Positions 1 to 37,429 of a stretch of DNA of 37,429 bases are shown here, in pieces (within the stretch, counting starts at the first letter, position 1; every line of letters starts with the position of its first letter). The stretch comes from a virus. The stretch spans positions 1 to 37,429 of the IMG/VR virus record IMGVR_UViG_3300033153_006263; one strand, given 5' to 3'. The notes beneath the pieces were generated by a model. It made no database searches. It was not told where the DNA came from and worked only from the letters and a program-made list of their open reading frames with translations. Both the position numbers and the translations under genes were made by a program.

Positions 1-39
1 TTAGTGGAGTAGACGTCGCGCGGCAGGGTGGTGATAAAT
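1..39. repeat. Terminal direct repeat, left copy (circular join)
   Basis: These 39 bases are identical to 37391-37429. The large terminase reading frame continues in phase across the join, so the repeat is best read as the overlap left when a circular or circularly permuted genome was linearised in assembly. It is not a biological terminal repeat that interrupts a gene. The unique length is then 37,390 bp. Confidence 0.93.
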
Positions 40-596
40 CTATTATTATTACGCGTCATGGAAATGTATTTGATAAAGAGATTAAGTCTTTTAATGGCCT
101 CGATACCATGCAGCTCGCAGGATGGGTAAATCTCCATATATCGGAAGAAAGACCAAGGGATATTGCGGTTGATGTCGTTGGCATGGGGTATGGAGTCTAT
201 GATCGCGTGCGTGAGGTAGGGAATCGTATCGTTGGAGTTAATGTAGCAGAAAGCACAACGAATAAGGCTAAGTTTGAGAGGTTACGTGACGAATTATGGT
301 GGCGAACTAGAGAGGAATTCCAAAAAGGGACAATCTCTATTCCAAATGATGAGGAGCTGATCTTTGAACTATCAAATGTGAAATATGAGGTGAGGTCTAA
401 TGGTAAGATAAAGATTGAATCTAAAAAGGAAATGAAAAGACGTGGCGTACAATCTCCAAATAAGGCAGACGCCCTAGTCTTGACCTATTACTTTCTAGAT
501 TCGACGTATAGAGAGCCATTAAAGGGGTTCGGTAAGTATGGGTCCAAAATGAAATCGAATCCATATACAACAAGTAAGAGTTGGATGACAATTTAA
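1..596 (+). CDS. terL: Terminase large subunit, C-terminal nuclease part
   Basis: This is the 3' part of the packaging motor gene that starts at 36403. The first codon is split by the join, and the frame runs from base 3 to the stop at 594-596. Joined over the circle the gene is 1584 nt and encodes 527 aa. This part is the RNase H-like nuclease domain that cuts concatemeric DNA. It shows the expected acidic residues: D334 in GVDVARQGGDK, D387 in IAVDVVGMG and D486 in NKADALVLTYY (numbering of the joined protein). The first internal ATG is at 108 but is not the start. The next gene follows after 10 bases. The family is certain; the exact terminase subfamily is not assigned. Confidence 0.95.
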   Translation, partial: SGVDVARQGGDKSIIITRHGNVFDKEIKSFNGLDTMQLAGWVNLHISEERPRDIAVDVVGMGYGVYDRVREVGNRIVGVNVAESTTNKAKFERLRDELWWRTREEFQKGTISIPNDEELIFELSNVKYEVRSNGKIKIESKKEMKRRGVQSPNKADALVLTYYFLDSTYREPLKGFGKYGSKMKSNPYTTSKSWMTI

Positions 597-606
597 GGAG
601 AACACT

Positions 607-1311
607 ATGCAAAAGCAATATGAAGACAAAAAGAAACAGGAAGAACAGATGAGGACTAGAGAGCTACATGAGATGGAGACAATTATAAAAAATGAGGAGC
701 AATGGATCTATCGAATTAAGTTAGATGATGGGTACTTGTATACGACAATGGCGTTTGACCGATACAAAAGCAACTATACGTCGATGTCGTCTGTTTATAT
801 TCCTATTAATGCATTACCTGAAATTCAAGAGTCTGGATTGACGAAGAGTATGGTGGGTAGTCTTGAAAAACTAAATAAGTCTATTAATGAGATGCAAAAT
901 AGAATGAATGACGAAAAGGTAAAAACAGAGAGTCTTAAGAATTACTTTTCAGATATGATTAAGAGAGAAAAGGGGATTGACCAGAAGCTTTTAGAGATAA
1001 AATCAGATATAACAAAAAATGACTCATCAGATAAACTACATGAGATTAATCTTCACCTAGAACAGTTTAGTTCTGATTTGCAATCTTTAGAATCAAAGAG
1101 GAAAGATGATAGAGCTTTTTCTGATAATATCAAAAACTCATTAAATGACATAATTCACAAACAAAATGGATCGGATAGCGTTATTTCTGATTTGAAATCG
1201 TCAATTGAGTCACTTTATAAGAAAATAAATTTTAATTTTGAATTAAATGATGATAAAATGCCAAAAGAAAACGAAAAAAAGGGATTTTTTAATATTTTTA
1301 ATAAAAAGTAG
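607..1311 (+). CDS. Coiled-coil protein, unknown function
   Basis: The gene encodes 234 aa, starting 10 nt after terL with the Shine-Dalgarno site AAGGAG. Residues 1-30 are highly charged. Residues 40-75 may form a small folded domain (IYRIKLDDGYLYTTMAFDRYK). From about 85 to 215 the protein is Lys/Glu/Ser/Leu-rich and predicted by eye to be a long coiled coil. The tail is short and basic (GFFNIFNKK). There is no signal peptide or membrane segment. Its place between terL and the fibre genes suggests a virion or assembly role, for instance a chaperone or connector, but this is inference. No family was recognised. Confidence 0.75.
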   Translation: MQKQYEDKKKQEEQMRTRELHEMETIIKNEEQWIYRIKLDDGYLYTTMAFDRYKSNYTSMSSVYIPINALPEIQESGLTKSMVGSLEKLNKSINEMQNRMNDEKVKTESLKNYFSDMIKREKGIDQKLLEIKSDITKNDSSDKLHEINLHLEQFSSDLQSLESKRKDDRAFSDNIKNSLNDIIHKQNGSDSVISDLKSSIESLYKKINFNFELNDDKMPKENEKKGFFNIFNKK

Positions 1312-1319
1312 GGTGATTT

Positions 1320-1649
1320 ATGAGTATTGTAAATGGCACGAAGGTTACAGGAGCTAATTTCGCTTTTAAGAATGGCGTCTCTACAAATGTAGCTGTTGGA
1401 ACTTCCTCGACATTAGTTGTTAATTTAAATGGTAAGAGAGGCCTAATCTCTTTAGGAAATAATTCTGATAATGATATATTCCTTCATTTGACTGGTGGAA
1501 CGGCTGAGTTGAACAAGGGTCATTACGTAGCCTCCAAAAGCACCCATGTATTTACAGTAGGAACTCAAGTATTTAGTTCGATTAATGCTATTTGTGGTGT
1601 CGCCGCTCAAAATCTCTGTATTATGGAGATGGATTCTGGGGAGGCCTAA
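1320..1649 (+). CDS. Small beta-rich structural protein, probable appendage component
   Basis: The gene encodes 109 aa rich in Gly, Ser, Thr, Val and Asn and without charged helices, a composition typical of phage fibre, decoration or collar proteins. The likely ribosome site is AGGGTGAT, just before ATG 1320. The stop TAA (1647-1649) overlaps the ATG of the next gene at 1649, so the two are probably translationally coupled and may form one appendage. The composition resembles the decoration-type protein at 10111. Function is inferred only from composition and context. Confidence 0.7.
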   Translation: MSIVNGTKVTGANFAFKNGVSTNVAVGTSSTLVVNLNGKRGLISLGNNSDNDIFLHLTGGTAELNKGHYVASKSTHVFTVGTQVFSSINAICGVAAQNLCIMEMDSGEA

Positions 1650-4168
1650 TGGGCGTATGTATTAGTGGTGGTGGAAGCGCAGCTGCGGCACTTGATCCTC
1701 AAGAGAGTGTAATCGCGTTTGTAGATTTTACGGGGGCAGAGCCTGCGGCTCCGGCTGATGGTGATCGATATATAAGTACAGGTACGGGGATAATGTCTAT
1801 TACGTCCCAGTCTGTTACTACCCACAATATTTATAGATGGAATGCTGGCGCTGGGAATTGGGATGAAATTGTTCCTGATGCAGGATTTAATCTTTGGTCA
1901 ACGGCTGGGGGTAGGTACCATTATTATAATGGCACCAGTTGGAGTAGCGCAGAGTCCAACTTTATATTTGCAAATCTGTTGGTTCAGGATGGTGTTCCTT
2001 CTTTTAGATTAAGGGACACTTTGTCGACATCAACTGAGCAGTCTTGGTTGATGCAGCCAGCAACTGATCAATTTTTATTTAAGTTAACAGACGATAGCTT
2101 TGGAAGTCCCGTTACTGCATTGACTATTGATCGAACTGGAACAACCCCTGATTTGATGACAATTAATATGAATCAGCTTATTGAGGGGGATGCTGTTTCT
2201 AGAGATCTAACCGTTAGGCATTATGGGCTAGGATTAGGTCCTGACATAACATTATCTAGAGCATTGGGAACAAAGTCATCTCCAATTGCCGTCACGTCAT
2301 CAGATTCATTAGGAAAGATAAATGGTGAAGGATATGATGGAACGTCGTTTGTTGTTGGGGCACAGATTCAATTTATAGCAGAAGAAAATTGGGCATCTAC
2401 TGATAATGGAGCTTCTATCCGTTTCAATGTAAATGCTGTAGGAGATTCTACTCCAGCTGAGGCAATGATAATAGACCAAACTGGTTTTGTCGGCATAGGA
2501 AACAATGCAGCTCCAGCCGAGATATTTCATGTTCAAAAGTCAACGGATGGAGATGTAGTTGCCGGAATATTTGAGAACTCTCAAGCAAATACTGGTTCAT
2601 CAAGTAATGAAACCGTAAGTATAAAGTTTAGATTTGGAGGTGCTGACGCAGCTGACATTCTTGTTCGTAAGAATGCCGATTTTACAACAGGCGCAAATGA
2701 AGATGCGTGGGTTGATTTTAGGAGTGCTGCTAATGGATCTCTGACAACTGCTTTTCAATTAAGAGAAACCTCTGTGGTGTTTAATAAACAGATCATAATG
2801 AATGGGGACCAGATCACAATTCAGAGGGTCAACACAGGACTTTCTCATCAGTTAATTTTATTGGAAGCAAGCGCTAATACTGCCGCTTCTATTGATGAGG
2901 TATCTTCGATAGATTTTAAATTTGATACGCTAGAGGCAGCTATGTTGGTTGTTGGCAAAGAGTCTGATTTTACTTCTGTAGCTAATGAAGACTCATTTAT
3001 GGCATTTTTTACAGTTTTAAATGGCACAACATTAGAAGCAGCTAGATTTGGAAGCAATGGTGATCTTACTATGCGATCTGGTTCAGACGTTATACTTAGT
3101 GGTGGAGCAGAATTAACGGGGCTTCCATCTATTCCAACACTAGCAACATCAGCTATATCGAAAGCATTCTTTGATTCTCAAACCATTAAAGGTGCTATCA
3201 CAAAAGCTAATGTTATTGTTACGACTACTGCAGATATTACACTTAGTGGTGAGCAAACTATTGATTCAATTTTAACATCTACAGATAGGGTCTTGGTTAA
3301 AGATCAATCTGATGCAACAGAGAATGGTATTTATGTAAGTGCCGCAGGAGCATGGACACGTTCAACAGACTTAGATAATAGTCCTTCATCTGAGATATTT
3401 AATGGTGTTTGGACATATGTTGATTCTGGCACTATAGGTGCAGGGGGCTCATTTAGAATAATCTCTACTGGAACTGGAACTGATGATGTTCATACAATCG
3501 GTGTAGATGATATTGATTGGGCAGATCAAGCAATAGCTATTATTGCTGGTGATGGAATTGATAGGGTTGGTCAAACTCTATCTGTTGATTTTAATGCAAT
3601 TAATCTTCAAATAACCGCAACAGAATTAAATACTATTCAGGATATTGCAACTACATCATCGCCTTCTTTTACAAACTTAATGGTATCAGGCGGAATATTA
3701 TCTTTAGGTGAGACAACGGCCCCATCAGCGACATCAGGATTTGGAAAGTTATTTGTAAAATCGTCTGATTCCCTTCCCTATTTCTTAGACGATTCAGGAT
3801 CAGAGTTCCCGCTAACGACATCATCTATAACCGTTGACTCTAAGACAGAAGGCGTTGGCGCTCCTTATGACATTGTAGTTGCCGATGATCTAAAGGTATT
3901 TACTAATGAGGGTGCGACAGCGGAGGTCTATTTAAACCTACCTACAGCAGTAGCTGGGCTATCCTTTAATTTTGTATGCCAAGACACAGATGGGATTAGA
4001 ATAATAGCAAATACCGGAGATACAATTCGATTAGGAGTTAGCGTCACGGCAGCAGCGGGAAACATTAAGACATTTACAGTTGGAAATACTATTAAATTGG
4101 TTGCGATTAATGCTACTGAATGGATGGCGATTGCATCAACTGGCGATGGCGCCTGGGAGATAACATAA
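1649..4168 (+). CDS. Tail fibre protein with beta-helical shaft
   Basis: The protein has 839 aa if it starts at ATG 1649. This start overlaps the previous stop (TAATG) and has a strong GGGGAGG site. A longer frame from 1592 lacks such a site and overlaps the previous gene. Residues about 15-110 (IAFVDFTGAEPAAPADGDRY, then YRWNAGAGNWDEI) resemble the DUF2793-like module at the start of many fibres. The middle has repeats of the type VGIGNNAAPAEIFHV and two related segments (ANTGSSSNETVSIKFRF and ANTAASIDEVSSIDFKF). The end (VAINATEWMAIASTGDGAWEIT) is typical of fibre tips. It probably acts in host recognition. Lying between terL and portal is an unusual position. Confidence 0.85.
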   Translation: MGVCISGGGSAAAALDPQESVIAFVDFTGAEPAAPADGDRYISTGTGIMSITSQSVTTHNIYRWNAGAGNWDEIVPDAGFNLWSTAGGRYHYYNGTSWSSAESNFIFANLLVQDGVPSFRLRDTLSTSTEQSWLMQPATDQFLFKLTDDSFGSPVTALTIDRTGTTPDLMTINMNQLIEGDAVSRDLTVRHYGLGLGPDITLSRALGTKSSPIAVTSSDSLGKINGEGYDGTSFVVGAQIQFIAEENWASTDNGASIRFNVNAVGDSTPAEAMIIDQTGFVGIGNNAAPAEIFHVQKSTDGDVVAGIFENSQANTGSSSNETVSIKFRFGGADAADILVRKNADFTTGANEDAWVDFRSAANGSLTTAFQLRETSVVFNKQIIMNGDQITIQRVNTGLSHQLILLEASANTAASIDEVSSIDFKFDTLEAAMLVVGKESDFTSVANEDSFMAFFTVLNGTTLEAARFGSNGDLTMRSGSDVILSGGAELTGLPSIPTLATSAISKAFFDSQTIKGAITKANVIVTTTADITLSGEQTIDSILTSTDRVLVKDQSDATENGIYVSAAGAWTRSTDLDNSPSSEIFNGVWTYVDSGTIGAGGSFRIISTGTGTDDVHTIGVDDIDWADQAIAIIAGDGIDRVGQTLSVDFNAINLQITATELNTIQDIATTSSPSFTNLMVSGGILSLGETTAPSATSGFGKLFVKSSDSLPYFLDDSGSEFPLTTSSITVDSKTEGVGAPYDIVVADDLKVFTNEGATAEVYLNLPTAVAGLSFNFVCQDTDGIRIIANTGDTIRLGVSVTAAAGNIKTFTVGNTIKLVAINATEWMAIASTGDGAWEIT

Positions 4169-4641
4169 TGGCTAAAATAAAAGGAAATTTAAATATTGAC
4201 AGGAATTTAGATGTTGGAAACCCACTATCAAAATCCAATGGTGGAACTGGAGAAATAGTATTCCCATTTTTTGATTCACACTCAGGAAACACTAGTTCTC
4301 AGGTTATTTCTTCACAAGCACCGGTTGATGTAACAAACTCAAGTAAAAGCGTAGCGTTCCCATCTAATGCAGCGTATGCAGTATTTATTTCAAATCTTAA
4401 TGCTCAAAACGCCGTTGGAGATTTATTGGCAAGATTTGTTGATATTGATAACGGAACATTAAATCAAATAATTGGCCAAGTTAATGCGGGGGCAGTTGGT
4501 TTGAGTTGTAACTATAGTGGCTCAACCATTATTGATGTTTCTTCATTTGCTGGAACAACTGTAACTCTAAAGTTACAGGCTAGTAGGATATTTAATAATT
4601 TTACTTTAGGGGTATTAAGCTGGAAGATTTTAGTATTTTAA
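4168..4641 (+). CDS. Short fibre/collar-like protein
   Basis: The protein has 157 aa from ATG 4168, which overlaps the preceding stop by one base (TAATG). An upstream ATG at 4120 lies inside the fibre gene and is unlikely. The N-terminus (MAKIKGNLNIDRNLDVGNPLSKSNGGTGE) carries the SxGGTG motif common in phage fibre and collar proteins. The rest is beta-rich and Ser/Asn/Ala-rich. It is probably an accessory part of the same appendage as the gene before it. A vestigial second copy of its first codons follows at 4643. Confidence 0.75.
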   Translation: MAKIKGNLNIDRNLDVGNPLSKSNGGTGEIVFPFFDSHSGNTSSQVISSQAPVDVTNSSKSVAFPSNAAYAVFISNLNAQNAVGDLLARFVDIDNGTLNQIIGQVNAGAVGLSCNYSGSTIIDVSSFAGTTVTLKLQASRIFNNFTLGVLSWKILVF

Positions 4642-4642
4642 T

Positions 4643-4678
4643 ATGGCTAAATTAAAAGGAAGTTTTGGATTTTGTTAG
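4643..4678 (+). pseudogene. Vestigial duplicate of the preceding fibre gene start
   Basis: One base after the stop of the 157-aa gene, a new ATG opens an 11-codon frame, MAKLKGSFGFC, then TAG. Its first seven codons closely match the start of the preceding gene (MAKIKGN). The simplest reading is a tandem copy that has lost nearly all its body. It could also be a translated micropeptide that couples ribosomes to the gene at 4688. Confidence 0.5.
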
Positions 4679-4687
4679 GGAGAAGAA

Positions 4688-5698
4688 ATGAGTAAGATAC
4701 AACCGTTTGGAACACCAATATACACAACATCAGAAAGAGACGCATTGTCTGGAATTCCTGATGATGACTTCTTAATTTTTAATAAGACGACATCAATTTT
4801 CCAGCAAAGAATTAGTAGTGCTTGGGTTGACATAGAACAGGGAACGGGAACGTTTTACACAGAGTCATTCGATGCTACAACAAGCTGGGGCGCTGCATCG
4901 GGAGGCTTATATACTATAACCGTTCTTGCTTCAGCTCACGGAAAAGGAACAAGCGTATCTAATGTAGTTTCTTATGAAACGGTTGGAGGCGATTCCGAGA
5001 AGGTTCTACCAAACGAGGTTCTAGTCGACAACACAACGGGAGACGTTTCACTTACAGTATCAGAAACACCGGATGGAAGGTTCGCAGGAAAGCTTATTAT
5101 TCAGGGAGTAGACCAAGGTTCTGTATTCGGTTACAACTCAATTCAGGAAGATGGGGCAGGTTTGGCAGCTCGATCCATTTTAAATTTCGGAACTGGCATT
5201 ACTGCTGTTGATAATCCTGGATCTGTAAGAACTGATGTCTCAATTTCTTCTCCACTTATTTTGTCCACGCAGCCATCATTTTCTGGCAAAATTTCGTCTC
5301 CTGATATAAATGTAACTGGAGATGCGACTGTTTTTACAATAGGCTCTGGGAATGCTTTTACAGAAATTTTCGATCAAGGAAATAATTTCAACACAAACGG
5401 AACATTTACCGCCCCTGTAACAGGTAGGTATCAATTTAATACAATTGTTTATACTTCTGCTTCACTTTCGCATACAGTTGGTGAAATTAAACTAGTAACA
5501 TCAAATAGAAGCTATATATTGCATGGGTTTAATCCGTCACTCTATAGAGATGTTAATAGCAATTTATCGATATCTGGAAGCGTTTTAGCTGATATGGATT
5601 CTGGCGATACAGCAATAATAACTATTGAATATAGAAATGGTGCTAAGGATGCCGATATAGGCGACCTTACATATTTCACGGGGTTTCTGGCAAACTAA
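4688..5698 (+). CDS. Tail fibre/appendage protein with C1q/TNF-like tip
   Basis: The gene encodes 336 aa, starting after a good ribosome site (AGGGAGAAGAA). The N-terminal part (residues 1-55) has a module seen in fibre proteins (PIYTTSERDALSGIPDDDFLIFNKTT, split here only by motif). The C-terminal ~130 residues contain GTFTAPVTGRYQFN followed by alternating hydrophobic strands, the signature of the trimeric jelly-roll C1q/TNF-like fold often used as a receptor-binding tip. It is the fourth consecutive appendage-type gene ahead of the portal. The fold assignment comes from motif recognition and is moderately sure; the exact receptor is unknown. Confidence 0.8.
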   Translation: MSKIQPFGTPIYTTSERDALSGIPDDDFLIFNKTTSIFQQRISSAWVDIEQGTGTFYTESFDATTSWGAASGGLYTITVLASAHGKGTSVSNVVSYETVGGDSEKVLPNEVLVDNTTGDVSLTVSETPDGRFAGKLIIQGVDQGSVFGYNSIQEDGAGLAARSILNFGTGITAVDNPGSVRTDVSISSPLILSTQPSFSGKISSPDINVTGDATVFTIGSGNAFTEIFDQGNNFNTNGTFTAPVTGRYQFNTIVYTSASLSHTVGEIKLVTSNRSYILHGFNPSLYRDVNSNLSISGSVLADMDSGDTAIITIEYRNGAKDADIGDLTYFTGFLAN

Positions 5699-5728
5699 GG
5701 AAGGTATAAAATTACTTAAAGGCAAATA

Positions 5729-7819
5729 ATGGCACAATTATTAAAAGCATTAGAAAACGATGATCACTCTCATATTATCCTTGTTAAGGACGATGGAACT
5801 GGTACAACTTCTCCTGGTCTAATAAATGGTCATGTTCACGATGTTTTTATTGATGAAAATGGAATAGTTATCGTTGAAGAGGCAGATGGCCATGGGCACG
5901 AATCTATTCAGGTTGAACTAGAAGAAGAGGAAAAACCGTCCGTTAAGGGTAGAGATGAAGAAATACTAGATGAGTCTCTGGTTTTATTGCGACAAGCGAT
6001 TGAAATTGATCGCGATTTTAGGACTCGTGGTAAAACTGCCTACGATTTCTATAAGGGAGATCAATGGAAGGCTCAGGACAGATCAGATTTAGAGGCTAAT
6101 CAAAGAGCAGCAATTACTGTTAATGAGATAAGGTCGCTTGTAAATGCACTTTCAGGCCTGCAAAGACAAAATCGTACAGATATAAAATACCTCTCCATTG
6201 AGAAACATTCTCCTATGGGAGCTGAAATCGCTAATATTATTGTTAAATGGATTCTAGATAAGTCTAATTTTGCTCATCATGAATCTAAAGTTTTTATTGA
6301 TGGCCTTGTAACTGGTCGTGGCCTATGGAATCTGTTCTCTGAAGAAGATAAAAATGGAAATATTTTATTGTTAGCTCCTAGATTTAGATGGGACATGGTA
6401 TTTTTTGGGCCACATGAAGAGGAAGATCTTCGAGATTTAGAGTATCAAATTAAATCTAAATGGTTTTCATTGGCCAAGTTAAAGGCAATGTATCCTATTA
6501 AGGCAAAAGAACTAGAACAGGATATGGAAAGAGTTGAAGATAGGAAGTTTCATATAGTAAGAAAAGGTCAGCAATATACAGTCGACCAAGATAATGCGGC
6601 TACATTAGATATTTTTATAGATAATGAGTTAGTTGTTGATGTTCAAAAGAAGTCATTTCGACTATTTGAATTATATAGAAAAAAATATCAAAACATTAAG
6701 AAGCTTTTATATACAGATGATGATGGTAACGAGATAACATTTGATGATTCATGTCGGTTTTCTAAAGAAGATTTTCGAATGGGAAAGAAAATAGAGGGAG
6801 TTTCTGTTGTAAATACAACTGATTTCCACATTGAAGTAATTACATTTGCTGGAGAGACTATTCTTGATAAGAGGATATCCTTATTAGATGACTTTATGGT
6901 GATTCCATATTATGTGAGTAAGGACGATGATTACATTCAAGGAAAAGTTGAGTCATTAATAGACCTCCAAAAAGAGATTAATAAAAGACATTCTCAGGCG
7001 ATAGATGTTGTTAATAGGGCAAATAATGATGGATGGTTTTATGATGATCAAACATTTGCTAATAGAAATGAAGAGAGAAAGTTTGAAGAACAGGCGAATG
7101 CCCCTGGTTGGTCAATTAAGTTAAGAGACATGGGTAGGGTTCCTCAAAAGGTTGAGAGAGGACGATTCCCTTCTGAGCTTGTTAACATGAGAGAGTTAGC
7201 TTCTTCTAAGATGCGTCAAATATCTGGAATTAATGAAGAGGTTCTCGGAGAGCAGTCTAATGCCAAGTCTGGTGTTGCCATTATGAGACGTCTTAGGCAA
7301 GGAATGGTCGTAAATGACTTTTTATTCGATAATCTTTCACTATCTAAAAAGAAGCTTGGTGAAGTTATCATTAAGATGGTTCAGAAGCTGTATGGTCCTG
7401 AAGATATTATAAAGATACTGAGAGACCAAAACATACAAGAAAAGATTAATTTGCCCGTAAGGGGAGAGGATGGCGTTGAGCAGGTTGAACTAGATGTTAT
7501 TACAGACGAAACTTTATTGGAATTCTTAAGAAATGAAGATTTCACTACTTACTCCGTATCAATATCTGAATCTGCAAATACACCAACTAAGAATATGGAT
7601 AGATTTATCGCGCTAACTGAAGTCATGTCTCAAGGAATTCTTAACCCAATTTCAATAGAACTTGCTAAACAAGCAGGAATATTATCTCCTGCTATTGCTG
7701 ATAAATTTAATGCAATGTTACAAGAACAGGCTCAAGTTCAGGCACAGTCTGAGCAGGCAAAAAACCAAACAGAACTACTAAAGTCTGGTGTTCCTCCTCA
7801 GATTGTTCAGCAAATCTAA
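5729..7819 (+). CDS. Portal protein (P22-like)
   Basis: The protein has 696 aa, close to the P22 portal (725 aa). From about residue 75 the pattern is that of P22-type portals: helical wing DFRTRGKTAYDFYKGDQW, then NQRAAITVNEIRSLVNALSGLQRQNR, EVLGEQSNAKSGVAIMRRLRQG near the stem, and a Gln-rich helical C-terminus. It forms the dodecameric DNA gateway at one capsid vertex and docks terminase and the gp4-like adaptor. The first ~70 residues are unusual: an acidic segment with HSH, HVH and HGH pairs (residues about 13-60) that looks like an added small domain. Start ATG 5729 follows AAAGG. The 247-bp DnaA-box region follows the stop. Confidence 0.92.
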   Translation: MAQLLKALENDDHSHIILVKDDGTGTTSPGLINGHVHDVFIDENGIVIVEEADGHGHESIQVELEEEEKPSVKGRDEEILDESLVLLRQAIEIDRDFRTRGKTAYDFYKGDQWKAQDRSDLEANQRAAITVNEIRSLVNALSGLQRQNRTDIKYLSIEKHSPMGAEIANIIVKWILDKSNFAHHESKVFIDGLVTGRGLWNLFSEEDKNGNILLLAPRFRWDMVFFGPHEEEDLRDLEYQIKSKWFSLAKLKAMYPIKAKELEQDMERVEDRKFHIVRKGQQYTVDQDNAATLDIFIDNELVVDVQKKSFRLFELYRKKYQNIKKLLYTDDDGNEITFDDSCRFSKEDFRMGKKIEGVSVVNTTDFHIEVITFAGETILDKRISLLDDFMVIPYYVSKDDDYIQGKVESLIDLQKEINKRHSQAIDVVNRANNDGWFYDDQTFANRNEERKFEEQANAPGWSIKLRDMGRVPQKVERGRFPSELVNMRELASSKMRQISGINEEVLGEQSNAKSGVAIMRRLRQGMVVNDFLFDNLSLSKKKLGEVIIKMVQKLYGPEDIIKILRDQNIQEKINLPVRGEDGVEQVELDVITDETLLEFLRNEDFTTYSVSISESANTPTKNMDRFIALTEVMSQGILNPISIELAKQAGILSPAIADKFNAMLQEQAQVQAQSEQAKNQTELLKSGVPPQIVQQI

Positions 7820-8066
7820 ACTTATCATTCTTATCTAAACTTATACAGACTTATGTAAGCTTATGCTTAATAATATTTTCTTTTTTTCTATTAATAAGTA
7901 AAGTTATCAACAAGTTATCCACAAGTTATCCACAGTTTTTACATTGTTAGATTCTATGATATTATTATTTTAGAGTTATCCACAGATTATCAACAAGTTA
8001 TCAACATATGGTAACTGGATATAAGGATAGCCAGGGAATACATTATCCCGAGAAAGGAAAAAGGAA
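7820..8066. other. Candidate replication origin with phased DnaA boxes
   Basis: This gap between portal and scaffold has no gene. It holds six forward DnaA boxes in two triplets. The first is TTATCAACA at 7904, TTATCCACA at 7915 and TTATCCACA at 7926. The second is TTATCCACA at 7976, TTATCAACA at 7987 and TTATCAACA at 7998. Each triplet has an exact 11-bp period (9-bp box plus 2 bp). They are separated by a very AT-rich stretch (7935-7975). Upstream, TTAT recurs with a 10-bp step at 7831, 7841, 7851 and 7861, including the near-box TTATACAGA. Runs of A/T at 7865-7900 could melt. In bacterial oriC, arrays with 2-bp gaps guide DnaA oligomers, so this looks like a host-DnaA-dependent origin. A DnaA-titrating site is the alternative. 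Confidence 0.8.
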
Positions 8067-9005
8067 ATGGGAGAAGAGATATCTAGTGTATCTAGTGACA
8101 ACAGCGAAGGCTCATTAGAAACAATTTCAAAGGAGGATGTTCAATCGTTAACAGATGAGCAATTGAATAATCTAACTAAGGGAGCTGATGATGAACAGGT
8201 TCCTGATGATGACGGAGTTGGAGATGAAGATAAAGAAAGCAGTACAGAGTCGGATGAGACGGAAGAGAAACAAGAAGATTCTTCTGTTGATAAAAAAGAT
8301 TCCGAGGATGATTCTGAATCTATTTCTCTAACGGATAAGTTAGCTGAGTTAGAAAAAACGATAGCTGGACTTAAGAAAAGTAATAAGGATAGAGATGGAT
8401 GGATTGGTAAGCGCGATAATGATATTGGCACGCTTAGAAAACAAATAACTCTCTACGAAGATAAGATAAAAGGTTTAGAGGGAAGTCTAGATGAAGCTTA
8501 TGATCTTAATAGAAGCGACCAACGTCGTATTGAGGATGAAATAAGAGGATTCGAGACTGCAAAGAGTAATGATCTGAGTCAACTTGCGAATTATGAGAAT
8601 GAATCAACCGTATTAAATAATGTTCCAGAATTTGAAAGTATAAAGGAAGAGGTTTATAACCAATTCATACTTGAGAATCCTGGAAAAGATTTATCCGGTT
8701 TAAAAGATAAGTTCTTAAATGATCCGTATAGTGATGATGCATCATTTCTTGTTCCTTTAGCAAATAGAACTAAAAGGCGTATAGAAAAAGAAGAGTTTCA
8801 GCGTCAGATAGATGACTTAAAGTCACCTGGTAAGAAAGGTTCTGTTAATAGGTCTAAAAAGGCTAAAAACTTATCTTCCGCTACATCGACTAATGGAGGA
8901 ACAACGGGTTCTTCATTAGAGAATGTTGGAAAGTTAGATATTCAAAGCATGTCCGATTCTCAGCTTAACGAATTCATCAAGAAATCAAAAAACTCAAGGA
9001 GATAA
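8067..9005 (+). CDS. Scaffolding protein
   Basis: The gene encodes 312 aa directly upstream of the coat gene, the standard position of the scaffold. The first ~90 residues are strongly acidic and disordered (DDEQVPDDDGVGDEDKESS). A long coiled coil follows at about 90-160. A basic C-terminus (residues about 255-312, KKGSVNRSKKAKN) matches the positively charged coat-binding end of P22-type scaffolds. It directs procapsid assembly and then leaves. The ribosome site AAAGGAAAAAGGAA precedes ATG 8067. There is no sign of a protease domain. Identification rests on position, composition and length. Confidence 0.85.
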   Translation: MGEEISSVSSDNSEGSLETISKEDVQSLTDEQLNNLTKGADDEQVPDDDGVGDEDKESSTESDETEEKQEDSSVDKKDSEDDSESISLTDKLAELEKTIAGLKKSNKDRDGWIGKRDNDIGTLRKQITLYEDKIKGLEGSLDEAYDLNRSDQRRIEDEIRGFETAKSNDLSQLANYENESTVLNNVPEFESIKEEVYNQFILENPGKDLSGLKDKFLNDPYSDDASFLVPLANRTKRRIEKEEFQRQIDDLKSPGKKGSVNRSKKAKNLSSATSTNGGTTGSSLENVGKLDIQSMSDSQLNEFIKKSKNSRR

Positions 9006-9008
9006 AGA

Positions 9009-10052
9009 ATGGCTAAGACCGCATTTTTGACGACTGATGCTTTGACCAGAAAAATCTGGTTAGCAAATAATGAACAATTATTTAGGGATGCAATGAAAGA
9101 ATCTTATTTCTTTCCTAAATTTGCATCTGATTCTAAAAACTCAATTGTTTATGTAAAGAATGAACTGACAAAAGAAAAAGGTGATAACATCACTTTTGGT
9201 ATCAGAATGAGATTGCTTGGGACAGGTGTTACATCTGGAACAGCTCTTGAAGGAAAAGAAGAAAGTTTAACAACGTTTAACTATAACGTTTCATTAGAAG
9301 AGTTCGCACATGCTGTTCGTGATGCTGGGCCCCTAGATCGACAACGAAGTCCATTTGACGTTGACATGGAGTCTATTGATGCATTGCGTGACTGGATGAG
9401 CGAGAAAATTGATCTTGAATTGTTTAATGCTCTTCAAGCTACTGGTAATGAGCCAACTACTGTTTTCTATAATAATAATGGAGTTCCAACAAAATCTACA
9501 TCATTCTCAACCGTTAAGGCTGACTTGAATGCAACACAAGATTTGATTGTCCCTTCTGTTATATCTGCAATGAAAACATGGGCATTGACTGGTGGAAACA
9601 GGACTCAAACTCCACTTCGACCAATTATGGTTAATGGCCGACCTCACTATGTTCTACTTTGTCACCCTGATGTTATATATGATCTTAAACAAGACTCTAC
9701 ATATAACCAGGCATATAGAGAAGCTGGAATTCGTGGTGATGAGAACCCTATTTTTAGTGGAGCTGTAGGTATCTGGGATGGTGTTGTTGTTCATGAGCAT
9801 GAGAATGTTCAGATCGGTACAGATGCTGGCGCTGGATCAGTTCCTTTTGCACACAATCATTTCTTCGGCGCACAGGCACTTTGTTGGGCTTGGGGTCAGC
9901 GAACAGAATTGGTTGCAGAAGAATTTGATTATGAGCGTGAGCATGGATTTGCTATTTCTATGATTTCCTCTTCTGGAAAACCAAAGTTCAATAGTAAAGA
10001 CTATGGTGTTATTGGATTTTTGTCAGCTAGAACTCAAATTTCTGACGCATAG
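9009..10052 (+). CDS. Major capsid protein, N4-gp56/P22-like family
   Basis: The protein has 347 aa and starts 3 nt after the scaffold stop. Recognisable features of the N4-gp56 family are the opening (FLTTDALTRKIWLANNEQLFRDAMKESYF), the E-loop-like segment LEGKEESLTTFNYNVSLEEFAHAVRD, and PIMVNGRPHYVLLCHPDVIYDLK. The conserved WDGVVVHEHENV lies near residue 255. It forms the HK97-fold icosahedral shell. Codon use looks the same as its neighbours. A strong hairpin follows the stop (10067-10088), likely protecting or tapering this abundant message. Confidence 0.92.
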   Translation: MAKTAFLTTDALTRKIWLANNEQLFRDAMKESYFFPKFASDSKNSIVYVKNELTKEKGDNITFGIRMRLLGTGVTSGTALEGKEESLTTFNYNVSLEEFAHAVRDAGPLDRQRSPFDVDMESIDALRDWMSEKIDLELFNALQATGNEPTTVFYNNNGVPTKSTSFSTVKADLNATQDLIVPSVISAMKTWALTGGNRTQTPLRPIMVNGRPHYVLLCHPDVIYDLKQDSTYNQAYREAGIRGDENPIFSGAVGIWDGVVVHEHENVQIGTDAGAGSVPFAHNHFFGAQALCWAWGQRTELVAEEFDYEREHGFAISMISSSGKPKFNSKDYGVIGFLSARTQISDA

Positions 10053-10066
10053 GTTGATTTGATTAG

Positions 10067-10088
10067 GGTGCTCAGATGTCTGGGCACC
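10067..10088 (+). other. Strong hairpin after the coat gene
   Basis: GGTGCTCAGA and TCTGGGCACC pair as a 10-bp stem (one G-T pair) with a minimal TG loop. No T-run follows (AATTACTT), so it is not a classic intrinsic terminator. It is more likely an mRNA 3'-end stabiliser or a partial terminator that keeps coat expression above that of downstream genes. Confidence 0.7.
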
Positions 10089-10110
10089 AATTACTTAAAG
10101 GAGTAAAAAA

Positions 10111-10518
10111 ATGCCAAATATTACGAAATTTACTGAGGGAAAGACCATAGTTCAAGGTGTTGATACTTTTCCTGTAAAAGCGGAAAACACACTTAATTTC
10201 GCTACGACTAATGCTGGAGCTGCTGATACAGTAGACGTTCTTACCCTTCCTAAGGGAGCGGTTATAACAGCTGGTGTTCTTAGCGTAAAAACAGCTGAAG
10301 GTGGAGCTGCAACGGTTGATCTTGGAGATCCAGGTTCTCCTACTAGATACACATCAAATGCAGATGCTAACGCTGTAGCTGTTACTGTTTTTGGAGCTGT
10401 TCCATTCCTGAATTCAGCTGAAACTATTTTGACTCTTACTGCCGATGCTGCATTAGATGCCGCGGTAATTGAGATTTCATGCACTTACTATATAATGGAG
10501 AGTGTAGCGAACGCTTAA
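10111..10518 (+). CDS. Probable head decoration or head fibre protein
   Basis: The gene encodes 135 aa and follows the coat gene after the hairpin, with an AAAGGAG ribosome site. The sequence is Ala/Thr/Val-rich and beta-rich (PKGAVITAGVLSVKTAEGG), with only two Cys-free strands of charge, a composition seen in capsid-decorating proteins encoded next to coat genes. There is no signal peptide or membrane helix. The function rests on context and composition only. Confidence 0.65.
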   Translation: MPNITKFTEGKTIVQGVDTFPVKAENTLNFATTNAGAADTVDVLTLPKGAVITAGVLSVKTAEGGAATVDLGDPGSPTRYTSNADANAVAVTVFGAVPFLNSAETILTLTADAALDAAVIEISCTYYIMESVANA

Positions 10519-10531
10519 GAAGGAGTTTAAT

Positions 10532-10741
10532 ATGCATAAGTTAAACCCAAACGGTTGGGATCAGGGGAGGGTTGTTAAGACAATTAATGAACTAATTGAT
10601 AAGGTTTCGGCTTTATCATGTTCTACAAGCACTTCGTCTGTGTCTGATTCTGTAAAGACTGAAGTTTCGCCTACTGCGAAGCCTGAGGCTAAGGAGGCTC
10701 CTCCTAAAAAGAGTTCTTCTAAAAGAGATAGAGGTAAGTAG
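10532..10741 (+). CDS. Small protein with disordered Ser/Lys-rich tail
   Basis: The gene encodes 69 aa and starts 13 nt after the previous stop, with AAGGAGTTTA as ribosome site. Residues 1-30 could form a helix (DQGRVVKTINELIDKVSAL). The remainder is a disordered Ser/Thr/Pro/Lys stretch ending SSSKRDRGK. The stop TAG shares its last base with the GTG start of the gp4-like gene, which suggests coupled translation. It is probably a head-completion accessory, but no family is recognised. Confidence 0.65.
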   Translation: MHKLNPNGWDQGRVVKTINELIDKVSALSCSTSTSSVSDSVKTEVSPTAKPEAKEAPPKKSSSKRDRGK

Positions 10742-11430
10742 TGGCAACTGATTTCATTTTACAAAGAAATGATATTATCAACACGGCCTTGCGTATCATT
10801 GGTGTCCTCCCTACTGGGGAGGATACCTCTTCGTCTTTTATTCAAAATCAAACGAATGAGGCCGTTGAGGCTCTTCAGTTGGTTCTTCTTGATCTTCAAA
10901 ATGAGCTCGATATGCCGTTTAGAGTTAAGGCAGTTAATACGACGATTACTGCTTCGACACAAACATTGGCTATTGATACGGATCATATTGATATACTGAA
11001 TGCTTTTCTTCGTATCGACACATCAGATCATCTTCTTCAAATTATTGGAAGACAGAACTATGAGGACATTGTTGATAAGTCTACAGAAAGCCAGCCTCAA
11101 ATGATCTTTTTCGACAAGCAGGTGGCAAGTCCTATTATAACATTTTGGCCAGTACCTGATATTTCTTACGACTTACATTATAAGGTTTTAACCGTTTTTA
11201 ATGATTTTACTAACGGAACTGATGATCCGCGTACAACAGATAATTTTCCAGAGAGATGGCTTAGATTTATTGTATATGCTTTAGCTATTGATTTAGGGGA
11301 GCAATATCAGATACCTGAAAGAGACCTTATAAGGTTAGAACGTAAGATGGAGCAAATGAAAAAAAATGCTATAATGAGGGACAGTGATAGGAAGACATCA
11401 AGCTTTTTTGTTGGTTCTTATCCAAACTAG
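10741..11430 (+). CDS. Head-tail adaptor, P22 gp4-like
   Basis: The gene encodes 229 aa and starts at GTG 10741, overlapping the previous stop by one base. The helix-rich opening (DIINTALRIIGVLPTGEDTSSS, then NEAVEALQLVLLDLQNELDMPF) and the later PERWLRFIVYALAIDLGEQYQIPE are the hallmarks of the P22 gp4 tail-accessory family, which binds under the portal and closes the packaged head. P22 gp4 is 166 aa; this one has an extended middle. Its position downstream of coat and upstream of tail genes agrees with the role. Confidence 0.85.
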   Translation: MATDFILQRNDIINTALRIIGVLPTGEDTSSSFIQNQTNEAVEALQLVLLDLQNELDMPFRVKAVNTTITASTQTLAIDTDHIDILNAFLRIDTSDHLLQIIGRQNYEDIVDKSTESQPQMIFFDKQVASPIITFWPVPDISYDLHYKVLTVFNDFTNGTDDPRTTDNFPERWLRFIVYALAIDLGEQYQIPERDLIRLERKMEQMKKNAIMRDSDRKTSSFFVGSYPN

Positions 11431-11447
11431 GAAAAGGAGAACGGGAA

Positions 11448-11732
11448 ATGAGTTTAATTACATTGGATCTTAATAAGGAGGTTACTGCATTATCGGGCCA
11501 GCCTATAGAGGGTTCTAATATTGGTGCGATAATTGGTAATTTTTTTGGACAAGTTTCAACTGAAGATTTTGAAAAGTTTGTTGATTGGGGAAAATTGTTA
11601 GTAAGTAGACAGCCTATACAAGTCGATAATTCTGACTTTAATAAGATTAAGGTTCTGATTGATAGTAGTGGCTTAGCAAACATGGTTAAGGTTCAGGCTA
11701 TGGAAGTTATTAGGGCTGCTGAAAAAACATAG
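11448..11732 (+). CDS. Small structural-block protein, unknown
   Basis: The gene encodes 94 aa between the gp4-like adaptor and the giant fibre, with AAAGGAGAACGGG as ribosome site. The protein is mostly helical and amphipathic (ISEE-like acidic and Val/Ile pattern) with a Gly/Ile-rich centre (GSNIGAIIGNFFGQV, about residues 26-40) that is weakly hydrophobic. A similar Gly-rich patch can occur in membrane-inserting virion proteins, but it is too short to call a membrane segment. No family is recognised. Confidence 0.6.
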   Translation: MSLITLDLNKEVTALSGQPIEGSNIGAIIGNFFGQVSTEDFEKFVDWGKLLVSRQPIQVDNSDFNKIKVLIDSSGLANMVKVQAMEVIRAAEKT

Positions 11733-11770
11733 TTAGTTTAAAAGGGGAGGGGATTTAATAGAGGTATGTT

Positions 11771-14700
11771 ATGGCAACACAAGCAGCGCAAGTAGAAAGT
11801 GTTTTATCTGGATTTTTAGATCAAAATGGAAATCCTCTTGCGTCTGGTAAGCTTTACGTATTTGCTGCGGGAACCTCTACCCCTTTTACAACTTATCAAG
11901 ATAAAGACAAAGGCGTTGCTCATGCTCACCCGATAACTTTAGATGCTCAAGGACAAGCGCTTGTATTTATTGATGGGCTGGTCAAGTTTGAGCTTAGAGA
12001 TTCTTCTGACGTGGCTATTCCTGGCGGTATTTTTGATGGATTACAATATTTCTTTGTACAGGAAACCGTAGACACGGCCTCTATTATAAAGGCAGCTGAT
12101 GGAACTGGAATTCGTATTGAGGATGATGGCGGCAATTTAGGTGTCTTTGTTGAGGATGGTGGTCAGGTAGGGATTGGGCATGCGTTGCCTGAGGCTGCTC
12201 TTCATACAGTTAGTTCGGGGGTAGATTCATATGCTACGTCTATTAGTGTATCTCCATTAAACTCTGATATTTCATTATTTGAAAATAATAATGTTGGTGG
12301 AAATTTTGCGTCATTATTAATGCGTGCATCAAGTGTTAGTCCTGGAATAGCTAGGTTGATCGCCGTTCGGGACGCTCCAAGTGAAACAAGTTTTGCTATT
12401 CAGCTGGCAGATTCCACTGATTTGTCAAACACTGTTGAGCAATTCCTTTTAACTTCTGAAGGGGATCTTACTGTAGGAGGCTCATTTTCTGTTGATAATA
12501 TTAATATTGATGGGAATACGATCAGTTCTACTGATACTAATGGTGATATTAATTTAAGTCCAAATGGTACTGGGACTGTTGTTATTAATACTGATTTAGA
12601 TGTTGATAATTTAAATCTAGATGGAAATACAATTAGTTCAGTTTCTAATGGTATTATCTTAACCCCTTTTTCTGGTTCTCAAGTTCTTATTGATGGCCAT
12701 TGGGGTTTTAGTGGTGCCATTATGTCGGGTCAAACAGCGGTTGATACAACAATAAATTCATTTGCAGGCCAAGATGTTGTTATTAATGGAAATACAATTA
12801 CAACATTAGGATTTAATAGTGATGTTATTTTGCCAGATGGCTCAGCGGCAACTCCTTCGTTAAGATTTGAGAATTTATTGGATGCTGGTCTTTTTAGGGC
12901 TGGGAGTGATATTGGTGTTGCAACGGCTGGAACTGAAAGAGCTCGTGTTTTAAGTGATGGAAAATTTGTTATTGGAGCGTCAACTGCGACGAGCAATTTA
13001 GAGGTTGTTGGAAATTTTAGGGCTTTTGAAGATGATGCAGGTACAGATAGGGGCATTCTTTTAGATAATAGTGCTTCTAACGATACTGGAATAATTGATA
13101 CTCCTAATGCAACAACTGGAATTCAGATCAATGTTGGTGGTTCAGAAAAAGTTAGGATAGATACATCTGGAAATATTGGCGTAGGAACATCTACTCCAGG
13201 AGGGATATTCGAAGTAGAAGATGGGACCGCTGGGACTGTTATAAGATCCATAATTAATCATACTGATAATACAAATTCATCATCAAGTGCAATCCTTCAG
13301 CTTCAAACGGGAGGAGCTTCTGGTGGAGACCCCAAGATCTTTTTTAAAAATGCAGTTACTGATTGGTCTTTAGGTGTAGACAATTCGGATGGGGATAAAT
13401 TTAAGATTGCTAAAAATGACGAATTAAGCACGTCAACGCACTTCACTATTGATACGTCTGGGAATGCAGGAATAGGAACAGATTCTCCTAATTTTTCAAC
13501 TGGAAGCGGATTAGAAATATCTAGAAATGGCCCAGCAACTTTAAGGTTAACAGACTTGGGCAGTGGGAATAAGAACGTAGAGCTTTCAGTTGATGATGCA
13601 GGAGCCTTCACAATTAATTCACAAGACAGTGGTCTTAGCATGGTGTTTAAAACATTTGACACGGAAAGAATGCGAATTACAGAATCTGGACTTGTTGGTA
13701 TTGGAACGTCAAACCCTTTGAATACTTTAGATATAAATGCCGCTACTGCTTCAATGGAACTTAAATCAACTTCAGATTCAATTGCATCTTTTACAATTGA
13801 TGCTGGAGCTACATCTGATGCAGTAATACTACTAGATGATAATAACGTTACTAATTGGGCAATTGGAATGGATTCTAGTAATTCAAATGCTTATACCATA
13901 TCTAATTCTGGTGGTTTAGGAACTTTAAACAGAATAGTAGTAAGTACGTCCGGAAATTTGGCATTAGGAGCTCCAGATAATGTGACAGATCCAGAAGGGG
14001 CAGCCTTAACATCTCGTTATAAAGTTCAATATTCAGGAACTATAAATAAGTTCATAACTGGTTCTGAAGGTATTGTTTTAGAAAATATAGGAAGCGGTAC
14101 CGGTGGCGCGGATATATATCTAGCTAAAGGTCGTGGGGGAGAAAATGGGTCTACATTAGATGGGGATATTTTAGGAACAATACAGTTTGGGTCTGGAACA
14201 GGATCTCAATATTCAACACCAGTTGCTATTGCAGCAATTGCCAATGGAACTCAATCTGGAAGCTCAAGACCATCAGATTTAGTTTTATATACATCTATTA
14301 CCGATAGTTCTTATCAAGTAAATAATGAAAGGATGAGGATACTTAGTGATGGAAAAGTTGGGATTGGATCTTCAGCTCCATCCGCTCAACTTCATGTACT
14401 TGCAGATGGGGTTTCTAGTCAAATTATATTGGAGAGAGCAGGTAGTTCTGCGGGATTCTCTTATATAGGAGCAGATGCGGATGGATTTAGTGTTTTTGAT
14501 AGCTCAATAGCTAAGATTTTCAATATAAGTAACGATGCTTTCTTTGGTTTTGATGTAGCGCCTAAAACTAATCCAGGAAGTTCTGGTGTCCCAAAGGTTG
14601 TAATAAAAACAACAGCCGCTGTTACTAGTGGAGATACCCACTTGAGTTTTATTGGGGTAAATGATCACGTTTTTGGAACTGGAATTTACGAGTCTGGAGG

Positions 14701-15544
14701 AAATGGGGTTCTTCGTATAGGAATTGATGATGATTCTGGCCCTCCTAGTGTTGGTACGATAGAAATCGCGCATCTAAACCCTATAGGTGGAAATGATACT
14801 CATCTATCACTTTCTAATAATTTATCTATTGGTGCCGGTCTTATTCCTACAAATACTATTGATATTTCAAGGTCTGCTCCAGTTGTACAAATAAAGTCAT
14901 CTGATGATACGGCATCAACAATAATAATTGATTCTGGGGCTACTTCTGATGCATTTATAAACTTTAAGGATAACTCCGTTGATACCTGGTCAGTTGGAAA
15001 TGACGCTACTGATAATACGTTTAGGATATCCAGTTCTGGGGCTTTGGGAACAAATGACCAGGTTGTTGTTACATCGGCTGGAGATGTGGGTATTGGTGGA
15101 TCTCCAAATGCAAGTTATTCATTAGACGTTACTGCAGGGGATTCTCGAGTTGGTTGGCATGGTGATGAAGACACAATAAAAATACTTCCATCTGACTTCA
15201 TGGTTAATATTGACAACACTAAGCATCCTGGTATGTTTTGGGACGATTCTAATGGTGGCGTAGTTGTAGATGATAATGCTAATGAATTGTATTGTTTTGT
15301 TTCAGTTCCTGTTGGATACAAAGCGACAGATGTTAGGATAGATGCTAGTGGCACAATCGCTATAGAGGCTTTTTCTAGGGACATAAATTCTGCAGCTGAG
15401 ACTTCTCTTGGTACAGGAAACACAAATGCCAATGTGGATATCACGGATGAAAATTCTGATGCGACTAACTATATAATGATACGTGTTAATGTTGTAAAAA
15501 ATGAATATGTTTATGGTGGTACTGTTACCATAGCAAGAATATGA
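11771..15544 (+). CDS. Giant tail fibre protein
   Basis: The gene encodes 1257 aa. The N-terminus (residues 1-100, SGFLDQNGNPLASGKLYVFAAGTSTP, then the YQDKDKG segment) is the usual virion-binding module of podophage fibres. The shaft carries many GxVGIGTSxP-type turns (GVGTSTP, GIGTDSP, GIGTSNP, GIGSSAP, GIGGSPN), as in long beta-helical fibres. Two ~70-residue segments are internal duplicates: about 662-735 (IDAGATSDAVILLDDNN) and about 1038-1110 (IDSGATSDAFINFKDNS). No S74-type autoproteolytic chaperone is visible at the C-terminus. The stop overlaps the next ATG (ATGA). It likely binds the host surface. Confidence 0.9.
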   Translation: MATQAAQVESVLSGFLDQNGNPLASGKLYVFAAGTSTPFTTYQDKDKGVAHAHPITLDAQGQALVFIDGLVKFELRDSSDVAIPGGIFDGLQYFFVQETVDTASIIKAADGTGIRIEDDGGNLGVFVEDGGQVGIGHALPEAALHTVSSGVDSYATSISVSPLNSDISLFENNNVGGNFASLLMRASSVSPGIARLIAVRDAPSETSFAIQLADSTDLSNTVEQFLLTSEGDLTVGGSFSVDNINIDGNTISSTDTNGDINLSPNGTGTVVINTDLDVDNLNLDGNTISSVSNGIILTPFSGSQVLIDGHWGFSGAIMSGQTAVDTTINSFAGQDVVINGNTITTLGFNSDVILPDGSAATPSLRFENLLDAGLFRAGSDIGVATAGTERARVLSDGKFVIGASTATSNLEVVGNFRAFEDDAGTDRGILLDNSASNDTGIIDTPNATTGIQINVGGSEKVRIDTSGNIGVGTSTPGGIFEVEDGTAGTVIRSIINHTDNTNSSSSAILQLQTGGASGGDPKIFFKNAVTDWSLGVDNSDGDKFKIAKNDELSTSTHFTIDTSGNAGIGTDSPNFSTGSGLEISRNGPATLRLTDLGSGNKNVELSVDDAGAFTINSQDSGLSMVFKTFDTERMRITESGLVGIGTSNPLNTLDINAATASMELKSTSDSIASFTIDAGATSDAVILLDDNNVTNWAIGMDSSNSNAYTISNSGGLGTLNRIVVSTSGNLALGAPDNVTDPEGAALTSRYKVQYSGTINKFITGSEGIVLENIGSGTGGADIYLAKGRGGENGSTLDGDILGTIQFGSGTGSQYSTPVAIAAIANGTQSGSSRPSDLVLYTSITDSSYQVNNERMRILSDGKVGIGSSAPSAQLHVLADGVSSQIILERAGSSAGFSYIGADADGFSVFDSSIAKIFNISNDAFFGFDVAPKTNPGSSGVPKVVIKTTAAVTSGDTHLSFIGVNDHVFGTGIYESGGNGVLRIGIDDDSGPPSVGTIEIAHLNPIGGNDTHLSLSNNLSIGAGLIPTNTIDISRSAPVVQIKSSDDTASTIIIDSGATSDAFINFKDNSVDTWSVGNDATDNTFRISSSGALGTNDQVVVTSAGDVGIGGSPNASYSLDVTAGDSRVGWHGDEDTIKILPSDFMVNIDNTKHPGMFWDDSNGGVVVDDNANELYCFVSVPVGYKATDVRIDASGTIAIEAFSRDINSAAETSLGTGNTNANVDITDENSDATNYIMIRVNVVKNEYVYGGTVTIARI

Positions 15545-15927
15545 TGGTTGATTTAGAGAACAGCAAAACATTATCAATAAGAAAAAGAACTAAATATGGC
15601 GTTGAATATGTTGTTCAAAGTGATGAGGGTCTTTATGTTGTGGAAAGAACTGGGGAGTGTTCTGAAAACTGTGCAGGTTGCTGTAAAGCATTTATTTTGC
15701 CTTCTGAACCGAATCATTTTTTAAGTCAGTTTTGCCATAAAAATAAATCGGGGAAAAGTTTTTTAAAAATGAGATGTAATAATTTGGATAAAAATGACCG
15801 TTGCAAAATATATCTTTCTAATAAAAAACCAAAAGTATGTGAAAATTTTCCATCTCCGACAGACCCTATGTATCATCATCTAAAAGATGAGTGTACTTAT
15901 AAATTTAAAGTTCTTAGGAAAATCTAA
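15541..15927 (+). CDS. YkgJ-like cysteine-cluster protein
   Basis: The gene encodes 128 aa and overlaps the fibre stop (ATGA). Cysteines follow the pattern of the YkgJ/CxxCxxCC family of predicted zinc- or iron-chelating proteins: CSENCAGCC at about residues 38-46, a Cys near 63, C at about 77, DRCKIYLSNKKPKVCENFP at about 85-104, and a late Cys. The R-C-x-I-Y-x-x-(K/R)-P-x-x-C-x-x-F-P signature is clear. The biochemical role of the family is not settled. Its place between a fibre and a lytic peptidase suggests a late function, possibly protein modification or virion maturation (inference). The next gene starts immediately after the stop. Confidence 0.8.
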   Translation: MMVDLENSKTLSIRKRTKYGVEYVVQSDEGLYVVERTGECSENCAGCCKAFILPSEPNHFLSQFCHKNKSGKSFLKMRCNNLDKNDRCKIYLSNKKPKVCENFPSPTDPMYHHLKDECTYKFKVLRKI

Positions 15928-16377
15928 ATGAAATTAACTGAAAATTTTTATGTGAAAGAAATATTAACCTCTGAGTCTAGGCCAGATTTACTAGAAGACG
16001 TAGTTTTAACAGAGTCTCATATTCTTAGGGCTAAGCTTCATGCTGAAGGGGCCTTGCAGCCAATACGAAATAGATGGGGGATGGTGTCGATAGAGTCTTG
16101 GCATCGTACAGAAAGACTAAATAAGGCTCTTAAAGGAGCTGAATACTCAGATCATCTTGAGTATGAAACAACTGACTTTGTCATAGATGAATTTAGAGGG
16201 TTAGATAAAATGTTTGATGTATTTAAGTGGATTGCAAACTCAACTATTCCTTATCGTCAGATTATCTATTACCAAAAAAGCAATATAAATTTTATTCATA
16301 TATCATCTAATTATCCAGGAAAAGATTATAAGCATCAAAGACTTATTAAAGGAGTGGAGGGATTTCGAGAATGGTAA
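15928..16377 (+). CDS. M15-type peptidase, probable endolysin
   Basis: The gene encodes 149 aa. The segment RNRWGMVSIESWHRTERLN, then SDHLEYETTDF, then NFIHIS matches the peptidase M15A layout (S/H...D, ...H). The predicted zinc ligands are H76, D83 and H124. Members cleave peptide cross-links in peptidoglycan. Odd points are a Trp in place of the usual Tyr before the conserved Arg (SWHR instead of SGYR), and the acidic/Thr-rich EYETTDF in place of GxAxD, so the activity deserves checking. There is no signal peptide, so export would need a holin. It overlaps the next gene by 7 nt. Alternatively it is a virion-borne lysin, because it lies inside the tail cluster. Confidence 0.78.
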   Translation: MKLTENFYVKEILTSESRPDLLEDVVLTESHILRAKLHAEGALQPIRNRWGMVSIESWHRTERLNKALKGAEYSDHLEYETTDFVIDEFRGLDKMFDVFKWIANSTIPYRQIIYYQKSNINFIHISSNYPGKDYKHQRLIKGVEGFREW

Positions 16378-16727
16378 ACATATTTAGTGGAGTATCTTTT
16401 TTGATTAAACATGTTGTTGGATTATTTTTACCAGGATCTAATGGAGTTTATATTGTCGTCTATAAGATAATTTCTGAAATAGCCAAGCTTACAAAAAACA
16501 AGGTTGATGATGATGTTTTGGTTTTAATTGGTGCCTATATAAAGAACTCTACGAAAGATCTAAATGAGTCTGATAAGGACAAGTTGTTTGCTTTGCTTTC
16601 TAAATCTAATATTAAGTCAGTAAAGGATATTCGACTGGAAATTTCAAAAGGAAATACAGTTAATGTAAATACTCCATTTGGATATGTTAAGTTTAATTAT
16701 AAAAATAGTGATATATCACTTAAATAA
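16371..16727 (+). CDS. Unknown late protein, possible holin or tail component
   Basis: The gene encodes 118 aa and overlaps the M15 gene by 7 nt, with AGTGGAGGG upstream. Residues about 3-38 are largely hydrophobic (GVSFLIKHVVGLFLPG, then VYIVVYKIISEI) and could form one or two membrane segments. The rest is a Lys/Asp-rich helical domain and a short beta tail. Adjacency to the predicted lysin makes a holin plausible. The Lys and His inside the first segment and the C-terminal domain argue equally for a virion protein. Confidence in a function is low. Confidence 0.6.
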   Translation: MVNIFSGVSFLIKHVVGLFLPGSNGVYIVVYKIISEIAKLTKNKVDDDVLVLIGAYIKNSTKDLNESDKDKLFALLSKSNIKSVKDIRLEISKGNTVNVNTPFGYVKFNYKNSDISLK

Positions 16728-16729
16728 TA

Positions 16730-18151
16730 ATGCCAAGAGCTAAATTACCATTTAATATAAGACCCTATCAGAATGTAGATGAAGTATCTTTAGAAGAAGA
16801 AGGTGCCGAGCTTACTAATGGTATTTTAGTCCCTAAACCAGATGGCTCATTTGTATCTAAACGTCGTCCTGGTTTTTCTAGCTTTATAACGCTAGGTACT
16901 GGAGTAAAGGTAGATGGTCTTTATTGGTGGGATCGAAAGCAACTTAATATTGCTAATAGTGCTGGTCAAACGTTTAAGATTACTGATTCTGTCGGAACTT
17001 TTTTAGATATTACAACAGATGTAATACCCGCTGGTGTTCGTACAATTTATGCTGAACATGGCGATAATCTCTTTATGACGAGCGGTGGTAGAATTGCTTT
17101 TACAAATGGTGTCTCTAATACAGCTTTTATAGCTAGTGCAGCAGCTCCTGTAGGGTGTACTCACGTACAATTTATTGACCAATATCTAGTAGCTATTAAT
17201 GCTAATGACGATAAGCTTTTCTTTTCAGATGTTGGTGATCCCTTTACATGGCAAAGTTTATCATTTATTAGCGCTCAATCTAGTTTCGATATTACACAGG
17301 CTATCTTAGTAAAGAATAGAAATATTATTATATTTGGTAGCCAAACTATAGAGTTTTGGTTTAATGATGGATCAACTCCTTTTAGAAGACGAAATGATAT
17401 TAATATATCAATGGGAACATTATCTAAGTACTCTGTAACAGATACTGATATTGGTGTGTTTTTTATGAATGAAAACCGAGAAGTTTATTTGCTTGGTACC
17501 AATGGTTCTTTAAAGAAAGTCTCTTTTCGATTTGATAAGGTTCTTCAAGAATTAACTAATGTTACTGATGCATTGGGAGATGATCATGTTATTAATGGTA
17601 AAGGATTCTATGTTCTGCATTTTCCTACTGATGGAAGAACATTTGCTTATGACTACCAAAACGATTATTGGGTTCCATGGGCCTTTTTTAGTGGAGGTTC
17701 TTTTAGCCAGTATCTAGGTAATAACTATTCCTATGCTGCTGGATTCAATTTAGATTTAGCTGGTTCATTTACTGATGATAAGATCTATAAGCTAAGTTTT
17801 GGTACATTTGATGACGATGGGACAGATATGAGATGGGTTCTTAAGACAGGTCATATAAGTCATAATGATATTATTAGTAGAAAGAGATCCGATAAACTTT
17901 ATTTTGTTATTAAGTCTGGACACTCTTTGCCAGCAGCCGCAATGCCAAATATGATGATACGCCAGCGAACAGATAATCGTTTCTTTGGTTTTTTGAGAAA
18001 TATTCCTTTACAAAAGGTTGGAGATACATTGTTTTTACCAAAGATGCATCGTCAAGGTATTTATAATACACGTCAGTATGAATTATCAATTAGTGATGCA
18101 ATTGATATTGAGTTTGTCGAAGCTCAAGAATCCTATACCTTGCTTGAATAA
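16730..18151 (+). CDS. Tail hub / DNA stabilisation protein, P22 gp10-like
   Basis: The protein has 473 aa, the length of P22 gp10 (472 aa). It opens with KLPFNIRPYQNVDEVSLEEEGAELTNG and keeps the family's beta-propeller-like pattern: GVKVDGLYWWDRKQLN, VQFIDQYLVAINANDDKLFFSD, FGSQTIEFWFNDGSTPF and GTLSKYSVTDTDIGVFFMNENREVYLL. The family plugs the portal channel after packaging. The next gene begins at the final base of the stop. Confidence 0.9.
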   Translation: MPRAKLPFNIRPYQNVDEVSLEEEGAELTNGILVPKPDGSFVSKRRPGFSSFITLGTGVKVDGLYWWDRKQLNIANSAGQTFKITDSVGTFLDITTDVIPAGVRTIYAEHGDNLFMTSGGRIAFTNGVSNTAFIASAAAPVGCTHVQFIDQYLVAINANDDKLFFSDVGDPFTWQSLSFISAQSSFDITQAILVKNRNIIIFGSQTIEFWFNDGSTPFRRRNDINISMGTLSKYSVTDTDIGVFFMNENREVYLLGTNGSLKKVSFRFDKVLQELTNVTDALGDDHVINGKGFYVLHFPTDGRTFAYDYQNDYWVPWAFFSGGSFSQYLGNNYSYAAGFNLDLAGSFTDDKIYKLSFGTFDDDGTDMRWVLKTGHISHNDIISRKRSDKLYFVIKSGHSLPAAAMPNMMIRQRTDNRFFGFLRNIPLQKVGDTLFLPKMHRQGIYNTRQYELSISDAIDIEFVEAQESYTLLE

Positions 18152-18621
18152 TGGCTATTACAATACTACCGAATCCACCTCAATTATTTGAGAATTCTTC
18201 ACAAAAGGATTGGTTATTTCTACTTTATCTAAGGATACAGGAGGATTTAAAGCAGCAGGAATATGAAGGCTGGATACCCGTTGTCTCTGGCACTGGCAGT
18301 ATGTCTATTGCAAACCTTGTGATCAACAAAGCTACTTGGGCACCGATTGGAACTCATGTCTTCTTTGAGATGGATATTACATTTGATACTACTGGAACTT
18401 CAGCTAATCAGATTACCTTTACATTACCGTTAGATGCATTGAATAAGACTGTAGTTATGGGAGCTATTAGTGAATCAGGAACTTTTGTTTCTTCTAATGG
18501 AATCACGATTGCAGGATCAAAGACGGTCTCAGCTACATTATTTAACGGGTTTAACTTTACTATTACTACAGGAATAAACTTAGTTATGAGTGGAACATAT
18601 ACATCTAATGAGAGTTATTAG
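18151..18621 (+). CDS. Small beta-rich tail-associated protein
   Basis: The gene encodes 156 aa and starts at the last base of the gp10-like stop. Residues 1-45 are helical (NSSQKDWLFLLYLRIQEDLKQQ) and followed by a single Ser/Thr/Ile-rich beta domain (GSMSIANLVINKATWAPIG, ITFTLPLDALNKTVV). The architecture, a short helical anchor and a jelly-roll-like tip, fits a small tail accessory or plug. No family is recognised. The GNAT-like gene overlaps its 3' end. Confidence 0.65.
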   Translation: MAITILPNPPQLFENSSQKDWLFLLYLRIQEDLKQQEYEGWIPVVSGTGSMSIANLVINKATWAPIGTHVFFEMDITFDTTGTSANQITFTLPLDALNKTVVMGAISESGTFVSSNGITIAGSKTVSATLFNGFNFTITTGINLVMSGTYTSNESY

Positions 18622-19063
18622 GAAGATATGCAAAGATGACTTACCAGAGATTATTAAACTAAGTGAAAAAATCCACTCTGCTGGAGATTTCCGTGGCAAT
18701 TTTAGCCATGGCACTTGTCATACATACTTGTCTGACTTTATAGATCGCCATGATCATATGTTTTTTTGTTTTGAGCAGTATGAAAAGATATTGGGTATTG
18801 GTTTTTTTTATGTGAGTGACTTCTTTTGGGATCATGGCTCTAAGGTGTGTAATGAAATAGCATTAAATGCTAATCCTGATCTAACAAATTATAAGCAGGC
18901 AAAAATATTGATTGAATTAATTGATTTTATGGTAAAATACTTAAAAGAGAGAGATCTGAAATATTATATTGATATCTTCATACCTTTTGATAGCCCATTA
19001 GAGGAACACCTATTAAAGAAGGATTTTTATAGGAACGAAAAACTAATGACAAAGGTGACTTAA
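18608..19063 (+). CDS. GNAT-like acetyltransferase
   Basis: The protein has 151 aa from ATG 18608 (MRVIRKICKDDLPEIIKL). A longer start at 18590 adds six residues and overlaps the upstream gene by 32 rather than 14 nt. The opening (RKICKDDLPEIIKLSEKIHSAG) and the strand plus hydrophobic turn EKILGIGFFYVSDFFWDHG match the N-terminal half of GNAT acetyltransferases. The canonical acetyl-CoA loop (Q/RxxGxG/A) is poorly kept: only NYKQAKILIELIDFMVKYL remains. It may be an active but divergent enzyme or a structural relic. GNAT-like genes in this position occur in several podophages, which suggests virion protein modification (inference). Confidence 0.65.
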   Translation: MRVIRKICKDDLPEIIKLSEKIHSAGDFRGNFSHGTCHTYLSDFIDRHDHMFFCFEQYEKILGIGFFYVSDFFWDHGSKVCNEIALNANPDLTNYKQAKILIELIDFMVKYLKERDLKYYIDIFIPFDSPLEEHLLKKDFYRNEKLMTKVT

Positions 19064-21424
19064 ATGGGTGATGGTGGAGCTAAAAGAAAAGCAGCAGATA
19101 GAGCAGCAGAGCTATTAACAGGCGCTCAAAGAGAATCCTTAGAGATTCAAATTGATGCAGCTAACCAGCAATTCAAAACAATAAATCAAGCATTAAAAGA
19201 TATAGGTCTTGTAGAATCAGATGCTATTAATACAGCTATTGATTCACTTCAAGGATCTCAACAAAAACAAACTCAAATAGTAACAGATGCGCTTACGGCC
19301 GCTGGTATTGAGCAAACAAGCGCTCTTTCACAGGCGACAAATATTGTTACAAGGTCAGCAGAACAGCAATCTAATATTTTATCTAGTGGATTAAAGCGAG
19401 CTGGATTTGATGAACTAGCAGCTAATAGAATCTCATCTCAAGCTCTTCGTAATGGAATAGCTGGTGTTCAGTCGGCATTATCAACTGCACTAACAGGTGC
19501 TACTGAGACTCAAATACAGGGTCAGCAACAAGCATTGGATACACAAGTTCAAGGAATTGAGCAGGCAGGTGGATTTGCTGCTCAGGCAATTACTCAGCCG
19601 AGAGAGACATTACAAGCAGCAAGGCAAGAAGAGCTTCAGAGAGGCCTTTCTACTGCACAACAGATATCAGGTATAGAACAACAGCGATTGGCTGGAGTAA
19701 CAGGAGCTAGAGAGACTGGTATAGAGGCTAGACAACAAGCACTAACCGGAGGAATCTCAGGTGTTTCTGTAGCTAGAGCTGGTGGGGTACAAGATGTCGC
19801 TGGATTAAGAGAGGCTGGTGTTGCTGGTGAATTACAACAACGTCAAGCTGGCCTTCAAGAGGCAGCTGGTATTCGTGGTGGTGGAGCTCTTCAGGCTGCT
19901 GGTGAAAGGGTTAGTGGTATACAGCAAGCGGCCGGAACATTGGCAGGCGCTCAACAACAAATTCAACAACTTCAACAACCTGGTTTGCAAGCTGGTAGGG
20001 TCGCATCTAACTTACTTCTTCAGTCAATACAAGGTCCGATTGAGGAGTCACCCTTTTTCCAACAACGTTTTAATGCTGGCAAAGAGGCTTTAGATAGAGA
20101 GTTAGCTAGACAGGGTCTACTTAATTCTGGTGCCGCCATTGAAGCAACTGCTGATTTAGCTGATAAGATTGCTGCTGATGAGGTGGTTAGAAGGCAAGGT
20201 TTACTTCAAACTGCATTACAGACAGGTCAAATAAGTGCTGGTCAAGCATCTCAATCTATACAACAAAACCAAAGAGATATTGCAAATTTAGAGACACGAC
20301 AATCAGAAGCAACGGCAGCTGGTACTGAGAGAGAGTCCGGTATAAGGGCTGGTCTATCAGAACAATTGGGTCAGTTAAGAGGTCAGGCACAAAGTCAAAT
20401 ATCAGATGTTCAGGCAACTGCGGCTGGTGCTTTATCAGATATCGAGGCACAAAGATTAGGTCAGCTAGGAACATTGGGTGCTGAAGTGGCTGGACAGCAG
20501 GCTGGTGTGGCTGAATTACAGGCATTTCAAGATCCAGAAATTCAGCGACAACAAGCCTTACAAGAGGAACAGTTACTTAGTGAAGCTAATGTAGGAATTT
20601 CTAATTTAGAGGCTCAGAAGCAAGATTTATTAAATCAGGCTCAGGCTCAACAGGCTCAAGCCGTATCACAGCTACAGGCACAAGGCATATTAAATACAGC
20701 AGAAGGTCAGGCTCAGTTACAGCAAGTAGTGGGTCAGATTGATGCAAATGCTCAACAGCAACTAGGTAGTATAAATTCTCAACAAGCTCAATTACAGGGA
20801 CAGATTCAGTCGTCTCAAGCAAGGCAACAGTCTGGTATAGCTCAGCAGGAACAAGCTCAGAGGGCACAGGCTCAGCAGGCTGGAGTTTTAGGTGCTGGTG
20901 AATTGGCCGCTCAAACGGGTCAAGCTGTAGCAGGTCAACAGGCACAGGGGATTGGTCAATTAGGTGGTCTAGAAGCCCAGAGAGCACAACGGCTAGGTCA
21001 ATCTAGAGTTGGAGGATTAACCAGTCTTGGTCAAGCAAGAGGTGCTTTGCAAGGAACAACGGGAGCACTACAAGCTACCGGCGCTGAAAACATTGGCCTA
21101 ATACAGGCGGGTAGAGCTAGAGAAATCGGTCAAATAGAGGCTGAAAATAGATCTGCATTATTTAGAGGTATTGGAACACTTGGGGGTACTGCTGTAGGGG
21201 CAGCTTTTGGACAGCCACAGGCAGGTGGTCAGATTGGCGGATCTGTTGCAGGTGCTATTAGTGGTGGTCAGATTCCTACAGGAGGATTCCAGCCATCAGC
21301 GATACCTCAAGGTTTGACGGGTCAAGATACCCAATTTTTAAATCAATTTAATTTACCTCAAAGACAAGGTCTGCAGGCTGCAACTGGAAGACGGTCTGGA
21401 AGAACGTTTTCAGGATTAATATAA
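19064..21424 (+). CDS. Internal virion/ejection protein, Gln-Ala-rich
   Basis: The gene encodes 786 aa and starts immediately after the GNAT stop. Almost the whole length is helical, Gln/Ala/Gly-rich repeats (QAQ, GQA, AGEL). The segment ESPFFQQRFNAGKEALDREL, then ARQGLLNSGAAIEATADL (about residues 328-365) is a recognisable module shared by podophage DNA-transfer and internal proteins. Residues about 705-745 are Gly/Ala-rich and hydrophobic (GIGTLGGTAVGAAFG, GGSVAGAISGG), a glycine-zipper-like membrane-insertion candidate. It is probably ejected with the DNA to form a channel through the cell envelope, together with the next two proteins. Confidence 0.8.
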   Translation: MGDGGAKRKAADRAAELLTGAQRESLEIQIDAANQQFKTINQALKDIGLVESDAINTAIDSLQGSQQKQTQIVTDALTAAGIEQTSALSQATNIVTRSAEQQSNILSSGLKRAGFDELAANRISSQALRNGIAGVQSALSTALTGATETQIQGQQQALDTQVQGIEQAGGFAAQAITQPRETLQAARQEELQRGLSTAQQISGIEQQRLAGVTGARETGIEARQQALTGGISGVSVARAGGVQDVAGLREAGVAGELQQRQAGLQEAAGIRGGGALQAAGERVSGIQQAAGTLAGAQQQIQQLQQPGLQAGRVASNLLLQSIQGPIEESPFFQQRFNAGKEALDRELARQGLLNSGAAIEATADLADKIAADEVVRRQGLLQTALQTGQISAGQASQSIQQNQRDIANLETRQSEATAAGTERESGIRAGLSEQLGQLRGQAQSQISDVQATAAGALSDIEAQRLGQLGTLGAEVAGQQAGVAELQAFQDPEIQRQQALQEEQLLSEANVGISNLEAQKQDLLNQAQAQQAQAVSQLQAQGILNTAEGQAQLQQVVGQIDANAQQQLGSINSQQAQLQGQIQSSQARQQSGIAQQEQAQRAQAQQAGVLGAGELAAQTGQAVAGQQAQGIGQLGGLEAQRAQRLGQSRVGGLTSLGQARGALQGTTGALQATGAENIGLIQAGRAREIGQIEAENRSALFRGIGTLGGTAVGAAFGQPQAGGQIGGSVAGAISGGQIPTGGFQPSAIPQGLTGQDTQFLNQFNLPQRQGLQAATGRRSGRTFSGLI

Positions 21425-21433
21425 GGAGACATT

Positions 21434-22576
21434 ATGGCTGGTGGATTATTACAACCGTTACAACAATCACAATTGTCTGCACAGCAGCAGCCATCGCAGT
21501 TATCTGCTGGTGCATTCAGGGCCCTACAACAACCAATTCAAGCTCCTGGGGCGTTTGAGTCTTTAATAGCCGGTGCTGGTCAGGGGTTAGCCCTTTCTGG
21601 TGAGGTTCAGCGTCAGCGCCAGATAGAAGAAAAGTCTAGGCGTGATGAAGAACAAAGGCAAGCTAAGGCGTCTATCGAGAGATCAAAGCTAAGACAATCT
21701 AGAAAAGCTACTTCAGTAAAGTTTTTAGATAAGGCAACGAGTCTTCTTGAGGGGGCTGCTGTATCTGGTGGACTTGATGGTCTTAATCGAATGGCTAAGT
21801 CTTTGTCTGATACTGGATTGACTTCTGGTATCCAGCCCGTGATTGATGATTTGGCAGAAGGTAATTTCACGATAGAGCAAAAAGGTAAAAAGTATAAACT
21901 TATTCCTGGCGTAGATGGAAAGTTTATTTTTGAAGATATATCGCCTGGTTTAGCTACTGAAAACCAAGACACGTTTCGTAAGATAAGGGATACTATCTTA
22001 AAAGACAAAGGTTATGAAAGTGCTAGAGGAGCCCATTCTGCTGCAAGCGGAGCGAGGTCTTTACTAGACGTTGGTAACCCTATTTCAGCCAATGCTCTGA
22101 AAGTAGTTCTGCCGAGGCTTCTAGGAGAAGTTGGTAACTTGTCTAGATCAGAACAACAAAGTTTTGGCGGGTCTCCTGCTGTTGTTGCGTTTCTTAATCA
22201 ATCATTTGAGACCCTTAAGACTGGTCGTTTAACTAAAGACAATGAAGCGTTTTTGAGACAAATAATAGATACCTTAGACAACAATGCTATTAAGCGTGGG
22301 GCTGATAGAATAAATCAGTTTGTGGACAGTGAAGTTGCAATTGGTACTGATAGAGCTTTGTTGGAGAAGTTTATCTCTCCATTTTCATTCGATGGGACTA
22401 GGGAAGTCGCAACTACTTCGGTATCGCCCAATGCTCCACAAATTGTTCCCGGTACAAACACTCCCTTATTTAATTCAATGGATGATGCCCAAAGGGCTCT
22501 TGATTCAGGACAGTTACAAAATGTTCAGAGTTTTCAAATAGGTAATGAAACTTTTAGATTAAAGGGCACTCAGTAA
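21434..22576 (+). CDS. Probable ejection protein
   Basis: The gene encodes 380 aa, 9 nt after the previous gene, with a good AAGGAG site. The N-terminus is Gln/Ala/Pro-rich and disordered (residues 1-65). A charged helical region follows at about 65-95 (RRDEEQRQAKASIERSKL). A folded alpha/beta region comes next, with the Asp/Gly-rich GKKYKLIPGVDGKFIFEDIS. The one-base overlap with the next gene suggests a three-protein ejection complex similar in layout to P22 gp7/gp20/gp16. The assignment is mainly by context. Confidence 0.7.
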   Translation: MAGGLLQPLQQSQLSAQQQPSQLSAGAFRALQQPIQAPGAFESLIAGAGQGLALSGEVQRQRQIEEKSRRDEEQRQAKASIERSKLRQSRKATSVKFLDKATSLLEGAAVSGGLDGLNRMAKSLSDTGLTSGIQPVIDDLAEGNFTIEQKGKKYKLIPGVDGKFIFEDISPGLATENQDTFRKIRDTILKDKGYESARGAHSAASGARSLLDVGNPISANALKVVLPRLLGEVGNLSRSEQQSFGGSPAVVAFLNQSFETLKTGRLTKDNEAFLRQIIDTLDNNAIKRGADRINQFVDSEVAIGTDRALLEKFISPFSFDGTREVATTSVSPNAPQIVPGTNTPLFNSMDDAQRALDSGQLQNVQSFQIGNETFRLKGTQ

Positions 22577-24120
22577 TGGCCATTGGATCTCCAAGAATAG
22601 GCGATTTATTTGAAAGGGTGGAGACTCAATCCTTAGCTCAACCTGAAGTTAGTGGGCCACTTATAACTGATACATTTGAACGTGTTCCTGAACCTTCTGC
22701 CGCTCCTGCATTTGATCTTGGTCAAACTGTTATTGCCCAGAAAGCTAGAGACACCGGAAGAAAGTTGGCTAGTGCAGCTAAAGTTGTTGATAGCCATATA
22801 GGCCAATTTAGTTTTGGTTTCCAAAGAGGATTAGATGATCTAGGTAATTTACTAGGAGTTGTGAGTGATGAAGAGTTAGCAGAAAGACGAAAGCGTTTGC
22901 CAGAGCCACAGAGCCCAACAGAGGAAGCTGCGTCATTACTTGGTAGCTTTGCTCCTGGACCAGGTTTGGTTACTGGGCCCGGAAAGGCTCTAGTCGCAGG
23001 TGCAAAAGGAATCCAAGCAGCAACTAGCCAGGCATTAAGAAGTCAGTTAGGTGGAAAGGTTGTTAGTTCACTTGTTTCATTGTCCGAAGATTTAAAAACT
23101 CCTGTAACAAGAGTCGTTAAAAAATTAGGTCAAATAGGCGCTAGTTTATCCTCAAAAGGATTTAATGAGAATGTTAGAAGATTCGTCAAAGAAAGTCCTG
23201 AGCTAGTATTTAAACCAAAATCAAGCATTCTAGATGTACAAAGGAAAGCTGTTGAAAGTATTAGGGGTCAAAAGAGGGCTATAGGAGAGAAGGTTGGCCA
23301 ACTAAAAGACGAGGCCTCAAAGCTTGGTATCGATACTTTCGAAATAAACGATATAAAAGAAAAATTATTAACCCTTAAAAATAAAGCAAGTGCTGAATCT
23401 GGTGGTCGAGAAATAAGCAGAAACATTGAAAGGTTTATTAATGTACTAGAAACGGGAAATCCTGAGGGTAAAGGATTAAGGGCAATTAGAGTTAAGCTTG
23501 AGGGTATGCAAAACGTTCTAGATACTGTTGTTGATAACAAAAAAATGCAAAAGATTTTTGGTCAATTAGCAGACGGTAAATCACTGGTTGGGTCAGATAG
23601 GTTATTGCGTGAGGCTCATGGGGTGTTGAAGAATAGCTTTGATGAGATGCTTGATGGGCTAGACGATAAGTTGCTTTCTAGGAATCTCATAGATGCCAAG
23701 GGTGAATATAGTGCATTTAAGAGAGCGTCTAGGCTAATAGGTGGTCCTGGAGAGGTGTTAAATGAGAAGGTTCTAAGTAAGGCTGTTGGGGATTCTATGT
23801 TGTTTCACCATGAGTCTGAGTTTGAGGTTCTACGACAGTTGTTAGGGGATGATCTTCATAGGAACTTAATTGGGCATGTTTTGAGCCAGCCAAAGGATAT
23901 ATCTGCTTCATTCCTGAAACTGTTAGGAGTGACTGCCGCTAAGACAGGTGGAGTTTTAGCTGGACGTCCTTCAGATCAGTTGAGAAAATTACCACGATCA
24001 TTGATACGAGGTAGGCAATTAGCCTCAGAGGCAACTAGAATTGGTGAACTGCCAACCGCAAGATTAGCCTTGGGAACACTTAGGGGTGCACTATCCCCAA
24101 CAGAAAACGTTTCCCAATAG
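22576..24120 (+). CDS. Probable ejection protein, last gene of the late block
   Basis: The gene encodes 514 aa and overlaps the previous stop by one base. The N-terminal 115 residues are Pro/Ala-rich. Residues about 115-150 form a Gly/Ala/Pro-rich hydrophobic patch (LLGSFAPGPGLVTGPGKALVAGAKG) resembling hydrophobic patches of injected virion proteins. The rest is long amphipathic helices (KSILDVQRKAVESIRGQKRA). It closes the rightward block; the convergent leftward unit ends 37 nt away. I see no T-rich hairpin between them. The function rests on context. Confidence 0.7.
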   Translation: MAIGSPRIGDLFERVETQSLAQPEVSGPLITDTFERVPEPSAAPAFDLGQTVIAQKARDTGRKLASAAKVVDSHIGQFSFGFQRGLDDLGNLLGVVSDEELAERRKRLPEPQSPTEEAASLLGSFAPGPGLVTGPGKALVAGAKGIQAATSQALRSQLGGKVVSSLVSLSEDLKTPVTRVVKKLGQIGASLSSKGFNENVRRFVKESPELVFKPKSSILDVQRKAVESIRGQKRAIGEKVGQLKDEASKLGIDTFEINDIKEKLLTLKNKASAESGGREISRNIERFINVLETGNPEGKGLRAIRVKLEGMQNVLDTVVDNKKMQKIFGQLADGKSLVGSDRLLREAHGVLKNSFDEMLDGLDDKLLSRNLIDAKGEYSAFKRASRLIGGPGEVLNEKVLSKAVGDSMLFHHESEFEVLRQLLGDDLHRNLIGHVLSQPKDISASFLKLLGVTAAKTGGVLAGRPSDQLRKLPRSLIRGRQLASEATRIGELPTARLALGTLRGALSPTENVSQ

Positions 24121-24157
24121 TTTGATCTAATTTTTATAATTCAGTACAATATATATG

Positions 24158-24598
24158 TTATTGTTTGATAGAAGGCATACAGCTCGAGAAATTCCCCCTT
24201 TTTTTCTTGGGCTGTTTGCTGATTATATATCCGTCAAAAGCCTCTTTAATAAAATCAATCTTTTTTAATTGAGCCCCAGATATTCCATTTTCTAGTATGA
24301 ACTCTATTTCTGATGCTTTATATCCATAAACGCTACGAGTTCTAATTGTTTCGTAATCATCCCCATAGATATTAACGGCCTTATTTAATATTTTAGAAAA
24401 ATAGAGTACTCGTTTATTTCCTTTTTTAAACTCGTCCCAATCTTTTATGTTGGATGCTTTACAAACACCGTCCAACAAATCAGACAGGTTGTTCCTTTTT
24501 TTTAATTTTAAAGGATTATCGAATAGTTCGATTATCTCGTTTATTGTTAAGAATCTATTTCTTAAGCCATCTAAATTAATTTCGCTAGTCCCCATCAT
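24158..24598 (-). CDS. Unknown protein downstream of rusA
   Basis: The gene encodes 146 aa. ATG at 24598 (a second ATG follows at once) has the site TGGAGATAA. It overlaps the end of the RusA gene by 14 nt, so it is likely coupled to it. The protein is charged and helical, with a putative helix-turn-helix-like stretch (ASEIEFILENGISGAQLKKI, about residues 94-113) and a basic tail with KKKRG. It may bind DNA and work with the resolvase, but this is inference. No family is recognised. Confidence 0.65.
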   Translation of the reverse strand: MMGTSEINLDGLRNRFLTINEIIELFDNPLKLKKRNNLSDLLDGVCKASNIKDWDEFKKGNKRVLYFSKILNKAVNIYGDDYETIRTRSVYGYKASEIEFILENGISGAQLKKIDFIKEAFDGYIISKQPKKKRGNFSSCMPSIKQ

Positions 24599-24953
24599 TT
24601 ATCTCCAATATTATTTTATTCTCTTTACCCTTAATTGACGTGTAGCTAACCTTTGATACATATTTGATGCTATCGTCCGGTAGAATTGATTTGTATATGA
24701 TGCCGTCCTCTATCATTTTGCCCATATAAGCGCAGTTTGAGCAGTCCAGAGCGTTACGACTAAAGATAAACGTGAAATGGAGCTCTACAGGGAAATTAAA
24801 GGGCTTCGTTATCTTGAATCCTTTTAGTGATCTCATGACCTCCCAAAGGTACATTTCCTTTTCGCTCTTTCTTTCTCTCCAGTGGGCACCAGCATATATT
24901 TTGTTTAGAGATAATTTCTTTGGCATCTCAAATTCTAGTTTTAGTTTATACAT
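24585..24953 (-). CDS. RusA-family Holliday junction resolvase
   Basis: The protein has 122 aa, the usual RusA length (~120). The opening LSLNKIYAGAHWRERKSEKEM and the catalytic pattern ALDCSNCAYMGKMIEDGIIY, then SILPDDSIKY, are typical. The acidic residues are D70, D83 and D93/D94, with the conserved Lys at 79. The canonical second Asp is replaced (LDCSN in place of LDxDN). RusA dimers resolve four-way junctions from replication or recombination before packaging. The gene sits directly after the ATPase in a leftward unit. Confidence 0.87.
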   Translation of the reverse strand: MYKLKLEFEMPKKLSLNKIYAGAHWRERKSEKEMYLWEVMRSLKGFKITKPFNFPVELHFTFIFSRNALDCSNCAYMGKMIEDGIIYKSILPDDSIKYVSKVSYTSIKGKENKIILEINDGD

Positions 24954-24959
24954 AATTAT

Positions 24960-25937
24960 TTACTGAAAATTATTTTCAGGATCCTTCTTTTGTTCAATCT
25001 CATTAAGACCCCACTCACCCTCACTTGTTAGGTCATATGAGAATAGTTTAAACCCATCTTGGTATGTTTTAGATAGACCATCAAATACTTTCTGCCCTAT
25101 CCTATTCGTTGAAGCTCCTGATCGTGACTTAGGGGTATAGAACAGTGTCGGGTATAGCCTCTTCTCGTTGTCATAGCCCTGATAGAATGGTGATGTAAAA
25201 ACGATGGTGTGTGCAATTTTATAGATATCTGACGATCCATAGATATCTTCTTGGCCTATAAGTCCACGTTTACTTTGCCTCTTTCTAACATGTACTACTA
25301 ATATAATAGGCTTACTATAGTTTTCGACAACGCTATTGATTGCCTTCATAATATCTCGCTGTTGCATGAGTTCGTTCTGGTCTTCAAAGAAGTCAAAGTA
25401 ATGGAAGTGGTCAATGACGATGAGGTCTACCTCGTCCTTTACCTCAAGTATCTTATCGCTGAAGTTTCGCTTATTGAGCCCTGATTTCTTTGTATATAGG
25501 TAAACATTTTTTATCTTTTTATAGACTTCTTTCTCAGCCAGATCCTCATAGCTCTCGATCCCTTTTATTTTATTTAATCTAAAGTTCATGTAATTGAGAT
25601 TGTCTGGCATCTGATGTCTGTGGTACCGGTGGTCTTCTTTTATTTTATTATAAATAAATTTCCATTTCTCGGTATCAGCGAACTCGTAGATGTCTCCCTC
25701 TAGCCGAAAGAAAGCAATCTTCCTTCCCTTCATTGAGTTATGGATGCAGATCTCTGAGACTAAGGTCGTTTTTCCCTTGCCTGACTCGGCACCTAGCAGG
25801 ATGAGTTCTTTGTTGTGGATTCCCCCTAGATGTTCATCTAAGAAGTCGATTCCGTACTCACATAAGTTATTTGGATTTATAGAACGACGATACCGACTAG
25901 ATTGAGGAATATACTCCTCAGCCTTAATAAAATTCAT
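24960..25937 (-). CDS. DnaB/RecA-type replicative ATPase
   Basis: The gene encodes 325 aa. Walker A is GAESGKGKTT at residues 49-58, and Walker B is DLIVIDHFHY at about 171-180. A later Q/H-type strand (KPIILVVHVRK), then GSSDIYKIAHTIVF, and a basic RSGAST stretch match the C-terminal RecA fold of DnaB-type helicases. There is no N-terminal DnaB primase-binding domain, so it is a short helicase or DnaB-like ATPase loaded by another factor, perhaps the protein at 30137. ATG 25937 has an AAGGGG site. It heads the unit with rusA. Confidence 0.85.
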   Translation of the reverse strand: MNFIKAEEYIPQSSRYRRSINPNNLCEYGIDFLDEHLGGIHNKELILLGAESGKGKTTLVSEICIHNSMKGRKIAFFRLEGDIYEFADTEKWKFIYNKIKEDHRYHRHQMPDNLNYMNFRLNKIKGIESYEDLAEKEVYKKIKNVYLYTKKSGLNKRNFSDKILEVKDEVDLIVIDHFHYFDFFEDQNELMQQRDIMKAINSVVENYSKPIILVVHVRKRQSKRGLIGQEDIYGSSDIYKIAHTIVFTSPFYQGYDNEKRLYPTLFYTPKSRSGASTNRIGQKVFDGLSKTYQDGFKLFSYDLTSEGEWGLNEIEQKKDPENNFQ

Positions 25938-25959
25938 GTTTCCCCTTTTTTTTAGCTAG

Positions 25960-26016
25960 CTATCCTCCGTAACGAGAGCTACCTGATTTCTTTTTCTTCT
26001 TCTTCTTCTTAGCCAT
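25960..26016 (-). CDS. Possible 18-aa lysine-rich peptide
   Basis: The short frame reads MAKKKKKKKKSGSSRYGG and stops 22 nt before the helicase start. A TATAAT box on the minus strand (26023-26028) would place the transcript start at or next to this ATG, leaving no room for a ribosome site. The peptide would then be leaderless, or not translated at all, and the purine-rich tract may act only in the mRNA. Lys-rich micro-ORFs with an aromatic/Gly tail are common in phages, so it is listed at low confidence. Confidence 0.35.
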   Translation of the reverse strand: MAKKKKKKKKSGSSRYGG

Positions 26017-26022
26017 AAAAAT

Positions 26023-26051
26023 ATTATATCATGTGTTTTATAACTTACGAA
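26023..26051 (-). promoter_or_regulatory. Leftward promoter of the helicase-rusA unit
   Basis: On the minus strand TTCGTA (26051-26046) lies 17 bp before a perfect TATAAT (26028-26023). It would drive the 24158-26016 unit. It abuts the 13-bp inverted repeat at 26053, so one regulator could affect both this promoter and the rightward one. Confidence 0.6.
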
Positions 26052-26052
26052 A

Positions 26053-26096
26053 ATAGTTTACCTATTACTTATATTGTATTACTATAGGTAAACTAT
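26053..26096 (+). promoter_or_regulatory. Rightward promoter P1 inside a 13-bp inverted repeat
   Basis: ATAGTTTACCTAT (26053-26065) and ATAGGTAAACTAT (26084-26096) are perfect inverted copies 18 nt apart. The left arm carries a -35 (TTTACC, 26057-26062), and TACTAT (26080-26085) gives a -10 with an exact 17-bp spacer. The dyad lies between divergent promoters and is a natural repressor or activator site. Two further copies of the same promoter design lie at 27052 and 27627. Confidence 0.72.
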
Positions 26097-26172
26097 AAAC
26101 GGCCAATCGAAGGAGGTTTTGGGCTTAAGGTTTTATTATTATAATTTAGAAATGTAAAAGGAGAATATTATT

Positions 26173-26436
26173 ATGAGCGCAGCAATTCCAGCATCGAGTC
26201 AGTCCTCAAGTCCGGTTAATGTATTATCGAATAGCCCGGTTAACTTCGGTAAAGAACGTTCGTCATCACGATTTACGGGCAGTCCAGACTCTACTACAGG
26301 ATCCAGTAGAAATCAAAAATGTCGTACTGTAGGAGTTGGAGAGCATCATGTTTCACCTAATAAAAAGAATCATTCTTATACTGCTGAAATTGAAGGGAGA
26401 GCTGTCAAGATAAACTTCAAAAGATTGCATAAGTAA
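26173..26436 (+). CDS. Small single-gene unit, unknown
   Basis: The gene encodes 87 aa, with AAAAGGAG before ATG 26173. It has its own promoter (P1) and its own intrinsic terminator (26471), so it is an autonomous transcription unit. Residues 1-48 are Ser/Asn/Pro-rich and disordered. Residues 49-87 are basic and possibly folded (CRTVGVGEHHVSPNKKNHSY, ending KINFKRLHK). Strong independent expression and small size are typical of early host-takeover or counter-defence proteins, but nothing in the sequence proves that. No family is recognised. Confidence 0.7.
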   Translation: MSAAIPASSQSSSPVNVLSNSPVNFGKERSSSRFTGSPDSTTGSSRNQKCRTVGVGEHHVSPNKKNHSYTAEIEGRAVKINFKRLHK

Positions 26437-26470
26437 TAGAAGTTTATTTTTATGAAAATGCCAGGGTTTG

Positions 26471-26496
26471 AACTCAAGTATTGAGTTTTTCTTTTT
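26471..26496 (+). terminator. Intrinsic terminator
   Basis: AACTCAA-GTA-TTGAGTT forms a perfect 7-bp stem with a 3-nt loop (26471-26487), followed by TTTCTTTTT. It ends the 26173 unit. The stem is AT-rich, so termination may be partial. Confidence 0.8.
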
Positions 26497-26655
26497 GATA
26501 GCCAGCTTGTTTCATGAAGAACTTAGGCGTTCACCAGTTGGGTTGGTGAATGGATTGGTGAAGGATTAGAGAGGATGGGTCTGTTAAGACACAGAGTGAA
26601 ATTAACGAAGATATTACGATGGAATTGGGAATTAATTTAGGGGATATAAAAGTTT
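26497..26655 (+). other. Leader region with alternative hairpins
   Basis: No convincing gene lies here. TTCACCA (26530-26536) pairs with TGGTGAA (26544-26550) and can pair instead with a second TTGGTGAA at 26555-26562, giving two mutually exclusive hairpins. A third small stem, TCTGT/ACAGA, lies just downstream. It may be a regulatory leader of the 26656 gene; there is no clear promoter of its own. Confidence 0.4.
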
Positions 26656-26919
26656 ATGATAAAAAAACAAATTTCGTGTAATAAACTTTCGAATCGTCTA
26701 AGAAGTTCTCGTGCATCAAGTTTTAGTCAGGGGCTAGTTCCTGGAACAGTGATAGCTTCTATTCTGACAGGAGAAGATGATATTTCGGCAATTATTGTTA
26801 AGGTGGATCCATATAAAAAAGATGGGTCAAAGAAGAATTCGGATGAAATAGTCTCCGAATATACGAAAGAGATGACAAGGAGACTTAGAAAAATGAAGGC
26901 AAAAAATGAAGTGCCTTGA
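26656..26919 (+). CDS. Small basic protein, unknown
   Basis: The gene encodes 87 aa. The ribosome site is weak (AGGGGATATAAAAG, about 10 nt before ATG). The N-terminus is basic (MIKKQISCNKLSNRLRSSR). A central hydrophobic strand (PGTVIASILTGEDDISAIIVKVD) is followed by a charged helical end (EYTKEMTRRLRKMKAKNE). Its 3' end overlaps a tiny Cys-rich gene by 14 nt. It may be a nucleic-acid-binding accessory factor; no family is recognised. Confidence 0.6.
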   Translation: MIKKQISCNKLSNRLRSSRASSFSQGLVPGTVIASILTGEDDISAIIVKVDPYKKDGSKKNSDEIVSEYTKEMTRRLRKMKAKNEVP

Positions 26920-27046
26920 GTGTTTAGATACTGGCTATTGTTTTTCGGGTCAAACAGGTGATCCTTTTAGTCTTCAAAAGACTGCCTGTGAATGTCAGGC
27001 GGGTATAATCTTGGATGTGAGTGGAGAAGAAGCTATAACTGATTAA
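26906..27046 (+). CDS. Small Cys-rich, zinc-ribbon-like protein
   Basis: The gene encodes 46 aa, opening MKCLECLDTGYCFSG and later carrying TACECQAG. Cysteines at 3, 6, 12, 28 and 30 give CxxC...CxC, a minimal metal-binding ribbon. The start overlaps the end of the preceding gene by 14 nt, implying coupled translation. Promoter P2 begins a few bases after its stop. Function unknown. Confidence 0.6.
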   Translation: MKCLECLDTGYCFSGQTGDPFSLQKTACECQAGIILDVSGEEAITD

Positions 27047-27051
27047 GATAG

Positions 27052-27080
27052 TTTACATATTCTTGTTATATGTATAGTAA
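27052..27080 (+). promoter_or_regulatory. Rightward promoter P2
   Basis: TTTACA (27052-27057), a 17-bp spacer and TAGTAA (27075-27080). The whole block from GATAGTTTA through TATAGTA resembles P1 and P3, and with P3 it also shares the downstream tail TATACACGTCTT. It points into a region without long genes, so it may make a non-coding or leader RNA. Confidence 0.6.
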
Positions 27081-27123
27081 TACTACTTATCTATACACGT
27101 CTTGTTTAACGAAATCTCCCTAA

Positions 27124-27175
27124 TGTTAATTTCCAATTAACACTTTCACGATTAAATCATTAATTGATAATTAAT
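27124..27175. promoter_or_regulatory. Two TTAATT-N3-AATTAA dyads
   Basis: TGTTAATT-TCC-AATTAACA (27124-27142) and ATTAATT-GAT-AATTAAT (27159-27175) share the core TTAATTnnnAATTAA, with centres 34 bp apart. They lie just downstream of P2, a position suited to an operator pair. The binding protein is unknown. Confidence 0.5.
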
Positions 27176-27258
27176 AGACACTAAAAAAGTTCTGAAGTGT
27201 TCCACTGTATCTAAACTGTCCCGGCCCCACTGGACACAACCATTTTCCATTATTTAAT

Positions 27259-27331
27259 ATACTCTGACAGTCAAATTGAATTTGAGCTTAAAAACACCCA
27301 AAAAGCCCTAAAACATACTCTGACAGTCAAA
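27259..27331. repeat. Pair of 17-bp direct repeats with TGACAGTCA dyad
   Basis: ATACTCTGACAGTCAAA occurs at 27259-27275 and exactly again at 27315-27331. Each copy contains the perfect 9-bp dyad TGACAGTCA. A related dyad, TGTCAG-TT-CTGACA, lies at 34644-34657 in the other control region, so both may bind one regulator. Confidence 0.65.
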
Positions 27332-27386
27332 ATAGTTTTTTCTGGAAGGCCGTAACAGGTGATTTCTAAAATTTCACCCATGGCAT

Positions 27387-27430
27387 TTTTAACCCAGAGC
27401 TATAAAATTTCAACAAAAACTGGGTTAAAA
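27387..27430. repeat. 11-bp inverted repeat
   Basis: TTTTAACCCAG (27387-27397) pairs perfectly with CTGGGTTAAAA (27420-27430) across a 22-nt loop. There is no gene here. It may be a cruciform or an RNA stem in the P2 transcript. The T-run lies on the 5' side, so it could terminate leftward transcription. Confidence 0.5.
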
Positions 27431-27443
27431 TCGAGGTAAATCA

Positions 27444-27512
27444 TTGAGAGCATTAGACATTGTTTTTAAAGAAGAATATGCAAGACAAAAGGCATTATTA
27501 AGTAGACGGTGA
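27444..27512 (+). CDS. Possible 22-aa peptide with TTG start
   Basis: A TTG start (27444) after GAGGTAAATCA opens MRALDIVFKEEYARQKALLSRR and then stops. The amphipathic composition looks protein-like and the ribosome site is fair, but the length is too short to be sure. It is the only coding candidate in the 27047-28215 gap. Confidence 0.25.
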   Translation: MRALDIVFKEEYARQKALLSRR

Positions 27513-27626
27513 GTGTTTGGAATGCTGTTTTACAGGAAATAAAAACATCTAATTTTGAACGTAATTGGGGATGACATTGTAGATTTCGGGGAAATTTTAA
27601 ATACGACTATAAAGAAGTTAAGATAG

Positions 27627-27655
27627 TTTATCTATTCTCCTTATACTTATAGTAT
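27627..27655 (+). promoter_or_regulatory. Rightward promoter P3
   Basis: TTTATC (27627-27632), a 17-bp spacer and TAGTAT (27650-27655), within a block closely matching P2 from AAGATAGTTTA to TATACACGTCTT. It would transcribe the structured region at 27790-28200 and the YopX-like cluster. Confidence 0.62.
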
Positions 27656-27721
27656 TACTATATTATTACTATATTATACACGTCTTACTAGTATTACTCT
27701 TATACTATACTGGGTTTTTAA

Positions 27722-27738
27722 CCGCCCCCCTACCCCCC
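27722..27738 (-). other. G-rich tract on the minus strand
   Basis: CCGCCCCCCTACCCCCC on the plus strand gives two runs of six G on the minus strand in an otherwise AT-rich region. A similar tract with G on the plus strand lies at 35005-35031. Both sit in control regions and could form unusual DNA or RNA structures. Confidence 0.55.
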
Positions 27739-27789
27739 ACATTATTTTTAATTAAATCGTCAGAGAAAATTAAAACATTTTGTGTAGCA

Positions 27790-28200
27790 TTTAAGCTTAT
27801 GAGATAAAGTAGCGGGAACCGCGTATACTTTCCTTCAGTTCCTATGTGTATACCGCTCCTATCTCCACCAGTGGCACTTGATAGGATACGCCCCGAGGAA
27901 CCGCTTAGCTGATAGACTACGGGTTAGATCAATAGTCGTCTATGCGATGGGTTTTAATATCGGTCCCTTACGACCGAGCACTATGGCAGGAAATTATTAA
28001 CCGAGAATTCCCTAAAAAAACGTAGCCGAAGCTTAAGGTGATTCTATTGCCTCTATAAATAGATGTCAAGCCACATTGGGAAGCTATTGATTTAATACCT
28101 TCAATAATATACTATAGGTAACTGATGGGCTTGTAACCTATAGGTTGAACAACTCCAGATCCCTTCTGGACATGTACATTCAGGTTGCATGTGCCGACAA
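27790..28200 (+). ncRNA. Candidate structured RNA or long regulatory leader
   Basis: There is no credible reading frame here, yet the region is visibly richer in G+C than the AT-rich sequence around it and is full of local stems. Stems seen: GTATAC 27823-27828 with 27848-27853; TCCTATC 27857-27863 with GATAGGA 27880-27886, enclosing CCAC/GTGG; ATAGAC 27912-27917 with GTCTAT 27938-27943; TCGGTC 27960-27965 with GACCGA 27972-27977; TATAGGT 28113-28119 with ACCTATA 28136-28142; TCCAGA 28154-28159 with TCTGGA 28165-28170; ACATG 28170-28174 with CATGT 28188-28192. GGAACCGC occurs twice (27815, 27897), allowing alternative pairing. Promoter P3 lies about 135 nt upstream, and the YopX ribosome site follows at 28205. 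It could be a free RNA or a 5' leader. I match it to no known RNA family. Confidence 0.6.
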
Positions 28201-28215
28201 TAATAGGAGAAAATA

Positions 28216-28641
28216 ATCGATATTAAGTTTAGGGCAATAGCTACTGGTGCAACCGAGGGATCTAGTATGGGTCAATGGTTTTATGGATACTACATAGGCC
28301 AAACGATTAATTATACAAATCATTCAATATGTACGGATGACAATAAATATTTTTCTATCGACCCAAAAACAGTCGGTCAAAATACTCGTATAAAAGATAA
28401 AAGACAAAAAGAGATATATGAGGATGACATCGTATTATGGGAAAGTGATCCTGAGCTAGTTTTGGATGTGGATAGGTCTTTTTGGTATAAAGCTCAGGTG
28501 GTGTGGTCCAGTAACTGGAATGGATGGTCTTTAAAGAACTTAAATAATGATAATTTAGAAGATCTTCCCTTTAGTAATGATTTGATACCTGAGGTAGAGG
28601 TCATAGGGAATATATATGAGAAAAACGATAAAGAGGCTTGA
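28216..28641 (+). CDS. YopX-family protein, possible ATC start
   Basis: The family pattern is clear: QWFYGYYIG, IDPKTVGQNTRIKDKRQKEIYEDDIV and the C-terminal PEVEVIGNIYE. The first ATG in frame is 28267, but the reading frame continues upstream as xDIKFRAIATGATEGSS, which matches the usual YopX opening (M-x-IKFRA). The frame is closed by TAG at 28204, and AGGAGA (28205-28210) sits 5 nt before ATC 28216. A start at ATC gives 141 aa beginning MDIKFRA; the ATG start gives 124 aa. Non-ATG starts of this type (AUU/AUC/AUA) are rare and are sensitive to initiation-factor IF3. YopX is common in phage accessory regions; its function is unknown. The next gene overlaps its 3' end. Confidence 0.75.
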   Translation: MDIKFRAIATGATEGSSMGQWFYGYYIGQTINYTNHSICTDDNKYFSIDPKTVGQNTRIKDKRQKEIYEDDIVLWESDPELVLDVDRSFWYKAQVVWSSNWNGWSLKNLNNDNLEDLPFSNDLIPEVEVIGNIYEKNDKEA

Positions 28642-28741
28642 TTGCAAGAGATGTGACCATATGTGGTTTCCTAGAAAGCCGGAGGGACCAAAAGTTTGTC
28701 CTAAATGCAAAAGCCCCTATTGGGATAAAGAAAGAAAATAA
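28616..28741 (+). CDS. Small zinc-ribbon protein
   Basis: The gene encodes 41 aa and overlaps the YopX gene by 26 nt. The sequence pattern is CKRCDHMWFPRKPEGPK then VCPKCKSPYW: two CxxC knuckles (10/13 and 28/31) around a W-x-P-R turn, ending SPYW and a basic tail. This is a widespread tiny zinc-ribbon pattern of unknown role, often next to regulatory or toxin-antitoxin genes. Basic ends suggest nucleic-acid contact. Confidence 0.75.
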   Translation: MRKTIKRLDCKRCDHMWFPRKPEGPKVCPKCKSPYWDKERK

Positions 28742-28753
28742 TTTATCCAATTA

Positions 28754-29059
28754 ATGTATAATGGCATCATGGGTGTCGTTATTGAAGATAATTTATTTAA
28801 GAAAATAAGGGAGAATAGCGACAATTTTAGGCGTGAATATGAAGAGAAGGCGCCTAAAGCAAGTCAACAAACTATCTCAGATTGCATAACGATGATGGAG
28901 CGTGGCGCTTATTACATGGTTAACGAGATCATTGAGCCAGTTATCCAAAAGAGACAAGAAGCTTTTGAGAATAAAATAAAAAATATGGCTAAATTTTGTT
29001 GTGCCATTTTTGCCGTGATTCCTTTTTTTATTGAGTTTATTAAGATTGTAGCGAAATGA
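28754..29059 (+). CDS. Small tail-anchored membrane protein
   Basis: The gene encodes 101 aa (a start at 28769 would give 96). The N-terminal ~75 residues are charged and helical. One C-terminal membrane helix (FCCAIFAVIPFFIEFIKIV, about residues 80-98) is followed only by AK, giving a tail-anchored topology with the bulk in the cytoplasm. The 3' end overlaps the next start (ATGA). It could be an early membrane effector, such as an exclusion or takeover factor, but function is unproven. The ribosome site is weak. Confidence 0.6.
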   Translation: MYNGIMGVVIEDNLFKKIRENSDNFRREYEEKAPKASQQTISDCITMMERGAYYMVNEIIEPVIQKRQEAFENKIKNMAKFCCAIFAVIPFFIEFIKIVAK

Positions 29060-29232
29060 GTATTACTTGTAATCATTGTTCTGATTTTTTGAAAGATCAT
29101 TTCATTCATACTCATGCTGATAGGCGTTCACAGCACTTATGTTTAGCTGTGTGCATTAATTCAGATTGTTCGAGTTATGGGCTTTTTCAGATCCCTGAAG
29201 AGGCTATGGTTGAATATAACCCACCAGTTTAG
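29056..29232 (+). CDS. Small Cys/His-rich protein
   Basis: The gene encodes 58 aa, starting ATGA over the previous stop. CNHC at residues 5-8, then HFIHTHADRRSQH, then three Cys (CLAVCINSDC) make a probable metal site; the layout resembles small zinc-binding phage proteins of the Ogr/Delta type (CxxC...C...C). Its stop overlaps by 4 bp the end of the convergent leftward gene at 29229. It may act as a transcription factor (inference). Confidence 0.6.
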   Translation: MSITCNHCSDFLKDHFIHTHADRRSQHLCLAVCINSDCSSYGLFQIPEEAMVEYNPPV

Positions 29233-29528
29233 TCTTCCCTAATTTCTTTTTCTACTGATATTTTTAAATTTGATTCGTTGTGTTTGGAGTATCCATGTCC
29301 TACAGCTTCTGCAATGCATAGAAATAGGTCTGCTAAGCACAGTTTTCCGGCCTCGTCGTCTCTGACGTTTTTTATCTCATATTCACATTTTTCTTCATTC
29401 CAGTCATCACGAAGGTTAGTTTCTTGAAATAATACTTCTGCGATCTGTTCGGTTTCTTCTTCGAATTTAAGTGTATATCCATTTCGAAACCTTTTTATTA
29501 TAAAAGTGTCTTCATTTATTTCATCCAT
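29229..29528 (-). CDS. Unknown acidic early protein
   Basis: The gene encodes 99 aa; its stop overlaps the convergent Cys/His gene. Its start lies 8 nt inside the upstream gene's end, consistent with coupled translation. The protein is acidic, with a beta-rich first half (FIIKRFRNGYTLKFEEETEQ) and a helical second half (AGKLCLADLFLCIAEAVGHG). No family is recognised. It is the last gene of the leftward early block. Confidence 0.6.
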   Translation of the reverse strand: MDEINEDTFIIKRFRNGYTLKFEEETEQIAEVLFQETNLRDDWNEEKCEYEIKNVRDDEAGKLCLADLFLCIAEAVGHGYSKHNESNLKISVEKEIRED

Positions 29529-29844
29529 TATTCATAACCCTCCTTATAATGTCATTCATTGAGTCTTCATTTATTTCTACCTTATCAACAACTATTTTTT
29601 CATTTGATAACTCATCAAGGTCTAGTGCCAATTCATTTCCTTGTGATAGATCTATCTCCAATGATTTTCTTATTTTGTTCCTTAGTTTTGTACTAATCAT
29701 TTGTACTTCAAGGTTTATTTCTTCTATTTCCTCACATAATATTGATCCTTTCTTGCAGATCAATTGATATTGTCTTGCCATATCGAATATTGGCCTATTA
29801 GAGTCATTCTCGGTAACTTCCCATTGTTCAATCACTTTCATCAT
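29521..29844 (-). CDS. Unknown acidic helical early protein
   Basis: The gene encodes 107 aa, starting ATGATG with AAAAGGAGA upstream. Regions of charged helix (EEIEEINLEVQMISTKLRNKI) suggest a small coiled-coil or all-helical protein. It overlaps the genes on both sides and so belongs to the same message. Function unknown. Confidence 0.6.
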   Translation of the reverse strand: MMKVIEQWEVTENDSNRPIFDMARQYQLICKKGSILCEEIEEINLEVQMISTKLRNKIRKSLEIDLSQGNELALDLDELSNEKIVVDKVEINEDSMNDIIRRVMNNG

Positions 29845-29938
29845 CTTCTCCTTTTAAGTAGTCTTCTTCAAACGCCTCTTCTGGTGTCATTGTACGCCAT
29901 TGGTCGTATGTTTCTGGCAACCCATCATGCATTCTCAT
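29828..29938 (-). CDS. Tiny acidic protein (36 aa)
   Basis: The frame opens MRMHDGLPETYDQWRTM and ends in an Asp/Glu-rich tail. It overlaps the upstream gene's end by 14 nt and the downstream start by 17 nt, the tight packing seen throughout this block. The ribosome site is weak, so expression would rely on coupling. The region would otherwise be the only gap in this part of the operon. Confidence 0.45.
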   Translation of the reverse strand: MRMHDGLPETYDQWRTMTPEEAFEEDYLKGEDDESD

Positions 29939-30122
29939 ATGGAAGTCCATAGTCAGTATCAATAGCCCCTAGTCGTTGTAGTGTATGATTCTCCAGTATA
30001 TCTGATATGTAGTCATTTACATTCTGGCATTTTTCTTCAAACGCGAATGTCCTAAGAGTCTCAAGTAATTTTTTGTTAATCTGTAGCGGATATAGTTGTT
30101 TGTATTGTTTGGTTGTTATCAT
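29925..30122 (-). CDS. Small protein, possible ribbon-helix-helix type
   Basis: The gene encodes 65 aa. A beta-strand-like opening (YPLQINKKLLETLRTFAFE) followed by two short helices (NVNDYISDILENHTL) resembles a ribbon-helix-helix DNA-binding fold. If so it may regulate the early operon or act as a partner of a replication factor. It starts 14 nt downstream of the putative loader gene's stop, with AAAGGGAAAT as ribosome site. Confidence 0.6.
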   Translation of the reverse strand: MITTKQYKQLYPLQINKKLLETLRTFAFEEKCQNVNDYISDILENHTLQRLGAIDTDYGLPYENA

Positions 30123-30136
30123 TTTAATTTCCCTTT

Positions 30137-30907
30137 TTAAAATATTTTATGAGTTATTGTTTTTTTGATCTTTTCTTCTCCCGCTACTGCCTCTAGCTCT
30201 CTATCTACCTTATTCATAATAGATTCAAGGCTGTAGTCCATCTTGGATTCCTCGTAAGGCAAGAAGTCCATCCAGTTGTTAAACCAGGTAGATCCGTCTC
30301 TAAATGGCCTGTACTGCCCTTTTTGCCTATCCTTTTTGACGTATTCCAAATAATAGTAAAAGCTATTCCAGATTTTAATTATTTTCTGGTGATCATTCTT
30401 AATATCATTTTTCCAAAGCTTTTCGGCAGAAGGCTTGCCCGCTTTCTTTGGGTACCTCTTCCAAAGCTGTTCAAAAGCAGAATGTTCTTGCTCTTTAGGT
30501 CCTTCATCTTGGTTAATAAGGACAGGTTGAGTATAGGTTTGTTTGTGCTCATAGCTTTCCTCCTCGCATAATCTTTCAACTATGCTTGTTAGTTTAATAA
30601 AATTAATGAGTTCAATCATTTTTTTTAGCTGCTCGTTTTCTACCTCATATGGCAGCTGAAACGTTTGTTCAGCCACATCTGGCGTCATTCTCTCGTATCT
30701 AATCCCTCCCTCAAGTAGGTCAAGGTATCGTTGATTCTTACTTTGCTTCTCGTATACCGGGTAAGGCAACATGATCTTTTCATATAGCTGAACTGGTATA
30801 GATAGGCTAGGAGTTCTAACCTTCTTGCTTTTAGCTATCTTAATAAGAACCTCGTTATCCTCTTTGTCTATCTTAACGGATACTCTTCGTGATTTTCGTT
30901 TAGCCAT
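30137..30907 (-). CDS. Putative replication initiator/helicase loader
   Basis: The gene encodes 256 aa. The C-terminal module SAFEQLWKRYPKKAGKPSAE, then LWKN, and finally STWFNNWMDF (about residues 141-215) matches the C-terminal domain found in phage replication proteins and DnaT/DnaD-like loaders. The first 60 residues are basic (MAKRKSRRVSVKIDKEDNE), a possible DNA-binding arm. It would load host DnaB or the phage ATPase (24960) at the origin. It starts 3 nt after the nuclease gene's stop region in the leftward block. Confidence 0.7.
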   Translation of the reverse strand: MAKRKSRRVSVKIDKEDNEVLIKIAKSKKVRTPSLSIPVQLYEKIMLPYPVYEKQSKNQRYLDLLEGGIRYERMTPDVAEQTFQLPYEVENEQLKKMIELINFIKLTSIVERLCEEESYEHKQTYTQPVLINQDEGPKEQEHSAFEQLWKRYPKKAGKPSAEKLWKNDIKNDHQKIIKIWNSFYYYLEYVKKDRQKGQYRPFRDGSTWFNNWMDFLPYEESKMDYSLESIMNKVDRELEAVAGEEKIKKTITHKIF

Positions 30908-30910
30908 AAT

Positions 30911-31720
30911 TTAGTATTCAAATCTCAATGAATGAGCCCCGCTAAAAATCTTTTGTTTTTGTTCGCAAACATCCAAGTATTTACATCGTCCTCTCGCCGA
31001 GCCATACGCCTGTTGCAGGCAGTTATCGTTATAACTCCCAGGATTAACCCGATACTCCCCATCACCGACAATAATATCAATGGTATTTTCAAGCCATTCA
31101 AAGTCTTTTTCATTTGGAGTATAGTCAATTGTTTTGATGATTGGTTCCTCATATTTACCTTCCACAATGATATAATAAAAAGTGGGTACTTTCCCGGTTC
31201 CCTTTTTCCAGAGGTAGGGATAGGCTATCGCTTGTAGTCTATCCCACCTCTCAACGTTTTCCTTCATCCACCCTGACCATTGCAAGTTGTCAGTATATTT
31301 AATATCAAATATACCAATTTCTGGGTGAATAAAGTCGGCCTCCCCTGTCAAAGCCCAATCATCCGTTTTGTAGATTTGCCTCACATAAGCATCGCTTTCT
31401 AGGATAATGTCGCCAATCGTCTTGTTGTCATAGGGCTTATGAAACATAACTTCACCCGCCAGTCTCTTTAATTTATCCTTAGTTTTCACACCAACCCCTT
31501 TAATGGCGTGCTCATCTCCCTTGAACCCTAGTAAGTACCCTTCAAACAAAAGCCCCTTAGCCATTGTTCGTGATGTCTCAATTTCGTTGTCTAACGAGAG
31601 TTTAAACATTTTAGGGCACGTTCTATATAGCTTAAGGCTAGACTGCCTTACAACGGGAATGCCCTTAGACCTGCAATCCCCTGCAATGGAATCTATCTCG
31701 ATATCTGTCTTAGAATACAT
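30911..31720 (-). CDS. RecB/Cas4-like PD-(D/E)xK nuclease
   Basis: The gene encodes 269 aa. The motifs are SSLKLYRTCPKMF (C35), GEADFIH (D129), FDIK (D139, K141) and RLQAIAY (Q163), followed by three Cys near the end (C234, C246, C252; GRCKYLDVC). One early and three late cysteines are the pattern of Cas4/AddB-type nucleases with an iron-sulfur cluster. It likely resects DNA ends to feed the annealing protein just upstream, whose end it overlaps by 11 nt. No CRISPR genes are nearby, so a defence-adaptation role is not indicated. Confidence 0.82.
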   Translation of the reverse strand: MYSKTDIEIDSIAGDCRSKGIPVVRQSSLKLYRTCPKMFKLSLDNEIETSRTMAKGLLFEGYLLGFKGDEHAIKGVGVKTKDKLKRLAGEVMFHKPYDNKTIGDIILESDAYVRQIYKTDDWALTGEADFIHPEIGIFDIKYTDNLQWSGWMKENVERWDRLQAIAYPYLWKKGTGKVPTFYYIIVEGKYEEPIIKTIDYTPNEKDFEWLENTIDIIVGDGEYRVNPGSYNDNCLQQAYGSARGRCKYLDVCEQKQKIFSGAHSLRFEY

Positions 31721-32075
31721 TTGTTTCCTTCTTTTGGTTGCTAACAGCGTTTTCTAGTTCGTTGGCGCTACAGAAGTCCTTGCCTCCTAAAAAACCAGAG
31801 CTAGCTAAGGCCCTACCAATGGCTGACGTTTCACAATTCTCTATGTAGGATGTCTTGTTAATGAAGCTGGAGTTTTCTTTTTCGTAGGCGTGTCCAGAAT
31901 AAATATTATTCATTCCATCCTTATTCTGAATCGTTATGGTTGCTTTCATTATGCAGACCCCATTTTCGTTACTTAATAGTTCAGTTTCTATTGAGTGAGG
32001 CAGATTAGACTCTTTAAGCATTTGTAGTCGTTCAACAACTGTGTAGTACTCTTTCCCTTTAAAGTTCATTGGCAT
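31710..32075 (-). CDS. ERF/Rad52-like single-strand annealing protein
   Basis: The gene encodes 121 aa. FKGKEYYTVVERLQMLKE at the start and NCETSAIGRALASSGF at about residues 80-95 are typical of the ERF-like/SSAP group. It would coat and anneal single strands with the exonuclease downstream, giving a two-gene recombination pair. It is shorter than most ERF proteins (~200 aa), so it is a minimal version. It overlaps the XRE gene at its start. Confidence 0.75.
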   Translation of the reverse strand: MPMNFKGKEYYTVVERLQMLKESNLPHSIETELLSNENGVCIMKATITIQNKDGMNNIYSGHAYEKENSSFINKTSYIENCETSAIGRALASSGFLGGKDFCSANELENAVSNQKKETNVF

Positions 32076-32524
32076 GATTTTTTTACCCCTATTTTAAATA
32101 TTGATCTTATAGAATCAAAAAATGTAGGCTTGTCTAGCAAAATGTCTAGGCACTCAGCCTGTTTTCCCAAGTTAGTCACTATTTCAGATAGAACCTTAAA
32201 TATCTTTTTATCTGAATTCTCTAGTTCACGTATTCTTATACTTAGATTTTTAGGATGCCGTCTTCTACACATATCACCTATTTCGTGCTTTCTTTTATAT
32301 AAAAACTCTTTTTCATCTTTTTCATTTATTAAAATATCTTTGGATCTACAATTTAGTGCGTCCCTTATCCTAAGTGCAACATAAGGAGTTGCCATGTTTG
32401 ACTTCTCAATCCTGCACATTGCTGATTGGCTAATCCCAACTTCTGCAGCTAGGTCAATTTGTTTTTTATTACATTTTGCCCTTATCTTCTTTATTTTTTT
32501 TCCGTCTATATATATTTTTTCCAT
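32066..32524 (-). CDS. XRE-family transcriptional regulator
   Basis: The protein has 152 aa from ATG 32524, chosen because AAGGAA lies 8 nt upstream. A longer frame from 32635 would overlap the whole end of the upstream gene. The helix-turn-helix of the Cro/CI type is at residues 8-60 (KKIKKIRAKCNKKQIDLAAE, VGISQSAMCRIEKS). The C-terminus is helical and may dimerise. It is the obvious candidate to bind the dyads near 26053, 27259 or 34644 and set early expression. With no integrase seen, it need not mean lysogeny. Confidence 0.85.
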   Translation of the reverse strand: MEKIYIDGKKIKKIRAKCNKKQIDLAAEVGISQSAMCRIEKSNMATPYVALRIRDALNCRSKDILINEKDEKEFLYKRKHEIGDMCRRRHPKNLSIRIRELENSDKKIFKVLSEIVTNLGKQAECLDILLDKPTFFDSIRSIFKIGVKKSCQ

Positions 32525-32555
32525 TTTTTTTTCCTTGTTATTGTTTGGTTTCTGA

Positions 32556-32810
32556 TTAGAATCCAGCGCTAGATTGTTCTCCTCTAGGTTTGTCCTCAAA
32601 GGCTCTCCATTTGGCATCTGAGTCATTGAATTCAATCGAGAACGACATTAGCCCACAAACCTTTTCTATTTGCTCATCGCTCATGTCCTTAAAGAACACG
32701 GTCATATCCCCTAAGCTGACCCATTTCCCTTTGTCTCCACCTAATGGATTTCCGTCTTTGTCGGTGTATAGTTTCTTCCTTTTAATTGAATATCTTTTAA
32801 TTGTTGCCAT
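32556..32810 (-). CDS. Small unknown early protein
   Basis: The protein has 84 aa from ATG 32810, which has GGAGAAACAAC upstream; a longer frame from 32855 lacks this and overlaps the previous gene. The N-terminal half is basic and beta-rich (MATIKRYSIKRKKLYTDKDG, then KGKWVSLGDMTVFFKD). The C-terminal half is helical and mixed-charge. No family is recognised. It lies between the XRE gene and a basic helix-rich gene. Confidence 0.65.
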   Translation of the reverse strand: MATIKRYSIKRKKLYTDKDGNPLGGDKGKWVSLGDMTVFFKDMSDEQIEKVCGLMSFSIEFNDSDAKWRAFEDKPRGEQSSAGF

Positions 32811-32821
32811 GTTGTTTCTCC

Positions 32822-33112
32822 TTAAACTTTTATAATATTTCCGGCTAGATCGCATAGTAACGGCACGTCAAACCGTATAACTCTATCGTGTCGTGCTAAA
32901 TACTGTCGTATTGATGACGGGCTAACCCCTTTCTTTTTCAGATGTTTTGATTCGATATGTCGACAAGCCTCTGATAGCTCACCGTATCGTTTTACTGCAT
33001 TAAAAATCACATCTATACGACGTTTTGAATCATATAGATTTCGTCTCTTACGTTTCCTATCGTCACTATCGCCAGGGTTTTCTTCCCCCTGTAAATTATC
33101 TTCTTGATCCAT
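32822..33112 (-). CDS. Small basic DNA-binding-like protein
   Basis: The gene encodes 96 aa. An acidic, disordered start (DQEDNLQGEENPGDSDD) leads into a basic helical domain (RKRKRRNLYDSKRRIDVIF) and a helix-turn-helix-like end (KGVSPSSIRQYLARHDRVI). AAGGA lies about 9 nt before ATG. It may be a DNA-binding regulator of the early block. No family is recognised. Confidence 0.6.
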   Translation of the reverse strand: MDQEDNLQGEENPGDSDDRKRKRRNLYDSKRRIDVIFNAVKRYGELSEACRHIESKHLKKKGVSPSSIRQYLARHDRVIRFDVPLLCDLAGNIIKV

Positions 33113-33179
33113 TTTTCATCATTCCTTGCATAAAATATCCTCTTCGTTACAGTCTTCTGTTTCATATAAAAACCCCTTT

Positions 33180-33323
33180 TTAGTTATATGATATAAAGTG
33201 ATCTAGATCTTTTTCTCCTATCTGAATATTTGCCTCCTTTCCACTTTGACCTGTAGTGTATTTATGAATATTGATTTCAATGATCTTTTTTACTTCCAGT
33301 GATATCTTTGGAGCCTCCTTCAT
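33180..33323 (-). CDS. Tiny early protein (47 aa)
   Basis: The frame opens MKEAPKISLEVKKIIEI. Its ATG overlaps the stop of the upstream gene (ATGA, 33320-33323), so it is translationally coupled. The remaining part is mixed-charge. The following 67 nt (33113-33179) have no other convincing gene. Confidence 0.6.
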   Translation of the reverse strand: MKEAPKISLEVKKIIEINIHKYTTGQSGKEANIQIGEKDLDHFISYN

Positions 33324-33760
33324 GATACGTTTTCCTTAGCTACCCTGGTTAAAGTTGAATCAAATGTTAAGGATAGCCCTGTTTCAGTTCGTCCCCACCA
33401 GTTTCCGTACTCATTACGCAATATGGGTGATCCAATTTCTTCTATTTTGTAGGCTAGGCAATCGTCTACTGGCCACCATTCAAATATTTCGTGAGTATTT
33501 TCGTTGTATTCTAGGTAGCATTCTTTGCAGGCGTTAAGCTCAGCGTCTATAATCTGTTCTTGTTCCTGGCAGAACTCACATTCCCCCTTGTAGTCCCCGT
33601 ATTTCCCAAATGGTATGAATGAGTTTTCGATATCATCAAACTCAAATATGAAATCATTTAGCATCTTGTCTATTAGTGATGACTGATTGAATCCTATAGA
33701 ATCATCAATGAGCCTATCGATTTCTTTTTGTTTCTCTTCTTCTTTTGTTATTGTTTCCAT
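33320..33760 (-). CDS. Zinc-binding-like early protein
   Basis: The gene encodes 146 aa. CEFCQEQEQIIDAELNACKEC (given here by its two CxxC pairs, about residues 61-83) is a probable zinc knuckle. The second half carries WWPVDDCLAYKIEEIGSPIL, then NWWGRTETGLSLTFD, a pattern seen in small phage proteins of unknown role. The start follows a GGGGAATG-type site. It is part of the leftward message. Confidence 0.65.
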   Translation of the reverse strand: METITKEEEKQKEIDRLIDDSIGFNQSSLIDKMLNDFIFEFDDIENSFIPFGKYGDYKGECEFCQEQEQIIDAELNACKECYLEYNENTHEIFEWWPVDDCLAYKIEEIGSPILRNEYGNWWGRTETGLSLTFDSTLTRVAKENVS

Positions 33761-33764
33761 TCCC

Positions 33765-33995
33765 CTAGCCTCCCTTTTTAATATAATCTATTTCTTCATA
33801 TATAAATGCTTGATTGCCTTCAAATTTTCCCGTATACCCCTTATCACACTCCCCATAAGTCCCCTTTGATTCACAAAACTCTTTTGCCTCCTTCTCTGAT
33901 CTAGCTAGCTTGTATGCTTCCCAACCTGACTTATGACGGATGTTATCGTCCCAAGTATCTACCCATAGTTCATAGATTAGATATGTTCTAGTCAT
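33765..33995 (-). CDS. Small unknown early protein
   Basis: The gene encodes 76 aa, with an aromatic-rich start (TRTYLIYELWVDTWDDNIRH) and a charged middle with two Cys (CESKGTYGEC). The start overlaps the end of the upstream membrane gene by 8 nt. No family is recognised. Confidence 0.6.
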   Translation of the reverse strand: MTRTYLIYELWVDTWDDNIRHKSGWEAYKLARSEKEAKEFCESKGTYGECDKGYTGKFEGNQAFIYEEIDYIKKGG

Positions 33996-34215
33996 TGTAG
34001 TAGTGCCTTAGTGAATTAGTAGCGCCTATCTCGGCATCTACGATTCGTTTCATTAGACTGATAATGGACTCCTGAGCGATTCTATTGTCGTCTATCATCT
34101 CTATACTTAGGATTGTGTTCTTAATGGACACTACGGACAAATAGAGTGACAGTGAGGAAAATAGCACTGCTATTCCTATCATTGCTAGACTAAAGCTGTT
34201 TAGTTGCTTAGTCAT
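33988..34215 (-). CDS. Small membrane protein
   Basis: The gene encodes 75 aa. One N-terminal membrane helix (FSLAMIGIAVLFSSLSLYLSV, about residues 8-28, hydrophobic throughout) precedes a charged cytoplasmic or periplasmic helix. It is at the head of the early block, where membrane-acting takeover or exclusion proteins are frequent; function unproven. Its ATG overlaps the stop of a 25-codon upstream frame. Confidence 0.65.
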   Translation of the reverse strand: MTKQLNSFSLAMIGIAVLFSSLSLYLSVVSIKNTILSIEMIDDNRIAQESIISLMKRIVDAEIGATNSLRHYYND

Positions 34216-34285
34216 TTAACTGTACCCTTGATATTATTCTGATGATTTCCCCTTTTTCGTTTCTTATTATTAATTGATCGTTCAT
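34208..34285 (-). CDS. Short leader protein (25 aa)
   Basis: The frame opens MNDQLIIRNEKGEIIRI and has a strong AAAGGGA site. The stop overlaps the next ATG by 8 nt (ATGACTAA), so it can couple to the membrane gene. It is the first recognisable frame of the leftward early block and could be a leader peptide. Confidence 0.5.
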   Translation of the reverse strand: MNDQLIIRNEKGEIIRIISRVQLND

Positions 34286-34442
34286 TTTAGTCCCTTTCTA
34301 GCGTTGTTATTGTCTGTTCTAGGTTGAATTGTTACTGTTTAGCCTCATTTCATTAGATTTAAATGTTTACCTGAGTTAATATACCCCAAGTTAACATCGT
34401 TTACTTATGGAAAGAATGTGATGTGTTTTCCCTAGTATATAC

Positions 34443-34509
34443 AGTATAGATAGTATAATAGATATCTATACTAGTAATACTTAAGTATATACTGTATACT
34501 ATCTATACT
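34443..34509. repeat. 15-bp inverted repeat in AT-rich array
   Basis: AGTATAGATAGTATA (34443-34457) and TATACTATCTATACT (34495-34509) are perfect inverted copies. CTTAAGTATATAC also occurs twice (34480 and 34508). The array could be a regulator-binding region or a second origin-like element. Confidence 0.6.
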
Positions 34510-34643
34510 TAAGTATATACAGCATAGACTGTATAACTCTTAATACTCTTAATAATAAAATATATTCTTTCTTTACTCTTATTTTTCTTTCTTATAGATA
34601 AAACTCGTTACGTTAGCTGTCTTACCTGAGCAAAAACAGGATC

Positions 34644-34657
34644 TGTCAGTTCTGACA
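34644..34657. promoter_or_regulatory. TGTCAG-TT-CTGACA dyad
   Basis: A perfect 14-bp palindrome with half-site CTGACA, shared with the TGACAGTCA direct repeats at 27259 and 27315. It is a candidate operator for the XRE regulator. Confidence 0.5.
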
Positions 34658-34892
34658 TATGGAAAGTATGACTATTTTACTGTTTTTTCTGGATTTACTG
34701 AGGTTTTGTTGACAATGATAGTGTATTGTGTTTATTCGTTTAGACCTTAGTTTAGGCAGTATTTGTTGGTATTAAAGGTGTTTACTGGTCTCACCTAGGT
34801 AATTTACGGTCTATTATCGTTCTGACTTACCGATTGTTTATGATGTATTAACTGATGTATTTATGGATATTATGGAAAGAATGTAGGAGTGG

Positions 34893-34930
34893 AGTAACTA
34901 ATAAGGCTAACAATGCCTTAATTAGTTACT
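34893..34930. repeat. Long near-perfect stem-loop
   Basis: AGTAACTAATAAGGC and GCCTTAATTAGTTACT pair over 15 bp with one extra base and a 7-nt loop (TAACAAT). There is no T-run on either side, so it is not a clear intrinsic terminator. It may block read-through between the divergent blocks by structure, or serve as a protein or RNA signal. Confidence 0.7.
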
Positions 34931-35004
34931 AGTATAGGCAGAAAATCCAGTATTTCTTAAACTATGACCAGTGATACTAGTATATATACTGTCTATATAG
35001 GATA

Positions 35005-35031
35005 GGCGGGGGTATAGGGGGGTATGGGGGG
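35005..35031 (+). other. G-rich tract on the plus strand
   Basis: Runs of G (GG, C, five G, then two runs of six G separated by TATA and TAT). It mirrors the C-rich tract at 27722 in opposite orientation. It lies about 26 bp upstream of the 35057 promoter. Confidence 0.55.
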
Positions 35032-35056
35032 TATAAAACAAGCCTATATAGCTATA

Positions 35057-35085
35057 TTACTCACCCTCTTAAATATATATATAAT
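35057..35085 (+). promoter_or_regulatory. Promoter upstream of the 35166 gene
   Basis: TTACTC (35057-35062), an exact 17-bp spacer and TATAAT (35080-35085). The -10 is perfect; the -35 is moderate. The surrounding AT repeats make chance matches possible. Confidence 0.5.
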
Positions 35086-35165
35086 ATATAAATAAAATAC
35101 CTCTTTATAAAGCCATCTAAATAGCTAGATACGACCAGAATCGACAGGTAGGATAGAATATCTAT

Positions 35166-35444
35166 ATGGGTGATATCAACATTTCAGAATTTTTAGTCTC
35201 GATAGTTTCAGCTGTTGGTATCGCTAGCGGATATCTTGAGCTTAGGTTGAAGTCGATACGTGAGTTGATTAGTGAGAAGTATCCAACTAAGGAAGAGGCC
35301 TTTAAGGCTTTGAGTGAGATTAGACGAGAGAATGCCGATCTGACGTTGGAGATCAGGGTATTGGTAGAGAAGATTAATAATATAGCTGAGACTCTTGATG
35401 TAATGAGAAGAGATATTGGAAGGAATGTAGAGAAGGTTTCTTGA
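35166..35444 (+). CDS. Small coiled-coil protein with hydrophobic N-terminus
   Basis: The gene encodes 92 aa. Residues 8-26 (EFLVSIVSAVGIASGYLEL) are hydrophobic and could be a membrane anchor. Residues 28-90 form a long heptad-type helix (ENADLTLEIRVLVEKINNI). An anchored coiled coil suggests a spanin-like or membrane-associated assembly role, but it lies far from the predicted lysin. Its stop lies inside the first of two 22-bp repeats. The ribosome site is moderate (AGGATA). Confidence 0.6.
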   Translation: MGDINISEFLVSIVSAVGIASGYLELRLKSIRELISEKYPTKEEAFKALSEIRRENADLTLEIRVLVEKINNIAETLDVMRRDIGRNVEKVS

Positions 35445-35484
35445 GATTTAGTCTCAATTATATTGAGATTTAGTCTCAATTATA
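35441..35484. repeat. Tandem 22-bp hairpin repeats before the terminase genes
   Basis: Two exact head-to-tail 22-bp units (35441-35462 and 35463-35484). Each contains TTGAGATTTAGTCTCAA, a 6-bp stem with 5-nt loop. They overlap the stop of the upstream gene and end 29 nt before the probable small terminase. A DNA site of this type is expected for a dimeric or multimeric DNA-binding protein, so a terminase-recognition site or an operator are both possible. Confidence 0.75.
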
Positions 35485-35513
35485 TTTGGAAAAATAACTG
35501 GGGAGTATAGATT

Positions 35514-35936
35514 ATGGAAAGAAAGAGGCGTTCAGACGCTGAGATTGACATCGAAAAAGCGGTCGAGCTACGAATTCACAACAAATTATCTTATGCAGAA
35601 ATCGGTAGGGTTCTTGCACCTAAAGGCAGGGCCCCATTTACAGCTATTGGTATACAGAAAGCTATTTCCAAACAACTACCAGAAGAATATAGAGGTCGAG
35701 ATTTCGCCATGGAGTCTTTAAAAGATCGGAGATCTAAGACACTAGAGGTCAAACATCAGATGTCCCTAGATGCTATTACCGAAGAAAAGCTGGATACATC
35801 CTCAGCTAAAGATAATGCGATGGTCTCTAAGTTGCTTTATGAACAGTTAAGGCTAGAAAATAACCAATCGACTAACAATGTTGCGGTCAGTTTCGCTAAC
35901 TTAGTTGAAGGATCTATGAGTGAGGATGGGATGTAG
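35514..35936 (+). CDS. Probable terminase small subunit
   Basis: The gene encodes 140 aa. The basic start (MERKRRSDAEIDIEKAVELR) and the helix-turn-helix-like NKLSYAEIGRVLAPKGRAPF (about residues 21-45) form a DNA-binding head. A helical oligomerisation region follows (KTLEVKHQMSLDAITEEKLD), with a flexible acidic end. Size, order and position upstream of terL fit a small terminase, which recognises the packaging site. Sequence similarity within this family is low, so the call rests on context. A tRNA and a small gene separate it from terL. Confidence 0.72.
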   Translation: MERKRRSDAEIDIEKAVELRIHNKLSYAEIGRVLAPKGRAPFTAIGIQKAISKQLPEEYRGRDFAMESLKDRRSKTLEVKHQMSLDAITEEKLDTSSAKDNAMVSKLLYEQLRLENNQSTNNVAVSFANLVEGSMSEDGM

Positions 35937-35975
35937 CCGAGTCTTGGTGGATTAGTCAGTCTAACAACAAAAGGT

Positions 35976-36009
35976 GAGAGAAAGAAAAAAGAAAATTCTA
36001 ATTTCTCTC
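35976..36009. other. Stem-loop after the probable small terminase
   Basis: GAGAGAAA (35976-35983) pairs with TTTCTCTC (36002-36009) across an 18-nt A-rich loop. No T-run follows on the plus strand, so any terminator function is weak. It also lies downstream of the leftward promoter at 36030. Confidence 0.4.
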
Positions 36010-36029
36010 CCTCGTGAGGTTATGTATTG

Positions 36030-36058
36030 ATAGTAATGGGGCCGTAGGTAGTTGTCAA
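36030..36058 (-). promoter_or_regulatory. Strong leftward promoter, antisense to terS
   Basis: On the minus strand a perfect TTGACA (36058-36053), a 17-bp spacer and TACTAT (36035-36030). Its transcript would run antisense to the probable small terminase gene and the 35166 gene. No minus-strand gene lies within 1.7 kb, so antisense control, or a long leader of the early block, is suggested. Confidence 0.65.
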
Positions 36059-36065
36059 GCAATCG

Positions 36066-36148
36066 TGGATGAGGTGGGAATCGAACCTATATGAGTATAA
36101 CTCAATAGATTTACAGTCTACCGCAAATTCCCGCATTGCCTCTCATCC
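36066..36148 (-). tRNA. tRNA-Tyr(GTA)
   Basis: The 83-nt class II tRNA is read on the minus strand. The acceptor stem GGATGAG/CTCATCC is perfect (7 bp). The D-arm GCAA/TTGC is present. The anticodon stem GTAGA/TCTAT carries loop CTGTAAA with anticodon GTA. A long variable arm (TGAGT-TAT-ACTCA), as expected for bacterial Tyr, follows. The T-loop TTCGATT is intact, but the T-stem (ATAGG with CCCAC) has two A-C mismatches. No CCA is encoded. The gene runs opposite to its neighbours. Confidence 0.87.
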
Positions 36149-36159
36149 AATAATAACGG

Positions 36160-36188
36160 ATTGTATCATGTTGGTGGTATAATGATAA
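36160..36188 (-). promoter_or_regulatory. Promoter for the tRNA-Tyr gene
   Basis: On the minus strand TTATCA (36188-36183), a 17-bp spacer and TACAAT (36165-36160). The predicted start is a few bases before the tRNA. It shares sequence with a rightward promoter. Confidence 0.55.
36175..36183 (+). promoter_or_regulatory. Extended -10 promoter of the terminase unit
   Basis: TGGTATAAT is a perfect extended -10 (TGnTATAAT), 21 bp upstream of the AGGAGG ribosome site at 36202. No good -35 is seen, as expected for an extended -10 promoter. It overlaps the divergent tRNA promoter. Confidence 0.6.
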
Positions 36189-36212
36189 AAAACTAAGAAA
36201 AGGAGGTCTATT

Positions 36213-36386
36213 ATGGCTAAATCATTCGTAAATAAGACGATTAATCTTGGAAAAGGTCAGTCAGCTAGCCGGTCTGGCAAGCATTCGATGTCAGTAGGTA
36301 AAAAGCCTATGGTAAAGATAACGGCGCCAGTTAAAACTGGAATCAATACATCTCACGCTATGATGTATAGTGGAAGAGGACAGTAA
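36213..36386 (+). CDS. Small basic protein (57 aa)
   Basis: The frame opens MAKSFVNKTINLGKGQSASR and is rich in Lys, Ser and Gly, with a consensus AGGAGG ribosome site 6 nt upstream. The gene lies 16 nt before terL and shares its promoter. The basic, Gly/Ser-rich sequence suggests a disordered nucleic-acid-binding protein or terminase accessory, by inference only. There is no clear sequence family. Confidence 0.7.
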   Translation: MAKSFVNKTINLGKGQSASRSGKHSMSVGKKPMVKITAPVKTGINTSHAMMYSGRGQ

Positions 36387-36402
36387 GTTCTAACTAGATA
36401 TT

Positions 36403-37429
36403 ATGAGCCGGGAAAGTTCATCTAAAGTAAATGATCTATTTTTTAAGTGGCGATACAATCCGTATTCGTTCGTCACGGAAGCGCTTGGCGCCAAACCTCT
36501 CGATTTTAAAAAAGATAATCCTCATACAAAAACAGTAACTACACAACAAAAAGAAGTCCTGGATATTCTAGGAAAGTACGCCTATGTGCTTAAAAAGAAG
36601 CAGAATAATCACGAAATACTAGAAGAAGAGAAGTATCTTCTAAAGAAAATGGGCATATCTATTAAGTCTGGAAAGGGACCTGGAAAGACGACTCTTATGG
36701 CATGGTCTGTTATTTGGTTTCTTTGCTGTTTTCCAAAATCTGTTATTCCTTGTACAGCCCCTAAATTAGATCAAGTAAAGGATGTGCTCTGGAGAGAAGT
36801 CGCGAAATGGATCGATATTAGTCGAAAGGAAGGGAAGTATGGGGATGCGATCTTTAATTCTATCGTTATTCAAGGCGAAAAAATTTATATGGATACGAAG
36901 GTTGGTAATATTAAGGGGAATTCAGGTAAGGAATGGTATGCAATTGCTCGGTCCGCATCTACAAGTCAATCTCCTGACGCACCTGCTGAAACTCTTCAGG
37001 GATTTCACGCAGAACATATGATGATCATCGTCGATGAAGCTTCTGGTGTTCCCGACAATGTATTCATGCCGCTCGATACTACCCTGACCGATATATGCAA
37101 CTTCATGTTGATGACCTATAACCCTAACCGAACAAGCGGATTCGCCTACCGATCTCACCATAACGATCGAATGGACTGGATTTGCTTTCGATGGAACTGT
37201 GAAGAGTCCGAAAATGTATCTCAAGAGTCTATAGAAAGAGTCGCGCGCAAGTATGGGAAAGACAGTAATGCGTATCGAATTAATGTTCTTGGATTAGAGC
37301 CTGTAGGTGATAATGAGTCGGTTATTCCCCTGGAATGGGTCCAAAATGCGGTAGAAAGAGATATCGTTTCTACTCCTGACGATCCTACATTTAGTGGAGT
37401 AGACGTCGCGCGGCAGGGTGGTGATAAAT
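36403..37429 (+). CDS. terL: Terminase large subunit, N-terminal ATPase part
   Basis: This is the 5' part of the packaging ATPase. It starts at ATG 36403 and runs off the end of the window, joining base 3 of the left end (527 aa in total). The Walker A-type P-loop is SGKGPGKTT at residues 89-97, and Walker B is MMIIVDE at about 206-212. A downstream coupling motif (FMLMTYNPNRTSG) is typical of large terminases. The ribosome site before 36403 is weak, so translation may depend on the preceding gene. It packages DNA into the procapsid through the portal. See the entry at 1-596 for the nuclease domain. Confidence 0.95.
   Translation, partial: MSRESSSKVNDLFFKWRYNPYSFVTEALGAKPLDFKKDNPHTKTVTTQQKEVLDILGKYAYVLKKKQNNHEILEEEKYLLKKMGISIKSGKGPGKTTLMAWSVIWFLCCFPKSVIPCTAPKLDQVKDVLWREVAKWIDISRKEGKYGDAIFNSIVIQGEKIYMDTKVGNIKGNSGKEWYAIARSASTSQSPDAPAETLQGFHAEHMMIIVDEASGVPDNVFMPLDTTLTDICNFMLMTYNPNRTSGFAYRSHHNDRMDWICFRWNCEESENVSQESIERVARKYGKDSNAYRINVLGLEPVGDNESVIPLEWVQNAVERDIVSTPDDPTFSGVDVARQGGDK
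37391..37429. repeat. Terminal direct repeat, right copy
   Basis: Identical to 1-39; see the left copy. It lies within the terL coding sequence, at codons of the nuclease motif GVDVARQGGDK. Confidence 0.93.

Follow-up and report, generated by a model that had tools for sequence, protein, structure and literature searches.

A phased DnaA-box array at a predicted capsid-gene promoter in the portal-scaffold gap of a phage genome

In a phage genome, six DnaA boxes are arranged in two phased triplets that flank a predicted promoter between the portal gene and the putative scaffold gene. The best explanation, held with about even confidence, is that the array is a landing site for host DnaA which would control the promoter of the scaffold and capsid genes. 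The phage may use host DnaA to time the production of its shell. That phages hold back capsid production until their genomes are numerous enough is usually credited to phage-encoded late regulators. If the proposed control is true, a host replication initiator at the capsid promoter would directly link capsid production to genome number. The window, as used here, is the entire 37,429-nt virus record IMGVR_UViG_3300033153_006263 and not the array alone. Its ends (1-39 and 37391-37429) share an exact 39-bp overlap inside the large terminase gene, and the genome is therefore circularly closed. For host assignment, a phage search gave no match and genome scans gave no close prophage.

The gap is 247 bp long. 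It is bordered upstream by the P22-like portal protein gene (5729-7819, plus strand; Pfam PF16510, E 5.6e-83) and ends with a purine-rich ribosome-binding region (8050-8066, plus strand) in front of the putative scaffold gene (8067-9005, plus strand). The latter was assigned by its position between portal and coat genes and by alignment. Its product has an acidic N-terminus and is 24% identical to the counterpart in relative L002; a family search with this protein gave no match. The major capsid protein gene follows at 9009-10052 on the plus strand (phrog_334, E 3.2e-62).

All six boxes lie on the plus strand and have at most one mismatch; as in a DnaA titration locus, several high-affinity boxes are thus present. 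Triplet 1 (7904-7934) consists of TTATCAACA at 7904 and the perfect TTATCCACA at 7915 and 7926, while triplet 2 (7976-8006) starts with a perfect TTATCCACA at 7976, followed by TTATCAACA at 7987 and 7998. Within each triplet the steps are exactly 11 bp, leaving 2-bp spacers, and the step between the triplets is 50 bp, which is not a multiple of 11. As a chance control, 200 Markov-1 sequences as long as the window and of noncoding composition were searched for boxes with at most one mismatch. These contained 0 box pairs phased at 11 bp, whereas the window has chains of three. The two same-direction triplets described in the initial annotation are thereby confirmed, and so is the AT-rich nature of the gap: its best 150-bp stretch (7823-7972) is the second least stable of the genome by nearest-neighbour energies, and would be an unwinding element only if the gap were an origin. 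The upstream TTAT series with a period of about 10 bp, also reported there, is real in the form of CTTAT (7821-7864, plus strand). Its copies start at 7821, 7830, 7840, 7850 and 7860, so that the phasing is only roughly helical, the first step being 9 bp and the other three 10 bp. The series is absent in the relatives, and its copies were rejected as additional DnaA boxes because the CACA half is missing. In the literature searched, no earlier description of a DnaA-box array between portal and scaffold genes was found; the co-mention of DnaA box, portal protein and phage led to a bacterial genome paper.

Relatives were gathered by searches with the portal and coat proteins. In all three whose portals share 50% identity or more (L002, L059 and L060, the first and last also analysed as genomes G001 and G003), the same gap carries four to five phased boxes, some of them degenerate. 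These are TTATCCACA three times, TTGCTAACA and again TTATCCACA in L002; TTATCCACA, ATATACACA, TTGTAAACA and TTATCCACA in L059; and TTTTTCACA, TTGTCCACA twice and TTATCAACA in L060. The spacing is thus kept in close relatives, the test that the initial annotation had set for its own proposal. No array was seen in the portal-scaffold gap of relatives with portals less than 40% identical, and the searches with the two proteins gave no further relative with an array. The gaps of the three measure only 80-102 bp and hold, besides the array, little more than the start signal of the scaffold gene and a predicted sigma70 promoter. Since the array is retained while gap length and other sequence differ between the phages, selection is suggested. 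The claim that the triplets are host-DnaA sites is supported, and recruitment of DnaA is likely. Second phased arrays, without a strong promoter, occur in the early/terminase control region of both G001 (G001:C1:52-82, minus strand) and G003 (G003:C1:27370-27456, plus strand); the corresponding region of the window has no boxes. A G-run motif, GGGGGTATAGGGGGGTATGGGGGG, is found in the control region of the window (35008-35035), and its C-run counterpart lies beside the second array of G003 (about 27320-27365). Other features of the window include a cluster of AT-rich inverted repeats (34434-34536), which probably serve as operators and lie where the genome is least stable, and a tRNA-Tyr gene at 36065-36148 (minus strand).

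The predicted sigma70 promoter of the window (7938-7965, plus strand) consists of TTTACA (7938-7943), a 16-bp spacer and TATTAT (7960-7965), with a TGA before the -10 element (extended -10). Transcription is predicted to start near 7972. With scores based on the E. coli consensus, which may not be that of the host, the best plus-strand site beats shuffled sequences in all four gaps (window, L002, L059 and L060; p 0.01-0.035), and in the window it is the third-best plus-strand site genome-wide. The minus-strand score is lower in each of the four, by a slight difference in the window (11.8 against 12.8). When 7600-8300 was scanned with a generic consensus, there was no excess of promoter-like sites (3 against 2.5 in shuffles), and the case for the promoter therefore rests on position and comparison. 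Near-consensus promoters are found in the same gap of the box-less relatives L038, L039 and L040.

Relative to the predicted start, triplet 1 would extend from -68 to -38 and triplet 2 from +4 to +34. In the window, 3 bp lie between the end of the proximal box and the -35 element. The box abutting this element starts at -46 in the window and at -47 in L002, and its counterparts in L059 and L060 start at -46 and -47. In these three relatives the -35 hexamer itself is part of the next box, and the -35/-10 spacer holds a further good box. A similar arrangement was found in a second, unrelated family (L015/L320, coat family phrog_283, and relative L321), where boxes of the opposite orientation lie upstream of the scaffold gene. 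In L320 and L321 a box begins at -47, next to TTGCAT-17-TATAAT, and here too 3 bp separate the proximal box from the -35 element. In their relatives L322 and L323 the near-consensus promoter has been kept and the array is lacking. With the boxes fixed and the rest shuffled, register and score were reached together in 0.1% (window), 0.5% (L320) and 0.3% (L321) of trials, values to be read with the register having been noticed after the fact, on few and partly related sequences (L320 and L321 are close relatives). DnaA boxes that abut or overlap a predicted promoter, a feature of DnaA-regulated promoters, are thus present in the window, its three relatives and the second family.

A scan of viral sequences for phased triplets gave at least 130 loci, and the matches listed form 76 clusters in mixed contexts. 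Among these matches, the neighbouring genes code for replication initiators, terminase, primase/helicase and head protease. The idea that arrays generally mark viral promoters was rejected: among the matches listed, a promoter was associated at p<=0.05 in 13% of 70 clusters, against about 10% expected. The promoter reading is therefore limited to this gap and the second family. Two other arrays also lie in late operons, one just after the large terminase gene (L016, 1495-1525) and one directly after a gene and before the head protease gene (L179, 3286-3316). In the T7-like Escherichia phage P483 and Enterobacter phage phiEap-1 (L260 and L261), arrays followed by G-runs are located near the genome ends.

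For the control of the capsid promoter the following mechanism is proposed. DnaA would bind the triplets cooperatively, with the protein on triplet 1 abutting the -35 element and that on triplet 2 covering about +4 to +34. While phage genomes are few, DnaA would hold the promoter down. As the phage DNA is copied, its many boxes would titrate DnaA and the promoter would open, so that capsid production would track genome copy number. Repression relieved by titration is the preferred, if uncertain, sign of control; it is favoured because in L002, L059 and L060 the -35/-10 spacer contains a good box. Activators commonly sit near -42. Since the proximal box is centred near this position, DnaA could activate the promoter instead. 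The fuller proposal is tentative and rather doubtful: a genome-copy counter in which DnaA represses the capsid promoter through the array until the six boxes on each replicated genome have titrated it, and which arose separately in the second family. DnaA is a known transcription factor that stimulates lambda pR (PMC8203912, PMC7466680). In E. coli, multicopy boxes titrate DnaA and derepress dnaA, and there are about 200 monomers per origin (PMC5835720). From this figure, which may not apply to the host, it can be estimated that a few tens of phage genomes with six boxes each could plausibly suffice for titration. The promoter model leaves the AT-rich part of the window gap unexplained.

The initial annotation had read the gap as a possible origin inside the late operon. 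At such an origin DnaA would oligomerise, melt the adjacent AT-rich DNA and help to load a helicase, an activity that could coexist with the promoter. The phased cluster expected of an oriC-type origin is present, and in Thermotoga DnaA oligomers form best on boxes that point in one direction and are 2 bp apart (PMC10316083). The low stability of the window gap fits as well, and the G001 gap is also within the lowest 1%, but that of G003 is only in the 5-9% range and the short gaps of the relatives have neither a separate AT-rich element nor room for unwinding. No family-A DNA polymerase gene was found in the phage, which would also agree with an origin. However, the phage has its own replication module. 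It includes a DnaB-like helicase/ATPase (24960-25937, minus strand; PF03796 and phrog_19/239), and the statement that no initiator could be named has to be corrected: the C-terminal half of the protein encoded at 30137-30907 (minus strand) matches PHROG replication-initiation/primosomal families (phrog_270, E 3e-11). This protein is conserved in the array-bearing G001 and G003; it and the helicase are common to the array-bearing genomes and mostly missing in deeper relatives, which would also agree with an origin. DnaA-trios, sought as runs within 16 nt of the boxes (definition in PMC8287927), do not form a canonical run after triplet 1, and after triplet 2 there is one weak run at chance level. 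The remaining runs lie on the outward side, and such runs are common by chance in AT-rich DNA. As recognisable trios are missing in about 15% of bacterial origins (PMC8287927), their absence does not decide against an origin. The GC skew at four-fold sites has no significant flip at 8 kb; cumulative GC skew was rejected as an origin signal, as it follows gene direction. Furthermore, the second arrays of G001 and G003 make their early/terminase control region an equally good origin candidate. An origin is not the best reading; given the unusually AT-rich window gap, it keeps a minor share of the probability for this phage.

The boxes may also act mainly as a sink that absorbs host DnaA and keeps the host from starting further replication rounds; where they lie would then be incidental. 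Arrays do occur in many unrelated phages, including T7-like and T5-like ones. T7-like phages make their own polymerases. Multicopy boxes titrate DnaA in E. coli (PMC5835720), and titration may contribute to the mechanism. A sink could work from any position. The array has nevertheless kept to one gap while the portals diverged by about 50%, and in two families arrays keep register with a predicted promoter, so that a sink as the main role is improbable. Less probable still is that DnaA is not the ligand, the sites being bound by a phage protein or used in packaging or DNA entry. The arrays near T7-like genome ends would agree with such a role, and for a T5-like phage DnaA boxes have been named as one feature of the injection stop signal (PMC13250531). 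In divergent phages, however, the boxes agree with the DnaA consensus at every letter. Packaging was set aside because the array, in a circularly closed record, is about 7 kb away from the terminase genes.

The favoured reading, a capsid promoter controlled by host DnaA, can be compared with several known systems. The E. coli mioC and dnaA promoters likewise carry several DnaA boxes, some degenerate; they are repressed by DnaA and derepressed when multicopy boxes titrate it (PMC5835720). Unlike these chromosomal promoters, the window has evenly phased boxes at a predicted late-gene promoter of a phage. The action of host DnaA on a phage promoter is known from lambda pR (PMC8203912, PMC7466680) and is proposed here from the sequence; pR, however, is an early promoter linked to replication, whereas the window has a predicted capsid-gene promoter with a phased array. 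With bacterial oriC and other DnaA-oligomerising regions the window shares same-direction boxes, 2-bp spacing and an AT-rich neighbour (PMC10316083). It differs from them in having no canonical DnaA-trio, in relatives with no room for an unwinding element, and in the phage's own initiation-like protein. Titration loci of the datA type resemble the window, judged by its letters, in that strong boxes which could absorb DnaA are clustered (PMC5835720). In contrast to such loci, the position of the window's array is tied to a predicted promoter and conserved there.
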